64,000 bases of DNA. Origin: Streptomyces sp. 846.5 (GTDB lineage: Bacteria > Actinomycetota > Actinomycetes > Streptomycetales > Streptomycetaceae). Where the stretch lies: contig NZ_SOBN01000001.1 in NCBI RefSeq assembly GCF_004365705.1, positions 5,690,001 to 5,754,000 on the forward strand, given 5' to 3'. Positions within the stretch are counted from its first letter, which is position 1, and the number at the start of each line of letters is the position of its first letter. This document shows, piece by piece, positions 1 to 64,000 of the stretch. The notes beneath the pieces are model-generated. The model had not been told where the DNA came from. It saw only the letters and a list, made by a program, of their open reading frames with translations, and made no database searches. A program made the position numbers and the translations under genes.

Positions 1-101
1 GTCACGGTCAGGACCAGGGCGGCGAGTACGGCGACCATCAGAGCGATGAGAACGTACGGCCTGCGCCTGGTGCGGAGATGGACAGGAGTGCTGGTGGACA
101 T
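1..101 (-). CDS. Membrane or secreted protein, N-terminus only (cut by window edge)
   Basis: Only the first 33 codons are in the window. Read on the minus strand from the ATG at 99-101, the protein begins MSTSTPVHLRTRRRPYVLIA and continues as a hydrophobic stretch (LMVAVLAALVLTV), so it has a basic n-region followed by a membrane segment or signal peptide. The family cannot be told. A GGAGAGACC-type ribosome site precedes the ATG, and a LacI-type palindrome lies about 50 bases upstream, which suggests a sugar-regulated gene such as a secreted glycosidase. That role is inference from the operator alone. Confidence 0.6.
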   Translation of the reverse strand, partial: MSTSTPVHLRTRRRPYVLIALMVAVLAALVLTV

Positions 102-151
102 GGTCTCTCCTTGAACCGGGTGGGGGGTCCTGTGGAGCCTTGACCTCTCCC

Positions 152-165
152 TGAGAGCGCTCTCT
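152..165. promoter_or_regulatory. LacI-family-type operator palindrome
   Basis: TGAGAGCGCTCTCT is a near-perfect palindrome centred on GAGCGCTC. It has the CG-centred form typical of LacI-family operators at Streptomyces glycosidase and sugar-transport genes (for example CebR-type sites). It sits about 50 bases upstream of the truncated minus-strand gene. A perfect version occurs at 21875-21888 upstream of the chitinase gene. The cognate regulator is not in the window. Confidence 0.55.
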
Positions 166-295
166 GAAAGGGGTGGTCGATGTCTACAGCGGTTGATGTG
201 CGGGTGTCAATGTCCCTGTGTGCAAACGGGGTTGCGGAACCAGGAAGCCCCTCGGGCCCCGGCGCGGCCGGGTCCGAGGGGCTTCGGGTGAACGA

Positions 296-1930
296 TCAGG
301 CGCGGGCTGCGGCGATGGCCGCGCCGAGCGCTTCCTTGATGCGGGGGCCGAGGCGGGAGAAGCCCAGCTCCTTCATGGCGGCGCGGAGGAGTTCGTCCTC
401 CGTGCGGTCGGTGCCGTCGCCGTCGATCCAGCGCACGACCGAGACGAGCTCGTCGGCGGAGTAGGCGGTGACCGGACGGCCGGCGGTGAACGAGGGCTTG
501 CGGGGACGGGACGCCGCCTTCGGCTCCTCGACTGCGGGCTCGGCCGCGGCCTCGACAGCCTCGACCTCGACGGGCGCAGCCGTCTCGGCAACCTCGGCCA
601 CAGCCTCCGGCTCGACCTCAACCTCGACGGCCTCCGGCTGGACCTCGACCTCGGCCTCGACCGTCACCGGCTCAACTGCGACCTCGGCCTCAACCTCGAC
701 CGTCACCGGCTCGACTGCAGCCTCGACCTCGGCGGCTTCCGCCTCGACCTCGACCTCGGCTTCGGCCTCAACCTCGGCCGTCTCCGGCTCAACTGCGGCC
801 TCAGTCTCGGCCACCGGCTCGACCTCGGCCTGAGTCTCCTCGACCTCAACCTCCGCCTCAGCCTCGACGGTCTCGGTTTCAGCCACCTCGGCCTCGGCCT
901 CCGCCGGGACCTCCACCCCCGCCGCGTCGTCCGTCGCGCGGGGGGCGGGCAGCAGGTCGGTGGCGGTGGCCGGGGCCGCCTCGGCGGCTGCGGGCGTCTC
1001 CTCAGTAGCCACCGGGCCGAAGTGGCGGTCGCAGGCGGCGGTGACGGCGTCGGCGTCGGCGCGCTGCTCCGTCAGTTCGGCGAGCAGCTCGCCGTGGCCG
1101 CGCTCCTCGATGCTGTCGCGGAGCGCCCGCAGGGTGGGCAGCCGGTAGAGGGTGCCCTCGTCGGCGGCCAGGCGGTCGACCAGCTCGGCGAGCTCGGCGA
1201 AGGGCAGCCCGGCGAGCTCACCCTGCTCCGGCAGGAGCTTGCCGAGTACGGCCAGGCCGGTGCGGACGGTCTCGACGGACGGGGCCGCGCTGTCCAGCAC
1301 CGCGGCGTCGCTCGGCAGCGCCGGGAGGGTGTCCGGGGCGAGCGCGGCCCAGTCCGCGCGCTGCGCGGCGGCGGCGTTGATCGCGGTGTGCAGCGTGGCG
1401 CGACGGGTGCGCTTGGAGACGGCGAGGTTGCGGGCGGCCTTGGCCAGCGCGCGGCGGTCGCCCCAGGACAGCTTCACGCCCTGCGCCTTGCGGTCGGCGC
1501 TGCTCGCGGTGGCCGCGGAGAGCCGGTCCAGGTCGGCCGACCGGTACGCGGCGGGGGTCAGTGTGGCGAGGGTCTCGCGGACCCGGAGCAGCAGGGCGAC
1601 GGCCTCGGCCACCGCTGCCACCGTGTCCAGCCCGCCCAGCGGCGTGCCGGCGTCGAGCAGCTCGGCGGCCTCGCGGACGGTCGCCAGGTCGCGTCCGCGC
1701 AGCTCGGCGAGGACGGTCGAGGCGGCGCGGGCGTCCTCGGGGGTCGCCACCGTGCCGACCGCCGCGTACCAGGCGTGGGTCTCGGCGGTGAGGGTGAATC
1801 CGCCCTGGGCGGCGTACTTGAGCAGGTCGTCGCGGACGCCTGAGAGGACGTCCGACTGCTGCTCATCGTTCGGAGTGGCCGCAGGGGCCGTTGGTGTCTC
1901 GTCGGTGTTAGTCAGGTCGATCGTCGTCAT
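296..1930 (-). CDS. Hypothetical protein with long Glu/Val/Ala-rich linker
   Basis: A protein of 544 residues, taking the ATG at 1928-1930 (MTTIDLTNTDE). The open frame runs further upstream, but that extension reads as non-coding Arg/Pro-rich sequence. Residues 1-300 are predicted mostly helical, Ala/Leu/Arg-rich, without a recognised enzyme motif. Residues 320-470 are an almost pure Glu/Val/Ala/Pro low-complexity stretch. The last 60 residues form a small compact domain (ADELVSVVRWIDGDGTDRTE, then [11 protein letters not shown]) that resembles the C-terminal helical module found on some actinobacterial SF1 helicase/DUF4011-type proteins. That likeness is from memory and gives no function. 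There is no signal peptide, so it is probably cytoplasmic. The gene stands alone. The highly acidic linker suggests a flexible tether, which is inference. Confidence 0.75.
   Translation of the reverse strand: MTTIDLTNTDETPTAPAATPNDEQQSDVLSGVRDDLLKYAAQGGFTLTAETHAWYAAVGTVATPEDARAASTVLAELRGRDLATVREAAELLDAGTPLGGLDTVAAVAEAVALLLRVRETLATLTPAAYRSADLDRLSAATASSADRKAQGVKLSWGDRRALAKAARNLAVSKRTRRATLHTAINAAAAQRADWAALAPDTLPALPSDAAVLDSAAPSVETVRTGLAVLGKLLPEQGELAGLPFAELAELVDRLAADEGTLYRLPTLRALRDSIEERGHGELLAELTEQRADADAVTAACDRHFGPVATEETPAAAEAAPATATDLLPAPRATDDAAGVEVPAEAEAEVAETETVEAEAEVEVEETQAEVEPVAETEAAVEPETAEVEAEAEVEVEAEAAEVEAAVEPVTVEVEAEVAVEPVTVEAEVEVQPEAVEVEVEPEAVAEVAETAAPVEVEAVEAAAEPAVEEPKAASRPRKPSFTAGRPVTAYSADELVSVVRWIDGDGTDRTEDELLRAAMKELGFSRLGPRIKEALGAAIAAARA
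525..915. repeat. Low-complexity coding repeat (Glu/Val-rich codons)
   Basis: Within the 544-residue protein, this stretch is made of imperfect short units of alternating glutamate, valine and alanine codons (GAG/GTC/GCC on the minus strand, read as ctcgacctcggc on the plus strand). Two longer near-copies, reading roughly EAAVEPVTVEVEAEV and VAVEPVTVEAEVEV, lie at 650-735. Slippage or unequal exchange is the likely source of length variation. Confidence 0.7.
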
Positions 1931-2237
1931 GGTGAGGTCCGCTTCGTGGCAGGGAGGACTGCGGCGTCGGGGCAGAGTCATGCGCAGCGGTGGTCCCGTG
2001 CTGCGTGAACGCACACGATACGGGTGCGCTTGCGAGCAGCGCACGCACCCTGCCAATCCCAGGCGGAACATGCCGCAGGGTTCGTCCATTCGCCAGCCCC
2101 GGGCTGCTGCCGGGCGGCACCGGACCGCTGCAGCTCATAACACTATTGCCCCAGAGGAGTTGGGTGCACCTCAGGGTGTGCCGGACCGAACGCCGGGGCG
2201 CATTGACGTCGGCGCTCGGAAATTCACGCCCCTCTCC
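1931..2237. other. Intergenic region, nothing decisive
   Basis: About 300 bases between two minus-strand genes. Translations in all frames look non-coding (Arg/Pro/Ser-rich). The half next to 1930 should hold the promoter of the Glu/Val-rich protein gene, but I cannot fix -35/-10 boxes. I see no tRNA and no strong terminator hairpin. Confidence 0.4.
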
Positions 2238-3935
2238 CTACCGCTCCGAACCTGTCCCCGGCTTCTCGTGCAGCCGTCGGAGTTCGGTCTTGAGGATCTT
2301 GCCTGCGGCCGAGACGGGCAGTGCGGCGGTGAAGTGGACCTCGCGGACCCGCTGGTAGGGGGCGACCCGGGCGGCGACGTGGGCCATCAGCTCGTCGGCG
2401 AGTTCGGGGGAGGCGCGGTAGCCGGTCCGCAGCATCACATGGGCGACCGGAATCTCCCCGGCCAGCGGGTCGGGGGCGCCGACGACGGCTGCCACGGCGA
2501 CGGCGGGGTGCTGGTGCAGCAGGTCCTCCAGCGGGGCCGGATAGACGTTGTATCCCTTGTGGATCAGCATGTCCTTTGCTCGGCCCACCAGGTACAGCCA
2601 GCCGTCCTGGTCGCTGCGGCCCAGGTCGCCGGTGCGCAGCCAGCCGTCCTCGAACTGCTCGGCCGTCAGCTCCGGATGGTTGTGGTAGCCGTCGGCGATC
2701 TGCGGACCGCGCGCCCAGACCTCGCCGACCTCGCCGGTCGGCAGGGCCGCGCGGGTGACCGGGTCCCTGATCTCGATGACGGTGTCGAACACCGGGACGC
2801 CGACGCTGCCGATCGGGGCGGCCGTCGGGCCGCCCGGCGGGTGGCTGGTGAGCCCCATGGTGGCCTCGGTGAGTCCGTAGCCCTCGCTGATCTCCGCCTG
2901 CGGCAGCAGCTCGCGGAGCCGGGCCATGGTCTCCGAATCCAGCGGCGCCGCGCCCGAGCTGACCTGGCGGACCGAGGACAGGTCGGCCTTGTGGACGCTG
3001 GGGGCGGCGAGCAGGGCATGGAACAGGACGGGCGATCCTGCCAGGTGGGTGACCTGCCAGCGCTCGGCCTCGGCGAGATACCGGGCCGGATCGAAACGTC
3101 CGGAGACCACCACGGTCGTCGCGTTCGCGGTGCACAGCAGCTGGGTGACCAGTCCCATCGCGTGGAACATCGGGGCGACCGAGAGCAGCACGCTCTCGCC
3201 GAGCGGGACGGTGCCGGGGCCGACGGCCTCCGGGACCTGCTCCAGGTACATGCCGCCGTTCCGGTCCAGGCACGGCAGCGAGGCCCCGCGCCAGCAGCCC
3301 ATCTGCAGGGCGTTGGCGACGGCGTGCCGGTGCAGGATCCGGACGGCCTTGGAGCGCCCGGTGGTGCCGCCGGTGAAGGAGAGATGGGCCAGGTCGTCGG
3401 GGTTCACCGGGGTCGCCGGAGCGGGACGGGCGGTGAGCAGTTCGGCCAGCGGGACGTTGCCCTCGGCCGTGCCCGGCGGACGGCCCGGCGCCGCGTACGT
3501 GGCCGGGACCTCGACGGCGAACCGCGGGCCGATGCCCAGACTGCGAGCTTCGCTGAGGACATGGGCGACGGCCGGGTGGGTGATCACCGCGACTGCGTCG
3601 ACCTCGGCGAGCTGCTCGGCCAGGAGCGCGGCGGGCAGCAGCGGGCTCAGCGGGCTGACGACCGCCCCCGCGAGCAGCACACCGAAGTAACTGAGGGTGT
3701 AGCGGAGCGAGTTGGGCTGGTGCAGGGCCACCACGTCGCCGGGGCGGACGCCGTGCTCCCGCAGTCCCTGGGCCAGACGCAGCGCCTGGTCGTACAACTC
3801 GGCGAAGGTCAGCGACTCCTCACCGTCCCGCAGCGCCAACCGGTCCGGGTGGCGCGGTGCGGTCCCGGCGAGGATGTCGCCGACGGTGCAGCGCGGATAG
3901 TCCAGGTTCTGCGGCATTCCCGGCGGCAGCAGCAT
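2238..3935 (-). CDS. AMP-binding acyl-CoA ligase
   Basis: A 565-residue ANL-superfamily enzyme that should activate a carboxylic acid with ATP to an acyl-adenylate and transfer it to CoA. The visible core motifs are the phosphate loop FTGGTTGRSK (residues about 187-196), GYGLTEAT (about 340), the ribose-binding RTGDLG (about 436) and the C-terminal catalytic lysine in AGKILKTELRR (about 548). Length fits acyl-CoA synthetases. The start is the ATG at 3933-3935 (MLLPPGMPQNL) with a GGGGG ribosome site. A second ATG six codons later is possible. The N-terminal ~150 codons of the longer open frame are Ser/Thr/Pro-rich shadow. It follows the carboxylesterase gene on the same strand after about 110 bases, so the two may be co-transcribed. 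The substrate cannot be read from sequence. Confidence 0.9.
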   Translation of the reverse strand: MLLPPGMPQNLDYPRCTVGDILAGTAPRHPDRLALRDGEESLTFAELYDQALRLAQGLREHGVRPGDVVALHQPNSLRYTLSYFGVLLAGAVVSPLSPLLPAALLAEQLAEVDAVAVITHPAVAHVLSEARSLGIGPRFAVEVPATYAAPGRPPGTAEGNVPLAELLTARPAPATPVNPDDLAHLSFTGGTTGRSKAVRILHRHAVANALQMGCWRGASLPCLDRNGGMYLEQVPEAVGPGTVPLGESVLLSVAPMFHAMGLVTQLLCTANATTVVVSGRFDPARYLAEAERWQVTHLAGSPVLFHALLAAPSVHKADLSSVRQVSSGAAPLDSETMARLRELLPQAEISEGYGLTEATMGLTSHPPGGPTAAPIGSVGVPVFDTVIEIRDPVTRAALPTGEVGEVWARGPQIADGYHNHPELTAEQFEDGWLRTGDLGRSDQDGWLYLVGRAKDMLIHKGYNVYPAPLEDLLHQHPAVAVAAVVGAPDPLAGEIPVAHVMLRTGYRASPELADELMAHVAARVAPYQRVREVHFTAALPVSAAGKILKTELRRLHEKPGTGSER

Positions 3936-4047
3936 CGTGGGACGGCCCCCTTTCCCGCTGTTCGTCCAGCTGGAGGGGACGCCCGGTGCGGTGGCGTCCC
4001 GCACCTGCAGTCTGGCAAGCGGATGACGGTCCGGGAAGGGATCTGAC

Positions 4048-5625
4048 TCAGCGGTGTCCTTCCCAGAGCTCGCGTTCCCGCGGCCGCGGGTCGTACTGCA
4101 GTTCGGGGTCCAGGTCGAAGCGCATGGTGGCGCGGTGGTCGCGGTCGTAGGCCGGCCAGCCCGGGTCGCCGGTGACCGCGAAGGAGACCCAGGCGGCGTG
4201 CATGGCGTCGGCGAGCCGCTGCGGGGGACTGGTTCCGAGCAGTTCGGCCATGGACTTGTCGTGGAGGTTGTCGAAGACGAAGGCCAGTTCGGTGACATGG
4301 CAGGCGCCGAGGCGGCCGTCGAAGGTGGGCGGCTGCCAGCCGAACTCGTAGAGGTGGACGGTGCCGTGGCCATCGGCCTCACCCTGCTCGCCCTGCCTCC
4401 CCTGTCTCCCTTGGGCCTCGGCCAGGCGGATGGCGGGGATGCGGAAGAACCAGTCGGTGGCGAATGCCGCCAGCAGGTCCCCTGGTGAGGCGTCGGGCTG
4501 CCGCTCGCGGTAGACGGCGAAGGCGTGATCGGAGTCGTCGAGGTCGTATCCGGTGGCGGTCTTCCGGGCCAGCTCCTCGGGCACCAGGTCGAGCAGGCCC
4601 GAGGGGGTGAGGTAGAGGCGGAACTCGTCGCTGTTGGAGCCGATCAGCAGGTCGATCCCGGCGGCGGCCCCGGCCGCCACTGCCTCCAGCGGCGGTACGG
4701 GCAGCAACTCCCCGTCCACCACGGGTTCCAGGGGCATCAGATTGCGTGCCGCCTCACCCCACCTGGCCGGTTCGGGATCGGTCGCGATCTCGCCGCGCAG
4801 GCCCCGCTGGACGGAGAGGAGCCGGTCGGACGGCACGGCGGCGAAGGCCTCGCGGGTGGCCGGAATGCCCAGCCGCTGGGCGAGATGACGGCCCACCAGC
4901 TCGGCCGTGCCCAGGGAGAGGGTGTGCTGGGCGGCGCCGCTCTGCAGGATCGCGCGACGGAACAGCCCCCGCGCCCGGGGCACGGCCAGCAGCGTGCCGA
5001 TGCTCATCGCCCCGGCCGACTGGCCGAAGAGAGTGACTTGCCCGGGATCCCCGCCGAAGGCCGCGATGTCGTCCCGGACCCACTCCAGCGCGGCGATCTG
5101 GTCGAGCAGGCCCAGGTTGGACGGCGCCGGGTCGTCCGCACCGAGGTACAGGAAGCCCTCCACGCCCAGGCGGTAGTTGACGGTGACGCAGACGACGCCG
5201 TCGCGGGCGAAGCGGGAGCCGTCGTAGCCGGGGAGGGAGCCCGAGCCGTTGGTGAACCCCCCGCCGTGCAGCCAGACCATGACCGGCCGGCCACCGGACC
5301 CGCCGTGAGTCAGCGCCTCGGCCGGAGTCCAGACATTGAGGTTGAGGCAGTCCTCGCCGGGGATGTCGACCTCGGGGAGCAGGCTGTCCAACGGCGCCGG
5401 GTAGGGCGGCTTGGGCACGGTCGGCCCGTATTCGGTGGCGTCGCGCTCCCCCTCCCACGGCGCCGGTGGCTGCGGCGGCCGGAAGCGGTTCGCGCCGAAG
5501 GGCGGTGCGGCGTACGGGATTCCCTTGAAGGCGACGGCGCCGCCCTCGACCGGCGTGCCGCGGACGGCTCCCCGGGATGTCCGCACCACGGTCCGCGCGG
5601 CGCTCCGCTCACCAGGCTGCGTCAA
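4048..5625 (-). CDS. Type-B carboxylesterase
   Basis: An alpha/beta-hydrolase of the carboxylesterase/lipase type B family, 525 residues with the chosen start. It shows the EDCLNLNVW signature (residues about 91-99), the oxyanion-hole HGGGF (120-124), the nucleophile elbow GQSAGA with Ser203, an acidic residue in IGSNSDEF (about 330) and the catalytic histidine in ACHVTELAF (about 436). The usual GESAG elbow is GQSAG here, a common bacterial variant. The TTG start at 5623-5625 has GGAG six bases upstream. The alternative ATG at 5712 lies inside a strong terminator hairpin, so I reject it. There is no signal peptide, so the protein is probably cytoplasmic. The natural ester substrate is unknown. 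Confidence 0.9.
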   Translation of the reverse strand: MTQPGERSAARTVVRTSRGAVRGTPVEGGAVAFKGIPYAAPPFGANRFRPPQPPAPWEGERDATEYGPTVPKPPYPAPLDSLLPEVDIPGEDCLNLNVWTPAEALTHGGSGGRPVMVWLHGGGFTNGSGSLPGYDGSRFARDGVVCVTVNYRLGVEGFLYLGADDPAPSNLGLLDQIAALEWVRDDIAAFGGDPGQVTLFGQSAGAMSIGTLLAVPRARGLFRRAILQSGAAQHTLSLGTAELVGRHLAQRLGIPATREAFAAVPSDRLLSVQRGLRGEIATDPEPARWGEAARNLMPLEPVVDGELLPVPPLEAVAAGAAAGIDLLIGSNSDEFRLYLTPSGLLDLVPEELARKTATGYDLDDSDHAFAVYRERQPDASPGDLLAAFATDWFFRIPAIRLAEAQGRQGRQGEQGEADGHGTVHLYEFGWQPPTFDGRLGACHVTELAFVFDNLHDKSMAELLGTSPPQRLADAMHAAWVSFAVTGDPGWPAYDRDHRATMRFDLDPELQYDPRPRERELWEGHR

Positions 5626-5709
5626 GAGGGTCTCCGTTGTGAATGCCTCGGCTGATGGGTGGTCAGTTACCGCGACTCCGACCGTAGGGCCGCGCTGACC
5701 GGCCCGCAA

Positions 5710-5753
5710 CACAGGGCCCCCACCCGCACGAAGCGGCGGACGGGGGCCCTGTG
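5710..5753 (-). terminator. Strong hairpin downstream of the nuclease gene
   Basis: CACAGGGCCCCC (5710-5721) pairs perfectly with GGGGGCCCTGTG (5742-5753), a 12-bp stem with a 20-base loop. It lies just after the stop of the secreted nuclease gene (minus strand) and before the esterase gene. No U-tract follows, as is common for streptomycete terminators. Confidence 0.8.
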
Positions 5754-5772
5754 CTGTGTTACCGCGGCCGGG

Positions 5773-8232
5773 TCACGGCCTGAACTGGACCTCCTGCGGG
5801 TCGTGGTCGCTGGCGTGGTTGGCGAACTCGGCGTTCACATGGACCACCTGGTAGACGGGCTTGGAGACGCCCGAGGTCACCAGGATGTGGTCCAGCACCT
5901 GGGAGATGCCGTCGTAGTCGTAGGTGTACTGCTGGTCCAGCGGCAGGGTGCTGATCAGGTCGGTGAGGATCGACGTGCCGGAGCCGTCGCCGGTTCCGGT
6001 ACGCAGCTGGGTCAGGGACGGGCTGAACTGGTAGTCGTTCAGGTCGCCCAGGACGACGATGTCGGCCTTCTTGTCGATCGCCAGGATCTGCTGGACGAAG
6101 TCGTGCACGATCTGGGCCTGGGCCGTGCGCTGCAGGGCCGAGGTCTGCTGCGGGAACTGGAAGCGGCCGTCGGCGTTCTGGTCGCCGAGCTTGGCGTCGA
6201 AGTGGTTGGCGATGACGAAGACCGGCTTGCCCTTGAAGGAGAACTCGCCGACCAGCGGCTTGCGGCTGGAGGTCCAGGCGACGCTGGAGGGGTCGACGCG
6301 ACCGGGGGAGAGGGTCAGCGCGGGCTGGCCGTGCAGCTTGTAGACCTGGGTGCCGGTGGTGGAGCGGTCCACCGTGGCGGGGCCGGTGTCGACGAACTGC
6401 ACGCGGTCGGCGTTGAACAGGTAGACCACCCGGATGTTGCCGCCGGGCTGGCCGCCGTCCTGGTCGTTGACCGGGTCGATGGTGCGGTAGCTGTACTGCG
6501 GGCCGCCGGCGGCGACGATCGCGGTGGTGAGCTTGGCGATGGTCTGGTCGGCCGCGACGGTGCCGTCGTCGGTGGCGCCGCTGTTGTCCTGGATCTCCTC
6601 CAGGGCGATGATGTCGGGCTTGGCCAGGTTGGTGACCACGCCGTGGGCCAGTGCCGCGAACTTGCTGTCGGCGTTCTGCGGCGCCAGGTTCTCCACGTTG
6701 TAGGTGGCGATGGAGAGGTCCTTGGCGGAGCCCGCCGTGGCCGCGACCGGGGCGAGGCCGCCCGACTTGACCGTGCCCAGGGTGGAGGCGGCGATCAGGT
6801 AGCCGCCGTAGGTGGAGTAGTCGATGGTGCCGATGGTCGCGCCGGTGAAGGTGTCACCCACGCTGACCTCGGGGTTGGTGCCGTTGTCGGCCACCACCTC
6901 CAAGCGCCCCGCCGGGGTGGCGTTCTCGGCCGTCAGCTCGGTGCCGCCGCGGTAGGTGACCTTCTCGCCGGGCTTGGTGGTGACGTACTGCTCGCCGTAG
7001 GTGTCGGACGGGCCGACCACCCGGGCGTCGTCGACCTCGACGCGCATGCCCTCGATGGACTCGTAGTAGTCCAGCGCGGAGCGGGTGGGGGTGATCGGGG
7101 TGGACTCGATGGTGCCGCCGCCGAGGTTGGGCGCGTAGGTGCTGGGCATCGTGTCGGGGCCGAGCACGATGGCAGCGGGCAGCGCGTTGCCGCTGCTCAG
7201 GGTAGTGACGGTGGGAGCGGAGAGCTCGGTCACCGAGAGGTTCGAGGTGCTGGCGGTGGTGGTGCCGCTGGCCAGCGTGTAGTAGTCGGAGACCTTCGCG
7301 GAGACCAGCACCGAGTCGCCCACGGCCACGCTGGGGGTGGAGCCGGTGTAGACGAACACGCCCTCGCTGGTGGCGGGGTTGCTGTCGGGGTTGGGGTCCT
7401 GGATCCAGAAGCCCTTGGTGCTGCCGCTGGCGCGCACGGCGGTGACGATGCCGGGGACGTTGCTGACGGTCTGTCCGTTCAGCGGCGAGAGCCAGGTGGT
7501 GCCCTGGATGTCGTGGATCCGGACAGTGCCGGGCGTCGCCGTCGCGGACGCGCTCGCCGAGGCGGACGCGGAGCTCGACGCGGACGGGCTGCTGCTCGCC
7601 GAACCGGAGTTGACCGGGCTCGGCGTCCCGGCGGTGAAGTCTGCGCCGTTCTGGTCGGTGTCGGTGCTGCTCGCGTCGCGGGAGACCGAGGTGGTGTTGC
7701 TGGCGGCGGGAGCGTCCGCGGTGCCCTCGTGGACTACGGCGGTGCCGTAGCCGACCAGGTCGTGGACGGTGGTGTCGGCCGCGCAGTCGGCCGCGGTCTT
7801 GCAGCTCAGTGCGGTCTGGGAGTTGACCAGTGCGACGGTGCCGTTGGTGCCGCTGATGTTGATGGCGCCGGTGGCGTCCGGCGTCGGCAGGGCCTCCGTG
7901 CCCGCGGTCCCCGCCGCTTCCTGGACCAGGTACGAGCCGCCGGGCGCGATGCTGCCGGTCAGCGGGGTGACCTGCCAGGTCGTGGTCGCGCCGGGCGCGG
8001 CCGAGATGTACTGGACCGACCACGCGCTGAGGTCGACCGCCGCGGTGCCGTTGTTGTGCAGTTCTATGAAGTCGTTGGTGAGGGTGGCACCGGAGTTGCC
8101 GCCACCGCCGTAGACCTCGTTGACGACGACGTCGGCGGAGATGGTCGCACTTGCATTGGTGGGAACCAGAGCAAGGGCACAGACGGTGGCTGCGGCGGCG
8201 GTTGCAGCCAGCAGCGCGCGGGATCTGGACAC
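5773..8232 (-). CDS. Secreted lamin-tail / endonuclease-exonuclease-phosphatase nuclease (ExeM/NucH-like)
   Basis: An 819-residue exported protein. A signal peptide (RSRALLAATAAAATVCAL, cleavage near ASA) is followed by a lamin-tail-like beta domain (ADVVVNEVYGGGGNSG, about 30-150), a Ser/Ala linker, an OB-like middle domain, and a C-terminal EEP nuclease domain from about residue 510. The EEP residues are visible: IATYNVEN, ALEEIQDN, ANHFDAKLGDQN, LGDLNDYQ, DHILVTSG and the terminal SDHDP. This architecture is known from extracellular DNases that degrade eDNA or serve phosphate scavenging. The GTG at 8230-8232 has AGGAGG three bases upstream and gives a clean signal peptide. The ATG nine codons earlier lacks a ribosome site. 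A hairpin terminator follows at 5710-5753. I see no PHO box upstream. Confidence 0.9.
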   Translation of the reverse strand: MSRSRALLAATAAAATVCALALVPTNASATISADVVVNEVYGGGGNSGATLTNDFIELHNNGTAAVDLSAWSVQYISAAPGATTTWQVTPLTGSIAPGGSYLVQEAAGTAGTEALPTPDATGAINISGTNGTVALVNSQTALSCKTAADCAADTTVHDLVGYGTAVVHEGTADAPAASNTTSVSRDASSTDTDQNGADFTAGTPSPVNSGSASSSPSASSSASASASASATATPGTVRIHDIQGTTWLSPLNGQTVSNVPGIVTAVRASGSTKGFWIQDPNPDSNPATSEGVFVYTGSTPSVAVGDSVLVSAKVSDYYTLASGTTTASTSNLSVTELSAPTVTTLSSGNALPAAIVLGPDTMPSTYAPNLGGGTIESTPITPTRSALDYYESIEGMRVEVDDARVVGPSDTYGEQYVTTKPGEKVTYRGGTELTAENATPAGRLEVVADNGTNPEVSVGDTFTGATIGTIDYSTYGGYLIAASTLGTVKSGGLAPVAATAGSAKDLSIATYNVENLAPQNADSKFAALAHGVVTNLAKPDIIALEEIQDNSGATDDGTVAADQTIAKLTTAIVAAGGPQYSYRTIDPVNDQDGGQPGGNIRVVYLFNADRVQFVDTGPATVDRSTTGTQVYKLHGQPALTLSPGRVDPSSVAWTSSRKPLVGEFSFKGKPVFVIANHFDAKLGDQNADGRFQFPQQTSALQRTAQAQIVHDFVQQILAIDKKADIVVLGDLNDYQFSPSLTQLRTGTGDGSGTSILTDLISTLPLDQQYTYDYDGISQVLDHILVTSGVSKPVYQVVHVNAEFANHASDHDPQEVQFRP

Positions 8233-8554
8233 GGTCCTCCTAGACCTGGGGCCGAGCATGCACTGAGGCAGTGCAGGGGGAGCACTGACCCGAATTCAGG
8301 TCACATCATGGGCTGTTGCGGTGAACCGCGCATGTCACTTCGGAATACTGCGGCCACTGAGTTTCGGCCGAACATCGTCCCCGGTGGGGGATGGTCTACG
8401 CGCATTGGCTACGGGCGTAGATTTTGCCACCGTTTCGGGGTGGTTTGTCCGGTTGCGCAGGGCGGCACCAGGGCCGTCGATTCCCGGGTGCGGGTTGTCA
8501 GTCCCGGTCGATAGTCTTCGGGAGAACGGAGGGGAGACGAGGGGGGCGGTTCGG
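8233..8554. other. Divergent promoter region
   Basis: About 320 bases separate the minus-strand nuclease from the plus-strand operon that starts at 8555, so two divergent promoters should lie here. The plus strand has an open frame from 8321, but its translation up to 8554 looks non-coding. I see no tRNA, palindrome or clear -35/-10 pair. Confidence 0.4.
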
Positions 8555-9592
8555 GTGGGGCTGACGATTGCGGACGGGCGGAAGCTGACCTTCCTGCTGG
8601 AGCTGGTGCGTCCGGACCAGGCGCAGCGGGTGCTGGGCCGGATCGGGCAGCTCGGCAGCGAGCAGTCGGCGCCGCGCGAGTTGCGCGCACTGCTGAACGG
8701 GCGTCAGCCGCCGCTCATCGTGTGGCTGTGGGTGCTGGCCTGCGACCTGCCCGAGCTCAACGCGGTGGCGTTCGAGGTGCGCGAGCTGGGGGACGCCATC
8801 CGCAGGGACATCATCGAGGGCGTCCCGTTCGGGCCGGACCGGGACCGGCGGACCGAGCGGCTGCCGCTGTCGCCGATACTCGAGCGGCGTCAGAGCTACG
8901 GGCAGATGGAGTTGGAGTTCGACCTGCCGTCCCGGCAGACCGCCGAGCAGGTGCTGCCTGCGCTGCGCGCCGCGGGCGAGGCCCGGAAGCTGCGCCGGGC
9001 CCGGAAGTTCGCCGGGGCGCTGCCGCGCGACGAGTGGGACCGGGTGGCGCGGGCGGACCTGGCCGACCCGCTGCCGGGCTATGCGCGCTGGGCGCTCTCC
9101 TGCCAGGTCAACTGCCCGTCGTCGCTGCGCGAGCAGTTCGGCAGCCATGGCAAGTTCCGGTACCGGCTCCAGCAGGCCGGGGTGTTGGCGGAGCCGCACA
9201 GCTACATCGCGCGGAGCTCGGCCCGGGACGTCCTGCTGACCCTGGGTGTGATCGCGCAACCGCACTTCCCGGCGGGCCGTCAGTTCCGGGAGGAACTGGC
9301 CCCGCTGGTGCGGGAGCACCTGGGCGGGCACGCCGACGCCTGGGCGGTGCTGGCCCAACTGCTGCCGACGTTCAGCGGATCGCTGCCGGAGCTGATCAGC
9401 ACGGCCGGTGCGATCGCAGGTCCTGATCCAGATCCGGAGCCGAGTCCCGGTTTGGGTCCGGAGGACGTGGACGACGGGGACCGGCCGGATTCGAACCCGC
9501 GTATACCTGATCCGGAGTCAGGCGCGCCTGCCTCTGCGCTACAGCCCCCGTCGGCCCCGACCCTAGCCGTTGGAGGGGCGGTTGGGCCATGA
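8555..9592 (+). CDS. Unrecognised helical protein, first gene of the vWA/AAA operon
   Basis: A 345-residue protein read from the GTG at 8555-8557, which follows a GA/G-rich ribosome site. I do not recognise the family. It is rich in Leu, Arg and Ala, largely helical, with no membrane segment and no catalytic motif I can name. Conserved-looking blocks are ADGRKLTFLLELVRPDQA (residues about 6-23) and LSCQVNCPSSLREQFG (about 185-200). The last 60 residues are Pro/Asp/Gly-rich and are the sense translation across a minus-strand tRNA-like gene at 9477-9548 (reading RPDSNPRIPDPESGAP). Its TGA overlaps the ATG of the next ORF (ATGA at 9589-9592), which implies that translation really does run through the antisense tRNA. 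By position it could be the third component of a vWA/MoxR system. That is inference. Confidence 0.7.
   Translation: MGLTIADGRKLTFLLELVRPDQAQRVLGRIGQLGSEQSAPRELRALLNGRQPPLIVWLWVLACDLPELNAVAFEVRELGDAIRRDIIEGVPFGPDRDRRTERLPLSPILERRQSYGQMELEFDLPSRQTAEQVLPALRAAGEARKLRRARKFAGALPRDEWDRVARADLADPLPGYARWALSCQVNCPSSLREQFGSHGKFRYRLQQAGVLAEPHSYIARSSARDVLLTLGVIAQPHFPAGRQFREELAPLVREHLGGHADAWAVLAQLLPTFSGSLPELISTAGAIAGPDPDPEPSPGLGPEDVDDGDRPDSNPRIPDPESGAPASALQPPSAPTLAVGGAVGP
9477..9548 (-). tRNA. Atypical tRNA-Arg-like (anticodon CCG)
   Basis: A 72-base cloverleaf on the minus strand. The acceptor GGGGCTG pairs with CGGTCCC (with G-U pairs). T8-A9 is followed by a D arm GCGC/GCGC with loop AGAGGCAG. The anticodon stem CCTGA/TCAGG has loop CTCCGGA, giving anticodon CCG (arginine, CGG codons). 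The variable region is TATAC, and the T arm is GCGGG-TTCGAAT-CCGGC with one G-G mismatch. No CCA is encoded. It lies antisense inside the 3' end of the gene ending at 9592. It shares its D-loop and T-loop with the two elements at 14239-14414 and does not resemble the housekeeping streptomycete tRNA-Arg that I know. Whether it is charged, or is a tRNA mimic, is open. Confidence 0.7.
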
Positions 9593-9696
9593 GTTACGAC
9601 CGCCCCCGACTGCATGTCGTCGACCCCACCGACCGCCGGGCCCTGGCCGACTATCGTCCGGCCGCGCCGGCCGTCGTCGCCGAGGCCGGGGGCTGA
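9589..9696 (+). CDS. Small 35-residue ORF coupled to both neighbours
   Basis: ATG at 9589 overlaps the preceding gene's stop (ATGA), and GGAGGGG lies 10 bases upstream. The product MSYDRPRLHVVDPTDRRALA (first 20 residues) has normal streptomycete codon use with G/C third positions, unlike the Arg/Pro-rich translation of the overlapping downstream frame. It ends at TGA 9694-9696, directly followed by AGGAGG (9697-9702), the apparent ribosome site of the metallopeptidase/vWA gene. It is either a genuine leader or small protein, or the true N-terminus of the next gene separated from it by a frameshift (natural or from assembly). Confidence 0.5.
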   Translation: MSYDRPRLHVVDPTDRRALADYRPAAPAVVAEAGG

Positions 9697-9707
9697 AGGA
9701 GGCCGCG

Positions 9708-11012
9708 CTGCTGGACTTTGGTCTGACCGAGTCCGCCGTCGCCTCCTGGCTGTACGCCAAATGCCATCACCAGCTGCCCACCACGGCCGTGGACACCGCC
9801 GCCGTGGTGGCCTCCGGCGACGGCAGCTGCCTGCTGCTCTACAACCCGGACTTCTTCGTCGGCCTCGGCCTGGACGGGGTCAAGTTCGTTCTCTTCCACG
9901 AGGCCCGCCATCTGATCCAGCGTCACCTCTACACCGAGCCGGAACTGCGCGAGGACCCGGTGTTCGCGGTGGCGGCCGAGGTCACCATCAACCATGTCGC
10001 GCTGCTTCGGCTGGGCCGCGAGCGGCTCCCGCTGCTGGACGGCGTCCCGGTGGGCATCGACCCGCGGACCGTGCACGCGGGCTATGTCGCCGACCTCGAC
10101 GCGCAGGGGCTGGCGGCGTTGCCCTATCCGGCGTTCGTCCGGACCGACCACGGCTGCTACTCCGAGCTCAAGCGGATGCGCAACCCGCCGGTCCCGCAGC
10201 CGCGTTGCATCCACCTCAGCGGCGGGAGAGCGGGCGACGGCCGAACGGGCGGGGGCGGGGTGCCGTGCGACCAGGAGGCGGTGGACGCCGCCGTGTCGTC
10301 CGTCCTCCTCAACGCCCTGCTCGCGGCTCGGCGCGGCAACCGGGTCGCCGAGGACGAGTTGGTGGACCTGATGGGCCGCAGCGAGGACGGCTCCGCCAAC
10401 GCGTCCCGGGTCTGGGGCCGGATCGGCGCCGGCGCGCTGCGCGGGGAGACGGTGCGGACCCGGCGGGTCGACTGGTGGCAGCGCTGGCTGGTGGACGTCC
10501 TGGCGTCCCGGCTGCGCGAGGGCGAGCGGCTGGTCTACCCCAAGAAGCGCGGGGCGATCCTCGCCGCCCTGGGCCACGACCCGATGCTCTCCCGGCGCGG
10601 TCCGGTCCGGGACAAGGTGCTGGCCATCGCCTACGACACCTCGGGGTCGATGCCCGACTCGGTGGTGCACTGGCTGACCGAACTGGTGGGCCAGATCGAC
10701 GGGGTGGAGGCGCACTGGTTGTCGTTTGACGGCGCGGTGATGCCCTTCCGGCCGGGTGAGCGGGTGCGCGGCGGAGGCGGCACCAGCTTCCAGGTCGTCG
10801 CCGACTACCTGGAGGGCCGCTCGGAGGTCGACGGGCGGCGCTTCGAGGAGCGCCCCGACGCCGTGGTCATGCTGACCGACGGCTACGCCCCGCACATCAC
10901 CCCGGCCGAACCCGACAAGTGGATCTGGCTGATCACCGAGGGCGGCGACGACTGGCCCGAGACCCACACCCCCGCCATGGCCTGCCATCGCGTTACGACA
11001 GGAGAGCAGTGA
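9708..11012 (+). CDS. DUF2201-like putative metallopeptidase with C-terminal vWA domain
   Basis: About 434 residues from the proposed start. The N-terminal half matches the putative metallopeptidase domain of the DUF2201 family: SWLYAKCHHQLPTTAVDTAA, then FVLFHEARHLIQRH, an HExxH motif at residues 64-68. The C-terminal third is a vWA-like fold with an intact MIDAS (YDTSGSM, about 303-309), a glycine-rich GGGGTSF and VVMLTDGYA. Such proteins work with MoxR AAA ATPases, and one follows directly (GTGA overlap). The start is uncertain. AGGAGG at 9697-9702 is ideally spaced for a CTG at 9708, a rare start codon, while the only ATG/GTG/TTG upstream in frame (TTG 9570) would add a non-coding-looking stretch. 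The upstream 35-residue ORF may belong to this protein. Confidence 0.8.
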   Translation: MLDFGLTESAVASWLYAKCHHQLPTTAVDTAAVVASGDGSCLLLYNPDFFVGLGLDGVKFVLFHEARHLIQRHLYTEPELREDPVFAVAAEVTINHVALLRLGRERLPLLDGVPVGIDPRTVHAGYVADLDAQGLAALPYPAFVRTDHGCYSELKRMRNPPVPQPRCIHLSGGRAGDGRTGGGGVPCDQEAVDAAVSSVLLNALLAARRGNRVAEDELVDLMGRSEDGSANASRVWGRIGAGALRGETVRTRRVDWWQRWLVDVLASRLREGERLVYPKKRGAILAALGHDPMLSRRGPVRDKVLAIAYDTSGSMPDSVVHWLTELVGQIDGVEAHWLSFDGAVMPFRPGERVRGGGGTSFQVVADYLEGRSEVDGRRFEERPDAVVMLTDGYAPHITPAEPDKWIWLITEGGDDWPETHTPAMACHRVTTGEQ

Positions 11013-12847
11013 ACCAGCACAGCACGACGGTGGACGCCGTCGTTCGGGAGCTCTCCCCGCTGGAGCAGTTCATCGATGCGATGATCGACCTCGGCCAGAC
11101 CGGCCAGGTCTTCGGCGAGCACGGCATCGGCAAGACCGCGACCTTCTTCTCGCACATCGCCCGGAGCCATCCCGACACCGAGTTGGTCTTCGTCCCCGCC
11201 GCCAACCTCACCCCCGACGACCTGCTCGCCAATGCCCCGGTGCGCGACGCGGCCAGCGGTGAACTGGTGCTGCGTCAGCTGGTGATGCGTCAGCTCCGGC
11301 CCGGGAAGCGGTTCGTGCTGCTGATCGACGACTCGCTGCAGGCCGGGGAGTCGATCCAGTCGCAGCTGATGCAGATCGCCTGCAACTGGACCCTGGGCGA
11401 GTTCGACCTTCGCGAACTGGGCTGCGTCGGGGTCTTCCTCACCGACAACGAGTCGCTGGCCGAGACCGCCGCCAGGCGGAGCGACCTGGCGATCCTGGAC
11501 CGCATGGTCACGGTGCGGATCACGGCCAACGACACCGCCTGGCGGGCCGAGCTCAGCGCCCGCTTCCCCGAGTGGGACCTGCGGCCGCTGTTCCGGCTCT
11601 GGGCCGCGCAGACCCCGGCTGTGCGGGAGCTGTTGTCCCCGCGCACCCTGGAGCACATCCTGGCCAATGCCGGGGAGGGATTCCCGCTGGTCTGGGGCCT
11701 GCCGTTGATCAACGGCGAGCGGCTGCGGCTGGCCGAACCCGGCCTGGCCGACGACGGCAAGCCGCACCCCAGCCGCACCGGCGAGATCCTGGACCGGATC
11801 GCCGCCGCCCTGGGCGTCGCCAACCCCGCCCAGGTGCCGGACCCGGTGCGCCGGGTCGTCCGCGCCGCGCTCCGCAACCGCTGGACGGTGCTGCTCCAGG
11901 GCCCGCCCGGCTGCGGCAAGACGGAGATCGTCCGGCAGCTGGTCCGGGAGGAGCTGGGCCGCGAGCCGCTGTACTACTCCATGCCAGTCACCAACGTCGA
12001 GGACCTGTGCGCCCCGGTCCCGACCCCGGACGGTTCGCTGGACAACCTGCTCGCCGTGCACTTCACCGGCGACGGCCCCAAGGCCGTGGTCTGGGACGAG
12101 TACAACCGCGCCAAGGACAAGGCCGCCTTCGCCAAGCTGATGGAGATCACCCAGGAGTGGTCGCTGGCCGGACAGCGCATCGGCGGGCTGCGAGCCCAGA
12201 TCGCCCTGCAGAACCCGCCGTACCACCTGGGCCGCAAGCTCCAGGTGGCCCGGAACAACATCGCCCAGGCGACGCGGTTCACCGCCTCGCTGGTCGTCGA
12301 CCCGGCCGACATCCCCGCCAACGAATGGCTGATCGCGCGGTACGGCGCGGTCGCGGAGACCGTGCTGGAGTGGTGGAAGAACGACATCGACGAGGACGGC
12401 CGGGCCTGGATCACCAAGCGCACCCTGGAACGGCTGATCAAGCTGCACAGCAAGGGCCTGCCGCTGCAGATCGGGACGATCTACCTGGGGGACGGCGAGT
12501 ACGCGCCGGTCCCGCTCACCTCGTTGGTGGAGCGGCTGGAACGCCGACCGGTGACCGGGCTCCGCGAGCTGGCAGCCGACCCGGCCGGCTGGGAGCAGCG
12601 GCTGCGCCGGGCGGCGGAGGCGTCCAGCGAGGGGACCAATGACAGCGACACGGTGCACCAGGTGATCTCCAACGCCGAGTTGTCCCAGCTACGGAGACAC
12701 CAGGCGCTGATAGCCCGGCTGGTGGCCTGGCTGCCGCCCAAGCTCAGGTCGACGTATCTGGTGGGGGCGTCGGACGAGCACCAGCGGTACTGGATCGAGA
12801 CGTTCGCGCTGATGCCGCGTCATCCTCACCAATCGGCGACGCGGTAG
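11009..12847 (+). CDS. Tandem MoxR-type AAA+ ATPase
   Basis: A 612-residue protein from the GTG at 11009, which overlaps the previous stop (GTGA) and follows GGAGAGCA. There are two nucleotide-binding modules. The first has Walker A GEHGIGKT (residues 36-43) and an acidic LLIDDS strand. The second has Walker A QGPPGCGKTE (about 298-307) and Walker B AVVWDEYNRA (about 358-367), the form seen in MoxR and dynein-like AAA proteins. The C-terminal 200 residues are helical. MoxR ATPases pair with vWA proteins to remodel or insert cofactors into partners, and the coupled DUF2201/vWA gene upstream is the obvious partner. The 3' end overlaps the convergent SDR gene by 22 bases. Confidence 0.88.
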   Translation: MNQHSTTVDAVVRELSPLEQFIDAMIDLGQTGQVFGEHGIGKTATFFSHIARSHPDTELVFVPAANLTPDDLLANAPVRDAASGELVLRQLVMRQLRPGKRFVLLIDDSLQAGESIQSQLMQIACNWTLGEFDLRELGCVGVFLTDNESLAETAARRSDLAILDRMVTVRITANDTAWRAELSARFPEWDLRPLFRLWAAQTPAVRELLSPRTLEHILANAGEGFPLVWGLPLINGERLRLAEPGLADDGKPHPSRTGEILDRIAAALGVANPAQVPDPVRRVVRAALRNRWTVLLQGPPGCGKTEIVRQLVREELGREPLYYSMPVTNVEDLCAPVPTPDGSLDNLLAVHFTGDGPKAVVWDEYNRAKDKAAFAKLMEITQEWSLAGQRIGGLRAQIALQNPPYHLGRKLQVARNNIAQATRFTASLVVDPADIPANEWLIARYGAVAETVLEWWKNDIDEDGRAWITKRTLERLIKLHSKGLPLQIGTIYLGDGEYAPVPLTSLVERLERRPVTGLRELAADPAGWEQRLRRAAEASSEGTNDSDTVHQVISNAELSQLRRHQALIARLVAWLPPKLRSTYLVGASDEHQRYWIETFALMPRHPHQSATR

Positions 12848-14211
12848 TCCTTGAGGAAGACGCCGGACACCGGGTGCCCGGCCTCACCGCGCACGATCGG
12901 GTCGTAGATCCTGGCTGCTCCGTCCACGATGTCGAGCGGGGTGCGGAAGCCCTGGTCGGCGATCCGGGCCTTCTTGGGCGCCGGGTTCTCGTCGGTTATC
13001 CAGCCCGTGTCGACGTTGCTGAGATGCACCCCCTGGGCGGCGAGTTCCTCGGCACTGGTGCGGGTGAGCATGTTGAGGGCGGCCTTGGCCATGTTGGTGT
13101 GCGGGTGTCCTGCGGTCTTGTTGCGGACCGAGAAGCGGCCCTCGACGGCTGTGACATTGACGATGTAGCGGCGGGGGTGGGGTGAGGCCAGCAGCAGCGG
13201 CAGCAGCCGGTCGCAGAGCAGCGTCGGCGTCACGGCATTGACCAGCTGGGTCTCCAGCAGCTCGGCCGGGTCCAGCCCGCCCAGCCGGGCGGACCAGGAG
13301 TTCTCCGGCGCGGTGTCGGGCAGCAGCCCGGCCTCGTCGGTGAGCAGCGCGAGGGCGGACGAGGGCCCGGCGGCGCCGGCGGGCGCCAGCTCCTGACCGG
13401 TGCGGAAGCCGGGTGCCTCCAGCAGCCGTTGCTGCGTTTGCGACGTGTCATCGGGCAAAGCCTCCCGCTCCCCGGCCGCCAGCACGGCGTAGGCGCCGGG
13501 CGGGCGGCGTACGGTCTGCGCGGCGTTGTTCACCAGGATGTCCAACGGCCGCCCTTCGGCGCGCAGTTGCTCGCACAGGCCGAGCACCTGGCGCGGGTCG
13601 CGCAGATCGATGCCGACGACGGTCAGGCGATGCAGCCACGCGCCGCTCCCGGGCGCGGCCCGGAAACGACGGACCGTGTCCTTGGGGAAGCGGCTGGTGA
13701 CCAGGAGTTCGGCCCCGTCACGCAACAGCATCAGCGCCAGCTGGAACCCGATCTTCACCCGCCCACCGGTCAGCACCGCCCGCCGCCCCCGCAGGTCGGC
13801 CCGCGCCTCGCGGCGGCTCAGGTTCTCCGCCGCGCAGGTCGGGCAGAGGAGGTGGTAGAAGGCATCGGCGAGGGTGTAGGTCTCCTTGCATATGTAGCAG
13901 CGACGCGGTCGACGGTAGGTGCCTACGACGGTGCTGTCGCAGTCGCCGTCCCGGGCGGGGGGTACCAGCGGTGCGTCCTCGCGCCGTTCCCCGCCCCCGG
14001 TCGCGGTGGCCCGGACCACCGCCGCGTCCGCCTCGGCGTTCTCCGCCCGGCGGGCCCGACGGCGCTGCTGCTGCCCGTCCCGGGCGAACGACTCCGCAAC
14101 CCGCTCGGCACGGAGCCGCACCGGATCGGTGGCGGGCAGCGCCCGCAGGCGGCCGACGGTACGGGTGAACGCGTCCAACTCGGCATCGGTGAGCGGGATG
14201 TCATCCGCCAA
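12826..14211 (-). CDS. Zinc-ribbon short-chain dehydrogenase-like protein (SDR fold)
   Basis: A 461-residue protein from a TTG at 14209-14211 with a GGGGGCGG ribosome site. Residues about 1-100 are charged and helical. Residues about 103-125 hold two CxxC pairs (CYIC and CPTC), a probable zinc ribbon. An SDR Rossmann domain follows. Its cofactor loop is TGGRVKIG instead of the usual TGxxxGIG, and NNAAQTV is present. In the catalytic region the usual YxxxK reads TNMAK, so the lysine is kept but the tyrosine is not seen. This suggests a noncanonical or binding-only protein. It belongs to a widespread SDR family with the GGRVKIG loop whose role I do not know. It converges on the AAA gene, and two tRNA-like genes lie just upstream on the same strand. 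Confidence 0.82.
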   Translation of the reverse strand: MADDIPLTDAELDAFTRTVGRLRALPATDPVRLRAERVAESFARDGQQQRRRARRAENAEADAAVVRATATGGGERREDAPLVPPARDGDCDSTVVGTYRRPRRCYICKETYTLADAFYHLLCPTCAAENLSRREARADLRGRRAVLTGGRVKIGFQLALMLLRDGAELLVTSRFPKDTVRRFRAAPGSGAWLHRLTVVGIDLRDPRQVLGLCEQLRAEGRPLDILVNNAAQTVRRPPGAYAVLAAGEREALPDDTSQTQQRLLEAPGFRTGQELAPAGAAGPSSALALLTDEAGLLPDTAPENSWSARLGGLDPAELLETQLVNAVTPTLLCDRLLPLLLASPHPRRYIVNVTAVEGRFSVRNKTAGHPHTNMAKAALNMLTRTSAEELAAQGVHLSNVDTGWITDENPAPKKARIADQGFRTPLDIVDGAARIYDPIVRGEAGHPVSGVFLKDYRVADW

Positions 14212-14238
14212 GGTGCCGCCCCCCGTTTCGCTTCCTGT

Positions 14239-14310
14239 GGTCCCGACCGGATTCGAACCGGCGTGGTCCCCCATGCCAAGGGGATGCGACTGCCTCTGCG
14301 CTACGGGGCC
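14239..14310 (-). tRNA. Atypical tRNA-Ala-like (anticodon GGC)
   Basis: A 72-base cloverleaf on the minus strand, 28 bases upstream of the SDR start. The acceptor GGCCCCG/CGGGACC has one C-A mismatch. After TA, the D arm is GCGC/TCGC with loop AGAGGCAG. The anticodon stem TCCCC/GGGGG has loop TTGGCAT (anticodon GGC, alanine). The variable region is ACCAC and the T arm GCCGG-TTCGAAT-CCGGT. The G3-U70 alanine identity pair is absent, so normal charging by AlaRS is doubtful. The D arm and T arm are nearly identical to those of the next element. Confidence 0.65.
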
Positions 14311-14343
14311 GGATCCAACTGTGAACTGGCAACTGCCAACTGC

Positions 14344-14414
14344 CCGGGGGACCGGATTCGAACCGGCGTGGTCCCATTGCGACGGGGATGCGCCTGCCTC
14401 TGCGCTACCCCCGG
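14344..14414 (-). tRNA. Atypical tRNA-Ala-like (anticodon CGC) with extended acceptor
   Basis: A 71-base cloverleaf on the minus strand, 33 bases upstream of the previous one. The acceptor CCGGGGG/CCCCCGG is perfect and extends by three more pairs into TGC/GCA, giving a 10-bp stem, longer than a normal 7-bp acceptor. The D arm is GCGC/GCGC with loop AGAGGCAG. The anticodon stem TCCCC/TGGGA (one mismatch) has loop GTCGCAA (anticodon CGC, alanine). The variable region is CCAC and the T arm GCCGG-TTCGAAT-CCGGT. It lacks G3-U70 and an encoded CCA. The long stem looks more like a tRNA mimic or a processing hairpin than a translation tRNA. Confidence 0.62.
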
Positions 14415-14544
14415 GCATTGCCGACGATGGTAGCGCTCGCCCAGTGTTCATCTGACACCGTGGCGCGGGCTCCGCCACACTGGACCTGCCCGGCGAGTGC
14501 CGGGCCTCGTGGCCGACCCGGACACTCCGGGCGGGGGGACGACT

Positions 14545-15198
14545 GTGTACTGGTTCGGGCTGCTGTGCTGTGCCCTGCTCGGCGTCGAGATCGGCGGGGT
14601 GGCCGCCGGGGCGATCCATCTCACCGACCCGGCCTTCTCCGACAGCGTGCTGCTGTTCGTGCTGAGCATCAACCTGGCCCCGTGGACCGGGCTGATCGGC
14701 TTCGCCGCCGTGATGGGGAGCCGGCCGAAGGCCGAGCGGCTGGCGGAGCGCGCCGAGCGGGCGAAGATCGAGGCGGCCCCGCAGGTGCCCGCGCTCGCCC
14801 GGATCGAGATGTCCCGCGCCGTCGGCGAGGGCCCCGACCTGCCGCTGCTCCTCGACCTCACGGTCGTCCCCGACGGCCGCCCCGGCTACCGGGTCGAGAT
14901 GCACGCCACCGTCAACCTCATGGACATGGACGCCTACCGGGCAGGCTGCGTCGTGGTCGTCGACCACGACCCCGACCGCCCCTGGCGGGTGACGCTCCAC
15001 CGGAATCCTTCGCCCGAGTGGCGCTCCCGCGCGGCCCTCGCCAAGCTCGACTCCGCCCCCGCCTCGACGAAGGTCGCCCGCCCCCTCCCGCCCCCACGCC
15101 CGACCGCCTACCGCCGACCTGGCCGGACGGGGGTGCGGGCGATGCTGGTGGGGATGGCGATCTCGGTGGGGGTGTTCTGGCACTGGTTCGGGGCGTGA
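14545..15198 (+). CDS. Small membrane protein of unknown function
   Basis: A 217-residue protein from the GTG at 14545 with a GGGGGG site seven bases upstream. It has two N-terminal hydrophobic segments (FGLLCCALLGVEIGGVAAG and VLLFVLSINLAPWTGLIGFA). A charged cytoplasmic or extracytoplasmic domain of about 130 residues follows, with beta-like sequence (LPLLLDLTVVPDGRPGYRVE). The C-terminal segment is hydrophobic (MLVGMAISVGVFWHWFGA). I do not recognise the family. It lies divergent from the two tRNA-like genes and converges on the MFS gene with seven bases between stops. Confidence 0.75.
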   Translation: MYWFGLLCCALLGVEIGGVAAGAIHLTDPAFSDSVLLFVLSINLAPWTGLIGFAAVMGSRPKAERLAERAERAKIEAAPQVPALARIEMSRAVGEGPDLPLLLDLTVVPDGRPGYRVEMHATVNLMDMDAYRAGCVVVVDHDPDRPWRVTLHRNPSPEWRSRAALAKLDSAPASTKVARPLPPPRPTAYRRPGRTGVRAMLVGMAISVGVFWHWFGA

Positions 15199-15205
15199 GG
15201 GCGGC

Positions 15206-16636
15206 TCAGCCCCCGACCTCCACCTCCCGTCGGGCCGGAGCGTTCTCCGCTCCGGGGTTCTCCGTCGGGGCTCGTCGTACGGCTGTTGCCGCGAGGGCGC
15301 CCGCCAGGGCGAGGCCGGCGGTTGCCCACATGGCTGCGGTGAAGCCGTTGGTGAAGGCGGGGGCCGAGGTGTAGGAGCCGTGGGTGGTGAAGACGGCGGC
15401 GCAGAGGGCGACGCCGAAGGCGGCGCCGAGTTGGCGGAGCATGTTGAAGGCGCCGGAGGCCTGGCCGATCTCGGTCGGGGCGACGGCGCCGACGACCGCC
15501 TTCTGGGCGGAGGGCATGGCCATGGAGATGCCGGTGCCGCTGATCACCAGGGGCGCGATCAGCCGGTCGTAGGGGAGTGAGGGGGTCGCTGCCAGGGCGA
15601 GCCAGGCGCCGCCCGCTGCCTGCAGCAGCATCCCGGTGACCAGCAGGGGCCGTTCGCCGAGGCGGTCGGCGAGGGTGCCGGCGACGGGGGCGCAGATCAT
15701 CAGGATCCCGGTCCAGGTCATCAACCGCAGGCCTGCGGCGAGCGGTCCGTTGCCGAGGGCGGTCTGGAGGTACTGGGCGAGGAAGAACAGGGTGCCGTAG
15801 AGGCTCGCGGTCAGGCAGAAGCCGGACACGTTGGCGGCGGCGAAGGTGCGGTTGCGGAAGAGGCGCATGGGCAGCATCGGGGCGGCGGTGCGCAGCTCCC
15901 AGCGTACGAAGCCGACCGTCAGCGCCGCCCCCGCGACGAGCGCGCTCAGCACCTCCGTGCTGCCCCAGCCCGCGTCGTTGCCCCGGACCAGGGCCCAGAC
16001 CAGGCCGAGCCCTCCGCCGGTCGCGAGGGCGACGCCGGCGGTGTCGAAGCGGACGGTGGGGCCGGTGCTCTCGTCCAGGCGCAGCCGGACCAGGACCATG
16101 GCGAGCAGGCCGATCGGGATGTTGATCCAGAAGATCCACTGCCAGGCCAGCCCCTGTGCGACCGCCCCGCCGACGAAGGGGCCGCTGAAGGTGGCCAGGC
16201 CGGTGATCCCGCTGAAGAGGCCGAGGGCCCGTCCCCGCTGCCGGGGCGGGAACGCGGCGCTGATGTGGGTCATCGCCAGCGGCAGCGCCAGCGCCGCCCC
16301 CGCGCCCTGGACCGCGCGGGCGGCGATGAGCGCGCCGATTCCGGGCGCCAGCGCGCAGGCGGCGGAGGCGGCGGTGAACAGGCCGAGGCCGAGGACGAGC
16401 ATGCGGCGGCGGCCGAAGCGGTCCCCGAGTGCGGCGCCGGTGAGCAGCAGCACGGCGAAGCTGAGGACATAGGCGCTGACGGTCCACTGGAGGGTCTCCA
16501 GGGACGCGCCGAGGTCGCGTCGGATCGTGCTGAGCGCGGTGGCGACCACGGTGCCGTCCAGGGCGATCATGAAGGAGGCGGTGGAGGCCAGGGCGAGGAC
16601 CCAGCGCTGCTGGGGCGTGCTGACGGTGGCGGACAT
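15206..16636 (-). CDS. MFS drug/metabolite exporter (DHA2, EmrB/QacA type)
   Basis: A 476-residue membrane transporter. MIALDGTVVATALSTIRRDL near residue 20 is the TM1 signature of the 14-helix drug:H+ antiporters, and the loop motif GDRFGRRRML (about 80) is the MFS motif A. About 12-14 hydrophobic segments follow. It should expel small hydrophobic molecules using the proton gradient. The ATG at 16634-16636 follows GAGGAG with an 8-base spacer. The gene is divergent from an ECF sigma factor, with two inverted repeats between them that may bind a regulator of both. The substrate is unknown. Confidence 0.9.
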   Translation of the reverse strand: MSATVSTPQQRWVLALASTASFMIALDGTVVATALSTIRRDLGASLETLQWTVSAYVLSFAVLLLTGAALGDRFGRRRMLVLGLGLFTAASAACALAPGIGALIAARAVQGAGAALALPLAMTHISAAFPPRQRGRALGLFSGITGLATFSGPFVGGAVAQGLAWQWIFWINIPIGLLAMVLVRLRLDESTGPTVRFDTAGVALATGGGLGLVWALVRGNDAGWGSTEVLSALVAGAALTVGFVRWELRTAAPMLPMRLFRNRTFAAANVSGFCLTASLYGTLFFLAQYLQTALGNGPLAAGLRLMTWTGILMICAPVAGTLADRLGERPLLVTGMLLQAAGGAWLALAATPSLPYDRLIAPLVISGTGISMAMPSAQKAVVGAVAPTEIGQASGAFNMLRQLGAAFGVALCAAVFTTHGSYTSAPAFTNGFTAAMWATAGLALAGALAATAVRRAPTENPGAENAPARREVEVGG

Positions 16637-16721
16637 GCAGGCTGCTCCTCGGAGCGAGTGGCGGGAACGGGGACGAGTGGGAATCACCCGGTACCGATCC
16701 GGGGCGCCGGCCCGATTCACC

Positions 16722-16757
16722 GATGAGTTCTGCTCATCGCGCGGATCAGTACTCATC
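16722..16757. promoter_or_regulatory. Two inverted repeats between MFS and sigma-factor genes
   Basis: GATGAG (16722-16727) and CTCATC (16733-16738) form one inverted repeat with a 5-base spacer. GATCAGTACTCATC (16744-16757) is a second near-palindrome sharing the CTCATC half-site. They lie in the divergent promoter region, about 85 bases from the MFS start and 47 from the sigma-factor start. The half-site pattern fits a dimeric TetR- or MarR-type repressor, but no such gene is adjacent. Confidence 0.45.
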
Positions 16758-16803
16758 GAGAGGCGACACGGCACGACACACTGAGGACAACCGAGGAGCG
16801 GGG

Positions 16804-17901
16804 ATGGCGATGGCGGACACCGTGGAGCGCAGCGAGGACTTCGTCCGGCTCACCGATCCGTTCCGGCGGGAGCTGCTGGCCCACTGCTACCGGATGCTGG
16901 GCTCGGTGCACGATGCCGAGGACCTGCTGCAGGAGACCATGTTGCGGGCCTGGAACTCGTTCGGGCGTTTCGAGGGCCGGTCGTCGCTGCGGACCTGGCT
17001 GTACCGGATCGCGACCAACGCCTGTCTGCGCGCCCTGGAGGGCCGCAGTCGTCGGCCGATGCCGTCCGGGCTGGGGACGACGGCCAACGATGCGCTGGAG
17101 GGGCCGTTGCGGCGGCCGCTGCCGGAGGTGCCCTGGCTGCAGCCGATCCCGGACGCGCTGCTCGGGTTCGGCTCCGGGGTCGGGGCCGGGACCGGCTTCG
17201 GCGGCAGTGACCCCGCCGACCCCGCCGCTGTCGTGGCGTCCCGCGCCGGGGTGCGGTTGGCGCTCGTGGCGGCACTGCAGTTTCTGCCGCCGCGTCAGCG
17301 GGCGGTGCTGATCCTGCGTGAGGTGCTGGACTGGAGGGCGGCCGAGGTGGCCGAGTTGCTGGGGGTGTCGGTCTTCGCCGTCAACAGCCTGCTGCAGCGG
17401 GCCCGGGCGCAGATCGACCAGGCCGCGCTCGCGGAGGAGACGGTGCGGGAGCCGCGCGATCCGCGCCGTCGGGCGCTGCTGGACCGCTATGCCGCCGCGT
17501 TCGAGGCCGGGGACATGGGCGCGATCAGCAGGCTGCTGACGCAGGACGTGGTGCTGGAGATGCCGCCGCACCCGGACTGGTTCAGTGGACGGGACGCGGC
17601 CGTGCGGTTCCTGGCCACCCGGGTCCTGATCACCTCGGGGCGGATCCGGGCCGTGCAGACCGCCGCCAACGGGCAGCCGGCGCTGGCGACCTACCGGTTG
17701 GAGCCGGACGGCGGGCTGCACGCGCACTCGATCCAGGTACTGACGCTGGATCAGGACGGCGGCTCGGTAAGGCGGATCAGCGCGTTCCAGGACCTGTCGC
17801 TGTTTCCGGTCTTCGGCCTGGAACGGGTCCGCCCCGCCGGGGAGCGGACCCTGGCGGGGCGGAGCGGTGAGGTGGACCGGGCGGCTGCTACGGGTAGCTG
17901 A
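16804..17901 (+). CDS. ECF sigma factor with C-terminal SnoaL-like domain (SigG type)
   Basis: A 365-residue ECF sigma factor. Region 2 is at residues about 18-85 (LLAHCYRMLGSVHDAEDLLQ, SLRTWLYRIATNACL). Region 4 is at about 160-215 (LPPRQRAVLILREVLDW, then a helix-turn-helix). A SnoaL/NTF2-like domain of about 110 residues follows (LLDRYAAAFEAGDMGAISRL). This is the SigG-like class (TIGR02960 type), where the C-terminal domain takes the regulatory role and no anti-sigma gene is adjacent. None is seen here. The ATG at 16804 follows GAGGAG by five bases. The loop between regions 2 and 4 is Gly/Pro-rich and unusually long. The stop overlaps the convergent gene by 14 bases. Confidence 0.88.
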   Translation: MAMADTVERSEDFVRLTDPFRRELLAHCYRMLGSVHDAEDLLQETMLRAWNSFGRFEGRSSLRTWLYRIATNACLRALEGRSRRPMPSGLGTTANDALEGPLRRPLPEVPWLQPIPDALLGFGSGVGAGTGFGGSDPADPAAVVASRAGVRLALVAALQFLPPRQRAVLILREVLDWRAAEVAELLGVSVFAVNSLLQRARAQIDQAALAEETVREPRDPRRRALLDRYAAAFEAGDMGAISRLLTQDVVLEMPPHPDWFSGRDAAVRFLATRVLITSGRIRAVQTAANGQPALATYRLEPDGGLHAHSIQVLTLDQDGGSVRRISAFQDLSLFPVFGLERVRPAGERTLAGRSGEVDRAAATGS

Positions 17902-20098
17902 CCAGGTCCGCCACGTTGTTGGAGGAGTTGGACGGGCCTCCGCTGCTGTTGACGATATGGCTGATGGTTCCCACGCCGCCGAGCGCCACGGTGACCATGT
18001 CGTGCAGCTTCACGCCGGAGACCTGCGGCACCTCCATGGCGTGGTCGGCCACGACCGAGGAGTTGGTGCTGAAGTAGCAGTACACGCCCAGCCCCCAGGC
18101 CTCATGGCTGGTGACTCCGGCGGCCACCTTGTAGGCGGCGTAGCCGTTGGTGCTGCCGTTCATCCAGCTCGCCTGGTTCGGCGGGTCGTACGGGAGCTCG
18201 TTCTGCAGGAAGTAGGTCCTGCCCCCGTTGCCGTTCCACAGCACCGCGTACTGCTGGTAGTGCTCGGCCGCCAGTCCGTACATGGTGACGTTGGCGCCGT
18301 TGACGACCAGGCCGTTCTGCGCGGTGTTGGAGGTCCAGCCGACGCCGCTGCCGTGGTCGGCGCGCCATAGCCAGAAGTCGTCGCCGATCACGTTGTTGCT
18401 GTTGACCTGCACGCTGACGGTCGCCTTGCCGACGGCCGCGCCGCCGATGCGGGCGAAGACGTCGGACAGCACGGTCGGGTCGGCGCTGTGGTCGGCGCTC
18501 GATCCGGTCGGGCCGACCTGCAGCAGCACCGGCGAGTTGGTGGTCCCGGCGTCGAACAGCAGCCCGCCGATGCGGACGCCGCTGACGTCGGCGGTGGACA
18601 TCGCGGTGACGCCGTTGTCGGCCTCCAGCGTGGCCAGGCCGAGGCCCAGCACGACGGTGTCGGCCCGGGTCACCCTGATGGTGTCGGTGAGGTGGTAGAC
18701 GCCCGGGGTGAACAGCAGGTTCTGACCCGCCGTCAGCGCCGCGTTGATGGTCGCCGCGGTGTCGGTCGGCTTGGCGATGTAGAACTGGCTGATCGGCAGT
18801 GAGGTGCCGGCGGTGTTGCCGGTGGCGGACCAGGTGCTGCCGCTGCTGTTGGTCCGGTCGCTGGGAACGAAGACCTGGTAGTTGCCGGAGGAGTCGACGT
18901 AGAGGTACGGCTTCTCGGCGATGGTCGGGGTCTGTGCCACCGTGGTGTAGGGCGGGCTGGGGAAGCTGTTCGACGGCGCGTTGGTGTCGCCGACGAAGAC
19001 CATGTTCCAGTTGGAACCGGTCCAGCTGCCCCAGGAGCTGTTGCGCGACAGCCACTGCTGCTGGCTGCCGGAGTTGACCTGCCCGTTGATCTGCGAGTCG
19101 CTCAGCGAACCGCCGCTGGACCAGCCGCCGTTGTCGTCCAGCACCATGTTGCCGGTGACGTGCACCCGGCGCATCGGCGAGGCCTGCGAGACGGCCCACT
19201 TGACCGTCCCGCTGGACGGGCTGTCGGTGAGGTTCTCGACGGAGCGCCAGAAGTTCTGGGTGGCGTTGCCGCTGAACCACTGGGCGTCGGCGTTGACGCC
19301 GCCGCCGGTGATGGTGACCTGGTTGGGGTTCTGGCCGAGGCCGAGCACCTGGGTGTAGAAGCCCACCGGGACACTGACGTTGTACGAGCCGGGCTTGAAC
19401 AGCAGGGCGTAGCGCTGGGTGCCGAACTGGTTGCTCTGCTGGGTGTTGTAGACCGCGTTGATCTGGCTCTGGATGGTGGCGCTGGACTCCGACGGGTCGA
19501 AGGTCAGCACGTTGGAGCCAAAGTCGGGGGTGCCGGCCGGCGGTGTCGTCGTCCCGCCACCGGCGGTGGTGGAGAGGTTGAACGACTGGGCGGCGGTGCC
19601 GTTGCAGGTGTACTGCTGCAGCTGGACGGCGTCGGCGGTGGAGGCCGACGGGGTGTCCAGGCACTTGCCGCTGTTGCGGTTGACGAAGTGGTAGCTGCCG
19701 CTCGCCTCGGCGACCGGGAGCCACTGCTGGTTGTTGCCGCCGCCGTAGGTCCACAGCTGGATCAACGCGCTGTCGGCGGTGGAGACATTGGTGACGTCCC
19801 ACGCCTGCGCGGAGCTGTTGGCGGCGCCGACCTGGTAGTAGCCGCCGCTGGTGGCGGTGAAGACCCACTGCTGGGCGGTGGTGCCGTTGCAGGTGTACTG
19901 CTGGACGGCGGTGCCGTTGGCGGTGGCGGCGGCAGCGGCGTCGACGCACTTGCCGCTGTTGGCGTTGGTGACGGTGTACGTGGTGCCGGAGCTGACAGTC
20001 GCCGCCGCATTCGCGGACGGGGCGAGGGCGACGGTCAGTCCTCCGGCGACCAGGGCGGAGGCGGCGATCGCCGCTCCCGCCTTCTGGGCTGTTCTCAT
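17888..20098 (-). CDS. Secreted beta-helix protein (GH55-like) with N-terminal ricin-B lectin domain
   Basis: A 736-residue exported protein. The ATG at 20096-20098 (MRTAQKAGAAIAASALVAGG) has GGAGG five bases upstream. A signal peptide ends near ANA. Residues about 40-175 are a CBM13/ricin-B domain with QQW repeats (NGTTAQQWVF, NNQQWLPV, AAQSFNL). The rest is rich in Asn/Gly/Ser turns and resembles the right-handed beta-helix of GH55 exo-beta-1,3-glucanases (often mislabelled adenylyl cyclase in Streptomyces). Motifs include TITGGGVNADAQW, RRVHVTGNMVLDD and IGGLLFDAGTT. It probably acts on extracellular glucan. The gene is 66 bases after the chitinase gene on the same strand and is likely co-transcribed, consistent with a joint attack on fungal wall chitin and glucan. 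Confidence 0.82.
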   Translation of the reverse strand: MRTAQKAGAAIAASALVAGGLTVALAPSANAAATVSSGTTYTVTNANSGKCVDAAAAATANGTAVQQYTCNGTTAQQWVFTATSGGYYQVGAANSSAQAWDVTNVSTADSALIQLWTYGGGNNQQWLPVAEASGSYHFVNRNSGKCLDTPSASTADAVQLQQYTCNGTAAQSFNLSTTAGGGTTTPPAGTPDFGSNVLTFDPSESSATIQSQINAVYNTQQSNQFGTQRYALLFKPGSYNVSVPVGFYTQVLGLGQNPNQVTITGGGVNADAQWFSGNATQNFWRSVENLTDSPSSGTVKWAVSQASPMRRVHVTGNMVLDDNGGWSSGGSLSDSQINGQVNSGSQQQWLSRNSSWGSWTGSNWNMVFVGDTNAPSNSFPSPPYTTVAQTPTIAEKPYLYVDSSGNYQVFVPSDRTNSSGSTWSATGNTAGTSLPISQFYIAKPTDTAATINAALTAGQNLLFTPGVYHLTDTIRVTRADTVVLGLGLATLEADNGVTAMSTADVSGVRIGGLLFDAGTTNSPVLLQVGPTGSSADHSADPTVLSDVFARIGGAAVGKATVSVQVNSNNVIGDDFWLWRADHGSGVGWTSNTAQNGLVVNGANVTMYGLAAEHYQQYAVLWNGNGGRTYFLQNELPYDPPNQASWMNGSTNGYAAYKVAAGVTSHEAWGLGVYCYFSTNSSVVADHAMEVPQVSGVKLHDMVTVALGGVGTISHIVNSSGGPSNSSNNVADLVSYP

Positions 20099-20164
20099 GG
20101 GTGCCTCCATGCGGTCGTCAGGATGACGACGAGTTCAGGCGTACGGGTTCGGGCGGACGGTGTG

Positions 20165-21601
20165 TCAGCTCGGCAGGGTCCACTGCTGGTTGGCGCTGTC
20201 GGCGCAGGTCCAGATCTGCAGCCGGGTGCCGTTGGCCGAGCTGGGGCCGGTGGCGTCCAGGCACTTGCCCGAGGCCGGGTTGACCAGTTCGCCGTTGCTC
20301 TGGTGCTGCCACTGCTGGGCGCCGGTGCCGTTGCAGTCGTAGAGTTGGACCTGGGTGCCGTTGGCGGTGCCGGCCGAGGTGAGGTCCATGCACTTGCCGA
20401 GGGCCTGCAGCGAGCCGTTGGAGGCGACGGTCCAGCTCTGCGCGCTGGTGCCGTTGCAGTCGTAGAGCTGGACGGCGGTGCCGTTGGCGCTGCTGGCGGC
20501 GGCGACGTCCACGCACTTGCCGCCGTAGCCGGTGATCGCGCCGGTCGGCGTCGTGCCGCCACCGCCGCCGCCACTGTTGCCGGTCAGGGCGTTGAAGATG
20601 CTCGCGAACTGGTACGTGCTCTGCGAGGTGCCGCTGCAGGTGTCGGAGTAGGTGCCGAGCACGGCGCAGGCCTTGTCACGGCCCAGGGACCAGTAGGCCA
20701 GCTCCTGGATGCCGTTGGAGGCGGCGAAGCTCTCCAGGCTGGACGCGTTGGAGGTGCTGAACACCTCGTTGGTGGAGTCGTTGACGCCGAGCATCGGGGT
20801 GTTGCCCTCCATGGCCCAGAGCTGGGCGGAGGTCTTGCTGGTCCAGATCGCGCCGAGCTGGCCGTGCAGCGCGTTGGCGGCGCTGATCGCGGCCGCGCCC
20901 ATGTCCTCGTTGGGCCCGTAGTCCATGGTCATGATGTTGACCAGGTTGACGTTGAGGTTGTGGCTCTTCGCGTTGTTCAGCAGGCTGAGCGAGTTGGACA
21001 GCAGGCCGGTCGGGTCCACCGGGAGGGTGTAGTCGACGGAGAGCGTCTTGCCGGCCGCGGCGTACTGGGTCTGCAGGTTGGCCAGCGCCTGGTTGCGGCG
21101 GTCGTTGGCGGCGGTGTCGTCCAGCGTGGAGCCCTCGACGTCCAGGTCGACCCGGGTCAGGTTGAGGGTGTCGATGACGGTCTTGTACGCGGCCTGCAGC
21201 GAGGAGACCGTGGTGCAGGCCTGGGCCAGCTCGGTGCCCGACGCTCCGCCGAAGGAGGCGATGACGTCGCCGCCGGAGGCCCGCAGGGTGTTGATGGCGC
21301 CGGTCCAGCCGGCGTCGGAGATGGACGTGCTGCCGTTGAAGGTCGGCGTACAGCCGCTGCCGGCGATGACGAACGCCAGGGTGAAGTACTTGAGGCCAGT
21401 GGCGGACTCGGCAGAGGCCATGGCGGAGGGGGAGTTCCAGGTCTCCACGTAGGGCGCGGCGTAGTGCGCCGGGAAGCCGGGGCCGGCGTTGGCGGCCGCG
21501 TGGGCGGCGCCGCTGCCGCTGAGCACCAGTCCCGCTGCGGCCAGCGGGACGAGGGCGGCGGCGACGGCTGATCGGGTTCTGGGCATGCTGAACCTGAGCA
21601 T
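20165..21601 (-). CDS. Secreted GH18 chitinase with C-terminal ricin-B lectin domain
   Basis: A 478-residue exported enzyme. The signal peptide (PRTRSAVAAALVPLAAAGLV) ends near AHA. The GH18 barrel covers about 45-335. FTLAFVIAGSGCTP and VIASFGGASGTEL are the barrel strands, and VDLDVEGS carries the DxDxE motif with the catalytic glutamate intact. NIMTMDYGPNEDM holds the MxMDY-type tyrosine strand. A Gly linker leads to a CBM13/ricin-B domain with three SAQSW/AQQW/NQQW repeats (about 355-478). The barrel type resembles streptomycete ChiC/ChiD-like GH18 proteins. The ATG at 21599-21601 follows AGGAGG. Upstream lie a DasR-like site (21755-21770) and LacI-type palindromes, so induction by GlcNAc or chitosugars is likely. 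Confidence 0.92.
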   Translation of the reverse strand: MLRFSMPRTRSAVAAALVPLAAAGLVLSGSGAAHAAANAGPGFPAHYAAPYVETWNSPSAMASAESATGLKYFTLAFVIAGSGCTPTFNGSTSISDAGWTGAINTLRASGGDVIASFGGASGTELAQACTTVSSLQAAYKTVIDTLNLTRVDLDVEGSTLDDTAANDRRNQALANLQTQYAAAGKTLSVDYTLPVDPTGLLSNSLSLLNNAKSHNLNVNLVNIMTMDYGPNEDMGAAAISAANALHGQLGAIWTSKTSAQLWAMEGNTPMLGVNDSTNEVFSTSNASSLESFAASNGIQELAYWSLGRDKACAVLGTYSDTCSGTSQSTYQFASIFNALTGNSGGGGGGTTPTGAITGYGGKCVDVAAASSANGTAVQLYDCNGTSAQSWTVASNGSLQALGKCMDLTSAGTANGTQVQLYDCNGTGAQQWQHQSNGELVNPASGKCLDATGPSSANGTRLQIWTCADSANQQWTLPS

Positions 21602-21693
21602 GGGGGTGTCCTCCTGGGGACAGTGGGGGTGCGCGCCCGAGGATGGTGGGGGTGTCTGCCCGGGCGGGCCAAACGTTCAGGAAGTGAACTCAG

Positions 21694-21707
21694 TGAGCGC
21701 TCTCTCA
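21694..21707. promoter_or_regulatory. Imperfect LacI-type palindrome upstream of the chitinase
   Basis: TGAGCGCTCTCTCA contains the core GAGCGCTC (21695-21702) of the perfect site at 21875-21888, offset by two bases. It is about 95 bases upstream of the chitinase start. Confidence 0.4.
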
Positions 21708-21754
21708 GCGACTGTGCTCAGAGCATGATTGAACTCATGTCACATGGCCACGTC

Positions 21755-21770
21755 AATGGTCTGGGCCAAT
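21755..21770. promoter_or_regulatory. DasR-like site (dre) upstream of the chitinase
   Basis: AATGGTCTGGGCCAAT matches the 16-bp DasR consensus (ACTGGTCTAGACCACT type) at 12 positions and keeps the TGGTCT half and the CCA core. DasR is the GntR-family GlcNAc-responsive repressor that controls streptomycete chitinase genes. The position, about 155 bases upstream of a GH18 gene, fits that regulon. The assignment is by consensus only. Confidence 0.6.
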
Positions 21771-21874
21771 TTGGGTCGGAAAACCGACCGTTGTAACGGG
21801 TATCCGCCCAGCTCAGTGCGGGTGTTGGGAAGTTTTACCAGCAGCACGGCCGCTGATTGTCCGTCAAGAGGTAT

Positions 21875-21888
21875 TGAGAGCGCTCTCA
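21875..21888. promoter_or_regulatory. Perfect LacI-type operator palindrome
   Basis: TGAGAGCGCTCTCA is a perfect 14-bp palindrome with the CG-centred LacI-family form. It lies between the chitinase (minus strand) and the NAD(P)-binding protein gene (plus strand, start 21985) and could act on either. The same motif with one mismatch is at 152-165. Confidence 0.6.
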
Positions 21889-21984
21889 TTTCCAGTGATC
21901 AACGCTTGAGCACAGCGGGGCGGTCACACTCTCAGGGGCCCGGGCGTCAGAGGAGTGAATGCTCACCAACCGAGGAGAAACCAA

Positions 21985-22620
21985 GTGAAACTCACCGTCT
22001 TCGGTGCCACCGGCGGGGTCGGCGGACAGATCGTCCGACAGGCCCTGGACGCCGGGCACGAGGTCACCGCCGTGGTCCGGGAGAAGGCCAGGCTGCCGCT
22101 GGTCGACCCCGGGCTCCGGATCGTCACCGCCGACGTCACCGACGCCTGGGCGCTGATCCCGCACCTCACCGGGCGGGACGCGGTACTGTCCGGCCTCGGG
22201 CCGCGCGGGCGCAAGCAGGCCGGCATCGCCGGGGCCGCCACCGGGGCGATCATCCAGGCCATGGACGCCGCCGAGGTGCGGCGCATCGTGGTGATCAGCG
22301 CCGCGCCGCTCTTCCCGATCCCGGAGCACGACGCGCTGCTGATGCGCTACGTCGCCACCCCGATGGTCCGCCTGGTCCTCAAGGGCGTCTACGCGGACCT
22401 CGCCGACATGGAGGCGGCGCTGGGCGCCAGCGACCTGGAGTGGACCGCGTTCCGGCCGCCCCAGCTCAAGGACGCCCCGCTGACGGGGGTCTACCGCCGG
22501 ATCGTCGGCGCCGGGGTGCCCAAGGGCTGGTCGATCTCCCGGGCGGACGTGGCCCACGCCATGCTCGCCGCCCTGGACGACCGGGCCACGCTCAAGCAGG
22601 CGGTGGGGGTCGCCTACTGA
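21985..22620 (+). CDS. NAD(P)H-binding (NmrA-like) protein
   Basis: A 211-residue Rossmann protein of the atypical SDR family. FGATGGVGGQIVRQAL (residues about 6-21) is the GxxGxxG cofactor loop, followed by VTAVVRE with an arginine fitting NADP. VSGLGPRGR-like and VISAAPLFP blocks are typical of the NAD(P)H-binding/anthrone-oxygenase-like group, but the catalytic YxxxK is absent, as usual there. The GTG at 21985 is preceded by GAGGAG with a 7-base spacer. It stands alone, convergent with the GntR gene. The substrate is unknown. Confidence 0.85.
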   Translation: MKLTVFGATGGVGGQIVRQALDAGHEVTAVVREKARLPLVDPGLRIVTADVTDAWALIPHLTGRDAVLSGLGPRGRKQAGIAGAATGAIIQAMDAAEVRRIVVISAAPLFPIPEHDALLMRYVATPMVRLVLKGVYADLADMEAALGASDLEWTAFRPPQLKDAPLTGVYRRIVGAGVPKGWSISRADVAHAMLAALDDRATLKQAVGVAY

Positions 22621-22643
22621 ACTTCCTACTGAACTTCCTACTG
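22613..22643. repeat. 12-bp tandem repeat over convergent stop codons
   Basis: CCTACTGAACTT occurs twice in tandem (22613-22624 and 22625-22636) and then once more in part (CCTACTGA, 22637-22644). The first unit includes the stop of the plus-strand gene. The last overlaps the TAG stop of the minus-strand GntR gene. It probably arose by slippage. Confidence 0.7.
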
Positions 22644-23333
22644 ACCGCCGGCCAGCAGATCCGTGGTGCGCGCCTGGAGCCACTGCTCCACCGCGGAGAC
22701 GTGCAGCATGGCGGCGGAGGCCGCGAGTTGGCCGTCATGGGCCTCCAGGGCGCGCAGGATGGACTCGTGCTCGCGGTGGACCGACTCCAGCGCGGTGGCG
22801 AGGTGGGCGCCGCGGACGATGCGGACCCGCTGGGTGTGCGTGGAGAGGGTGTCCAGCAGCAGGGACAGCACCGGGTTGCCGATGGTGTCGACGATGGCCC
22901 GGTGGAAGGCGATGTCCCATTCGATGAAGGTCTCCACGCTGTCGGCCTTCATGCTGCTCTCCAGGATGACCCGCAGCGCGGCCAGACCCTGGTCGGTGAT
23001 CCGGTTCGCCGCCAGTGCGGTCGCCTGCGGCTCCAGCAGCCGTCGTACCTCCAGGAGTTGGGCGGCCGAGTCGCCGTGGGAGACGTCCGCGACGAAGGAC
23101 AGCTCCTCCAGCAGCAGATGCGGCTCCAGGCTGGAGACGTAGGTCCCGTCGCCCTGCCTGCTGATCAGGATCCGCATCGCGGTGAGTGCCCTGACCGCCT
23201 CGCGCAGCGAGTTGCGGGAGATGCCGAGCTGGACCGCCAGGTCCTCCTCGCGCGGCAGCCGTGCGCCGGCCGGCAGCAGGCCGGAGACGATCATCTCCTT
23301 GATCCGGGCGATCGCCTCGTCGGTGACGGCCAT
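22638..23333 (-). CDS. GntR/FCD-family transcriptional regulator
   Basis: A 231-residue regulator. The N-terminal winged helix (residues about 5-70) shows RIKEMIVSGLLPAGARLPRE and ISRNSLREAVRALTAM, typical of the GntR FadR subfamily. The all-helical FCD effector domain (about 85-225) holds the metal/ligand residues in DIAFHRAIV and the H-rich helix EHESILRAL. The ATG at 23331-23333 follows GAGGAG. It is the last gene of the minus-strand sugar importer group, 23 bases after the permease, so it probably represses the importer and the divergent L-fucose-type operon. The ligand would be a pathway acid such as L-fuconate or a keto-deoxy acid (inference). Confidence 0.9.
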   Translation of the reverse strand: MAVTDEAIARIKEMIVSGLLPAGARLPREEDLAVQLGISRNSLREAVRALTAMRILISRQGDGTYVSSLEPHLLLEELSFVADVSHGDSAAQLLEVRRLLEPQATALAANRITDQGLAALRVILESSMKADSVETFIEWDIAFHRAIVDTIGNPVLSLLLDTLSTHTQRVRIVRGAHLATALESVHREHESILRALEAHDGQLAASAAMLHVSAVEQWLQARTTDLLAGGQ

Positions 23334-23356
23334 GGCACTCCTCGGGTCGGTCGGTA

Positions 23357-24418
23357 CTACTCCTGCTGCTCGCCGGCGGCGAAGCGGGAGATGATCAGCG
23401 CGAGGATGATGATCGCGCCGTTCAGGAACTGGTTCCACAGCGGGGGCACCCCGGCCAGGGTCATCACATTGACCACCAACTGCAGGGTGAGCACCCCGGT
23501 CAGCGCGCCGAACAGGGTGCCTCGGCCGCCGTTGAGGCTGACCCCGCCGATCACCGTCGCCGCGAAGACCTGGAAGATCCAGCCGCTGCCCTGGTCCGCC
23601 GAGATCGAGCCGTAGTGGCCGGTGTAGAGGATACCGGCGAAAGCGGCCAGCACTCCTCCGATGACCAGTACCGACCACACCGCCCGGTCCACCCTGATGC
23701 CGGCGGTACGGGCCGCCTCGGTGTTGCCGCCGATGGCGTACAGGGCCCGGCCGTGCCTGAGCCAGCCCATGGCCAGGCCGCCGACCAGGAACAGCAGCGC
23801 GCAGATCCAGATCGAGGCCGGCGCCCCCAGCCAGGAGGCCCGGCCCAGATAGGTGAAGGAGCTGGGGAGCTCCACGATGGACTGGCCCCGGGAGACCGCG
23901 ATCTGCAGCCCGCGGAGCATGGTCAGCGCCCCGAGGGTGACGATGAAACCGTTCAGCCGCAGCTTCAGGATCAGGAATCCGTTCAGCGCCCCGATCAGCG
24001 CGCCCACCACCAGGCAGAGCGGGATCGCGGTCCAGGTCGGCAGCAGGGCCAGGCCCTGGAAGCGGCCGCCGTGCTGGGGCAGCACCAGCCAGACCGCGAT
24101 CACCGGGGCGACGCCGATGGTCGACTCCAGCGACAGGTCCATCCGGCCGGAGATCAGGATCAGCGCCTCGGCCAGCACCAGCAGGCTCAGCTCGGTCGCC
24201 TGCTGGGCCACCCCGAGCAGATTGGCCGAGGTCAGGAACGCGGGCGAGACGATGAAGCCGATCACGCACATCACCAGCAGCACCGGGATCAGCGACAGCT
24301 CCCGGTAGCGGGCGAAGGAGAAGCCGTCCCGGGCGGACCCCGGATCGGCGGGCGGCGCGCTCAGGGCCGTGGCGGCCGCCGCCTCCGCCTGCGGTGCGAG
24401 GTCACTGCTGCTGGACAT
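23357..24418 (-). CDS. Sugar ABC transporter permease (CUT2, RbsC type)
   Basis: A 353-residue membrane protein of the BPD_transp_2 family, with about 8-10 hydrophobic segments after a 40-residue Ala/Pro-rich cytoplasmic leader. Signature strands are LILISGRMDLSLESTIGVAP (about 90-110), NGFIVTLGALTMLRGLQIAV (about 155) and TVIGGVSLNGGRGTLFGALTG (about 285). The ATG at 24416-24418 overlaps the ATPase gene by 17 bases. Only one permease gene is present, so it would form a homodimer, as RbsC does. Confidence 0.92.
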   Translation of the reverse strand: MSSSSDLAPQAEAAAATALSAPPADPGSARDGFSFARYRELSLIPVLLVMCVIGFIVSPAFLTSANLLGVAQQATELSLLVLAEALILISGRMDLSLESTIGVAPVIAVWLVLPQHGGRFQGLALLPTWTAIPLCLVVGALIGALNGFLILKLRLNGFIVTLGALTMLRGLQIAVSRGQSIVELPSSFTYLGRASWLGAPASIWICALLFLVGGLAMGWLRHGRALYAIGGNTEAARTAGIRVDRAVWSVLVIGGVLAAFAGILYTGHYGSISADQGSGWIFQVFAATVIGGVSLNGGRGTLFGALTGVLTLQLVVNVMTLAGVPPLWNQFLNGAIIILALIISRFAAGEQQE

Positions 24419-25994
24419 CGTCGTTCTCCCTCTCGCGTTCGTTGCGGTTCCCGCCCTGCTCTGCAGCGGCGGCGATGCCCTCCATGGCGGCTACCAGCTG
24501 CTCGTCGGTCCAGTCGGGACCGAACTCGGCGACCACCCCGCCGTGGAACATGGCCACCACCCGGTCGCAGCCGCGCAGGTCGTCCAGCTCGTCCGAGACC
24601 ACCAGCGCCGCCCGGCCCTCGTCGGCCACCCGGCGGATCCTGGCGAGCAGGAACTCCTTGGACTTCACATCGACCCCGTTGGTGGGCCGGATCGCCACCA
24701 GGACCTGCGGATCGGTGGCCAGCGCCCTGGCCACCACCACCTTCTGCTGGTTGCCGCCGGACAGCGCCGAGACCGGAGTGTCCGACCTGGGCGTCTTGAT
24801 GTCCAGGTCCTTGACCATCCGCTGGGCGAAGGCCCTGGTCCGCGACGGCAGCACGGTGCCGTAGGGGCCGAGCTGGTCACTGACCGTCAGGGTGGCGTTC
24901 TCCGCCACGCTGCGCTGCAGCACCAGGCCCTGGGCCCGGCGGTCCTCGGGGACCAGGCCGACCCCGGCGGCCAGCGCGGAGGGAACGTCCCCGCCCCGCA
25001 CCGTCCGCCCGGCGACCTCGATCAGGCCGGACCTGGCCCGGTGCAGCCCGGCGAGGGTCTCGCCGAGCCGGACGTTGCCGCTGGCCGCGCCGCCGGCCAG
25101 GCCGAGCACCTCGCCGGCGTGCAGGCTGAGGCTGATGTCCTGGAAGGAGCCGGACAGGGTGAGGCCGGTGACCCGAAGGAGTTCTTCGCCTCCGGCGGCC
25201 CTGGCCGCGGCGGCGGGGGTGACCGCCGGAGCGGCCTGCTCACCGGTCATCGCCTCCACCAGAGCGTCGGGGCTGAGTCCGGCCACCTCGGTGGTGAGGA
25301 TGTGGCGGGCGTCCCGGTAGACGGTGACCGTGGTGCACAGCTCGAACACCTCGGCGAGGTGGTGCGAGATGAATAGGAAGGCCACGCCCCGCCGCTGGAG
25401 CTCGCGGAGCTTGCCGAACAGCCGGTCGATGCCCTTGGCGTCCAGCTTGGCCGTGGGCTCGTCCAGGACGATGAACCGGGCGCCGAAGGACAGCGCCCGG
25501 GCGATCTCCACGAACTGCCGCTGCTCCACCGTGAGCTCCCGGGCCCGCCGGGACGGGTCGATGTCGACGCCGTACTCGGTGAGCAGCTCGGCGGCGCGGC
25601 GGCGCAGCTCGCGCCAGCGGATGGGGCGCGGGGCGGAGAGGCTCTGCCGATTGAGGAACAGATTCTCGGCGACGCTGAGGTCCGGGAGGATGGTGGAGTG
25701 CTGGTAGACGCAGGCCACCCGGGCCCGCCAGGCGTCGGTGTCGCCGGGGGCCGGGGCGGGTTCGCCGTGGAAGCGCAGGCTGCCGCTGTCGGGGCGCTGC
25801 ATTCCGGTGAGGACGGAGACCAGCGTCGACTTGCCGGCCCCGTTCCGGCCCACCAGGGCGTGCGACTCGCCCGGTTGTACGGTGATCCGGGCCTCGTGGA
25901 GCGCGACGGTGGCGCCGTAGCGCTTGGAGATCCCGGTGGCCTCGACGACGGGGGCCGGGAGCTCCGGTTCTGGCTCCAGGTCTGGCTGGGGCAC
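24402..25994 (-). CDS. Sugar ABC transporter ATPase (CUT2, two cassettes)
   Basis: A 530-residue duplicated ATPase of the RbsA/XylG type. Cassette 1 has Walker A GRNGAGKST (about 47-55), a signature variant TVEQRQFVEIARAL and Walker B FIVLDEPTAKLDAKG. Cassette 2 keeps the signature LSGGNQQKVVVARAL, but its Walker A position reads GLAGGAASGNVRLGE with no GKST/S, as in family members where the second site is degenerate. Its Walker B region is also altered (VLVAIRPTNGVD). The start is the GTG at 25994. It lies between the binding protein and the permease in one operon. Confidence 0.92.
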   Translation of the reverse strand: MPQPDLEPEPELPAPVVEATGISKRYGATVALHEARITVQPGESHALVGRNGAGKSTLVSVLTGMQRPDSGSLRFHGEPAPAPGDTDAWRARVACVYQHSTILPDLSVAENLFLNRQSLSAPRPIRWRELRRRAAELLTEYGVDIDPSRRARELTVEQRQFVEIARALSFGARFIVLDEPTAKLDAKGIDRLFGKLRELQRRGVAFLFISHHLAEVFELCTTVTVYRDARHILTTEVAGLSPDALVEAMTGEQAAPAVTPAAAARAAGGEELLRVTGLTLSGSFQDISLSLHAGEVLGLAGGAASGNVRLGETLAGLHRARSGLIEVAGRTVRGGDVPSALAAGVGLVPEDRRAQGLVLQRSVAENATLTVSDQLGPYGTVLPSRTRAFAQRMVKDLDIKTPRSDTPVSALSGGNQQKVVVARALATDPQVLVAIRPTNGVDVKSKEFLLARIRRVADEGRAALVVSDELDDLRGCDRVVAMFHGGVVAEFGPDWTDEQLVAAMEGIAAAAEQGGNRNERERENDDVQQQ

Positions 25995-26034
25995 GGGGGT
26001 TGCCGTCCTTTCGCTGGGTGCTGCGAGGTGCCGG

Positions 26035-27087
26035 TCACTTGCCGATGTTGTTGCCCCACAGCGTCTTGTCGTCGACGTTCGTCTTGGTCACCAGCGGGGC
26101 CGGCAGCTGGTCCTCCAGGCCGTTGGGCAGCTGGATGATGGTCGAGCCGTGGTCGGTCGGGCCGGGCGCGAAGGTCTTGCCCTGGACCGCGGCCTCCGCG
26201 TAGTACAACGCGTACTTGGCGTAGAGGTCGGCGGGCTGGGAGATGGTCGCGTCGATCTGGCCCTTGCGGATGGCGTCGAACTCGGCCGGGATGCCGTCGT
26301 TGGAGATGATGGCGATGTGCCCGGCGGTGCCGGCCGGCTTGAGCAGGCCCTTCTGCTGCAGCAGGGCCAGGGTGGGCTGCAGGAACACCCCGCCGGCCTG
26401 CATGTAGAGGCCGTTGATGTCGGGGTGCTGGGCGAGCAGGGTCTGCAGCTTGCTGGAGGCGATCGAGCCGTCCCAGTTGGTCACCAGCGGGTAGAACGTG
26501 ATGCCCGGGAAGTTCTGCTTCATGCAGGAGGCGAAGGCCTCGGAGCGGTCCCGGCCGTTGATCGAGGTGAGGTCGCCCTCGAACTCGGCGACCTTGCCCT
26601 TGCCGGCCAGCTGCTTGCCCAGGAACTGGCAGGCGTTGGTGCCGTACGCGCGGTTGTCGGCGCGCACCACCATGTAGACCTTGCCCTTGTCGGGCCGGGT
26701 GTCGACGCTCACCACCGGGATGTTCTTGGCGGCGAGGGCGTCCAGGGTGGAGGCGATGGCCCCGGTGTCCTGCGGCGCCATCACCACGGCCTTGGCCCCG
26801 GTGTTCTCGAAGACCTGGACGTTGGCGACCAGCTTGGTGATGTCGTTCTGCGAGTTGCTGATCGGCAGGGTGGCGGCGCCGTCGGCGGTGATGTCCTTGT
26901 TGACGTACTGGGCGTAGGAGTTCCAGAAGTCCGAGTCGGAGCGCGGAAGGTCGATGCCGATCGGCGGTTTCGCCGAGCCGCCGGAAGCGGCGCTGGTGGT
27001 GCTGCCCCGGTTGCAGGCGGTGGCGAGGGCGGCGACGGCGAGGACGGTGGCTGCGGCGGCTGCGGTGCGGGATCGTGCGAGCTTCAT
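26035..27087 (-). CDS. Sugar-binding lipoprotein (periplasmic-binding type 1)
   Basis: A 350-residue lipoprotein. The signal peptide ([20 protein letters not shown]) ends in lipobox LATAC, so Cys25 would be acylated. The mature part is a substrate-binding fold of the RbsB/peripla_BP_4 kind ([52 protein letters not shown]). It is first in the minus-strand importer operon, 40 bases before the ATPase. Divergence from the fucose-type catabolic operon suggests that L-fucose or a related 6-deoxyhexose is the ligand. Confidence 0.92.
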
Positions 27088-27171
27088 TGCTCACTCTTCT
27101 CTGCCTGTGCGGTGGGTGTGCGCTGGGCGCAACGGAGAATACGAGTGCCGGAGTGCGGGCGACAAGGGGTG

Positions 27172-27320
27172 TCCTCCGATGAATTTTCGCGAAACTGGAG
27201 GGCGATCCTCCAAAAACCCTCCGACCTGCGGACAAACCCCCGGATCGGCGCGAAAATTGCTGCTCCGGTGCAGGGGTGCCAGGCTGGCCCCGACGATTTC
27301 GGGCGAGTCCTCCGATGAAT
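27172..27320. promoter_or_regulatory. Direct 13-bp repeats in the divergent sugar promoter region
   Basis: The 340-base gap between the divergent importer and catabolic operons holds TCCTCCGATGAAT twice (27172-27184 and 27308-27320), 136 bases apart in the same orientation. A palindromic TTTTCGCGAAA (27184-27194) and an A-rich run lie near the first copy. One repeat near each promoter fits binding sites for a shared regulator, most simply the GntR/FCD protein at 22638-23333. No experimentally known consensus is claimed. Confidence 0.5.
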
Positions 27321-27428
27321 ACTTGTGGGGAGGGCGGGGGCTGGGTAGAGTTCCCGGAAGTCGCGGACCGAGCCGGGAGAACCCGCCTCCGCTGCTTCCT
27401 GATGGAACCTCAAGAATGGGCACACAGC

Positions 27429-28280
27429 GTGAAGTTGATGCGCGTAGGACCGGTCGGTCAGGAGCGCCCGGCGCTCCTCGGTGCGGACGGCGTGCTGCGG
27501 GACCTCTCCGGCCTCACCTCCGACATCGACGGAGCCTTCCTGGCCGACGGCGGGGTCGAGCGGGTCCGTACGGCGGCCGCGGCCGGAGCGCTGCCGACGC
27601 TGGACGGCGCCGGACTGCGCACCGGCGCACCGGTCGCCCGGCCCGGGAAGGTGGTCTGCATCGGGCTGAACTACCGGGACCACGCCGAGGAGACCGGCGC
27701 GGCGATCCCGCCCCGGCCGGTGGTCTTCATGAAGGACCCGGGCACGGTCGTCGGCCCGCAGGACCAGGTGCTGATCCCCAGGGGATCGGTGAAGACCGAC
27801 TGGGAGGTGGAGCTGGCGGTGGTGATCGGCCGCCGGGCCCGCTACCTGGACTCGCCGGAGGAGGCCCGGCAGGCCGTCGCCGGGTACGCCATCAGCAACG
27901 ACGTGTCCGAGCGGGAGTTCCAGCTGGAGTACTCGGGCCAGTGGGACCTGGGCAAGTCCTGCGAGACCTTCAACCCGCTCGGCCCCTGGCTGGTCACCGC
28001 GGACGAGATCGCCGACCCGCAGGACCTGGGACTGGCGCTGTCGGTGAACGGGACCGAGCGGCAGCGGTCCAGCACCAAGAACATGATCTTCACCGTCGCC
28101 CACATCGTCCACTACCTGAGCCAGTACCTGGTGCTGGAGCCCGGCGACGTGATCAACACGGGGACCCCGGCAGGCGTCGCCCTCGGCCTGCCCGGCCACC
28201 CCTACCTGCGACCCGGCGACGTCATGGAGCTCTCCATCGACGGTCTCGGCAGCCAGCGCCAGTCCCTCGTCCCGGCATGA
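27429..28280 (+). CDS. Fumarylacetoacetate-hydrolase-family protein (2,4-diketo-3-deoxy-L-fuconate hydrolase)
   Basis: A 283-residue FAH-fold enzyme. [15 protein letters not shown] (about 78-92) is the family signature. The metal ligands are visible in [11 protein letters not shown] and [13 protein letters not shown], and the substrate loop in [16 protein letters not shown]. In the non-phosphorylating L-fucose and L-rhamnose pathways this family cleaves the 2,4-diketo-3-deoxy acid to pyruvate and L-lactate. The following LutABC genes make that product likely. The GTG at 27429 is the best start by homology length, though its ribosome site is weak. It is first in a nine-gene plus-strand operon. 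Confidence 0.85.
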
Positions 28281-28333
28281 GCCCGGCGCCACTTCGAGAC
28301 CCGCACCGAGACCCGAGCACGAGAGGCCCCAGC

Positions 28334-29677
28334 ATGCCCGCAGCAGCGGCGCGCGTCATCGCCGTCGACACCTACGACATCCGCTTCCCCACCTCGCGGT
28401 CGTTGGACGGTTCGGACGCGATGAACCCCGACCCCGACTACTCCGCCGCCTACCTGGTGCTGCGCACCGACGCCGGCGACGGACTGGAGGGCCACGGCTT
28501 CAGCTTCACCATCGGGCGCGGCAACGAGGTCCAGGTCGCGGCGATCGAGGCGCTGCGCCCGCATGTGCTCGGGCGCTCCGTCAGCGAGCTGTGCGCCGAC
28601 CCGGGGACGCTGTCCCGCGCCCTGATCGGCGACAGCCAGCTGCGCTGGCTCGGCCCCGAGAAGGGGGTGATGCACATGGCGATCGGCGCCGTCGTCAACG
28701 CCGTCTGGGACCTCGCCGCCAAGTCCGCCGGCAAGCCGCTGTGGCAGTTCCTCGCCGACGCCGACCCGGCCTGGCTGGTCAGCCAGGTCGACTTCCGCTA
28801 CATCGCCGACGCGCTCACCCCGGCCGAGGCGCTGGAGCTGCTCACCCGCGGCCGGGCCGGCCGCGCCGAGCGCGAGGCGGTGCTGCGCGCTGAGGGCTAC
28901 CCCGCCTACACCACCTCGCCGGGCTGGCTCGGCTACTCCGACGAGAAGCTGACCCGGCTGGCCCACCAGGCGCTGGCCGACGGCTTCACCCAGATCAAGC
29001 TGAAGGTCGGCGCGGACCTGGCGGACGACATCCGCCGCTGCCGCGCCGCCAGGGCGGCCGTCGGCCCGGACATCAGGATGGCCGTCGACGCCAACCAGCG
29101 CTGGAACGTCGACGAGGCCGTCGCATGGACCCGGGCGCTGGGCGAGTTCGACCCGTACTGGATCGAGGAGCCCACCAGCCCCGACGACGTCCTCGGGCAC
29201 GCGGCGATCAGGGCCGCGGTCGCCCCGGTGAAGGTGGCCACCGGCGAGCACGTGCAGAACCGCGTGGTGTTCAAGCAACTGCTCCAGGCCGGGGCGATCG
29301 ACGTACTGCAGCTGGACGCGGCCCGGGTCGGCGGGGTGAACGAGAACCTGGCGATCCTGCTGCTGGCGGCCAGGTTCGGCGTCCCGGTCTGCCCGCACGC
29401 CGGCGGGGTGGGGCTGTGCGAGCTGGTCCAGCACCTGTCCATGTTCGACTTCGTCGCCCTGACCGGCACCACCGAGGACCGCGTCATCGAGTACGTGGAC
29501 CACCTGCACGAGCACTTCCTCGCCCCGGTCGAGATCCGGGGCGGCCGCTACCTGGCCCCGACCGGGCCGGGCTTCTCCGCCCAGATGCGCCCCGAGTCGA
29601 TCCTCCGCTACCGCTACCCCGACGGCGCCTTCTGGGCCGCCGACCTCCGCAACGAACCCCAGGAGCTGCCCGTATGA
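28334..29677 (+). CDS. L-fuconate dehydratase (enolase superfamily)
   Basis: A 447-residue enzyme close to bacterial FucD and vertebrate ENOSF1 in remembered sequence blocks ([60 protein letters not shown]). It dehydrates L-fuconate to 2-keto-3-deoxy-L-fuconate. The enolase-superfamily residues are all present: the lysine pair in QIKLKVGAD, metal ligands in [15 protein letters not shown] and ATGEHVQNR, and the acid/base histidine in CPHAGGVG. The sequence fits FucD better than L-rhamnonate or D-galactonate dehydratases, which is why I read the pathway as L-fucose. The ATG at 28334 has a GAGAGG site. The gene is coupled to the next one by ATGA. Confidence 0.92.
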
Positions 29678-30432
29678 GCGAACTCACCGGACTGCGCGCC
29701 CTGGTCACCGGCGGGTCCTCCGGCATCGGCCTGGCGACGGCGCTGCTGCTCGCCGACCGGGGCGCTGCGGTCGCCGTGCTGGACCGGGAGCCGCACGGCC
29801 TGCCCAAGGAGCTCACCGGCTTCAGCGCCGACGTCACCGACGACGCCGCCGTGCGGATCGCCGTCGCGGCGGCGGCCGAGGCGCTGGGCGGGCTGGATCT
29901 GCTGGTCAACAACGCCGGCATCGGCGCGGCCGGCACCGTCGAGTCCAACCCGGACGAGCAGTGGCTCCGGGTCCTGGACGTCAATGTGCTCGGCATCGTG
30001 CGCACCAGCCGCGCCGCGCTGCCCTACCTGCGCTCCTCGGCGCACGCCGCGATCGTCAACACCTGCAGCATCGCCGCCACCGCCGGGCTGCCCCAGCGCG
30101 CCCTCTACAGCGCGAGCAAGGGGGCGGTGCTCTCGCTCACCCTGGCCATGGCCGCCGACCACGTCCGCGAGGGCGTCCGGGTGAACTGCGTCAACCCCGG
30201 CACGGTGGACACCCCCTGGGTCGGCAGGCTGCTCGACGACGCCGAGGACCCGGCGGCCGAGCGGGCGGCGTTGATGGCCCGTCAGCCGCACGGCCGGCTG
30301 GTCACCGCGGAGGAGGTGGCCGCCGCCATCGCCTACCTGCTCAGCCCGGCCGCCGGATCCGTCACCGGTACCGCGCTGGCCGTCGACGGTGGTATGCAGG
30401 GCCTGCGCCTCCGGCCGCCCGCCGACAACTGA
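29674..30432 (+). CDS. SDR dehydrogenase (2-keto-3-deoxy-L-fuconate 4-dehydrogenase)
   Basis: A 252-residue classical SDR. The cofactor loop TGGSSGIG is at about 12-19, NNAGIG at about 84, the catalytic serine in NTCSIAAT, and YSASKG gives the intact Tyr-Lys pair. By position it should oxidise C4 of 2-keto-3-deoxy-L-fuconate to the 2,4-diketo acid used by the FAH-family enzyme. It starts at an ATG overlapping the dehydratase stop (ATGA). An alternative role as the sugar dehydrogenase is possible, but the aldo-keto reductase fits that better. Confidence 0.88.
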
Positions 30433-30474
30433 GAACCACCTCAGCAAGAGAGCAAGAGCAAGAGAGCAGGGACG

Positions 30475-31434
30475 ATGCGAACGCACCCGCTAGGCCGCAG
30501 CAAGACCGAGGTGACCGAGCTGTCCTTCGGCGCGGCCGGAATCGGCAGCCTGTTCACCGAGGTCAGCGACCAGGACGCGGCCGAGGCCGTTGCGGCGGCC
30601 TGGGACGGGGGCATCCGCTCCTTCGACACCGCGCCGCACTACGGCCTCGGCCTGTCCGAGCGCAGGCTCGGTGCGGCGCTGCGGGACCGTCCGCGCGCCG
30701 AGTACACCGTCTCCACCAAGGTCGGCCGGCTGCTGGTGCCCACCCCCGGCGCGACCGGCCGGGACGACCAGGGCTTCGCCGTCCCGGCCAGCCACCGCCG
30801 GGTCTGGGACTTCAGCGCCGACGGGGTCCGCCGCAGTCTGGAGCAGAGCCTGGTCCGGCTGGGCCTGGACCGGCTCGACACCGTCCTCCTGCACGACCCC
30901 GACGACCACGCCGAACAGGCCCTCACCGAGGCCTACCCGGCCCTGGAGCGCCTGCGCGCCGAGGGCGTGGTCGGTGCCATCGGCGTCGGCATGAACCAGA
31001 CCGCGCTGCCGACCAGGTTCGTCCGCGAGACCGATCTGGACGTGGTGCTGCTCGCCGGGCGCTGCTCGCTGCTCGACGACAGCGGCCTGGACGAACTGCT
31101 GCCGGAGGCGGCCCGGCGCGGCGTCTCCGTCATCGTCGGCGGAGTCTTCAACTCCGGCCTGCTGGCGGACCCCCGCCCCGGCGCCACCTACGACTACGTC
31201 GCCGCCCCGGACGAGCTGCTGAGCCGGGCGCTGCGGCTGCAGCAGGTGTGCGAGCGGCACGGCGTCCCGCTGCGCGCCGCCGCCGCCCGCTACCCGCTGC
31301 GGCAGCCCGCCGTCGCCGGGGTGCTGCTCGGCCTGCGCGACGCGGCCCAGGTGCAGGACGCGCTGGAGCAGTACCGGCGGCAGATCCCGGAGGCGCTCTG
31401 GGTGGACCTCGCCGAGACCGCGGGGGTGCGCTGA
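30475..31434 (+). CDS. Aldo-keto reductase (L-fucose / D-threo-aldose 1-dehydrogenase type)
   Basis: A 319-residue TIM-barrel AKR. The catalytic residues are visible: Asp and Tyr in FDTAPHYGLGLSE, Lys in STKVGRLL and His in VLLHDPDDH. The family of D-threo-aldose (L-fucose) dehydrogenases oxidises the C1 hydroxyl of L-fucose to L-fuconolactone. The lactonase is encoded at 34565. The ribosome site GAGAGCAGGGACG precedes the ATG at 30475. The stop overlaps the next ATG (TGATG). Confidence 0.87.
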   Translation: MRTHPLGRSKTEVTELSFGAAGIGSLFTEVSDQDAAEAVAAAWDGGIRSFDTAPHYGLGLSERRLGAALRDRPRAEYTVSTKVGRLLVPTPGATGRDDQGFAVPASHRRVWDFSADGVRRSLEQSLVRLGLDRLDTVLLHDPDDHAEQALTEAYPALERLRAEGVVGAIGVGMNQTALPTRFVRETDLDVVLLAGRCSLLDDSGLDELLPEAARRGVSVIVGGVFNSGLLADPRPGATYDYVAAPDELLSRALRLQQVCERHGVPLRAAAARYPLRQPAVAGVLLGLRDAAQVQDALEQYRRQIPEALWVDLAETAGVR

Positions 31435-32138
31435 TGCGGGTGGCCCTGTTCATCACCTGCTTCAACGACACGCTGTACCCGGACACGGGGAAGGCAGTGG
31501 TGCGGCTGCTGGAGCGGCTGGGCCACACCGTGGAGTTCCCGCTCGACCAGACCTGCTGCGGGCAGATGCACTTCAACACCGGTTACCGCCCCGAGGCGAC
31601 CCCGCTGGCCCGCCGCTTCGCCGAGGTCTTCGACGGCTACGACGCCGTGGTCAGCCCCTCGGCGTCCTGCACCGGCATGGTGCGCGACAGCCACGAGCTG
31701 CTGACCGGGCAGCGGCCGCCCCGGGTGTACGAGCTCTCGGAGTTCCTGGTGGACGTGCTCGGGGTGACCGATGTGGGCGCGTACTTCCCGCACCGGGTGA
31801 CCTACCACCCCACCTGCCACTCGCTGCGGATGCTGCGGGTGGGGGACAAGCCGCTGCGGCTGCTGCGCGCGGTCAAGGGCATCGACCTGGTCGAACTGCC
31901 CGCTGCCGACTCCTGCTGCGGCTTCGGCGGCACCTTCGCCCTGAAGAACGCCGGGACCTCGGCGGCGATGCTCGCCGACAAGGCCGACTGTGTACGCGGG
32001 ACCGGCGCCGAGGTGCTGTCCGCCGCCGACAACTCCTGTCTGATGCACATCGGCGGCGGGCTCTCCCGGCTCCGTTCGGGCGTGCGCACGCTGCACCTGG
32101 CCGAGATCCTCGCCGCGACGGAGGGAGACACACGATGA
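31434..32138 (+). CDS. lutA: L-lactate utilisation protein LutA (CCG-domain iron-sulfur subunit)
   Basis: A 234-residue protein with two cysteine-rich CCG domains: QTCCGQMHFNTGYRPEA (about 40) and DSCCGFGGTFALKNAG (about 160), plus ITCFNDTLYPDTG at the N-terminus and the CHSLRM block. With LutB and LutC it oxidises L-lactate to pyruvate, passing electrons toward the respiratory chain. Its placement inside the sugar operon fits removal of the L-lactate made by the FAH-family hydrolase. Translationally coupled on both sides (TGATG and ATGA). Confidence 0.93.
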   Translation: MRVALFITCFNDTLYPDTGKAVVRLLERLGHTVEFPLDQTCCGQMHFNTGYRPEATPLARRFAEVFDGYDAVVSPSASCTGMVRDSHELLTGQRPPRVYELSEFLVDVLGVTDVGAYFPHRVTYHPTCHSLRMLRVGDKPLRLLRAVKGIDLVELPAADSCCGFGGTFALKNAGTSAAMLADKADCVRGTGAEVLSAADNSCLMHIGGGLSRLRSGVRTLHLAEILAATEGDTR

Positions 32139-33619
32139 CGACCGGCACCGGTGACGGCTTGATCTGGCTGGACACCCCGGCCTTCCCCGAGGCCGCCAGG
32201 ACCGCCCTCGCCGACACCCAGCTGCGCGGCAACCTCCGCAAGGCCACCGGCACCATCCGCGACAAGCGCCTCGCGGTGACCGGCGAACTGGACGACTGGG
32301 AGCAGCTGCGCGAGGCCGGGGCCGCGCTCAAGCGCCGGACCCTCCGTCACCTCGACCGCTATCTGGTCGAGTTGGAGGAGTCGGTGACCCGGGCCGGTGG
32401 CACGGTGCACTGGGCCGCCGACGCCGACGAGGCCAACCGGATCGTCACCGGCCTGGTGCAGGCCGCGGGCGCGGACGAGGTGGTCAAGGTCAAGTCGATG
32501 GCCACCCAGGAGATCGGCCTCAACGAGGCCCTCGCCGAGGCCGGGATCGCCGCCTACGAGACCGATCTGGCCGAGCTGATCGTGCAGTTGGGCCGGGACC
32601 GGCCCTCGCACATCCTGGTTCCGGCGATCCACCGCAACCGCGGCGAGATCCAGGGCATCTTCCGGCGCGAGATGGCCGCCTGGGGCCGCCCGGCCCCCGA
32701 GGGCCTCACCGACGAACCGCGGGCACTGGCCGAGGCGGCCAGGCTGCACCTGCGGGAGAAGTTCCTCCGGGCCCGGGTGGCGGTCTCCGGGGCCAACTTC
32801 GCGATCGCCGAGACCGGGACGGTGGGGGTGGTGGAGTCCGAGGGCAACGGCCGGATGTGCCTGACTCTGCCGCAGACCCTGATCACCGTGATGGGCATCG
32901 AGAAGGTGTTGCCCGCCTGGTCGGACCTGGAGGTGTTCCTGCAGCTGCTGCCGCGCAGCTCCACCGGCGAGCGGATGAACCCCTACACCTCCACCTGGAC
33001 CGGACGCACCCCCGGCGACGGCCCGCAGGACTTCCATCTGGTGCTGCTGGACAACGGCCGCACCGCCACCCTGGCCGACACCGTCGGCCGCCAGGCGCTG
33101 GCCTGCATCCGCTGCTCGGCCTGCCTGAACGTCTGCCCGGTCTACGAGCGCACCGGCGGCCACGCCTACGGCTCGGTCTACCCCGGGCCGATCGGCGCGG
33201 TGCTGACCCCGCAGCTGGCCGGGGTCGACAAGGCGCCGTCGCTGCCGTTCGCCTCCACCCTGTGCGGGGCCTGTTACGACGCCTGCCCGGTGAAGATCAA
33301 CATCCCCGAGGTGCTGGCCCATCTGCGGGCCGAGGTGGTCGAGGCCAAGCGCCGCGGCCGCCGCACGCCGACCCCCGAGGCGCTGGTGATGAAGGCCGCA
33401 GCGGCCGCGCTGGCCAACCCGCGCCGGCTGGCCGCCGCCCAGCGCACGGCCCGGCTGGGCAGCCATCTGCTGGCCCGCAAGGGACGCATCGGCCGGCTGC
33501 CGGGACCGCTGCGTGCCTGGTCCGACACCCGGGACAGCCCGCAGCCCCCGGCCGAGACCTTCCGTGCCTGGTGGCAGCGCACCCATCCGGGCGAGACCCG
33601 TTCAGGAGAGAGCAGATGA
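32135..33619 (+). CDS. lutB: L-lactate utilisation iron-sulfur protein LutB
   Basis: A 494-residue subunit. The N-terminal LUD domain (about 60-290) holds VKVKSMATQEIGLNEAL and the HILVPAIHRNRGEIQGIF block. A 4Fe-4S ferredoxin region follows (about 305-385) with two cysteine clusters, CIRCSACLNVCPVY and CGACYDACPVKINIP. The C-terminus (about 400-494) is helical. Length is normal for LutB. The ATG overlaps the LutA stop (ATGA), and LutC follows by the same overlap. Confidence 0.93.
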   Translation: MTTGTGDGLIWLDTPAFPEAARTALADTQLRGNLRKATGTIRDKRLAVTGELDDWEQLREAGAALKRRTLRHLDRYLVELEESVTRAGGTVHWAADADEANRIVTGLVQAAGADEVVKVKSMATQEIGLNEALAEAGIAAYETDLAELIVQLGRDRPSHILVPAIHRNRGEIQGIFRREMAAWGRPAPEGLTDEPRALAEAARLHLREKFLRARVAVSGANFAIAETGTVGVVESEGNGRMCLTLPQTLITVMGIEKVLPAWSDLEVFLQLLPRSSTGERMNPYTSTWTGRTPGDGPQDFHLVLLDNGRTATLADTVGRQALACIRCSACLNVCPVYERTGGHAYGSVYPGPIGAVLTPQLAGVDKAPSLPFASTLCGACYDACPVKINIPEVLAHLRAEVVEAKRRGRRTPTPEALVMKAAAAALANPRRLAAAQRTARLGSHLLARKGRIGRLPGPLRAWSDTRDSPQPPAETFRAWWQRTHPGETRSGESR

Positions 33620-34260
33620 GCGCCCGCGACACCGTCCTCGGACGGATCCGTGCCGCCCTCGCGGACGTGCCCGCCGACGAGGCCCCGCAGGACGTCCCGG
33701 TCGCCCGGGACTACCTGTCCAGCCATGCCGGGGCCGACCCGACCGGCCTGTTCGCGGCCCGGGTCGCCGACTACCGCGCCGAGGTGGTCCGGACCGGCCC
33801 GGGGGACGCGAAGCAGGCCGTCGCCGACGCCCTGCAGCGCAGGGGCGTGCGGAGCCTGGTGGTACCGCCCGGCTTCCCCGAGGAGTTCCTCCCGGACGGC
33901 CCCTGGCAGCGGCTCGGCGACGACCCGCACCTCACCGTCGCCGAACTCGACGCGGCGGACGGGGTGTTGACCACCGCCGCGGTCGGCATCGCGGTCACCG
34001 GCACCATCGTGCTGGACACCGGCCCGGGCCAGGGCCGTCGCGCGCTCACCCTGCTGCCCGACTACCACCTCTGCGTGGTCCGCGAGGAGCAGATCGTCGG
34101 CGATGTGCCGGAGGCCCTCGCCGCGCTCGACCCGGCCCGTCCGCTGACCTTCGTCTCCGGGCCCTCGGCCACCAGCGACATCGAACTCGACCGGGTCGAG
34201 GGCGTGCACGGTCCGCGCACCCTCGTCGTCGTCATCGTCGGAACGGAGCCGACCGGATGA
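33616..34260 (+). CDS. lutC: L-lactate utilisation protein LutC
   Basis: A 214-residue LUD-domain protein. TTAAVGIAVTGTIVLDTGPG (about 118-137) and LTLLPDYHLCVV are the conserved LutC core, and the terminal block VEGVHGPRTLVVVIVG is typical. It completes the LutABC L-lactate oxidation set. Coupled to LutB (ATGA after AGGAGAG) and to the mutarotase gene (ATGA). Confidence 0.92.
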   Translation: MSARDTVLGRIRAALADVPADEAPQDVPVARDYLSSHAGADPTGLFAARVADYRAEVVRTGPGDAKQAVADALQRRGVRSLVVPPGFPEEFLPDGPWQRLGDDPHLTVAELDAADGVLTTAAVGIAVTGTIVLDTGPGQGRRALTLLPDYHLCVVREEQIVGDVPEALAALDPARPLTFVSGPSATSDIELDRVEGVHGPRTLVVVIVGTEPTG

Positions 34261-34568
34261 GAGTCGCCCTGCACACCCGGGTCCGCGCCGACCGGATCGA
34301 GGCCTACGAGCAGGCCCACCGCGAGGTCCCGGCCGAGCTCACCGCCGCCATCCGCGCGGCCGGAGCGAGCTCCTGGACGATCTGGCGCAGCGGCACCGAC
34401 CTGTTCCACCTGCTGGACTGCGCCGACTACCCGGCGCTGCTGGCGGCGCTGGAGCAGCTGCCGGTGAACATCGCCTGGCAGGCCAGAATGGCCGAACTCC
34501 TGGACGTCGCCCACGACTACTCGGCCGACGGCGGCTCGGCGGTCCTGCCGGTGGTGTGGCAGCTATGA
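34257..34568 (+). CDS. L-rhamnose/L-fucose mutarotase family protein
   Basis: A 103-residue protein of the RhaM/YiiL type (DUF718 family): MRVALHTRVRADRIEAYEQA at the start, an internal SSWTIWRSGTDLFHLLDC strand with the catalytic-site histidine, and a C-terminal WQARMAEL. These ferredoxin-like dimers interconvert alpha and beta anomers of 6-deoxy-L-hexoses, feeding the C1 dehydrogenase. It is coupled to both neighbours by ATGA overlaps. Confidence 0.88.
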   Translation: MRVALHTRVRADRIEAYEQAHREVPAELTAAIRAAGASSWTIWRSGTDLFHLLDCADYPALLAALEQLPVNIAWQARMAELLDVAHDYSADGGSAVLPVVWQL

Positions 34569-35425
34569 ATCCCATCGGCGTCGTCGACGCCCACCACCAT
34601 GTCTGGGACCTCTCGGTCCGCGACCAGGACTGGATCACCGGTCCTGAACTCGCCCCGCTGCGCCGTGACTTCGGTCTGGCCGAGCTGGAGCCGCAGGCGC
34701 GGGCGGCCGGGGTCGGCGCCACTGTGCTGGTGCAGACGATCACGGTGGCCGAGGAGACCCCGGAATTCCTCGCGCTCGCGGCGGGCAGCGAACTGGTCGC
34801 CGGCGTCGTCGGCTGGACCGACCTGACCGCCCCCGACGTCGCCGACACCCTTGCCGAGCTGTGCGAAGGACCGGGTGGCGCGTACCTGGTCGGCATCCGG
34901 CACCAGGTGCAGGGCGAGCCCGACCCCGACTGGCTGGTCCGCCCCGACGTGCTGCGCGGCCTGGCCGCCGTCGCCGCAGCGGGTCTGGCCTACGACCTGC
35001 TGGTGCTCCCGCAGCAGCTGCCGGCAGCCGCCCGGGCCGCCGAGCTACTGCCCGGGCTCACCTTCGTGCTGGACCACCTGGGCAAGCCGCCGGTCGGATC
35101 GGGCGGGACGGAGCCCTGGGCGAGCCGGCTGCGCGAGCTGGCACTGCGCCCCAACGTCCACGCCAAGCTCTCCGGCCTGGTCACCGAGGCCGACTGGCAC
35201 AGCTGGACCACCGCCGATCTGCGTCCCTACGCCGAGACGGCGCTGGACGCCTTCGGCCCCGGCCGACTGATGGCCGGCTCGGACTGGCCGGTGTGCACCC
35301 TCGCGGCGGACTACGGACGGGTCCTGGACACCGCCCGCGACCTCGTCTCGGCGCTGGGCCGCGACGAACGGGCGGCGGTACTGGGCGGCACCGCGGTCCG
35401 CGCCTACCGGCTGCGGACAGCGTGA
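34565..35425 (+). CDS. Amidohydrolase-family lactonase (L-fuconolactonase)
   Basis: A 286-residue TIM-barrel enzyme of the amidohydrolase_2 group. GVVDAHHHVWD (about 5-15) carries the HxH metal motif, with VLDHLGKPP, NVHAKLSGL and MAGSDWPVC giving the later ligands including the catalytic aspartate. The COG3618 family opens L-fucono-1,5-lactone to L-fuconate, the step between the dehydrogenase and the dehydratase. Last gene of the operon. Its stop lies in the terminator hairpin stem. Confidence 0.9.
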   Translation: MNPIGVVDAHHHVWDLSVRDQDWITGPELAPLRRDFGLAELEPQARAAGVGATVLVQTITVAEETPEFLALAAGSELVAGVVGWTDLTAPDVADTLAELCEGPGGAYLVGIRHQVQGEPDPDWLVRPDVLRGLAAVAAAGLAYDLLVLPQQLPAAARAAELLPGLTFVLDHLGKPPVGSGGTEPWASRLRELALRPNVHAKLSGLVTEADWHSWTTADLRPYAETALDAFGPGRLMAGSDWPVCTLAADYGRVLDTARDLVSALGRDERAAVLGGTAVRAYRLRTA

Positions 35426-35475
35426 GGGCCCCGCCGTCCGCAGCCGGCAATAGGCGCGGACGGCGAGGCCCTCAC
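35422..35475. terminator. Terminator hairpin between convergent genes
   Basis: GTGAGGGCC with CCGCCGTCCGC (35422-35441) pairs with GCGGACGGC, then GGCCCTCAC (35455-35474), separated by a short loop and a two-base bulge. The stem includes the lactonase stop codon. It lies between the plus-strand operon and the minus-strand cold-shock gene and can serve both. Confidence 0.8.
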
Positions 35476-35504
35476 GGCATCAACCTGTCAGTCGATCGAG
35501 TCGA

Positions 35505-35708
35505 CTAGACCGGGCGGATGTTCTCCGCCTGCGGGCCCTTGGGGCCCTGCGTGACGTCGAACTCGACCTTCTGGCCCTCGAGGAGCTCGCGGAAGCCCTG
35601 GGCGTTGATGTTCGAGTAGTGGGCGAAGACGTCGGCGCCGCCGCCGTCCTGCTCGATGAAGCCGAAGCCCTTTTCGGCGTTGAACCACTTGACGGTTCCA
35701 CTGGCCAT
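35505..35708 (-). CDS. Cold-shock domain protein (CspA family)
   Basis: A 67-residue single-domain protein, [20 protein letters not shown] at the start. It has RNP1 (KGFGFIEQ) and an RNP2-like DVFAHYSNI, the nucleic-acid-binding strands of the CSD fold. The length is standard. It acts as an RNA chaperone in the cytoplasm. A GGAGAC site precedes the ATG at 35706-35708. The long upstream region contains a strong nested hairpin (35822-35857), as expected for a regulated csp leader. Confidence 0.95.
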
Positions 35709-35821
35709 GATCTGTCTCCTTCAGGGGCAGAGTTCGGACCCCGCACTGTGCGGTGTCCGAGTCGCCGCGATGATCGCCCCGCTCCGGCTGCGACAAGACA
35801 CAAAAGGCCGGAAAAACAAAA

Positions 35822-35857
35822 GTGCGCCCGCGGTTACTGTTAACCCGCCAGGCGCAC
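35822..35857. promoter_or_regulatory. Nested hairpin in the csp upstream region
   Basis: GTGCGCC (35822-35828) pairs with GGCGCAC (35851-35857). Inside it GCGGTTA (35830-35836) pairs with TAA-C-CCGC (35841-35848) around a four-base loop, with one bulged C. It lies about 115 bases upstream of the csp start and about 160 upstream of the plus-strand gene at 36017. The rest of the 35709-36016 gap is A-rich near 35795-35820 and 35870-35900, with no other gene visible. Confidence 0.5.
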
Positions 35858-36016
35858 ACAACGTTCATGGGAACACCAAAACTGCAACGTCTTCAAAGCT
35901 AGCACACGCCGCGCCGAAGCAGCCGTTCTTTCCGTCCGGGTCAGGCTGTGCAAGGCTGGACGGTACGGACGCCACCCCCGTCCCCCGAGAATCCCTCCCC
36001 CCGACTGCGAGGCACG

Positions 36017-36310
36017 ATGCGCGTCACCATCGCCGGCTGCTCCTTCTATCTCCAGGCGAACGAGGTCGTCGCGCTGATGAAGGACATCAAGGCCGAGCCG
36101 GTCACCGGCGAGTCGGTCCGGATCGGACGGCGCAACTACCCGATCAAGCAGGTCGGCGCCGTGATCACCAAGCAGGACCGGCGCGACTTCAGCGCCGCCG
36201 ACGTCATCCGGGCGATGGAGAAGCTCGGCTTCACCTGCAGCCCGGCACCCGCTCCGGAGCCCGCTCCGGTCGCCCAGCCCGAGCCCAGTACCGAGCAGCT
36301 CTGGCAGTAA
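36017..36310 (+). CDS. Small conserved actinobacterial protein next to csp
   Basis: A 97-residue protein: MRVTIAGCSFYLQANEVVAL at the start, a compact alpha/beta region to about residue 75 (VRIGRRNYPIKQVGAVITKQ), then a Pro/Ala/Glu-rich tail. I know similar small proteins beside cold-shock genes in streptomycetes (SCO5921-like) but no function is known to me. The ATG at 36017 follows GCGAGG. It ends four bases before the convergent YchJ-type gene. Confidence 0.8.
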   Translation: MRVTIAGCSFYLQANEVVALMKDIKAEPVTGESVRIGRRNYPIKQVGAVITKQDRRDFSAADVIRAMEKLGFTCSPAPAPEPAPVAQPEPSTEQLWQ

Positions 36311-36313
36311 CCG

Positions 36314-36931
36314 CTAGCGGGACGCCGACGGGTCCGGCTGCGCGTCCAGATAGACCCACACGCCCCCCTCGCGGATGAACCTGCTGTTCTCGTGCAGCAC
36401 GCCCTCCTCGCCGGCCTCGGCGAAGTGGGCCCGGAACTCGACCGTGCCCGCGAGGTGGAACGGGCCGCCCTCGCTGCTGCCCAGCACCTCCAGCCGCAGC
36501 CAGCGCTGCCCCGGATCGAGGGACAGCGTCGCGGGCCGGGTGCTGGAGTGCCAGCTGCGCAGCAGATAGGCGGTGTCGCCGACGGCGAAGGCGCTGTAGC
36601 GGGAGCGCATCAGCAGCTCGGCGGTGGCGGCGGCGGGCACGGGGGCCCGGCCCGGTTCGGGCGCGGTGGCGGTGTGGAAGGGCCGGCAGCACTCCTCGTA
36701 CGGCTTGCCGAAGCCGCAGGGGCACTCGGTGTCGAGCGGCTGCGACACTTCGGGGCGCGACGCCCCGGGCCCCTGCGAGACCCCGAGGTCGCGGGCCGGC
36801 GCGGAACCGTTTCCGTTCGACGCCGAGTGAGGGGTTGCTGCAGGGGCAGCCGTTCTGCGCGTGCCGGTCTTCGCTGTGCTGCTGTTACTGCTGCGCGCCT
36901 TGCTGCTGCGGGCCTTGCTGCGTCGGGACAT
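36314..36931 (-). CDS. YchJ-family protein with SEC-C motif
   Basis: A 205-residue protein. Residues 1-65 are low-complexity Ser/Ala/Arg. TECPCGFGKPYEECCRPFH (about 69-87) is a SEC-C zinc motif. RSRYSAFAVGDTAYLLRSWH (about 108-127) starts the YchJ/UPF0225 NTF2-like domain, ending with ENSRFIREGGVWVYLD. The function of the family is unknown. The ATG at 36929-36931 has GAGG too close for a normal ribosome site, so a later start (for example a GTG at about residue 62) is possible. Confidence 0.82.
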   Translation of the reverse strand: MSRRSKARSSKARSSNSSTAKTGTRRTAAPAATPHSASNGNGSAPARDLGVSQGPGASRPEVSQPLDTECPCGFGKPYEECCRPFHTATAPEPGRAPVPAAATAELLMRSRYSAFAVGDTAYLLRSWHSSTRPATLSLDPGQRWLRLEVLGSSEGGPFHLAGTVEFRAHFAEAGEEGVLHENSRFIREGGVWVYLDAQPDPSASR

Positions 36932-36982
36932 CCCTCGATTGTGCCCGCTCCGAACCCGGGTCGGGCCGCGAGCCGCACCTGG

Positions 36983-38017
36983 TCACTCTCCGGGGTGGCC
37001 TTCGGCACCCTCCTGGGGGGCCTTCCGGGGTGCCTTGCGAGGCGGCGGCGCCTCGCTCGGCTGATCGTCGAAGGAGATGCTCACCTCCTGCCCCGGCCGC
37101 CGTTCCTGCTGCCGTGCCATGGCGTCCAGCACCTCCCGGTCCGCCCGGGTCAGCGGCGCCGCGTTCATCAGCGCGCGGGGCCACAACTGCCGGGCCCGCA
37201 CCACGTTGGCCTCGGCCGCGTACAGGATGATCAGGGCGGCGAGGTGGAGCCACGCAGCCAGCCCGAGGACGGTGCCGAAGAAGCCGTAGATCTGGGTGGA
37301 GTGCCGCAGTTGATGGGCCACCAGAATGCCGCCGAAGGTTTGCAGCGCAGTCCAGGCCGGACCCGCGGCCAGGCAGCCAGGCAGGAGTTGACGCAGCGTC
37401 ACCTCATCCGGGGTGAGGATGCGGAAGCAGGCCAGATAGAGGCCGCTGTTGACGGCCACCGAGCCGAGCAGTCCGCCGATCCAGGCCAGTGCGCCGTGCG
37501 CGACAAAGCCGACCAGGCCGGCCGTGGCGGTGCTGAGGGCCAGACCGAGGCCCAGCGCCACCAGCATCAGCAGCCCGCGCCCCATCCGGTCGAAGAAGCC
37601 GGGGCGCTCGGTGCCGGGGATGTTCCACACCTGCGCCATGGCGAACTGCAGGATCTGGGTCATCCCCAGTGAGCCGTAGAGCAGCCCGACGGCGCCGATG
37701 GCGACGGCGGCCCCGGTGCCCTGCAGGGAGTGCACGTTCTGCTGCAACTGGTTGCCGATGATGGGGAAGTCGGCGAGGGCGGAGTGCAGCACGGCCCGCT
37801 GTGCGGCGGGGCTGCCGTGCAGCACGAAGCCAAGTCCCGTGGTGAGCAGCAGAAGCAGCGGGAACACCGCCGCGAAGGCGTAGTAGGTGATCAGTACGGC
37901 GAGCTGGCCGCCGTGGTCGTCGCCGAACTTCTTGACCACGCCGACCACGAACCCCGGGACGCGGCGCCGCTGTTGGGCGCGGTCCGCCGAGTGCAGTACC
38001 CGTTCGAAGATGTTCAC
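36983..38017 (-). CDS. YihY/BrkB-family inner-membrane protein
   Basis: A 344-residue membrane protein with about six to seven hydrophobic segments. The family hallmark is ITYYAFAAVFPLLLLLTTGLG (residues about 43-62), followed by YGSLGMTQILQFAMAQVWNI and the PDEVTLRQLLPG block. The C-terminal 60 residues are charged and Pro-rich. The family was once called RNase BN in error, and its function is not known. The GTG at 38015-38017 follows GGAG by seven bases. Confidence 0.88.
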   Translation of the reverse strand: MNIFERVLHSADRAQQRRRVPGFVVGVVKKFGDDHGGQLAVLITYYAFAAVFPLLLLLTTGLGFVLHGSPAAQRAVLHSALADFPIIGNQLQQNVHSLQGTGAAVAIGAVGLLYGSLGMTQILQFAMAQVWNIPGTERPGFFDRMGRGLLMLVALGLGLALSTATAGLVGFVAHGALAWIGGLLGSVAVNSGLYLACFRILTPDEVTLRQLLPGCLAAGPAWTALQTFGGILVAHQLRHSTQIYGFFGTVLGLAAWLHLAALIILYAAEANVVRARQLWPRALMNAAPLTRADREVLDAMARQQERRPGQEVSISFDDQPSEAPPPRKAPRKAPQEGAEGHPGE

Positions 38018-38134
38018 CGCGTGTCTCCGCCTGTCCCCGTCCCCGTCGTACCGAGCAGTCGGCGTCCGTCAGGTTATCTGCCCTGATCTGCTCGGAGGAC
38101 ACCGGACCTGGTTACTCACGACCGACAAACGTGG

Positions 38135-38154
38135 TTAAGGTAAGCCTCACCTAA
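38135..38154. promoter_or_regulatory. Iron box (DmdR/IdeR-type operator)
   Basis: TTAAGGTAAGCCTCACCTAA matches the actinobacterial DtxR-family iron box (TTAGGTTAGGCTCACCTAA type) in nearly all positions. It lies about 30 bases upstream of the siderophore-binding protein start, where it would block transcription when iron-loaded DmdR1/IdeR binds. Confidence 0.88.
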
Positions 38155-38185
38155 CCAAAGCGTTGGCAAAGTGATCGGAGCGACC

Positions 38186-39238
38186 GTGCGTATGGTGCGG
38201 ATGAAGGCATTCCTGGCCGTGGCCCTCGTCGGCGGCCTGCTGGCCGGCTGTTCCTCCGGGGACGGCGGCGGGAGCGGCAGCAGCGGTGGTGCGACCGCCG
38301 GGACTCGCAATCTCGTCGCTGGGGCCTCCCAGGGCCCCTCTGTCGCGCCCAGTGCCCTGGCCAAGGGCATGGGGTCCGACCAGGCGAGCGACGGGGTCTT
38401 TCCGCGTACCGTCGGGCACTTCGAGGGCAGCACCACGGTCAAGGCTCAGCCCACCAGGATCGCCGTGCTCAGCACCGGGCAGCTCGACGACCTGCTCTCC
38501 CTCGGCGTCGTGCCCACGGTCACCACCCGCGCCCAGAATGCCGGGCTGGTGCCGGACTACCTCGCCCAGGCCTTCCCCCAGGACAAGAAGCAGCTCGCCG
38601 CGATGGCCGACGCGGGCACGCGTACCGCGCCCAACCTGGAGGCGCTGGCCGCCGCCAAGCCCGACCTCATCCTCGTCAACGACTCCCTCGGCGACCTCTA
38701 CCCCAAGCTCGCCAAGATCGCGCCGACCGTCGTCACCGCGGGCAACGGCATCAACTGGAAGCGCGATCTGCTGCTCGTCGGCGCGGCCGTCGGCAAGGGG
38801 CAGGCCGCGCAGAAGCTGCTCGACGGCTACACAGAGGAGGCCGCCGCGGTGGGGAAGCCGCTCGGGGCGCCCACCGTCTCCATGGTGCGGTTCACCGCGG
38901 ACCGTACCCGCATGTTCGGCGTGTCCTCCTTCACCGGGTCCATCGCCGTGGACATGGGGCTCAAGCGGCCCAAGGCCCAGCAGTTCAACGCCGTCTCGCA
39001 GGACGTCGGCGCGGAGAGCATCGACACCGTGGACGGCGACTGGATCTTCTACTCGGTGCAGGGGGACGCGTCCAAGACCGACGCCGGGTCCGTCCTCGCC
39101 GGGCCGCTGTGGAAGTCCATGGGCGCGGTCAAGGCCGGGCACGCCGTCAAGGTCGACGACGACCCGTGGTACCTCAACGCCGGTCCGGCCGCCGCGCAGA
39201 TCGTCGTGAAGCAGCTCGCGGCCGCCCTCGCCAAGTGA
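38186..39238 (+). CDS. Iron-siderophore-binding lipoprotein
   Basis: A 350-residue lipoprotein from the GTG at 38186, which has GGAG five bases upstream. The earlier GTG at 38171 lacks one. The signal peptide ends in lipobox LLAGC. The mature protein is a FecB/FepB-type type III binding protein (PTRIAVLSTGQLDDLLSLGV, AAAKPDLILVNDSL). It should capture a ferric siderophore outside the membrane for the two downstream permeases. An iron box sits just upstream. No siderophore biosynthesis genes are in the window. Confidence 0.92.
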   Translation: MRMVRMKAFLAVALVGGLLAGCSSGDGGGSGSSGGATAGTRNLVAGASQGPSVAPSALAKGMGSDQASDGVFPRTVGHFEGSTTVKAQPTRIAVLSTGQLDDLLSLGVVPTVTTRAQNAGLVPDYLAQAFPQDKKQLAAMADAGTRTAPNLEALAAAKPDLILVNDSLGDLYPKLAKIAPTVVTAGNGINWKRDLLLVGAAVGKGQAAQKLLDGYTEEAAAVGKPLGAPTVSMVRFTADRTRMFGVSSFTGSIAVDMGLKRPKAQQFNAVSQDVGAESIDTVDGDWIFYSVQGDASKTDAGSVLAGPLWKSMGAVKAGHAVKVDDDPWYLNAGPAAAQIVVKQLAAALAK

Positions 39239-40245
39239 GCGCCGCCACCGGCCGTACGGCCGGCACCGTCTGGCTGGCCGTAGGCCTGGGGCTCGCGGTC
39301 GGCGCGGCCGCGCTCAGCCTGTGCGTCGGGACCCGTCCGGTGTCACCGGACGCGGTCGTCGACGCTCTGGTGCACGGCGGGAGTTCGCCGGACGCGCTGG
39401 TCGTCCGGTCGCTGCGGGTGCCGCGTACGGTGGTCGGCCTGCTGGCGGGCGCCGCGCTGGGGATCGCGGGGGCCGGGCTTCAGGCGGTCACCCGCAACCC
39501 GCTGGCCGATCCGGGGATCCTCGGGCTGAGCCAGGGCGCGGCCGCCGGAGTCGTGATCGCGATCTCCCTCGGGCTCGCCAACGGCTTCGACGGGTACGTC
39601 CGGTACGCCTTCACCGGCGCCGTCCTCGCCGCGTGCGTCGTCTACGCCATCGCCTCGCGCGGGCGCGGCGGCGCCTCCCCGGTGAAGCTCGCGCTGGCCG
39701 GGACCGCGCTGGCGGCGATGGTGGCCGGTGCCAACACCGTTGTGCTGACCTCCAGTTCGGCCACGCTCGACCAGTTCCGGTTCTGGCAGGTGGGCGCGCT
39801 CAGCGGGCGGGACGCGGGGACGGCCGGACGGATGCTGCCGTTCGTCGTGGTGGGCGCGGTCCTGGTGCTGGCCTGCGCACGCGGCCTCGACGCGCTCGCC
39901 CTCGGGGACGACACCTCGCATGCGCTGGGCCACCGGGTCCAGCTGGTACGGGGGTGCACGGCGCTCGGCGCCACCCTGCTGACCGCCGCCGCGGTGGCCG
40001 CCGCCGGGCCGATCGCGTTCATCGGTCTCGCCGTGCCGCACCTGGCCCGCAGGTTGGTCTCCGCCGACCATCGCTGGGTATTGCCGTTGTCGGCCTTGCT
40101 GGGCGCCGCACTCCTGGTCGGCGCGGACGTGGCGGGCCGGGTGGTGCGGCCTCCGGCAGAGGTGCCGGCCGGGGTGATGACGGCGCTGGTGGGCGTGCCG
40201 GTGCTGGTGCTCCTGGTGCGCCGCAGCAAGGCGGTGAGCACATGA
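39235..40245 (+). CDS. Iron-siderophore ABC permease 1 (FecCD family)
   Basis: A 336-residue permease with about nine to ten hydrophobic segments. The conserved AVTRNPLADPGILGLSQGAA (about 80-99) and GPIAFIGLAVPHLARRL (about 255-272, the ATPase-coupling region) are the FecCD marks. The GTG start overlaps the binding-protein stop (GTGA). It pairs with the next gene as a heterodimer. Confidence 0.94.
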   Translation: MSAATGRTAGTVWLAVGLGLAVGAAALSLCVGTRPVSPDAVVDALVHGGSSPDALVVRSLRVPRTVVGLLAGAALGIAGAGLQAVTRNPLADPGILGLSQGAAAGVVIAISLGLANGFDGYVRYAFTGAVLAACVVYAIASRGRGGASPVKLALAGTALAAMVAGANTVVLTSSSATLDQFRFWQVGALSGRDAGTAGRMLPFVVVGAVLVLACARGLDALALGDDTSHALGHRVQLVRGCTALGATLLTAAAVAAAGPIAFIGLAVPHLARRLVSADHRWVLPLSALLGAALLVGADVAGRVVRPPAEVPAGVMTALVGVPVLVLLVRRSKAVST

Positions 40246-41300
40246 CGTCGGCCCCGGCTTCCAGGACTTACCCGCGCTCGGCCGGCCTGGTCGCTCTCCG
40301 CCATCGTCGGTTCTCGCTGCTGCTCCACCGCCGCTCCGCCGTCCTCGCTCTCGTGCTGCTCCTGCTGCTCGCCGGCGTCATGCTCGCCTCGGCCTGCCTA
40401 GGCCTGACCTACGCCTCCCCGGCCGAGGTCTGGCGCACACTGTGCGGTGAACCGGACCTGGTGGTCGGGGAGTTGCGGCTGCCGCGGATCGTGCTCGGGG
40501 CGTTGGTCGGCGCGTCTCTGGGGGTGTCCGGCGCCCTGGTGCAGAGCGTCACCCGCAACCCGCTCGCCAGCCCGGACGTCATCGGCGTCGGGCACGGGGC
40601 CGCCGCCGCGACCGTCCTGGCGCTGGCCACCGGGACCGTCGCCTCCCCGGGCGCGCTCCCCGCCGTCTCCGTGCTCGGCGGGCTCGCGGCCGCCGCGCTG
40701 GTGTACGTCCTCGCCTGGCGGCACGGTATGCAGCCGAGCCGGTTCGTGCTGACCGGCGTCGGGATCGGGGTGGCGCTCTCGGCCGTGGTCCAGCTGTATC
40801 TGACCGAGAGCGAGCTCGCCGAGGCCGAGCAGGTCAAGCTGTGGCTGACCGGCAGCCTGAACGGGCGCGGCTGGGCGCAGGCGGGTCCGCTCGCCCTGGT
40901 GCTGCTCCTCGCACTGCCCGCCCTGGTGTGGGCGGGCCGGGCGCTGTCCGTGCTCGGCCTCGACGACGACACCGCCGCCGGTCTCGGGGTACGGGTCCAG
41001 CGGACCCGGCTCGCGCTGACCGTCCTCGGGGTGGTCCTCGCGGCGACCGCGACCGGCGCGGCGGGGCCGATCGGCTTTGTCGCGCTCACCGCACCCCAGC
41101 TGGCCCGCCGCCTTACCCGCACCCCCCAACTGCCGCTCATGGCCTCCGCATTGACCGGCGCGATCATCGTGGTCGGCGCCGACCTGGCCGCGCGCACCCT
41201 GCTGCCCCCGCTGGAGATCCCGGTCGGCGCCCTCACCGCCCTGGTCGGCGGACCGTACCTGCTCTGGCTGCTCGGCCGGGAACGCCGCGGCGGCCGTTAG
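40242..41300 (+). CDS. Iron-siderophore ABC permease 2 (FecCD family)
   Basis: A 352-residue permease. SVTRNPLASPDVIGVGHGAA (about 103-122) and GPIGFVALTAPQLARRL (about 279-295) mirror the first permease. ATG overlaps the previous stop (ATGA). No ATPase gene follows. The next gene is on the other strand, so the importer must borrow its nucleotide-binding subunit from elsewhere. Confidence 0.94.
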   Translation: MTSAPASRTYPRSAGLVALRHRRFSLLLHRRSAVLALVLLLLLAGVMLASACLGLTYASPAEVWRTLCGEPDLVVGELRLPRIVLGALVGASLGVSGALVQSVTRNPLASPDVIGVGHGAAAATVLALATGTVASPGALPAVSVLGGLAAAALVYVLAWRHGMQPSRFVLTGVGIGVALSAVVQLYLTESELAEAEQVKLWLTGSLNGRGWAQAGPLALVLLLALPALVWAGRALSVLGLDDDTAAGLGVRVQRTRLALTVLGVVLAATATGAAGPIGFVALTAPQLARRLTRTPQLPLMASALTGAIIVVGADLAARTLLPPLEIPVGALTALVGGPYLLWLLGRERRGGR

Positions 41301-41307
41301 GGCCCTC

Positions 41308-42930
41308 CTAGCGGAACCGGGTGAGCTTGCGCTTCCCGGCCGCGCGGCGGGCGGCGGGCAGCATGCGGTCCGCCTCGGCGACGGCGGCACGCTGGCCCGC
41401 GTAGAGGACGCCGTAGCCGAAGCCCTCCTCGCCGGCCCGGTGCGCGGCCGCGGCCAGCTCCGGCAGTGCGGCGCAGGCCAGCAGCGCGTCCTGGCGCTCC
41501 CCGAGCAGCTCCTGCAGGTCCTTCATCCGGGCGGCCAGCATCCCGGCGGACTTCCCCACCGTGGCGCGGGCGCCCTCGGCGGCGTAGCGGGCCCGCTTGG
41601 CGGCCTTGCGCGCCTCGTGCAGGGCCTGGTCGTGCTGCGGGCCGGCCGGGGCGGCGGACGCCTCGGCGAGGCGCAGGGCGACCCGCTGCTGCTCCCGGCG
41701 CGCGGTGCGGCGGAACTCCGCGACGGCGCCCCGGCGGGCCCGGCCGCGCAGCGGCGGCCTCGCGGCCAGCGCCTCCAGGGCGTCCAGCAGGATGAAGTAG
41801 CGCGGGCTGTCCAGGGTGGCGACCGCGCGCTTCCAGGAGCGCCGGTACTCGGCCGAGGCCCAGCCGTCGATCCGCTCCCGCACCGGGCCCGGGCACTCCG
41901 CCGACGGCAGCCGTCCGATCTCCGCGCCGAGTCTGGCCCCCAGCACCTCCCGGTCGCGGGCCTCGCCGAGCACCGCGCCGAGCCAGCGGAGCTCCTCGGC
42001 CAGCGCCTGGCAGGGCTCGTCGGCCAGCAGCCGCCGATGGGTGCGCAGGGTGCTGCGCAGCCGGCGCACCGCGACCCGCATCCTGTGCACCGCGTCGAAC
42101 TCGTCCGCGCGGACGGCCGGGTCCAGGTCGATCAGCTGCTCGGTCTGCCCGCGCAGCAGCGCGGTGACGGCGCCGCCGATGGTGCCGGGCCCGGTCCGGG
42201 CCAGCTGCGCGCGGTCCCGTTTGCCAGGCGGCCTGTTCGAGTCGGGCCGGGCGGTCTCCCGTCCGAGCGCGCGGGCCAGTTTGGAGCGGCTGACGGACCG
42301 TCGCAGCCCGGCGCGGGCGAGCCGCTGCTCCACCGCGTCCAGCAGCTCGGTGCCGCCCTTGACCAGCTCGGCCTCGACCTCGGTCCACGCGGTCGGCGCA
42401 GCGGAGCTTCCGTTGCCGTTGTGGGGAGCGGTCCCGTTCCGCTGGGCCGGGATCGCCGACTTCGCGGGGGACCGCTCCGGGGCCAGTACCTGCGCCGACA
42501 CGGCGTCCTGCGCCACCTCGGCCAGGGACCGGTGCTCGCTGTCCAGCAGCAGCCGGCGGAGCCGGTGGGTGCGCAGATGCACGATCGGGACCAGCTTCTC
42601 ACCGCGCGCGTAGGCCCGGGTGCGCTGCGTGAACACGCGGGGCACCCGCCCCGGCGCGCCGGCGCTCAGTGGCAGCTGCACCTCGCGGCGCTCGTCCGGG
42701 CCGACCGGGAGCTTCAGGTGCCAGCCGGCGTCGTGCCCGCCGGTGCGTCGGCGCAGGGTGACACCGTGGTCGAGCAGCCGGAGATCGAGGGTGTCGTAGT
42801 AGACCGCGTCGAGGTCCTCGACGCCGGGATCGGACACCTCGGCGACGCCGGGGAGCCCGTCCAGAGCGGGGAAGGCCGCGTCCACCAGGCCGTCGAACTT
42901 TCGTTCCTTCTCGATGCGGCTGTTCTTCAT
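41308..42930 (-). CDS. CYTH and CHAD domain protein
   Basis: A 540-residue protein. The N-terminal CYTH (triphosphate tunnel) domain begins with the ExExK motif EKERKF (residues about 7-12) and continues to about 215. A linker of about 50 residues includes an Asn/Gly-rich piece. The C-terminal CHAD domain (about 260-540) is helical with conserved histidines in AVHRMRVAVRRLRSTLRTHR and ALHEARKAAKRARYAAE. CHAD domains bind polyphosphate and CYTH domains cleave or bind triphosphates, so a polyphosphate-linked role is likely. The ATG at 42928-42930 follows AAGGAAGGGG. Confidence 0.9.
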   Translation of the reverse strand: MKNSRIEKERKFDGLVDAAFPALDGLPGVAEVSDPGVEDLDAVYYDTLDLRLLDHGVTLRRRTGGHDAGWHLKLPVGPDERREVQLPLSAGAPGRVPRVFTQRTRAYARGEKLVPIVHLRTHRLRRLLLDSEHRSLAEVAQDAVSAQVLAPERSPAKSAIPAQRNGTAPHNGNGSSAAPTAWTEVEAELVKGGTELLDAVEQRLARAGLRRSVSRSKLARALGRETARPDSNRPPGKRDRAQLARTGPGTIGGAVTALLRGQTEQLIDLDPAVRADEFDAVHRMRVAVRRLRSTLRTHRRLLADEPCQALAEELRWLGAVLGEARDREVLGARLGAEIGRLPSAECPGPVRERIDGWASAEYRRSWKRAVATLDSPRYFILLDALEALAARPPLRGRARRGAVAEFRRTARREQQRVALRLAEASAAPAGPQHDQALHEARKAAKRARYAAEGARATVGKSAGMLAARMKDLQELLGERQDALLACAALPELAAAAHRAGEEGFGYGVLYAGQRAAVAEADRMLPAARRAAGKRKLTRFR

Positions 42931-43012
42931 GCCCCTTCCTTGCCCAACACCAGCAGCCCCATACCGCGCGCGGCGAGGTTTCAGCCGACTCCTATCGGCG
43001 GAAGAGATGTGC

Positions 43013-43768
43013 ATGAACAAACTCGCGGAACGCGTCGAGGTGCGGCGGGGCCTTCGTTACGGCCCCAGCGGGCAGCTGCTCGACGTCTACCGGGCGGCCA
43101 CCCCGCCCGGTGAGCTGGTGCCGACCGTGCTGCTGTGGCACGGCCGCCCCGCCGACAACCGGGCGGTGATGGCCACGCTGGCCCAGGAAGTGGCCGGTTA
43201 CGGCCTGGTCGTCCTGGTGCCCGACTGGCGCACCGACGCACCGGACGGCGGCTGGGGACAGTTGCGCGAGTCCCTCGCCTACGCCCGCAGCCGCGCGGCC
43301 CGGCACGGCGGCGACGCCCGGCGGATGGTGCTGGCCGGCTGGTCCCTGGGCGGACGCGCGGCCCTGGCCGCCGTCCTGCGGCCGTCCGCAGCCAGCTCCG
43401 ACGGCTGGCGTCCGAGCGCCGTCGTCGGCCTCGGCAGCAACTACCGCTCCGAGGACGAGCTGATGTACCCGACCGTCATGGAGGACCTGGCCCGCTCCAC
43501 GGCCGTCCCGGTCCCGGTCCGGCTGCACCACGGGACCGCCGACTCCGTCGTCGACGTCGCCCGCTCCCGCGAGTTCGCCGCGGCGCTGCGGTCCCGGGGC
43601 TGGCCGGTCACCCTCACCGAGACGGACGCGGACCACTCCGGCGTGGTGATGGCCGAGTACGACCGCGCCCTGGGCCGCTGCCGCGGCGCCACCTCGGACC
43701 GCGCGCTCAGGGCCGGCGAGGTGACGGCCCGGCTGATCGCGGAGTCGGCGGGCGTGCGGGTGTCCTGA
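43013..43768 (+). CDS. Alpha/beta hydrolase (dienelactone-hydrolase-like)
   Basis: A 251-residue hydrolase. LLWHGRPADNRAVM is the oxyanion strand, GWSLGG (about 110-115) the nucleophile elbow, a C-terminal VPVRLHHGTADSVVDV carries the acid, and TDADHSGVV the histidine. The ATG at 43013 has GGAAGAG eight bases upstream. The ATG two codons earlier is too close to it. The substrate is unknown. It is divergent from the CYTH/CHAD gene. Confidence 0.85.
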   Translation: MNKLAERVEVRRGLRYGPSGQLLDVYRAATPPGELVPTVLLWHGRPADNRAVMATLAQEVAGYGLVVLVPDWRTDAPDGGWGQLRESLAYARSRAARHGGDARRMVLAGWSLGGRAALAAVLRPSAASSDGWRPSAVVGLGSNYRSEDELMYPTVMEDLARSTAVPVPVRLHHGTADSVVDVARSREFAAALRSRGWPVTLTETDADHSGVVMAEYDRALGRCRGATSDRALRAGEVTARLIAESAGVRVS

Positions 43769-43808
43769 GCCGACGGAGCATCGCTCCTGATCCGGTTACG
43801 CTGACCCG

Positions 43809-44537
43809 GTGGACGCGATACGGGTGTGGCTGGGGTGGGCCGACAGCGACGTGTACCGGGACGCCGACGGGACCGCCGTGCTGGACCCGGGTGAGCAGGC
43901 CAGGGCGGCCGCCTTCGTCCGTGCGGAGCTGCGCAGCCGCTACACCGCGGCGCATCTGATGCTGCGCCAGGTGCTCGGCGGGTGCCTGGACCTGGACCCC
44001 GCCGCGGTGCGGTTCGCCCGCGAGGACTGCCCCTGCTGCGGCGGACCGCACGGCCGGCCGGTGCTGGCGGGGGAGCGGCGGCCGCTGGAGTTCTCGCTGT
44101 CGCACGCCGGCGCCCTGGTCGCCGTCGCGGTGGCGGGGGCCGGGGTGCCCGTCGGCGTGGACGTCGAGGCACTGCCGAGGCCCGAAACGGTCGGCGACGT
44201 CGCCACCAGGCTGCACTCCGCCGAGCGCGCGGAGATCGCCGCCGCGGACGATCCGGCGGCCGCGTTCGCCCGGCTCTGGACTCGCAAGGAGGCCTACCTC
44301 AAGGGTCTCGGCACCGGCCTCGGGCGCGGCCTCGACCTCGACTACGTCGGCAGCGAGCAGCCGGGCCCGGAGGGCTGGGCCCTGGCCGACCTGTCCGCCC
44401 CGGCCGGCCATGCCGTCGCCGTCGCGGCGCGGCAGCCGGAGCCGGTTGTGGCAGGGTTGACCTGGCTGACCCCCGAACCGAAGCCGTCGGACCAGGATCA
44501 GCGGACCCACCAGGACCACCGGAACCACCAGCACTGA
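43809..44537 (+). CDS. 4'-phosphopantetheinyl transferase (Sfp type)
   Basis: A 242-residue PPTase that transfers phosphopantetheine from CoA to carrier proteins of polyketide or peptide synthases. It has the CPCCGGPHGRPVL block, SLSHAGALVAVAV, the Mg-binding VGVDVE (about 115-120) and WTRKEAYLKGLGTGL (about 157-171). Two-domain Sfp-type length. The C-terminus is Gln/His-rich. It is followed by the RibD-like gene after 14 bases. Confidence 0.9.
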   Translation: MDAIRVWLGWADSDVYRDADGTAVLDPGEQARAAAFVRAELRSRYTAAHLMLRQVLGGCLDLDPAAVRFAREDCPCCGGPHGRPVLAGERRPLEFSLSHAGALVAVAVAGAGVPVGVDVEALPRPETVGDVATRLHSAERAEIAAADDPAAAFARLWTRKEAYLKGLGTGLGRGLDLDYVGSEQPGPEGWALADLSAPAGHAVAVAARQPEPVVAGLTWLTPEPKPSDQDQRTHQDHRNHQH

Positions 44538-44551
44538 GGACCAGCGCCGCG

Positions 44552-45682
44552 ATGACCGACACCCGCCCGTACGTCCTGCTCAGCGCCGCCATGTCGGTGG
44601 ACGGCCGGATCGACGACTCCTCGCCGGAACGGCTGCTGCTGTCCTCCCCGGAGGACTTCGACCGGGTGGACGAGCTGCGCGCCGAGAGCGACGCCGTCCT
44701 CATCGGCGCCGGGACGCTGCGCGGCGACGACCCCCGGCTGCTGGTCAACGCGCCGGAGCGGCGGGCCGCGCGCAAGGCCGAGGGCCGGTCCGAGCAGCCG
44801 CTGCGGGTGGTGCTGACCGGCAGCGGCGACCTTGACCCGGCCCAGCGCTTCTGGCACCACGGCGACGCCAGGGTCGCCTACGCCCCGGACGCCGCGGTGG
44901 CGGCGCTCGCCGGGCGGCTGGGGGCGCTCGCGGACGTGGTGGGCACCGGCGCACGGCTGGACCCGGGCGCGGTGCTGGACGACCTGGGCGCCCGAGGGGT
45001 GCGCCGGCTGATGGTCGAGGGCGGGAGCTCGGTGCACACCCTGTTCCTGACGGCGGGTCTGGTGGACGAGATCCAGCTGGCCGTCGCCCCCTTCTTCGTC
45101 GGCGACGCCGACGCCCCCGGGTTTGTCCGCCCCGGTCTGTTCCCGCAGGACGCCGCGCACCGGATGACCCTGGCCGGGACCCGCGCCCTGGGCGACACCG
45201 CGCTGCTCCGCTACCTGGTCACCCGCCCGCCGCTGACCCCGGCCGACCGCCGCCTGCTGGCCGCCGCCATCGCCGAGTCCCGGCTCTGCCCGCCCTCCGA
45301 CACCGCCTACTCCGTCGGCGCGCTGATCGTCGCCGAGGACGGCACGGAACTGGCCCGCGGCCACTCCCGCGAGGGCGGTGACCCCAAGGTCCACGCCGAG
45401 GAGGCGGCCCTCGCCAAGATCCCCGCCGACGACCCGCGGCTGCCCGGCGCGACCATCTACACCACCCTGGAGCCCTGCAGCGTCCGCGCCTCCCGGCCCA
45501 CCCCCTGCGCCCAGCTGGTACGCGCCTCCGGCATCCGCCGTGTCGTCCTCGCCTGGCGCGAGCCCGCCCTCTTCGTCGCCGACTGCCAGGGCGTCGAACT
45601 GCTGCAGCAGGCCGGCATCACCGTCCTGGAATGCCCCGAACTCGCCCCCGAGGCCCGCGCGGTCAACGCCCACCTGGGCTGA
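44552..45682 (+). CDS. RibD-like bifunctional protein with reversed domain order
   Basis: A 376-residue protein. The N-terminal 225 residues are a RibD_C/DHFR-like reductase domain (LSAAMSVDGRIDD, DAVLIGAGTLRGDDPRLLV, RRLMVEGGSSVHTLFL). The C-terminal 145 residues are a CMP/dCMP-deaminase zinc domain with HAEEAAL and PCSVRASRPTPC. Canonical RibD has deaminase first and reductase second; here the order is reversed. The reaction is probably pyrimidine deamination and reduction in riboflavin or a related flavin-type pathway, but no other rib gene is nearby. The start is the ATG at 44552 with GAGGA 10 bases upstream. Confidence 0.85.
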   Translation: MTDTRPYVLLSAAMSVDGRIDDSSPERLLLSSPEDFDRVDELRAESDAVLIGAGTLRGDDPRLLVNAPERRAARKAEGRSEQPLRVVLTGSGDLDPAQRFWHHGDARVAYAPDAAVAALAGRLGALADVVGTGARLDPGAVLDDLGARGVRRLMVEGGSSVHTLFLTAGLVDEIQLAVAPFFVGDADAPGFVRPGLFPQDAAHRMTLAGTRALGDTALLRYLVTRPPLTPADRRLLAAAIAESRLCPPSDTAYSVGALIVAEDGTELARGHSREGGDPKVHAEEAALAKIPADDPRLPGATIYTTLEPCSVRASRPTPCAQLVRASGIRRVVLAWREPALFVADCQGVELLQQAGITVLECPELAPEARAVNAHLG

Positions 45683-45706
45683 GGGCGCCGGAGCAGGCAG
45701 TACCGG

Positions 45707-46108
45707 TCAGGGTGTGTTGATCATCGACGCGGCCGCGTAGACCAGGTAGTCCCAGAGCTGCTGGCGGTACTCCTCGGCCAGGGCCAACTCGTCGACGGCC
45801 GCCTGCATATGGCGCAGCCAGGCGTCGTGGGCGGCGCGGTCGACGGTGAAGGGGGCGTGGCGCATCCGCAGGCGGGGGTGGCCGCGTTCGTCGCTGTAGG
45901 TGCGCGGGCCGCCCCAGTACTGCATCAGGAACAGGGCGAGCCGCTCCTCGGCCGGGCCGAGGTCCTGCTCCGGATACATCGGCCGCAGCAGCGGATCCTC
46001 GGCGACGCCCTGGTAGAACGTGTGCACGAGGCGCCGGAACACCGGCTCGCCGCCGACCTGCTCGAAGAACGTCCGGGTGTCGAGGGTGCCTCGCTTGATC
46101 TGGTCCAC
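45707..46108 (-). CDS. glbO: Truncated haemoglobin, group II
   Basis: A 133-residue globin. TFYQGVAEDPLLRPMYPEQD, QYWGGPRTYSDERGHPRLRM with the distal-pocket residues, and AHDAWLRHM with Trp G8 mark a group II (GlbO) 2-on-2 globin. The proximal histidine lies in RMRHAPF. It probably handles oxygen or nitric oxide in the cytoplasm. The GTG at 46106-46108 follows a GGGG site. Confidence 0.93.
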   Translation of the reverse strand: MDQIKRGTLDTRTFFEQVGGEPVFRRLVHTFYQGVAEDPLLRPMYPEQDLGPAEERLALFLMQYWGGPRTYSDERGHPRLRMRHAPFTVDRAAHDAWLRHMQAAVDELALAEEYRQQLWDYLVYAAASMINTP

Positions 46109-46167
46109 AGCCCCATGCTCTCAGATGGACTCGGACGCCCGGGCCGGTCATCGGACATACTCTGCGG

Positions 46168-46521
46168 ATGATCACACCGCGCGAACTGCTGCAGGCCCAC
46201 CTGGACGCCTTCAACGCCCGCGAACTCGACGCCCTGATGGCCGGGTTCGCCGACGACGCGGTCTGGCGGACCGGCACCGACACGGTCACCGGGCGGGCCG
46301 GGCTCACCGAGCTGTTCGGCTGGGCGATGGCCAACATCCTGCCCACCCTGACGCTGCGCAGCCTGGTGGTCGAGGGTGAGCTCGCCGCCTGCGAGCTCAC
46401 CGAGACCCTCACCCACGAGGGCCGGACCAGCGCCGTCCCGATCGCGGGCTTCTACCGCTTCCGGGACGGCCTGATCGTCTCGGCCACCGTCTACCGCGAG
46501 GGCAGTGCCGACCTGGCCTGA
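46168..46521 (+). CDS. SnoaL-like (NTF2-fold) protein
   Basis: A 117-residue single-domain protein: LLQAHLDAFNARELDALMAG, ADDAVWRTGTDTVTGRAGL, and IAGFYRFRDGLIVSATVYRE, the usual cone-shaped SnoaL_2 fold. The small-molecule ligand is unknown. Divergent from the globin gene. Confidence 0.87.
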   Translation: MITPRELLQAHLDAFNARELDALMAGFADDAVWRTGTDTVTGRAGLTELFGWAMANILPTLTLRSLVVEGELAACELTETLTHEGRTSAVPIAGFYRFRDGLIVSATVYREGSADLA

Positions 46522-46576
46522 ACGTCTCCTCGGACCGCTCGGGCGCTCTGGCTCTGCTCAGGCGCTGTGGTGCTGC

Positions 46577-47578
46577 TCAGGCGTGGTGCACCGTGATGGT
46601 GGTCCAGGCGCCGACATGGATCCGGTCGCCGTCCTTCAGCGGGATCGGGGTGTGCGCCGGGATCGAGTCCGGGGCGCCGTTGAGGGTGGTGCCGTTGGTG
46701 GAGTCCTGGTCGATCACCACCCAGCCGCCGTCCGGCTGCTCCTGCAGCAGGGCGTGCTGGTGCGAGGCGCCCGGGTCCTCGGGGGCCGTCGACAGGTCGA
46801 TCTCGGGGACGGTGCCGCGCTGGTTGCTGCGCCGGCCGATCCGCAGCTGGCCGCGCCCGGTCATCGGCACCCGGCGCTCCTGCGAGTACGGCGGGTAGTA
46901 CAGCCCGGCGGCGTCCGGGCCGCTGCGCGCCATCATGTCGTTGAAGTAGTCGCGGTCGGCGGCGACGGTGGCGACCCAGGTCACCCGGCCGACCGGCTGG
47001 GACGGCTGCTGTTCCTGCGGCGGCGGCAGGATGTAGTCGGTGTTGAAGCCGCCGCTGGTGTCGCCGGTGGAGTACTGGACCCCGCCGTAGGTGCCCGGCT
47101 GGGGCTGCGGGGGCTGCTGGGGTTGTGGCTGCTGGGGCCGGCTGGGCTGGCCGTAGCCGCCGGGCGGCTGCTGTCCGTAGCCGGGCGGCTGCTGCCCGTA
47201 CTGCGGCTGCTGCGGCTGCTGCGGCTGCTGCGGCGGCTGGGGCTGGGACTGCCCGTACGGCTGCTGCTGGAAGTGCGGCGGCACCGGGGACTGCTGCTGA
47301 GGCTGCTGCGGTGGCTGCTGCCGGGCCCGCCGCGAGGGGGAGGCCAGGTCGTAGTCGTAGCCGCACTCCTCGCAGTAGCGGCCGGTCTGCGGGGTGCTGC
47401 AGATCGGACACATCTCCAGCCCCGTGGTCTGCGGTGCCTGCGGCGCCGGCTCCGGGGCTCCCCACTGCTGCTGCGGCTGTTGCTGCTGCGGCGGGGCGGT
47501 CTGCGCGGGCATCGGCCAGCCGCAGTAGTCGCAGTAGTCGGCGGCCGGCGAATCATGGCCCTGCGGGCAGATCGGCAT
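46577..47578 (-). CDS. FHA-domain protein with zinc-ribbon N-terminus
   Basis: A 333-residue protein. The N-terminus has two CxxC pairs (about 4-20 and 56-73: CPQGHD, CDYC, CPICS, CEECG). A long Gln/Pro-rich linker (about 80-215) follows. The C-terminal FHA domain (about 235-330) has IGRRSNQRGT, HQHALLQEQ and DSTNGTTLNG, the phosphothreonine-binding surface. It is last in the GlnX-PknG operon and is a likely reader of PknG phosphorylation. Confidence 0.93.
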   Translation of the reverse strand: MPICPQGHDSPAADYCDYCGWPMPAQTAPPQQQQPQQQWGAPEPAPQAPQTTGLEMCPICSTPQTGRYCEECGYDYDLASPSRRARQQPPQQPQQQSPVPPHFQQQPYGQSQPQPPQQPQQPQQPQYGQQPPGYGQQPPGGYGQPSRPQQPQPQQPPQPQPGTYGGVQYSTGDTSGGFNTDYILPPPQEQQPSQPVGRVTWVATVAADRDYFNDMMARSGPDAAGLYYPPYSQERRVPMTGRGQLRIGRRSNQRGTVPEIDLSTAPEDPGASHQHALLQEQPDGGWVVIDQDSTNGTTLNGAPDSIPAHTPIPLKDGDRIHVGAWTTITVHHA

Positions 47579-47653
47579 GGGGAGCCCCCCTCTGGCTCGT
47601 GGGTGCAGCGCCCGTCCGGGCGGCCTGCTTCTTCAGGACGCGTGCTGCTCTGA

Positions 47654-49000
47654 TCAGGGCGTCTTCTTGACCCGGACCGTCTTGGTGGACCGGGTCTCCA
47701 GTGTCATCGAGTCGGCCTCGCTGACATTCTTACGGAATCGAACGGTACCTTCCTTCGGGTCCACCACGTCCACCACCTTCGCCAACAGCCGGAAGGTGTC
47801 CTCATTGCCCGATTCGTGCGCCAGCTGGACGGCCCGGCCGAGCTTGGAGGTCGCGCTGTCCACATCCCCGCGCCGGTGGGCCTCCATGCCCTCCTGGATC
47901 GCGTTCGCCAGGTCGGCCTGGCCGGTGTAGTGCGCCACCTGCGGGCTGATCTTGGTGGAGGCGGCGATGTCGTCCGTCCAGACCGCCTTGACCAGGCCCT
48001 GCGACAGCACCTCGGTGCTCCCGTCCGGCTGCGGCACCACCAGGCTGATCCGGCCGGCCAGCATCTCGCTGCCCACGGCCGCCGAGGGGACCTCGATGCA
48101 GACGTGGTAGTCCCGGCTCTCGTCGCCCCAGGAGCCGGTGGGGTAGTCCCCGGCGCGCGGTCCCGACTCCTTGCGCCGTCCGGACAGGTCCTCGACGGCC
48201 GGGGCGACCTGCTTGACGAACTTCACCGCGGCATTGGCCGGCGTCCACACCCGCAGGGCCACGTCCGCCACCTCCTTGCCCATGGCGTTCTCCATCATGG
48301 CCCGGAAGTCGTCGGCGAGACCCGAGGGGTCGGCGACGATGTCGACGGTCCCGAGCAGCGCCGAGGAGATCCGGCGCAGCTCCGCGATCTCCCAGTCGGT
48401 GCCGACGCCGCGGCAGTCCGCGGTGAAGTGGCCCTGCACCCGGTCCAGGGTGCGCTGCAGGTCGTTGGGGTTCTCGTGCTCGTTGCGGCCGTCGGTGAGC
48501 AGGATGCCGTGCCGGATGGATATGTCCCGGCGGGACAGGAACAGCTGCTCGGCCTTGCTCAGCCAGGTGCCGATGGCGGTCCCGCCGCTGGGGGTGAGCC
48601 GGCGCAGCGACTGCTTGGCCTCCTCCCGGCTGCCGGCGTGCGCCACGGCGAGCTGCCCGCCGCCCGGGTAGACCTCCTTGGCCTCGTGCGTCCCGGCCAC
48701 CACGGCGAAGGCGACCCCGTCCCTGACCGCGTCGATCGCGGCGGCGGTGGCCTCGCGGGCGGCGCGGATCTTGTCGGACGGGTAGTCCATGGAGCCGGAG
48801 CAGTCCACCATGATCACCACGGCGGCGTCCGGGCCGTCCGAGAAGTTGACCGGCTGGGCGTTGGTGCTGCCGCTGGTCCCACCGCCGGTCGCGGTGACCG
48901 TGACGATCGCGTTCACCTCGCGGGCGCCCTCGGCCAGGTACTCGTTCTGGAAGATGTCGACGGCGAACTGCGGCAAGTTGGACTTGGCGAGCCTGGCCAT
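47654..49000 (-). CDS. von Willebrand factor A domain protein
   Basis: A 448-residue cytoplasmic protein. The vWA domain (about 55-240) has an intact MIDAS: DCSGSM at about 67-72, the threonine region in TPSGGTAIG, and LLTDGRNEHEN. C-terminal to it come a beta-rich part and a helical tail with charged repeats. It lies three bases after the PP2C gene. In related clusters vWA and FHA proteins work beside the kinase. Their exact targets are unknown. Confidence 0.93.
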   Translation of the reverse strand: MARLAKSNLPQFAVDIFQNEYLAEGAREVNAIVTVTATGGGTSGSTNAQPVNFSDGPDAAVVIMVDCSGSMDYPSDKIRAAREATAAAIDAVRDGVAFAVVAGTHEAKEVYPGGGQLAVAHAGSREEAKQSLRRLTPSGGTAIGTWLSKAEQLFLSRRDISIRHGILLTDGRNEHENPNDLQRTLDRVQGHFTADCRGVGTDWEIAELRRISSALLGTVDIVADPSGLADDFRAMMENAMGKEVADVALRVWTPANAAVKFVKQVAPAVEDLSGRRKESGPRAGDYPTGSWGDESRDYHVCIEVPSAAVGSEMLAGRISLVVPQPDGSTEVLSQGLVKAVWTDDIAASTKISPQVAHYTGQADLANAIQEGMEAHRRGDVDSATSKLGRAVQLAHESGNEDTFRLLAKVVDVVDPKEGTVRFRKNVSEADSMTLETRSTKTVRVKKTP

Positions 49001-49003
49001 GGG

Positions 49004-50686
49004 TCAGATCTCCCGCTTCTCTCCCGCGCCCATGACAGGAAGCGAGAGCTCGGTGGGTGTGTAAGGAGCGGACAGCGGAGAGGGGAGGCAGGGCAGCACG
49101 GCGACCGTGATGTTGTCGTGCCCGCCGCGCTCGCAGGCGAACCTGACGAGTTCCTGGGCCGCCTCCAGCGGCCGGGTCCTGGCGTCCGCGGGGACCACGG
49201 CGCCCAGGTCGGCAGCCGACTCCCAGTAGTTCCACAGGCCGTCGGTGCAGATCAGCACCACCCCGGCGGCGGGGGGCGCGAAGACGGTGGTGTGCGGCTC
49301 GACCTCGACGGCGTCCGCCCCCAGCCAGCCGGTGATCGCATGGGCGCGGGCGTCGGCGTAGGCCTCGGCCTCCTCCATCAGCCCCGCCTCGACCATCCGG
49401 GCCGCCCAGGAGTCGTCCACGGTCAGCCGTTCGGAGCCGGCCCGCTCGTCCGGGAACCAGTAGGCCCGGCTGTCGCCGACCCAGCCCACGGTGACCTCGC
49501 CGTCGGCCGCGATGGCTCCGACGATGGTGCAGGCGGGGGAGTTGCGGCTGGGCTCCAGCGGACCCTCGCTCGCCAGGTCCTCGACCCGCTGCGCCGCGGC
49601 CATGATCGCGGCGTGCATCGCCGACTTGGGGTCGGCGCCGGACTCCAGCGACTCCAGCAGGTACTCGCTCGCCGTGTCCGCGGCGGCCTGTGACGCCTCG
49701 TCAGGACGGGTCGCCGAGGACACCCCGTCGCACACCACCGCGACCACGGCGGGGGAGCCGCCGGGACGGGAGGTGGCGGCGACGGCGAAGGCGTCCTCGT
49801 TGCGGTGGTGCCGGTGGCCCCGGTCGCTGACCCCGGTGACCCCGGCGAGCGCCCGCTCCTGATGGTCCCTCGGACGCGGCTGCGCGCGGCCGCAGGCCTC
49901 GCAGTACCCGTCGGCGTCGATCCGCTGCTCCCCGCACCCCACGCACACCGGCCCGCTGCCCGGAGCGATCACCACGACGGGGTTGGGCTCGGTCGGCGCA
50001 TGGTCCAGCTCCGCCTCCGGCTCCTCCTCGCTGACCAGCAGCTGCGCGGGCGCGGCCAGCAGGAAGTCCCCCGTGGCCCCTGACACATGCTCCGCAGCAG
50101 CCTCCGCCCCACCCCGCCCCAACCCGGCCCGAGGATCCACCCCCACCACCGGCGGCCCCACCGGCCGCGGCGGCACAGCCCCGACTTCGCCGAGAGCCCC
50201 AGCCGAAGCCGGAGTGCCCGCCTCGCCGTGAGCGGCCTGCCCCGCAGGGGCCGCCGCCCCGGAGGGCCCGCCCTGGCTCACGCCAACTGCTCCCGCCTCC
50301 ACCGCAGTTCCGCCTCCGCCGGGCCCGCCCGCCGCAGGCGCGATTCCGCCGTAGGCGGCCTGCCCGGCAGGGGCTCCGGCCCCGGCGACCCCGCCATCGC
50401 CGGTGCCACCATGCACGGCCCCCGCTACGGCTCCGCCGTGCCTGCCCGCCGCAGGCGCACCCGCGCCGTAGGCGGCCTGCCCCGCAGGGGACCCGGGCCC
50501 GGAGGGCGCGTTGGGACCCGCGCCGGCAGGCGCAACGCCGTAGCCGTGGGCCGCCGCCGCGGGGGCCGCCGCCCCGGAGGGCGTGCTCGGTGCGATCGTG
50601 AGATCGCTGCCGCACTGTTCGCAGAAGCGGTCGCTCTCGCCCACCGGCTGCGCGCAGTTGGGACAGGAAAGGGTCAACTGGTCCAT
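49004..50686 (-). CDS. PP2C-type Ser/Thr phosphatase with zinc ribbon
   Basis: A 560-residue protein. A zinc ribbon (CPNCAQPV, CEQCG) starts the protein. An Ala/Gly/Pro-rich low-complexity segment runs to about 210. A second zinc ribbon (CVGCGEQ, CEACG) precedes the PP2C domain (about 275-545). That domain has the metal ligands SDRGHRHHRNEDAF, VVCDGVSS, VGWVGDSRAYW, ICTDGLWNYW and GGHDNITVAVL. It should dephosphorylate PknG substrates. It is six bases after the pknG gene. Confidence 0.94.
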   Translation of the reverse strand: MDQLTLSCPNCAQPVGESDRFCEQCGSDLTIAPSTPSGAAAPAAAAHGYGVAPAGAGPNAPSGPGSPAGQAAYGAGAPAAGRHGGAVAGAVHGGTGDGGVAGAGAPAGQAAYGGIAPAAGGPGGGGTAVEAGAVGVSQGGPSGAAAPAGQAAHGEAGTPASAGALGEVGAVPPRPVGPPVVGVDPRAGLGRGGAEAAAEHVSGATGDFLLAAPAQLLVSEEEPEAELDHAPTEPNPVVVIAPGSGPVCVGCGEQRIDADGYCEACGRAQPRPRDHQERALAGVTGVSDRGHRHHRNEDAFAVAATSRPGGSPAVVAVVCDGVSSATRPDEASQAAADTASEYLLESLESGADPKSAMHAAIMAAAQRVEDLASEGPLEPSRNSPACTIVGAIAADGEVTVGWVGDSRAYWFPDERAGSERLTVDDSWAARMVEAGLMEEAEAYADARAHAITGWLGADAVEVEPHTTVFAPPAAGVVLICTDGLWNYWESAADLGAVVPADARTRPLEAAQELVRFACERGGHDNITVAVLPCLPSPLSAPYTPTELSLPVMGAGEKREI

Positions 50687-50692
50687 GCGCGC

Positions 50693-53503
50693 TTACACCC
50701 ACGTCCTGGGCCGGGTGCGGTTGGCCCGCTCCACCCACTCGATCCGCTTCTCGGGCTGTTCCGCGAGACGCGCCAGTACCCGATACGACTGTTCCAGCGC
50801 GAACCGCAGTTCCCGCTCCTCGGCCGGATGGCCGAGCAGCAGGATCGGTCCTGCACCCGCCGGTCCGTCAGGACGTCCGGCCAGCACCCAGCCCAGGGCC
50901 TTGCCCAGCACCTCGACGGACAGCTCCTCGCGGCGCCGTGCGTCCAGGCCGAGCCCGGTGAGCTGGGTCGAGCAGGCGTCCAGGTCGCCCTTGAGCGGTT
51001 CGGCCGCCGACCGCTCGCGCAGCCTCGCCCGTACCGCCGCGACCCGCGCCGCCACATAGTGGTTGGAGGTCTCCGGGACGGACTCCAGCGCGTTCACCGC
51101 GCCCACTCGGTCGCCGGCCGCGAGCCGCACCCGGGCCAGCCCGAAGGCCGCACTGACGTAGGCGCGGTCGGTCGTCCACACCAGTCGGTAGAACTCGGCC
51201 GCGTCCTCCTGCGAGCCCAGCACCTCCGCGCAGATGGCCAGCGCCAGCTTGGGCGCGGCCTCGCCCGGGAACGCGTCGTAGACGGCGTCGAAGGAGTCGG
51301 CCGCGGCTCGCGCCGCCGCCAGCGGCTCAGGCCTGCCGTCCGTCCCGGCGGCGACCAGCGCGGCCAGCCCGCGGTACCAGACCACCCGCCAGTCGTCGGG
51401 GTGGTCGGTGGACAGCGCGTTCAACGCCTCGTCCACCGCGGCGAGATCGCCGAGCTCGATCAGCGCGCGCAGCTCCCGCAGCCGCAGCTCGACCGAGCTC
51501 AGCGGTGCTGAGCGGAGCGCCGCGATGACGTCGGCGGGCGCGGTCGCCATCAGCGCGGCGAGGAAGCCCGCGTTGGGGTCGGCCACGTCGATCCGGGGCA
51601 CCGGCAGCGCCAGCGCGGCCGGACGCGGGTCGAGCGCCAGCACCTGCGGCGCCGCGTCGCCCCCCGGCTGGAACGGCAGCGCGGGGGCGGGCCCCGCGAT
51701 GGTCGCCGGATGCGTCCCGTTGGCGCCGCCGTTGACACCCGCGGCACCCGCGGCACCCGCGGCACCCGCGGCACCCGCGGCACCCGCAACGCCCACGGCC
51801 GGCGCGGGCGCGGCGCCCGGCGCAGCCTGCACCGGCAGCGGCGCGCGCGGTACCGGCACGCCGCCCCCCTTGCGTCCCCGCCGTCGGCCGACCCCGTCCC
51901 GTCCGGGCGCGTCGAAGGCCGCAGGGCCGACCAACTCGGTGTCCACGACCCGCAGTTCCGCGCCGAAGAGGGTGGAGAGCGCGGGCCTGGGCCGGTTGTC
52001 CTGGAGCGCCAGGATCTCCCGCAGCACCCCGGTGAGCTGCTCCGCCATCTCCTGCGCCGAGGAGAACCGCTTGTCCGGGTCCGGGTCGGTGGCCCGGACC
52101 AGCAGCCGGTAGAAGGACTCGTACCGGTCGAAGACCTCGACGTCCTCGGGGCCGGGCAGGGTGTCCCGGTAGACGGTGGAGAAGCCCTGGAAGTCGAAGG
52201 TCAGCACGGCCAGCGAGCGGGCCACGGTGTAGAGGTCCGAGGCCGGGGAGACGCCCTCGGTGGCGATCTCGGGGGCCTGGTAGCCGACGGTGCCGTAGAT
52301 CGCGCCGTCGTCGTCCTGGCGGCGCACCGCGCCCATGTCGATGATCTTCAGCTGGTCCTCGGACTGGATCACGTTGTCCAGCTTGAAGTCGCAGTAGATC
52401 AGGCCCCGGCTGTGCAGGTAGCCCAGCGCCGGCAGCGCCTCCAGGGCGTAGGCGATGGCCTGTTCGACCGGCAGCGGGACGCGCCGCCCGTCGGGACCGC
52501 GCCGCCCGTCGGCGATGTCCTTGAGCGACTTGCCGCCGACGTACTCCATCACGATGTAGCCGTCGGTGGTGCCCTTGGTCAGGTCGGGGTGCTCGGCGAA
52601 GTTGATGATGCGGACGATGTTGGGGTGGTCGACCTCGGCCAGGTAGCGGCGCTCGGCGATGGCGACCGCCAGGGCCTCCTCGTCGCCGGTGTCCAGCAGG
52701 CCCTTGAGGACCACCCAGCGGTCGTTGACCCTGCGGTCGATGCCCAGGTAGATCCAGCCCAGGCCGCCGTGGGCGATGCAGCCGACCACCTCGTACTGGC
52801 CGTCGACCATGTCGCCCGCGTGCAGCTTGGGAGTGAACGAGTACTCGGTGCCGCACTTGGTGCAGAACCCCTCGGGGCGGCCCGCATTGCCGTTGCGGGA
52901 ACGGCCCACCGGCGCCTCGCACTTGCTGCAGTAGCGCTTGCGCTCGGGAACCTCGGGGTGCTCCTGGACCATGCTGCGCGGGTCGGGCCGGGGGATCGGC
53001 GGCACCGTCACCAGCCCGGCGCCGAGCGCGCCCCGGCTGGACTGCGAGGTGCTGCTGCGGGTGCTGCGCACCGACACCGAGGAGCGGGTGGAGCCGCTGC
53101 GGACCGACCGGGAGCGGCCGGAGAGCGAGCGCGAGGAGCCGCGCGAGGTGCTGCTGGTGGAACGGACCGAACGGGACGAGGCCTGCTGCGGAATGTTCCC
53201 CGCCGAGCCGGCCGTCGCGGCGACCGGCGCCGGCGCCAGACCGCACTCGGAGCAGTAGCCGTCGGCGTCGATCACCCCGTCGCCGGTGCACTCCGGCCGG
53301 GTGCAGGGCGAGCCGGGGCCCGCCGCCTGCACCGGAGCAGCCGGAGTACCCGGAGCCGCCGCGGCAGCAGCAGCCGCCCGCGCGGGCACCGCGGCCGGTG
53401 CCAGACCGCATTCGGTGCAGTAGCCGTCGGCGTCGATCACCCCGTCGCCGGTGCACTCGGGCCGCGTGCACGGTGTGCCCGTCATGGACGTCATCCCCGC
53501 CAT
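50693..53503 (-). CDS. pknG: Ser/Thr protein kinase PknG
   Basis: A 936-residue PknG-type kinase. The N-terminus has two near-identical zinc motifs (TRPECTGDGVIDADGYC at about 13-29 and 68-84). A Ser/Arg-rich stretch and a rubredoxin-like pair (YCSKCEAPV, FCTKCGTEY, about 190-220) follow. The kinase domain runs from about 235 to 500 (GLGWIYLGIDR, catalytic YCDFKLDN instead of HRD, DMG instead of DFG, as in PknG). A Gly/Ala tandem-repeat linker (about 570-590) leads to a TPR-like helical domain (about 640-930). The protein senses or transmits nutrient state in mycobacteria. Start codon choices between 53503 and 53483 are close. Confidence 0.94.
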   Translation of the reverse strand: MAGMTSMTGTPCTRPECTGDGVIDADGYCTECGLAPAAVPARAAAAAAAAPGTPAAPVQAAGPGSPCTRPECTGDGVIDADGYCSECGLAPAPVAATAGSAGNIPQQASSRSVRSTSSTSRGSSRSLSGRSRSVRSGSTRSSVSVRSTRSSTSQSSRGALGAGLVTVPPIPRPDPRSMVQEHPEVPERKRYCSKCEAPVGRSRNGNAGRPEGFCTKCGTEYSFTPKLHAGDMVDGQYEVVGCIAHGGLGWIYLGIDRRVNDRWVVLKGLLDTGDEEALAVAIAERRYLAEVDHPNIVRIINFAEHPDLTKGTTDGYIVMEYVGGKSLKDIADGRRGPDGRRVPLPVEQAIAYALEALPALGYLHSRGLIYCDFKLDNVIQSEDQLKIIDMGAVRRQDDDGAIYGTVGYQAPEIATEGVSPASDLYTVARSLAVLTFDFQGFSTVYRDTLPGPEDVEVFDRYESFYRLLVRATDPDPDKRFSSAQEMAEQLTGVLREILALQDNRPRPALSTLFGAELRVVDTELVGPAAFDAPGRDGVGRRRGRKGGGVPVPRAPLPVQAAPGAAPAPAVGVAGAAGAAGAAGAAGAAGVNGGANGTHPATIAGPAPALPFQPGGDAAPQVLALDPRPAALALPVPRIDVADPNAGFLAALMATAPADVIAALRSAPLSSVELRLRELRALIELGDLAAVDEALNALSTDHPDDWRVVWYRGLAALVAAGTDGRPEPLAAARAAADSFDAVYDAFPGEAAPKLALAICAEVLGSQEDAAEFYRLVWTTDRAYVSAAFGLARVRLAAGDRVGAVNALESVPETSNHYVAARVAAVRARLRERSAAEPLKGDLDACSTQLTGLGLDARRREELSVEVLGKALGWVLAGRPDGPAGAGPILLLGHPAEERELRFALEQSYRVLARLAEQPEKRIEWVERANRTRPRTWV
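51736..51789. repeat. 9-bp tandem repeat in pknG linker
   Basis: CACCCGCGG occurs five times in tandem from 51736 to 51780, with a partial sixth copy to 51789. On the minus strand it encodes GAAGAAGAAG-type Gly/Ala repeats between kinase and TPR domains. The frame is kept because the unit is nine bases. Confidence 0.9.
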
Positions 53504-53534
53504 CCCCCCATCGATCGACTCTTCGCCATCATGG

Positions 53535-54893
53535 TCAACCCCGGTACGGGCGCCCGTCCACCGGACTGCCCCCGCCGCCGTTCAGATCGCCGTCAAAGTT
53601 GCCGGGCGGTCGCAGCGCGTCCTGGTAGCGCCGAACCGCGTACTCGGCGGCCCTCAGGTCGCAGGGCGCGCTCCACAGCATCCGCCGGGCCTGGTCGTAA
53701 CGCTCGATCAGTTCCGGATCCTCGGCGACGCCCCGCCGGGCGGCCATCGCCTTGTAGGCGTCCAGCCGTCCGCGCAGCTCCGCCCGTATCGCCAGCGGCG
53801 CGGTGACCGCCGTCAGCGACTCCCGGGCCCGCTCCAACTCGCGCTGGGCGGCGCCCTCCAGGGTGTCCAGCAGCGGGCCGAGCCGGTGCCACTGGCCGTG
53901 CCGTCGCAACTGGTCGGCCTGGGCCAGCCGTTCCCGCATCGCACTCGCCGGCCCTGGCACGGCCGGGACCTCGGTGGACGCGATCTTCGCCAGCACCTCG
54001 CCGCGCGCCCGCCTGGCCTCGGCCAGGGTGGCGTCCGCCCTGGCCAGCGTCTCGCCGACGCCCTCCAGCCGTTCGTCGGCGTCGTCCCGCAGCCGCAGCA
54101 GGTCCTCCAGCTCCAGCCGGAGGTCGTCCACGGTACGGGCGGCGCGGTCGTAGCGACCGGTGTCGACGCTGCCGGGGACGGCGCCCCGGGAGGTCTCCTG
54201 GCCGCCGGCGGCCGGGTGAGGCGTCCAGAAGGCGAGCGGATCGGAGACGACCTCGCCGCGCAGGGCGGCCAGTTCCTTGGCCATCTCCTCCAGCGCGTCC
54301 CCGGCCGGGTGCTCGCCGGGGTGCACGCCCACCGATCGGGCCAGCGCCCGCACCCGGCCCAACTCCGCGGTGAGCAGGTCGATCCGGGCCGGCAGCGCGG
54401 ACCAGACCGCGTCGGCGGCCGAGGCCACCTCGATGACCCGCCCGTACCAGCCGTTCATCCGCTCGACCAGCTCGGTCAGGCTCACATGCTCGCTGAGCCG
54501 GGCGCCGCCGGTGATCCCGGTGACCGTGTGGCCGCCCTGCGGCAGCTTCCCGGCCGAGACGGTGACGCCCCGTCCGCGCAGCAGTTCGGTCAGCTCGTAC
54601 AGCTCGGCCTGACCTGGACGGGCCCGCCGGGAGCGCACCGCGCGGGCGGCGGCCAGCGCCTCCGAGTAGGTGTCGAACATGGACCAGAGCAGGCCCAGGC
54701 CGGGTTCGGCCTGCTGCCAGCGGTCGCGGGTACGGCCGTTCAGCTCGGCGCCCTCCAGCAGGCGGCGGCCCGGGTGGTCCTGCAGCGCCAGCAGCGATGC
54801 CTCCACGGCATCACGCTCGGCACCGAGCCTGGTCAGGGTGCGGTCCACCTCCTCCCGGGTCATCACCGGACCGTTCGGTCCTGTCAGCGCCAT
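53535..54893 (-). CDS. Coiled-coil protein of the PknG locus
   Basis: A 452-residue, highly charged helical protein with heptad-like Leu/Ala/Arg/Glu stretches (TVDDLRLELEDLLRLRDDAD; TLARADATLAEARRARGEVL). No enzyme motif or membrane segment is seen. I do not recognise the family. It sits between GlnH and PknG, 31 bases upstream of pknG, so a scaffold or regulator of the kinase is plausible (inference). The ATG at 54891-54893 has a weak ribosome site, and a start ten codons later is possible. Confidence 0.8.
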   Translation of the reverse strand: MALTGPNGPVMTREEVDRTLTRLGAERDAVEASLLALQDHPGRRLLEGAELNGRTRDRWQQAEPGLGLLWSMFDTYSEALAAARAVRSRRARPGQAELYELTELLRGRGVTVSAGKLPQGGHTVTGITGGARLSEHVSLTELVERMNGWYGRVIEVASAADAVWSALPARIDLLTAELGRVRALARSVGVHPGEHPAGDALEEMAKELAALRGEVVSDPLAFWTPHPAAGGQETSRGAVPGSVDTGRYDRAARTVDDLRLELEDLLRLRDDADERLEGVGETLARADATLAEARRARGEVLAKIASTEVPAVPGPASAMRERLAQADQLRRHGQWHRLGPLLDTLEGAAQRELERARESLTAVTAPLAIRAELRGRLDAYKAMAARRGVAEDPELIERYDQARRMLWSAPCDLRAAEYAVRRYQDALRPPGNFDGDLNGGGGSPVDGRPYRG

Positions 54894-55085
54894 CCGTCCG
54901 CCATTCGCTCTTCGGTCTCCGTCGTCGTCCTTTGCTGCAATTCTCCGGGGAGCGACCCCCCGTACCCCCGCGAACCAATCCCCACGTGGGCAACCTCGTC
55001 CGAGCGGAGCCCGCCCGGCGAAGCTGAATGAATTGTCCTCCCTCGAATTGTCGCCGTTGAAGCTCCCTGCACCGCAACCCGCGTC

Positions 55086-56054
55086 TCAGCCCGCGAAGTG
55101 CGGGGTCGGCGCGCCCGGTGACGCCCCCAGCGGCTTCAACCACTTGCTGTACTCGGAGGCCCACTGGTTCGCCAGGAAGTCCTGCATCGCCGCGTTGACC
55201 CTGCGCACCAGATCAGTGGAGCCCAGCTTCATGGCCACCCCGTAGACCTCCTGGTCCAGCAGGCCGCCGACCAGATGAATGGTCGGGTCCTGGGCGACCT
55301 GGCCGGCGCCCAGGGCGTTGTCGGTGATGGTCGCGTCGACATTGCCGAGCTGCATCTGCACCAGGCAGTCCAGCTGGTTGGCGACGGTGACCACGGTGGC
55401 GCCGTGCTTGTTGGCGTTCAGCAGGTCGAGACCGGTGGACCCGGTCGCCGCGCAGACCCGCTTGCCGTTGACGGTGTCGTTCAGACCGGTGATCGACGAG
55501 GACTTGGGCGCGACGACCTCCTGCCCGGCGTCGAAGTAGGGCACCGAGAAGGAGACCTGCTTCAACCGGGCGCAGGTGATCGTCATGGTCCTGACCACCA
55601 CGTCCACCTGGCCGCTCTGCAGCGCGCTGATCCGGTTCGCGGTCGGCACGGCCAGGAACTCCACCGCGTTGGCGTCGCCCAGGATCGACTGGGCCAGGGC
55701 GTGCACCAGGTCGATGTCGAAGCCCTGCAGGTTCCCGGTCGCCGGGTCGCGGAAGCCCCACAGGTCGCTGTTGGTGTCGATGCCGGCGATCAGCTTCCCA
55801 CGCGTCCTGATCCGCTGAACGTCGGCACCGCTGTCGCTGGTGCTGGGCGTCAGGCTGGTGCCGGTGTCGCAGGTCTCCGCGGCCGGCGCGAGCGCCGGAG
55901 CCCCGGCGGTGATCCGTACGGTCTGCGGCCGCGGCTCGGCCGCCGAACTGCCCGGCAGGGCCAGCGTGCCCAGCAGCAGCGCGGCCGCCGCCAGCACCGC
56001 CCCTCGGGTGCGCCTGGCCATCCGATCCCCCTTCATCATCCGTCGCCCCCTCAC
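55086..56054 (-). CDS. glnH: Secreted amino-acid-binding protein GlnH
   Basis: A 322-residue type II solute-binding protein of the glutamate/aspartate kind. The signal sequence (RGAVLAAAALLLGTLALPGS) ends near SAA. Typical motifs are LIAGIDTNSDLWGF, GFDIDLVHALAQSI and GKRVCAATGSTGLDLL. In mycobacteria GlnH presents Asp/Glu to GlnX. There is no lipobox cysteine, unlike the mycobacterial lipoprotein. The GTG at 56054 overlaps the glnX stop (GTGA) and has GGAG upstream. ATGs at 56039, 56036 and 56021 are alternatives. Confidence 0.9.
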   Translation of the reverse strand: MRGRRMMKGDRMARRTRGAVLAAAALLLGTLALPGSSAAEPRPQTVRITAGAPALAPAAETCDTGTSLTPSTSDSGADVQRIRTRGKLIAGIDTNSDLWGFRDPATGNLQGFDIDLVHALAQSILGDANAVEFLAVPTANRISALQSGQVDVVVRTMTITCARLKQVSFSVPYFDAGQEVVAPKSSSITGLNDTVNGKRVCAATGSTGLDLLNANKHGATVVTVANQLDCLVQMQLGNVDATITDNALGAGQVAQDPTIHLVGGLLDQEVYGVAMKLGSTDLVRRVNAAMQDFLANQWASEYSKWLKPLGASPGAPTPHFAG

Positions 56055-57460
56055 CGGTACTCCGCCGCACGGCGGTTGATGCCCAGCAGCGCACCGGCCG
56101 CGGCCAGCGCCGCCAGCACGCCCGCGCCCTCGGCCAGCAGCGCGGTGGCCCCGCGCCCGTCGGCGGCCAGCGAGGCGAAGTTCGCCTGCTCATGGCTGAT
56201 GGCGGCGGCCAGGCTGGAGTTCAGGCTGGTGAACGCCGCGTCGGTGGTCTGCGCGGACGCGCTGGAAGCCCCCGGCACCCCGATGGTGTCGTTGACCGCC
56301 GTCGCGTAGTCGCCGTTGTTGTTGGCGGTCCCGGCGACCTCGTGCCGCTTGTCCCAGGTGCTGAACGCCGCCACGGCCGCCTGCACCTGCTGCTGCGCCG
56401 CGGCGTCGCCACCGGTCATCTGCGCGGCCTCGTCCAGGTAGCCGCCCTGCCCGGCCAGCTCCTTGCTGACGGCGCTCCAGAGCGTCTGGTAGGCGGTGGT
56501 CGAGCCGCGGGCCACCAGGTTGAGGTTCTCCGCGCCGCGGCACTGCAGCGCGGTGATCTGCGCCTTGTTCAGCACCTGCAGCGGGGCCGCGCCCCGGGTG
56601 TTGCTGGCCTTCAGGTCAGAGGCGGCCAGGCTCTGCGCGGCGCCCAGCCAGATCAGCGCGGCGGCGGTGAAGGCGCTGGCCGCCAGCAGGCCGACGTTGA
56701 ACACCCGGTTGGTGCCCCGGAACAGCCGTATCTGCGCCCAGGCCAGCGCCGCGAGCAGCACCAGGCCGAGGCCGATCGAGGCCCAGGGCAGTGCCTGGGC
56801 GTCCGCGTAGTCGTGCTGCAGCCGCGCCGTCTCGGCGGTGTAGAGCTGCTTCGCCTCGGGGAGCATCACGTTCTGCAGCTGCGAGGAGGCGAACCGCAGA
56901 TACGCGCCGCCCAGCGGCAGCCCCTGCCGGTCGTCGGCCCTGGCTGTCTCCACCAGGCCGGTGTAGACCGGGAGCTGCGCGTTGAGCTGCCGGATCTGGA
57001 TCTGTCCCGGGTCGTCGGCCGCGGTGCTCCCGGCGGCCTTGGCCAGCAGCGTCGAGGCCATCGCGATGTCGTTGTTGTACTGCTTCTGCACGGCCGCGGT
57101 CTCATTGCCGGCCTGCAGGAAGCCCGTGGCCGCGGTGGTGTCCGCGTCCGCGAGGGAGTGGAAGATCTGCGCGGCGTCGTCGCTCAGCGGCTGGCTGTGG
57201 TCGACCACGCTGGTGGCGGCGTTGGAGCTCTGCACGACCTGGGTCACCGTCAGCACGCCGAACACCACGGCCAGCAGCGCCAGCAGCGTCCCCATGGTCC
57301 ACAGCCGCCTGAGCGGAGAGCCGGCGCGACGCCCGTCGCCACGGCTGCCACGGCCCGAGGCGGGACCCTCGTCGGCTGGGCGCGCGACGGCAGGACGTGA
57401 CGGCGGCGCCGTGGCCACCGCCCCTCCGCCCTGCCCGTAACCCTGTCCCGGCGTCGTCAT
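56051..57460 (-). CDS. glnX: Membrane sensor GlnX
   Basis: A 469-residue membrane protein. A short cytoplasmic Pro/Gly tail leads to TM1 (TLLALLAVVFGVLTVTQVV, about 58-76). An extracytoplasmic helical loop of about 130 residues follows, then two TM helices (IGLGLVLLAALAWAQIRLF and GLLAASAFTAAALIWLGAAQ), a second loop and a last TM near the C-terminus. This matches mycobacterial GlnX, which with GlnH controls PknG. The first gene of the operon. The ATG at 57458-57460 follows a GGGGAAGGGGG site. Confidence 0.9.
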   Translation of the reverse strand: MTTPGQGYGQGGGAVATAPPSRPAVARPADEGPASGRGSRGDGRRAGSPLRRLWTMGTLLALLAVVFGVLTVTQVVQSSNAATSVVDHSQPLSDDAAQIFHSLADADTTAATGFLQAGNETAAVQKQYNNDIAMASTLLAKAAGSTAADDPGQIQIRQLNAQLPVYTGLVETARADDRQGLPLGGAYLRFASSQLQNVMLPEAKQLYTAETARLQHDYADAQALPWASIGLGLVLLAALAWAQIRLFRGTNRVFNVGLLAASAFTAAALIWLGAAQSLAASDLKASNTRGAAPLQVLNKAQITALQCRGAENLNLVARGSTTAYQTLWSAVSKELAGQGGYLDEAAQMTGGDAAAQQQVQAAVAAFSTWDKRHEVAGTANNNGDYATAVNDTIGVPGASSASAQTTDAAFTSLNSSLAAAISHEQANFASLAADGRGATALLAEGAGVLAALAAAGALLGINRRAAEYR

Positions 57461-57600
57461 CAGGCGCGCCCCCTTCCCCCGTCGCTCCCCTGCTGCGGTC
57501 CTCTGGGAGCAGTATGGCCAACCCCTGTGACATCCACACGGGACTTGCGTCGATCTTGAGGTTTCGTCGCCCAGCTGTGACGAGAACGAGGAGGCGGCGA

Positions 57601-58071
57601 CTACCAGCTGGGTCGGATCGGCCCCCGTGGGGCCAGCCGTGCCAGGTCCGCCACCAGGGCGTGGAACCGTTCCGGCCCCAGCTCCGCGATCCACGGGGCG
57701 ACCGTCTCCGCCGCCGCCTCGTCGGCCGCCCTGGTGCAGGCCCAGCCCCGGTCGGTCAGGACGACCAGGCGGGCGCGGGCGTCGCTGGGGTGGGGGCGGC
57801 GCTCCACGTAGCCCTTGCGGACGAGTTCGTCGACGAGCTGGCTGGCGGCCTGCTTGGTGAAGCCGAGGTGGTCGGCCAGTTCGCCGATGGTCGCGCCGTA
57901 CGGGGCGAGCCGGGCGAAGGCGTAGCCGTGCGCGGGTCGTACGTCGCTGAAGCCCCGCGTCGCGTTGCCGGCCTGGATACCGGCGACCAGTTCGCCGCTG
58001 AGGGAGAGCAGCAGTGCGGAGAAGGCGCGTGCTGCGACGCCGTCGCCGCTGCCGTCGCGGGTGTCGTTCAT
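57601..58071 (-). CDS. MarR-family transcriptional regulator
   Basis: A 156-residue winged-helix regulator: TIGELADHLGFTKQAASQLV is the recognition helix region (about 62-81), with RKGYVERRPHPSDARARLVV forming the wing. It is divergent from the cupin gene, with three palindromes between the starts. It probably represses both its own gene and the cupin gene in response to a small molecule. Confidence 0.9.
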   Translation of the reverse strand: MNDTRDGSGDGVAARAFSALLLSLSGELVAGIQAGNATRGFSDVRPAHGYAFARLAPYGATIGELADHLGFTKQAASQLVDELVRKGYVERRPHPSDARARLVVLTDRGWACTRAADEAAAETVAPWIAELGPERFHALVADLARLAPRGPIRPSW

Positions 58072-58094
58072 GAGCCAAGTCTGTCATAAAAAGA

Positions 58095-58155
58095 CAAGCG
58101 GCTTGACTATCGATGGGCAAGCGGCTTGACTATCAGTGAAAAGACAAGCCGCTTG
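58095..58155. promoter_or_regulatory. Three palindromic operators between MarR and cupin genes
   Basis: CAAGCGGCTTG at 58095-58105 and 58118-58128, and CAAGCCGCTTG at 58145-58155, are 11-bp palindromic sites (centre-to-centre 23 and 27 bases). The first two are followed by ACTAT and the third by CCCAT. They fill the 105-base gap between divergent starts (58071 and 58177), as expected for MarR sites covering both promoters. Confidence 0.75.
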
Positions 58156-58176
58156 CCCATTTCGTCAGGAGTCGCC

Positions 58177-58551
58177 ATGCCCGTCGTCCGCAGCACCGAC
58201 GCCACCGTCCATGAGCTCCATGGAGCCCGTTTCGTCGCCCACGCCAACCCCCGCACCGGCAGCAAGGAGATCTGCGCCTGGCGTGCAGAGATCCCCGGAG
58301 CCACCACCGGTGTCCCGCACACCGTCGGTCGCGAGGAGGTCATCCACGTCCTCAGCGGCGCCCTGCGCTTCACCGTCGACGGCGAGGCGGCCGAGCTGAC
58401 CGCCGGCGACACCGTGATCGTTTCGGCCGGGTCCCGGCTCGCCGTGGACAACCCCGGCGGCGAGCCCGCCGCCATGTGGACCGTCACCACCGTCGGTCTG
58501 ACCGCGACCCTCGCCGACGGCAGCACCATCGCCCCGCCCTGGGCCAACTGA
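58177..58551 (+). CDS. Cupin-domain protein
   Basis: A 124-residue single cupin. GVPHTVGREEVIHVLSGALR and the second strand AGDTVIVSAGSRLAVDNPGG are the two cupin motifs. The first has one histidine and a Glu pair (REEVIHV) rather than a full HxH set, so metal binding is uncertain. Likely a small-molecule-binding or isomerase-type protein induced when MarR lets go. The ATG at 58177 follows AGGA. Confidence 0.83.
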   Translation: MPVVRSTDATVHELHGARFVAHANPRTGSKEICAWRAEIPGATTGVPHTVGREEVIHVLSGALRFTVDGEAAELTAGDTVIVSAGSRLAVDNPGGEPAAMWTVTTVGLTATLADGSTIAPPWAN

Positions 58552-58555
58552 CCGC

Positions 58556-59713
58556 CTATGCCCGCGCCCGCCGCAGGGCGTAGGAGGCGCGGAGGCGTTC
58601 CTGCGCGCCGGGCGCGCCGCCCAGGCCGGCCGCCGCGAGGTGGTCCAGGCCCAGCAGGGCGGCGCCCACCACCGGTGGGGTGGTCACGATCCGCGGTACG
58701 GCCTGCGGCGCGTCCGCGGCCAGCCGCGCGTTGATGCCGTCCAGCAGCAGCGGCTGACGGGAGGCCAGCACACCGCCGCCCAGCACCACGTCGGCGGGGG
58801 AGTCCAGCAGGTCCAGCCGGCGCAGCGCGACCACCGCGAGCCGGACCACCTCGTCCGCCTGACGGTCCACCAGCTCCAGCGCGATCGCGTCCCCCGCCTC
58901 GGCGGCGGCGAACAGCACTGGGACCAGTTCGTGCAGCCGGGCCTCCTCCAGGCTGCCCAGGTGCACCGCCTCCGCCACGGCCAGCGCCGTCTCCAGGCCG
59001 AAGTGGGCGGCGGCGGCGGAGGCGAGCGCGGTATGCGGCCCGCGCCCGTCCTCCGCTCTGGCGGCGGCCCACATGACCTCGTTGGCCAGGCCGCCACCGC
59101 CTCCCCAGTCCCCGGTGATCATGCCGAGGGCCGGGAAGCGTGCGGTGCGCCCGTCCGGGAGCAGCCCCACGCAGTTGATGCCCGCGCCGCAGACCACGGC
59201 GACGCCGCGCGGGGCGTCCGTGCCGGAGCGCAGCAGCGCGAAGGTGTCATTGGCGACCACGGTGGTCCGTGACCAGCCGTAGCCGGCGATGAGCTCCTGC
59301 AGGAGCTGCTCCTCCACAGGCAGGTCGGCGTTGGCCAGGCAGGCCGAGACATGCGTGGCCAGTGGGCTCTGACCTGCGCTGATGTCGAATCCGGCGTCGG
59401 CGGCCGCCGCCGCGACCAGCGGCGCCAGGCCGGCCACCGCGACCTCGCTGCCGACGATGTGCGGGACGAAGCCGCCGCCGCGGGCGGTGCCGAGCACCTG
59501 CCCGTCGGCGCTGACCAGGGCCACGTCCGTCTTGCTGTTCCCGGCGTCGACGGCGAGCACCCCGGGGACCAGCTCGCGCCCCACCGCCCCGATGCTGCCG
59601 GCCCCCAGCGGGTTGCCGACGGTGCTCTCCTCGTCACTCACCTGCTGCTGCCCCACTGGGTTTCCGCTCTCCGTACCGGTAGTCGGCCGCTCCTCGATCG
59701 TGGTCACGCCCAT
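58556..59713 (-). CDS. BadF/BcrA-type sugar kinase (N-acetylglucosamine kinase-like)
   Basis: A 385-residue ASKHA kinase. VLAVDAGNSKTDVALVSADG (about 52-71) is the phosphate-1 motif, with CGAGINCVG and GMITGDWGGGGGLANEV as adenosine-side loops. This fold includes N-acetylglucosamine kinase (NAGK). It ends the sugar operon, overlapping the GH4 gene by 10 bases. It would phosphorylate a sugar taken up by the ABC importer. An alternate start is the GTG six bases in (GTGA). Confidence 0.85.
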   Translation of the reverse strand: MGVTTIEERPTTGTESGNPVGQQQVSDEESTVGNPLGAGSIGAVGRELVPGVLAVDAGNSKTDVALVSADGQVLGTARGGGFVPHIVGSEVAVAGLAPLVAAAAADAGFDISAGQSPLATHVSACLANADLPVEEQLLQELIAGYGWSRTTVVANDTFALLRSGTDAPRGVAVVCGAGINCVGLLPDGRTARFPALGMITGDWGGGGGLANEVMWAAARAEDGRGPHTALASAAAAHFGLETALAVAEAVHLGSLEEARLHELVPVLFAAAEAGDAIALELVDRQADEVVRLAVVALRRLDLLDSPADVVLGGGVLASRQPLLLDGINARLAADAPQAVPRIVTTPPVVGAALLGLDHLAAAGLGGAPGAQERLRASYALRRARA

Positions 59714-61029
59714 GCCAGATGCTCATGGTTGTGGGCGATCAGACGGTCCGTCAGTCCGTCGGCGAGGTTGATCTGGCCGATCAGCGGGTGCGCCAGCAGG
59801 GCCTGGAAGACCCGGTCCCGCCCGCCGCGCAGCGCCGCGTCGAGCGCCAGCTGCTCATAGGCCGTCACATGGGCGATCAGCCCGGCGTACAGCGGCTCGA
59901 CGGCGGGGACGGGCAGCGGGGTCGCACCGGTGGCGTCGACCGTGGCGGGGACCTCGATCACGGCGTCGTCCGGCAGGAACGGCAGGGTGCCGTTGTTGGG
60001 GACGTTGACCACCTGCACCGCCCCGGCCGGGGACCCGGTGCCGAGCAGTGAGGCGACCAGGTTCACCGCCGCCTCGGAGTAGTACGCGCCGCCGCGCTTG
60101 GCCAGCAGCTCGGGCTTCTCGTCCAGGTTCGGGTCCCCGTACATCTCCAGCAGCTGCCGCTCGATCGCGGCGACCTCGGAGGCGCGCGAACCCTTGACCC
60201 TGAGCTCGTCCACCACCCGGTCGTGCTCGTAGAAGTAGCGCAGGTAGTACGACGGCACCGTGCCCAACTGCCGTACCAGCGACAGCGGAAGCTCCAGGTC
60301 CTCGGCGATGTCCGGGCCGAACCGCTCCAGCAGTTCGGGCAGCACGTCCCGGCCGGTGGCGCCGCCCGGCTCGTCGAGCAGGTGGACGCCGCGCTCCCAG
60401 GTGAGGTGGTTCAGCCCGACGTGGTCGAGCCTGATCCGCTCCGGCACGACGCCCAGCAGCCCGGCGAACCTGCGCTGGAACCCGATGGCGACGTTGCACA
60501 GCCCGACGGCCTTGTGGCCGGCGGTCTGCAGGGCGCGGGTGACGATGCCGACCGGGTTGGTGAAGTCGACGATCCAGGCGTCCGGGTTGGCCCGGCGGAC
60601 CCGCTCGGCGATGTCCAGCACCACCGGCACTGTGCGCAGCGCCTTGGCCAGGCCGCCGGCGCCGGTGGTCTCCTGGCCGATGCAGCCGCACTCCAGCGGC
60701 CAGGTCTCGTCCTGGTTGCGCGCGGCCTGGCCGCCGACCCGCAGCTGCAGCAGCACGGCGTCGGCGCCCTGCACCGAGGCGTCCAGGTCGGTGCTGGTGG
60801 CGATGGCGCCGGCGTGCCCCTGCTTGGCGAAGATCCGGCGGGCCAGCCCGCCGACCAGCTCCAGCCGGTCCGCGGCCGGGTCGACCAGCACCAACTCGCC
60901 TATGGGGAGCGTGTCCCGGAGCCGGGCGAACCCGTCGATCAGCTCCGGCGTGTAGGTCGACCCGCCGCCGACGACGACGAGCTTGAGCAGGCCGGAGATG
61001 AGCGGGCTTGTCGTGGTGGTGCGGCTCAT
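59704..61029 (-). CDS. Glycoside hydrolase family 4 (6-phospho-glycosidase)
   Basis: A 441-residue GH4 enzyme. VVVGGGSTYTPELIDGF (about 18-34) is the NAD-binding loop, GLCNVAIGFQRR has the metal-binding Cys, and DHVGLNHLTWERGV has the metal histidine. NAD and Mn-dependent GH4 members cleave 6-phosphoglucosides, or alpha-galactosides and glucuronides. The exact substrate is unknown. It overlaps the permease stop by ATGA. The co-encoded sugar kinase could supply a phosphorylated substrate or use a product. Confidence 0.9.
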   Translation of the reverse strand: MSRTTTTSPLISGLLKLVVVGGGSTYTPELIDGFARLRDTLPIGELVLVDPAADRLELVGGLARRIFAKQGHAGAIATSTDLDASVQGADAVLLQLRVGGQAARNQDETWPLECGCIGQETTGAGGLAKALRTVPVVLDIAERVRRANPDAWIVDFTNPVGIVTRALQTAGHKAVGLCNVAIGFQRRFAGLLGVVPERIRLDHVGLNHLTWERGVHLLDEPGGATGRDVLPELLERFGPDIAEDLELPLSLVRQLGTVPSYYLRYFYEHDRVVDELRVKGSRASEVAAIERQLLEMYGDPNLDEKPELLAKRGGAYYSEAAVNLVASLLGTGSPAGAVQVVNVPNNGTLPFLPDDAVIEVPATVDATGATPLPVPAVEPLYAGLIAHVTAYEQLALDAALRGGRDRVFQALLAHPLIGQINLADGLTDRLIAHNHEHLAWA

Positions 61030-62051
61030 CAGCCCTTGACCCCTGTCAGTGTCACGCCTTCGATGAAGGCTTTCTGTGCGAAGAAGAAGACGACGATCAC
61101 CGGTGCCATGACCAGCAGAGTGGCTGCCATGGTCATGTTCCAGTTGGTCTGGTGCGCCCCGTGGAAGGACTGGAGCCCGTAGGAGAGCGTCCAGGCGGCG
61201 GGGTTGTCGGACGCGTAGATCTGCGGGCCGAAGTAGTCGTTCCAGCAGGAGAAGAACTGGAACAGGGCGACCGCCGAGATGGCCGGCCTGGCCATCGGCA
61301 GCACCACCTTGAGCAGGGTGCGGACCTCGCCGCAGCCGTCGACCTTGGCCGCGTCCAGGTACTCCTTGGGGATGGTCAGCAGGAACTGGCGCAGCAGGAA
61401 GATGGAGTACGCGTCCCCGAAGGCCATCGGGATGATCAGCGGCCACAGGGTGCCGTCCAGGTGCATCTGCTTCGCCCAGAACAGGTACATCGGGATGATG
61501 ATGACCTGCGGCGGCAGCATCATCATCGAGATGACCAGCAGCATCGCCAGACGGCGGCCGGGGAAGCGGAACTTGGCCAGCGCGTAGGCCACCGGCACGG
61601 ACGAGAGCACCGTCAGCGCGGTGCCCAGCACCGCGTACTCGATGGTGTTCTTCCACCAGGTGCCGAAGCCGGGGACGTTGAAGACGGTCCGGTAGTTGCT
61701 CCAGACCCAGTGCTGCGGCCAGAAGTTGGTGGTGAGCGCCTGACTGTCCGTCATCACCGAGGTGAGGAACAGGAAGACGAACGGCAGGATGAAGACCAGC
61801 GCCACCGTGATCGCGATCGAGTGGACCGCGATCCACTCAAGTCGCCGCTGCCGCTTGGCCTTGCGCCATGCCGCGTCCGAGCTGGAGGGGACCCCGCTGC
61901 GGGACCGGACGGTTACCGGTGCGCTCCCCGGGGTCTCGCCCGGGGTCTGGACTGCTGTGTCGCTCATGGTGGGGGCTGTAGTCCTTTCGGAGGACGGTGT
62001 CCTTTCGGGGAACTGCGGTGTCAGGGAGGACTGCTGACTTCTGCTGGACAC
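61029..62051 (-). CDS. Carbohydrate ABC permease (CUT1, second subunit)
   Basis: A 340-residue membrane protein with six hydrophobic segments. The EAA-like loop of the BPD_transp_1 superfamily is visible (EYLDAAKVDGCGEVRTLLKV, about 222-241), as is FWAKQMHLDGTLWPLIIPMA. It follows the partner permease by four bases. The GTG at 62051 has GAGGA seven bases upstream. An ATG 28 codons in (61967) is the alternative. It works with the other permease and the binding protein. Confidence 0.9.
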   Translation of the reverse strand: MSSRSQQSSLTPQFPERTPSSERTTAPTMSDTAVQTPGETPGSAPVTVRSRSGVPSSSDAAWRKAKRQRRLEWIAVHSIAITVALVFILPFVFLFLTSVMTDSQALTTNFWPQHWVWSNYRTVFNVPGFGTWWKNTIEYAVLGTALTVLSSVPVAYALAKFRFPGRRLAMLLVISMMMLPPQVIIIPMYLFWAKQMHLDGTLWPLIIPMAFGDAYSIFLLRQFLLTIPKEYLDAAKVDGCGEVRTLLKVVLPMARPAISAVALFQFFSCWNDYFGPQIYASDNPAAWTLSYGLQSFHGAHQTNWNMTMAATLLVMAPVIVVFFFAQKAFIEGVTLTGVKG

Positions 62052-62054
62052 AGC

Positions 62055-63053
62055 TCAGTCCTCGCCCACGAGACCGGCCCGGCGGCGCATGAGCAGGGCG
62101 GTGAAGGCCATCGCGACCACGAAGAGGATGATCGAGATGACACAGGCGGAGCCGTAGTCGAAGTTCTGGAAGCCGATGTTGTAGACCAGTTGCGGCAGCG
62201 TCCAGGTGGAGCCGCTCGGGTAGCCGGGCTGGAACTGCTGCCCGGAGTTGCCGACCACGCCCGAGGCGACCTGCCCCGCGACGATCGCCTGGGTGTAGAA
62301 CTGCATGGTCTGGATCACCCCGGTGACCACCGCGAACATGATGATCGGGGTGATGTTGGGCAGGGTGACGTAGCGCCAGCGCTGGAACGCGTTGGCCCCG
62401 TCCAGCGACGCCGCCTCGTACTGCTCGGTCGGCACGTCCAGCAGCGAGGCCATGAAGATGACCATCAGGTCGCCGATGCCCCACAGCGTGAGCAGCACCA
62501 GCGAGGGCTTGGACCAGGTCGGGCTGGTGAACCAGCCCGGCTGCGGCAGGCCCAGGTCGCCGAGGAAGTGGTTCACCGGGCCGGTGCCGGGGTTGAACAG
62601 GAAGGCGAAGCCGATGGTCGCGGCCACCGGCGGGGCCAGGTACGGCAGGTAGAACGCGGTGCGGAAGAATCCCGACCCGCTGCGCACCTTGACGATCAAC
62701 TGCCCGATGCCGAGCCCGAAGACGGTGCGCAGCGCGACCATCACCACGACCAGCCAGGCGGTGTTGCGGGCGGCCTGCCAGAAGTCGGCGTTCTTGGTGA
62801 GGATGTAGGTGTAGTTCTTGAAGCCCACGAAGGTCGGCGCGTTGAAGCCGTCGTAGTGGGTGAAGGAGAAGTACACGGTGGAGATCAGCGGATACGCGAA
62901 GAACACCGCGAAGCCGATCAGCCAGGGGGAGAGGAAGCCGACCGCGGTCGACAGCTCCTTGCGGCGCTTGCGGCGCAGGGCGGGCGGAACCGGCAGGCTC
63001 GCTGCGCTGCCGGAGCCGCGCGAGCCCCTGCCGATTCCGAGGACGGTTGCCAT
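62055..63053 (-). CDS. Carbohydrate ABC permease (CUT1, first subunit)
   Basis: A 332-residue membrane protein with six hydrophobic segments, starting with a basic Arg/Lys cytoplasmic tail. SPWLIGFAVFFAYPLISTVY (about 44-63) is the first helix. EQYEAASLDGANAFQRWRYV (about 211-230) is the EAA coupling loop. It pairs with the next permease. No ATPase gene is present in the visible operon, so a shared MsiK-type ATPase is likely, as in streptomycetes. Confidence 0.92.
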   Translation of the reverse strand: MATVLGIGRGSRGSGSAASLPVPPALRRKRRKELSTAVGFLSPWLIGFAVFFAYPLISTVYFSFTHYDGFNAPTFVGFKNYTYILTKNADFWQAARNTAWLVVVMVALRTVFGLGIGQLIVKVRSGSGFFRTAFYLPYLAPPVAATIGFAFLFNPGTGPVNHFLGDLGLPQPGWFTSPTWSKPSLVLLTLWGIGDLMVIFMASLLDVPTEQYEAASLDGANAFQRWRYVTLPNITPIIMFAVVTGVIQTMQFYTQAIVAGQVASGVVGNSGQQFQPGYPSGSTWTLPQLVYNIGFQNFDYGSACVISIILFVVAMAFTALLMRRRAGLVGED

Positions 63054-63144
63054 CTGAGTGTCACCACCAGGTCAGGACGGGTTGGGGGGAGCAGTGGGGG
63101 AGCGGGCCGGCGCCCTCGCGGACACCGGCCCGGGGGCCTCCGTA

Positions 63145-64000
63145 CTACTGGCCGGCCTGCGCCAGGTCGTTGTCGATGGTGGTGTCCAGGCCCTTGAGCC
63201 CGGCCTGCAGGTTGGACACCTTGCCGGACTCGAAGTCGTACTCGAAGTTCTGAATGGACGTCAGGTACTTGCCGCCGTTGACGGTGGCCGGAGTGGTGTT
63301 GGTGTCGGGGTTGTTGGCGACGTTCAGGAAGGTCTGGAACTGCGCCGAGTGGTCCAGCCCCGGGTCCTGGAGCGACGCGAAGGTGCTCGGGACGTTGGAG
63401 ATCGCGTTGGCGAACTGGACCAGCATCTTGGTGTCCGTGGTCATGAACTTCAGGAACTTCCAGGCAGCGGCCTGCTTGGTGCTCTTGGCGTTCATGCCGA
63501 TGATGGTGCCGGTCTGGTAGCCGCGCCCGTAGGTGCTGGCCAGCGCGTCCGGGACCGGGAACGGCGCGGTGGCGTAGTGCAGGTCGGGGGCGTCGCTCTT
63601 GAGCATCGAGACCCGCCACTCACCGTCCATCGCCATCGCGACCTTGCCGATCTCGAAGGGGTTCTTGGCGCTGAACTCGTCGCCGAAGGTGTTGCGGTAC
63701 TTCTCCAGCTTGCTGAAGCCGCCGAGCTTCTGGGTCAGGCTCTGCTCCCAGGTCAGCATCTGGGTGAAGGCCGGGTCGGCGGCGACGTTGGACTTGCCGG
63801 CCGCGGTGAAGTAGGTCGGGCCCCACTGGCCCATCAGGTGCTCGGACTGGTTCTCGTAGCCGTGGAAGTTGGGCATGAAGCCGAGCTGGCTGTAGCCGCT
63901 GCCGCTGACCTTGGTCAGCTTGACCGCGTCGGCGTCGAACTCGCTCAGGGTCTTCGGCGGGGAGGTTATGCCGGCGGCCTTGAACATGTCGGTGTTGTAG
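63145..64000 (-). CDS. Extracellular sugar-binding protein (cut by window edge)
   Basis: The C-terminal 285 residues of a type I solute-binding protein of the carbohydrate uptake family. Family marks are YNTDMFKAAGITSPPKTLSE, GKVAMAMDGEWRVSML, FPVPDALASTYGRGYQTGT and KQAAAWKFLKFMTT. The N-terminus, signal peptide and promoter lie beyond 64000. It is first in the visible operon and would deliver sugar to the two permeases. Confidence 0.92.
   Translation of the reverse strand, partial: YNTDMFKAAGITSPPKTLSEFDADAVKLTKVSGSGYSQLGFMPNFHGYENQSEHLMGQWGPTYFTAAGKSNVAADPAFTQMLTWEQSLTQKLGGFSKLEKYRNTFGDEFSAKNPFEIGKVAMAMDGEWRVSMLKSDAPDLHYATAPFPVPDALASTYGRGYQTGTIIGMNAKSTKQAAAWKFLKFMTTDTKMLVQFANAISNVPSTFASLQDPGLDHSAQFQTFLNVANNPDTNTTPATVNGGKYLTSIQNFEYDFESGKVSNLQAGLKGLDTTIDNDLAQAGQ

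Follow-up and report, generated by a model that had tools for sequence, protein, structure and literature searches.

Few parts of a genome change as slowly as tRNA genes, and orthologous tRNAs nearly always share one anticodon. Given that a stretch of 64,000 nucleotides from Streptomyces sp. 846.5 (the window) carries three tRNA-like elements around a DUF2201-vWA gene, a MoxR AAA gene and an SDR gene, we questioned whether these elements are ordinary tRNA genes, which neighbour they accompany and what might read them.

Three related elements and the genes around them

ARAGORN called Arg(CCG) at 9475-9549, Ala(GGC) at 14237-14310 and Ala(CGC) at 14342-14414, all on the minus strand and with the anticodons given in a preliminary description of this DNA, and Rfam RF00005 recovered the same three (52.3, 44.2 and 45.0 bits; gathering score 29). 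Among the 74 tRNA matches of the genome, the two Ala-type copies have the lowest scores and ten matches rank below the Arg-type copy. The genome also holds ordinary Arg(CCG), Ala(GGC) and Ala(CGC) genes, so the three window elements are additional. All three share the D-arm TAGCGCAGAGGCAG, which occurs exactly nowhere else in the 9.03 Mb and at two more sites with one mismatch. Collectively, these findings uphold the initial view that the elements are tRNA-like and related.

The protein annotations of the preliminary description were likewise recovered (Table 1). By eye, the AAA protein has two Walker-A-like motifs, FGEHGIGKT and QGPPGCGKT, of which the latter falls within an AAA_5 match, and the SDR carries the zinc ribbon motif CYICK...LCPTC, for which family searches called no zinc ribbon. 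Against solved structures, the SDR matched generic SDRs and related reductases; its proposed start is a TTG 26 nt past the second element. The first 35 codons of the DUF2201-vWA gene lie in a different frame from the remainder. P1up gave no match in Pfam, NCBIfam or PADLOC, and a longer protein sharing its C-terminal domain gave none in Pfam.

Table 1. Elements, genes and -10-like boxes of the locus, in window positions
Feature	Position	Strand	Evidence or remark
tRNA-like element, first of array, type I, anticodon read as CGC	14343..14414	-	ARAGORN, Rfam, fold with flanks
tRNA-like element, second of array, adjoins SDR, type II, anticodon GGC	14238..14310	-	ARAGORN, Rfam
Solo tRNA-like element, anticodon CCG, divergent from DUF2201-vWA	9476..9548	-	ARAGORN, Rfam, fold with flanks
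SDR with N-terminal zinc ribbon	12826..14211	-	family match; zinc ribbon motif by eye
DUF2201-type metallopeptidase/vWA gene	9589..11012	+	DUF2201_N match; HEARH motif by eye
AAA protein, 612 aa	11009..12847	+	AAA matches
P1up, protein without family	8528..9469	+	3' end faces solo element
-10-like box TACCAT, 12 nt before array	14427..14432	-	TANNNT box test
-10-like box TAGGGT, 11 nt before solo element	9560..9565	-	TANNNT box test

Gene partners across actinomycetes

The preliminary description had proposed a dedicated link between the elements and the vWA/MoxR pair, to be checked by constant co-occurrence. Among 120 related genomes, the window's own included, 23 have a strong DUF2201 match. 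Elements lie in the same stretch in 13 of these and on a separate contig with MoxR and SDR in a fourteenth (G086), and the other nine DUF2201-MoxR genomes have neither a close SDR beside the pair nor an element there. In those nine stretches, one of which (L162) begins near a contig end, covariance-model matches turned up in only four, at 19-22 bits, and three of these matches coincide with tRNA-Ser genes; a 20.6-bit match in L159 came without an ARAGORN call. Conversely, six genomes have SDR and elements without DUF2201, a count that leaves out two such cases on short or cut contigs (G085, G087). On this two-way dissociation we rejected DUF2201-MoxR as the core partner. What stands of the original proposal is that the elements form one group distinct from ordinary tRNA genes and recur around DUF2201-vWA, MoxR and SDR genes in many actinomycetes; the dedicated vWA/MoxR link finds no support.

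We examined 80 named loci out of 107 stretches reported by a pattern scan, and 79 of these plus the window make up the 80 loci counted here. They hold 100 arrays or solos, of which 69 lie directly upstream of an SDR gene on the same strand, often as pairs, and 14 are solos divergent from a DUF2201-vWA gene. Neighbourhood counts, mostly on 8-kb stretches, were SDR 74, LRR-type 41, MoxR 37 and DUF2201 29. The steady partner of the elements is therefore the zinc-ribbon SDR gene, not the vWA/MoxR pair, and some tie to DUF2201 remains, with a solo divergently upstream in 14 of the 22 loci whose 5' end is visible. Arrays before the SDR gene have one to five copies, and its start codon falls 1 to ~50 nt past a recognised type II copy (44/125 leaders, SDR N-terminus recognised), at only 1-4 nt in L250, L251 and L297; in Catenulispora the element sits between MoxR and SDR. 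A close SDR occurs in 33 of the 120 genomes, with elements upstream in 21, two decayed ones in 1 and none in 11; in two of these 11 (L198, L199) the visible upstream sequence is only ~160 nt long. Twenty chosen, more distant SDR paralogues had no element in their upstream regions.

The family has so far been seen only in actinomycetes. Elements also stand ahead of MFS, S66 peptidase or LRR genes, or alone; some are near insertion sequences, strays lie by transposase genes in L354 (by eye) and L387 (by annotation), and L190 holds decayed copies. A plasmid search gave one Streptomyces plasmid with a partial match. A phage origin was rejected, the strict pattern having 0 matches in viral_contigs. 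We set aside a 45-nt chance-like match in G116 and two weak covariance-model matches (G042, 30 bits; G011, 25 bits and cut at a contig start).

Cloverleaf, acceptor stem and upstream boxes

Alignment A1 comprises 67 elements, reduced by hand from 81 diverse ones. The covariation test gave 94% of cells paired, double changes in 15 of 20 pairs (shuffled mean 11.8) and a score of 0.506 versus 0.162 shuffled. The cloverleaf with D, anticodon and T arms is present, except for the anticodon arm of the Catenulispora SDR-leader copies, where an enlarged loop replaces the 7-nt anticodon loop. Our covariance model separates the elements only modestly from ordinary tRNAs (68-84 bits, with the window copies part of the training data, versus up to 61.5), and stray relatives score 54-75 bits.

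Closer inspection of the acceptor stems bore out an earlier claim of a 10-bp stem and added a longer one. Folded with its flanks, the element at 14343-14414 forms 10 uninterrupted pairs, with three more past a bulge in the computed fold (z -2.29); the prolongation consists of three pairs, 14415-14417 with 14341-14343. The element at 9476-9548 forms an acceptor-like stem of 12 uninterrupted pairs (z -2.41 versus shuffles). At 14238-14310 the stem spans seven positions, is mismatched at C3.A70 and shows no prolongation, and the element folds no better than its shuffles (z +1.31). With types set by acceptor letters and loop rather than by position, flank pairing in type I reached 3.75 of 5, versus 3.10 permuted within type (maximum of 1000 permutations, 3.37) and 2.50 for ordinary tRNAs of the same genomes. 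As classes, first-of-array (type I) and solo copies tend to extend the acceptor stem into the flanks, so that many of them lack the 7-bp acceptor stem and free 3' end of an ordinary tRNA; in type II copies we looked for prolongation and saw none.

A TANNNT box lies 9-15 nt ahead of 92 of 100 first or solo elements, compared with 0/100 and 1/100 at two control positions and 6/64 inner elements. Because the box stands just ahead of the first or solo element, the transcript is predicted to start at the element itself. Consensus scans for a full sigma-70 promoter found none at either box site in the window, and the four Catenulispora loci of this count with an element between MoxR and SDR all lack the box.

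Exchange of the anticodon loop

When evaluating orthologous elements, we observed that the anticodon differs in 48 of 71 pairs; five named loci whose genomes were already among the relatives were removed before this count and the rate counts. Between orthologues, loop positions 32, 34-36 and 38 show 0.27-0.56 changes per site, against 0.21 in spacer and 0.25 at four-fold sites, baselines that are rough in GC-rich genomes. The locus pairs are also non-independent, as one locus can enter two of them, and at half weight the excess at 34-36 has p 0.013. U33 changes at only 0.08 per site and position 37 at 0.21, not above these baselines, while the D and T arms are near-frozen (0.02-0.03 versus 0.21-0.25). 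The choice of loop register carried a small U33 bonus in the 48/71, 32/38-context, own-loop and stem-class analyses and in the reading that gave the C3.A70 mismatch and the Catenulispora loop, and none in the per-site rates, the U33/purine-37 and G3-U70 counts, or the box and solo-CCA counts.

U33 is present in 145 of 173 elements, and U33 together with a purine at 37 in 115. The 32/38 context follows the anticodon as it does in the genome's own tRNAs (13/35 distinct loops versus 5.6 permuted, p 0.001). With types again set by acceptor letters and loop, loops identical to a real loop of the same genome make up 20/83 in type I (6.9 shuffled, maximum 14) and 6/40 in type II (2.2, maximum 8), the latter within chance, and no stop-reading anticodon occurs in 146. 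The lack of G3-U70 first noted for the window's Ala-type copies holds family-wide, with G-U in only 4 of 44 Ala-anticodon elements. Within one anticodon class the discriminator and the 1-72 pair vary, so the ordinary pattern of an anticodon kept among orthologues and matched to acceptor identity is absent. When solos are classed by their place, anticodon CCA is present in 11 of the 14 that diverge from DUF2201; a figure of 22/23 solos was discarded since that class is itself defined by a CTCC loop. Pairing of the anticodon loop with the SDR start region was weak (4.12 versus 3.98 permuted, 19/500 permutations as high), loop-loop kissing of neighbouring elements gave no signal (201/1000 as high), and equal anticodons in neighbours (0/36 versus 2.1 expected) were within chance.

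The usual tRNA pattern is thus inverted, with near-frozen arms and anticodon loops swapped even between sister species, and the loop context is still tuned like that of a real isoacceptor despite the exchange. Frozen arms with exchanged, still-tuned loops point to a reader of tRNA-shaped leaders in these antibiotic-producing bacteria.

What might read the elements

Family, fold, placement, promoter-like boxes, prolonged stem and loop turnover can all be read from the DNA; transcription, processing, the identity of the reader and the effect on SDR we infer. We give about an even chance to the proposal that tRNA-handling machinery reads the elements, which would be tRNA mimics placed in the SDR mRNA leader and, for the solo copy, a free small RNA. 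The usual arrangement would put one to five of them in the 5' leader, with the predicted transcript start at the foot of the first cloverleaf; the prolonged type I acceptor stem of this cloverleaf may bury the 5' end, and the type II copy beside the start codon would keep an acceptor of normal length. The conserved elbow and tRNA-like anticodon loop might be recognised by RNase P/Z, synthetases, elongation factor or the ribosome, and this recognition would control whether the SDR message is released or translated. Having a separate -10-like box, the solo copy may be a similar small RNA in free form; with no recognised gene behind it, a role in cis would not be the whole story. Placement before SDR (those 69 of 100, with the transcript start predicted from boxes), the boxes, covariation and flank pairing count for a leader, and anticodon turnover, rare G3-U70, mixed discriminators and the Catenulispora loop indicate that the elements are not of the translation type. 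Counting against a leader are the 11 of 33 close SDR genes without elements, the mostly kept U33 and purine 37, which go beyond the needs of a pure leader structure, the window type II fold, the unprolonged type II stems, the box-less Catenulispora loci, the other downstream genes, the lack of a sigma-70 promoter in the window by consensus scans and the modest separation from ordinary tRNAs.

Mimicry of this sort has precedents. In thrS operator-type control, an anticodon-arm mimic in an mRNA regulates its own synthetase. Here too an mRNA region would imitate tRNA for gene control, but as whole cloverleaves with unmatched anticodons and ahead of an SDR, MFS or peptidase gene rather than a synthetase gene. 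The pseudo-tRNA tRNA-Other of Bacillus cereus is reported to have tRNA shape, no role in translation, a place inside a larger regulatory RNA and a tie to antibiotic resistance (PMC3399842); it is described as a single element flanking a genomic island, whereas the present family forms arrays, keeps a steady gene partner, changes its anticodons and prolongs acceptor stems. YrlA, a bacterial Y RNA of Ro/Rsr RNA-repair operons, is also a tRNA-like RNA adjoining protein genes, and its authors suggest that this tRNA-like part might act as an inhibitor of an anticodon nuclease (PMC7790460). Our elements are instead plain cloverleaves ahead of SDR, and neither Rsr nor RtcB was called among the scanned proteins; Pfam scans of the locus proteins gave no TROVE/Rsr (Ro60) match, membership in the Ro/Y RNA systems finds no support, and we found no evidence for the RNA-guided role also envisaged. 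The vWA-MoxR ternary conflict systems likewise combine vWA and MoxR genes in multicellular actinobacteria, in the order VMAP-MoxR-vWA, and the main text describing them, by term search, holds no DUF2201 and one tRNA mention (PMC7159879); here DUF2201-vWA precedes MoxR, and VMAP had no Pfam match among the proteins scanned.

The loop turnover also fits decoys or sensors for tRNA-attacking agents such as anticodon nucleases, tRNA-targeting toxins or synthetase inhibitors, a reading we hold to be somewhat unlikely, in which the loop would display the victim tRNA's anticodon, be renewed as attackers change, and turn on SDR, LRR, efflux or peptidase genes upon attack. Positions 32, 34-36 and 38 exceed both baselines while U33 stays low, the 32/38 context is matched to the anticodon, and partners include EmrB-type MFS and S66 peptidase. 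Position 37 at baseline and the limits on the rates given above weigh against such decoys, as do the Catenulispora SDR-leader copies without an anticodon loop; the locus showed no recognisable gene for a nuclease, a toxin or repair, and PADLOC on five proteins gave no defence family beyond short AAA-protein matches around Walker A. As a tentative possibility, a leader or decoy system might carry an anticodon under diversifying selection on a frozen scaffold, with the cell's own loops, frequently exchanged, sensing or absorbing tRNA-acting agents and switching on SDR, LRR, efflux or peptidase genes.

It is unlikely that the elements are genuine extra tRNAs that are cotranscribed with SDR, become charged and serve in translation. 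The intact cloverleaf, common U33, type I loops that equal own-genome loops above shuffled and absence of stop-reading anticodons would suit them, and the Anabaena extra tRNA operon supplies a precedent, with 26 genes on a megaplasmid, repressed by default (TrcR) and activated under translational stress (PMC10272220); here, 1-5 mimics precede an enzyme gene. Anticodon and acceptor features are, however, uncoupled, the anticodon loop is the fastest part, many copies of type I and of the solo class have stems that continue beyond position 73, and ordinary isoacceptors already exist; that CCA is encoded in only 8 of 173 is a weak argument, because the CCA enzyme could add it. We find it rather improbable that the elements are trans-acting RNAs of a ribonucleoprotein with DUF2201-vWA, MoxR, SDR, P1up or LRR, like Ro/Y RNA particles: the solo, which diverges from DUF2201 and has a -10-like box to itself, and the broad conserved neighbourhood agree with this, but elements persist without DUF2201/MoxR and vice versa. 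Leftovers, without function, from a tRNA array that was mobile or in decay would account for the L190 copies, the strays near transposase genes and the plasmid match, yet strong covariation, the fixed -10-like box and the same position in several families make this very improbable, and the near-frozen D and T arms disfavour it.

We found no description of the family in the open-access literature searched, and these tRNA-folded RNA elements, carried by many soil actinomycetes and usually heading one enzyme's message, look like an undescribed kind of tRNA mimic. If diversifying selection does act on the loops, an RNA arms race would be visible at the anticodon. The elements are present in cultured Streptomyces, including S. 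antibioticus and S. griseoruber, which makes the family open to direct tests.

Three additional tRNA-like genes and their relatives

Both ARAGORN and Rfam call the three elements as tRNAs, bearing out the tRNA-like genes of the preliminary description, and at gathering scores Rfam reports them only as tRNA and no other structured RNA in the window. Because the two Ala-type copies score lowest among the 74 tRNA matches of the 9.03-Mb genome, ordinary Arg(CCG), Ala(GGC) and Ala(CGC) genes are present elsewhere in it, and the D-arm 14-mer common to the three occurs exactly nowhere else, we conclude that the elements are additional to the ordinary tRNAs and a sequence family of their own. The genome also holds an unusual cluster (Leu CAG, Leu GAG, Met, Tyr) with odd D-arms, separate from the ordinary set.

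Locations of elements, neighbouring genes and related loci
Feature	Sequence or locus	Coordinates	Strand
Solo element (CCG)	window	9476..9548	-
First array copy (CGC)	window	14343..14414	-
Second array copy (GGC)	window	14238..14310	-
P1up, family-less protein	window	8528-9469	+
DUF2201-vWA, first 35 codons	window	9589-9696	+
DUF2201-vWA, remainder	window	9696-11012	+
MoxR AAA gene	window	11009..12847	+
Zinc-ribbon SDR gene	window	12826..14211	-
Unusual tRNA cluster	L064, own genome, contig C2	1910094-1910620	
S66 LD-carboxypeptidase gene, Catenulispora-like	L364	6012-7075	
Other Catenulispora-like S66/MFS contexts	L177, L180, L181, L365, L366		

A strict D-arm/T-arm pattern found 107 stretches in a collection of 84,980 species genomes and had no match in the viral contigs scanned. 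The 80 stretches listed come from actinomycetes only, dominated by Streptomyces and Kitasatospora, with Streptacidiphilus, Actinacidiphila, Catenulispora, Actinospica, Amycolatopsis, Lentzea, Kutzneria, Kibdelosporangium, Saccharothrix, Murinocardiopsis and one record named Streptosporangium as further hosts. A looser pattern matched 30 of 120 genomes (own included), one match (G116) resembling chance, and its reversed control matched 0 of 120. Our search of open-access papers found no description of such an actinomycete family.

Genes beside the elements

The preliminary description had associated the elements with the DUF2201-vWA/MoxR pair, and constant co-occurrence does not hold. Strong DUF2201 matches occur in 23 genomes, with elements in the same stretch in 13 and, in G086, on another contig together with MoxR and SDR. 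Nine of the 23 keep DUF2201 and MoxR with neither a close SDR beside them nor an element there; weak 19-22-bit matches occur in four of these stretches, three being tRNA-Ser genes. Conversely, six genomes (G013, G026, G038, G046, G050 and G062) carry SDR and elements without a DUF2201 match, G050 keeping a MoxR remnant. Among the 14 genomes with both DUF2201 and elements, G084 has its element on a short contig without SDR.

Close SDRs (identity at least 61%) occur in 33 genomes, in one of them in two pieces. Elements lie directly upstream in 21 of the 33. In one, a decayed pair scoring 33 and 27 bits is left, and in 11 the covariance model finds none before the close SDR, only about 160 nt upstream being visible in two of these. 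The upstream regions of 20 chosen, more distant paralogues held no elements; one SDR of 58% identity, in G014, has a single element upstream (63.5 bits). The window and 79 named loci, 80 in all, hold 100 arrays or solos: 69 stand directly before SDR, 14 are solos in divergent orientation to DUF2201, one is followed by an LRR gene, and the other 16 lie at an edge or could not be assigned. SDR arrays contain one (17 arrays), two (43), three (8) or five (1) recognised copies, a count that degenerate or variant copies may escape. LRR proteins are neighbours at L248 (by similarity) and L358, and in Catenulispora-like genomes the genes that follow the elements include one for an S66 LD-carboxypeptidase and others for MFS proteins (EmrB-type at L180; MFS by eye at L365 and L366).

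The first 35 codons of the window's DUF2201-vWA gene are out of frame with the rest, either a frameshift or an assembly error; in a sister species (L261) the gene is one continuous frame. Many large proteins in relatives (L223-L244) share the C-terminal part of P1up, with 19 matches in G014; some adjoin other DUF2201-MoxR loci, and a Pfam search of one gave no match.

Fold, predicted leader layout and loop turnover

Among 67 diverse elements, aligned from sequence and with the structure derived from one member, 94% of cloverleaf cells are paired, 15 of 20 pairs have double changes, and the covariation score is 0.506 versus 0.162 shuffled and 0.06-0.21 slid. D-stem pair 11-24, which the search pattern itself required to be paired, is C-G in 159, A-T in 27 and T-A in 7. 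Four extra acceptor pairs form in 50.7% of cells versus 39.6% shuffled and 34-44% slid. With classes set by acceptor letters, pairing past position 73 with the 5' flank reaches 3.75 of 5 in type I (mostly first of an array) versus 3.10 in within-type permutations (maximum 3.37 in 1000), 3.57 versus 3.23 (maximum 3.52) in solos, and 2.71 versus 2.65 in type II, the copy next to the SDR start; the genome's ordinary tRNAs give 2.50. Folded with flanks, the window solo (z -2.4) and first array copy (z -2.3) are better than shuffles and the second array copy is not (z +1.3). Catenulispora SDR leaders have a larger loop in place of the anticodon loop.

Of 100 elements that are solo or first of an array, 92 have a TANNNT box ending 9-15 nt upstream (at 12 nt in 53), versus 0 and 1 of 100 at two control distances and 6 of 64 inner array elements; transcripts are therefore predicted to start at the element itself. 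Four of the eight elements lacking the box are Catenulispora loci with the element between MoxR and SDR, and a standard sigma-70 scan of the window found no full promoter. By eye, a GC-rich inverted repeat lies upstream of the solo at L270, L283 and L287, overlapping the -10-like region of some solos; its role could be that of an operator or of a terminator for upstream transcription. In leaders with a recognised type II copy, the SDR start codon (recognised in 44 of 125 leaders) follows the last element by 1 to about 50 nt. At L250, L251 and L297 this gap is 1-4 nt, a distance that would not accommodate a normal leader without cleavage of the RNA at this point.

For 37 pairs of loci whose SDRs are 84-98% identical, no locus entering more than two pairs, we compared orthologous arrays in a fixed loop register that gave U33 no bonus. 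Per site, the differences were 0.023 in the D arm, 0.032 in the T arm, 0.066 and 0.096 in the acceptor, 0.112 in the anticodon stem and 0.077 at U33, and reached 0.385, 0.558, 0.308, 0.269 and 0.412 at positions 32, 34, 35, 36 and 38, against baselines of 0.208 (spacer) and 0.252 (SDR four-fold sites). Positions 34-36 exceed four-fold sites (p 0.0003; p 0.013 at half weight), and position 37 (0.212) shows no excess over baseline. In a separate count with a U33 bonus, 48 of 71 pairs of orthologous elements had unlike anticodons. Most SDR-leader anticodons have C at position 36 (Ala, Gly, Asp, Glu); CCA occurs in 11 of the 14 solos divergent from DUF2201, and the window solo has CCG.

Candidate roles and known parallels

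Taken together, the best-supported view is that the SDR mRNA leader incorporates a putative tRNA mimic, of which the solo copy near DUF2201 would be a free form. An elbow that hardly changes suggests that the copies share a single reader, and loop turnover suggests that the displayed anticodon may be selected to vary or be freely exchangeable with real loops. Because positions 32/38 track the anticodon in the way seen among the genome's own tRNAs (in 13 of 35 distinct loops versus 5.6 permuted, p 0.001; with position 37, 25 versus 9.2 over all 86 loops), the loops imitate, or were copied from, real isoacceptor loops. G3-U70 is present in 4 of 44 Ala-type elements and discriminators are mixed within the larger anticodon classes; acceptor identity is uncoupled from the anticodon. 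This uncoupling, together with loops that vary between orthologues, makes ordinary cotranscribed tRNAs a less likely explanation. We favour, at roughly an even chance, a reading in which tRNA-handling enzymes would control release or translation of the SDR message through the leader elements. The boldest reading that we keep, a decoy or sensor of tRNA-directed attack, is improbable by comparison.

The mimicry of tRNA by synthetase mRNA (thrS) has a single trait in common with the elements. Closest to them comes a pseudo-tRNA of B. cereus that is described as part of a larger regulatory RNA (PMC3399842); Y RNA (PMC7790460), the vWA-MoxR ternary systems (PMC7159879) and the extra tRNA operon of Anabaena (PMC10272220) each have a single trait in common with the elements or their locus.

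Relatives that stand alone (L352-L361), with D-loops of the GGTCG type and anticodons such as CCA and CAT, are scattered across Streptomycetaceae, one adjoining a transposase-like gene (by eye). A partial element match lies on plasmid NZ_CP108839.1 (L387), and some solo elements are located near transposase genes.
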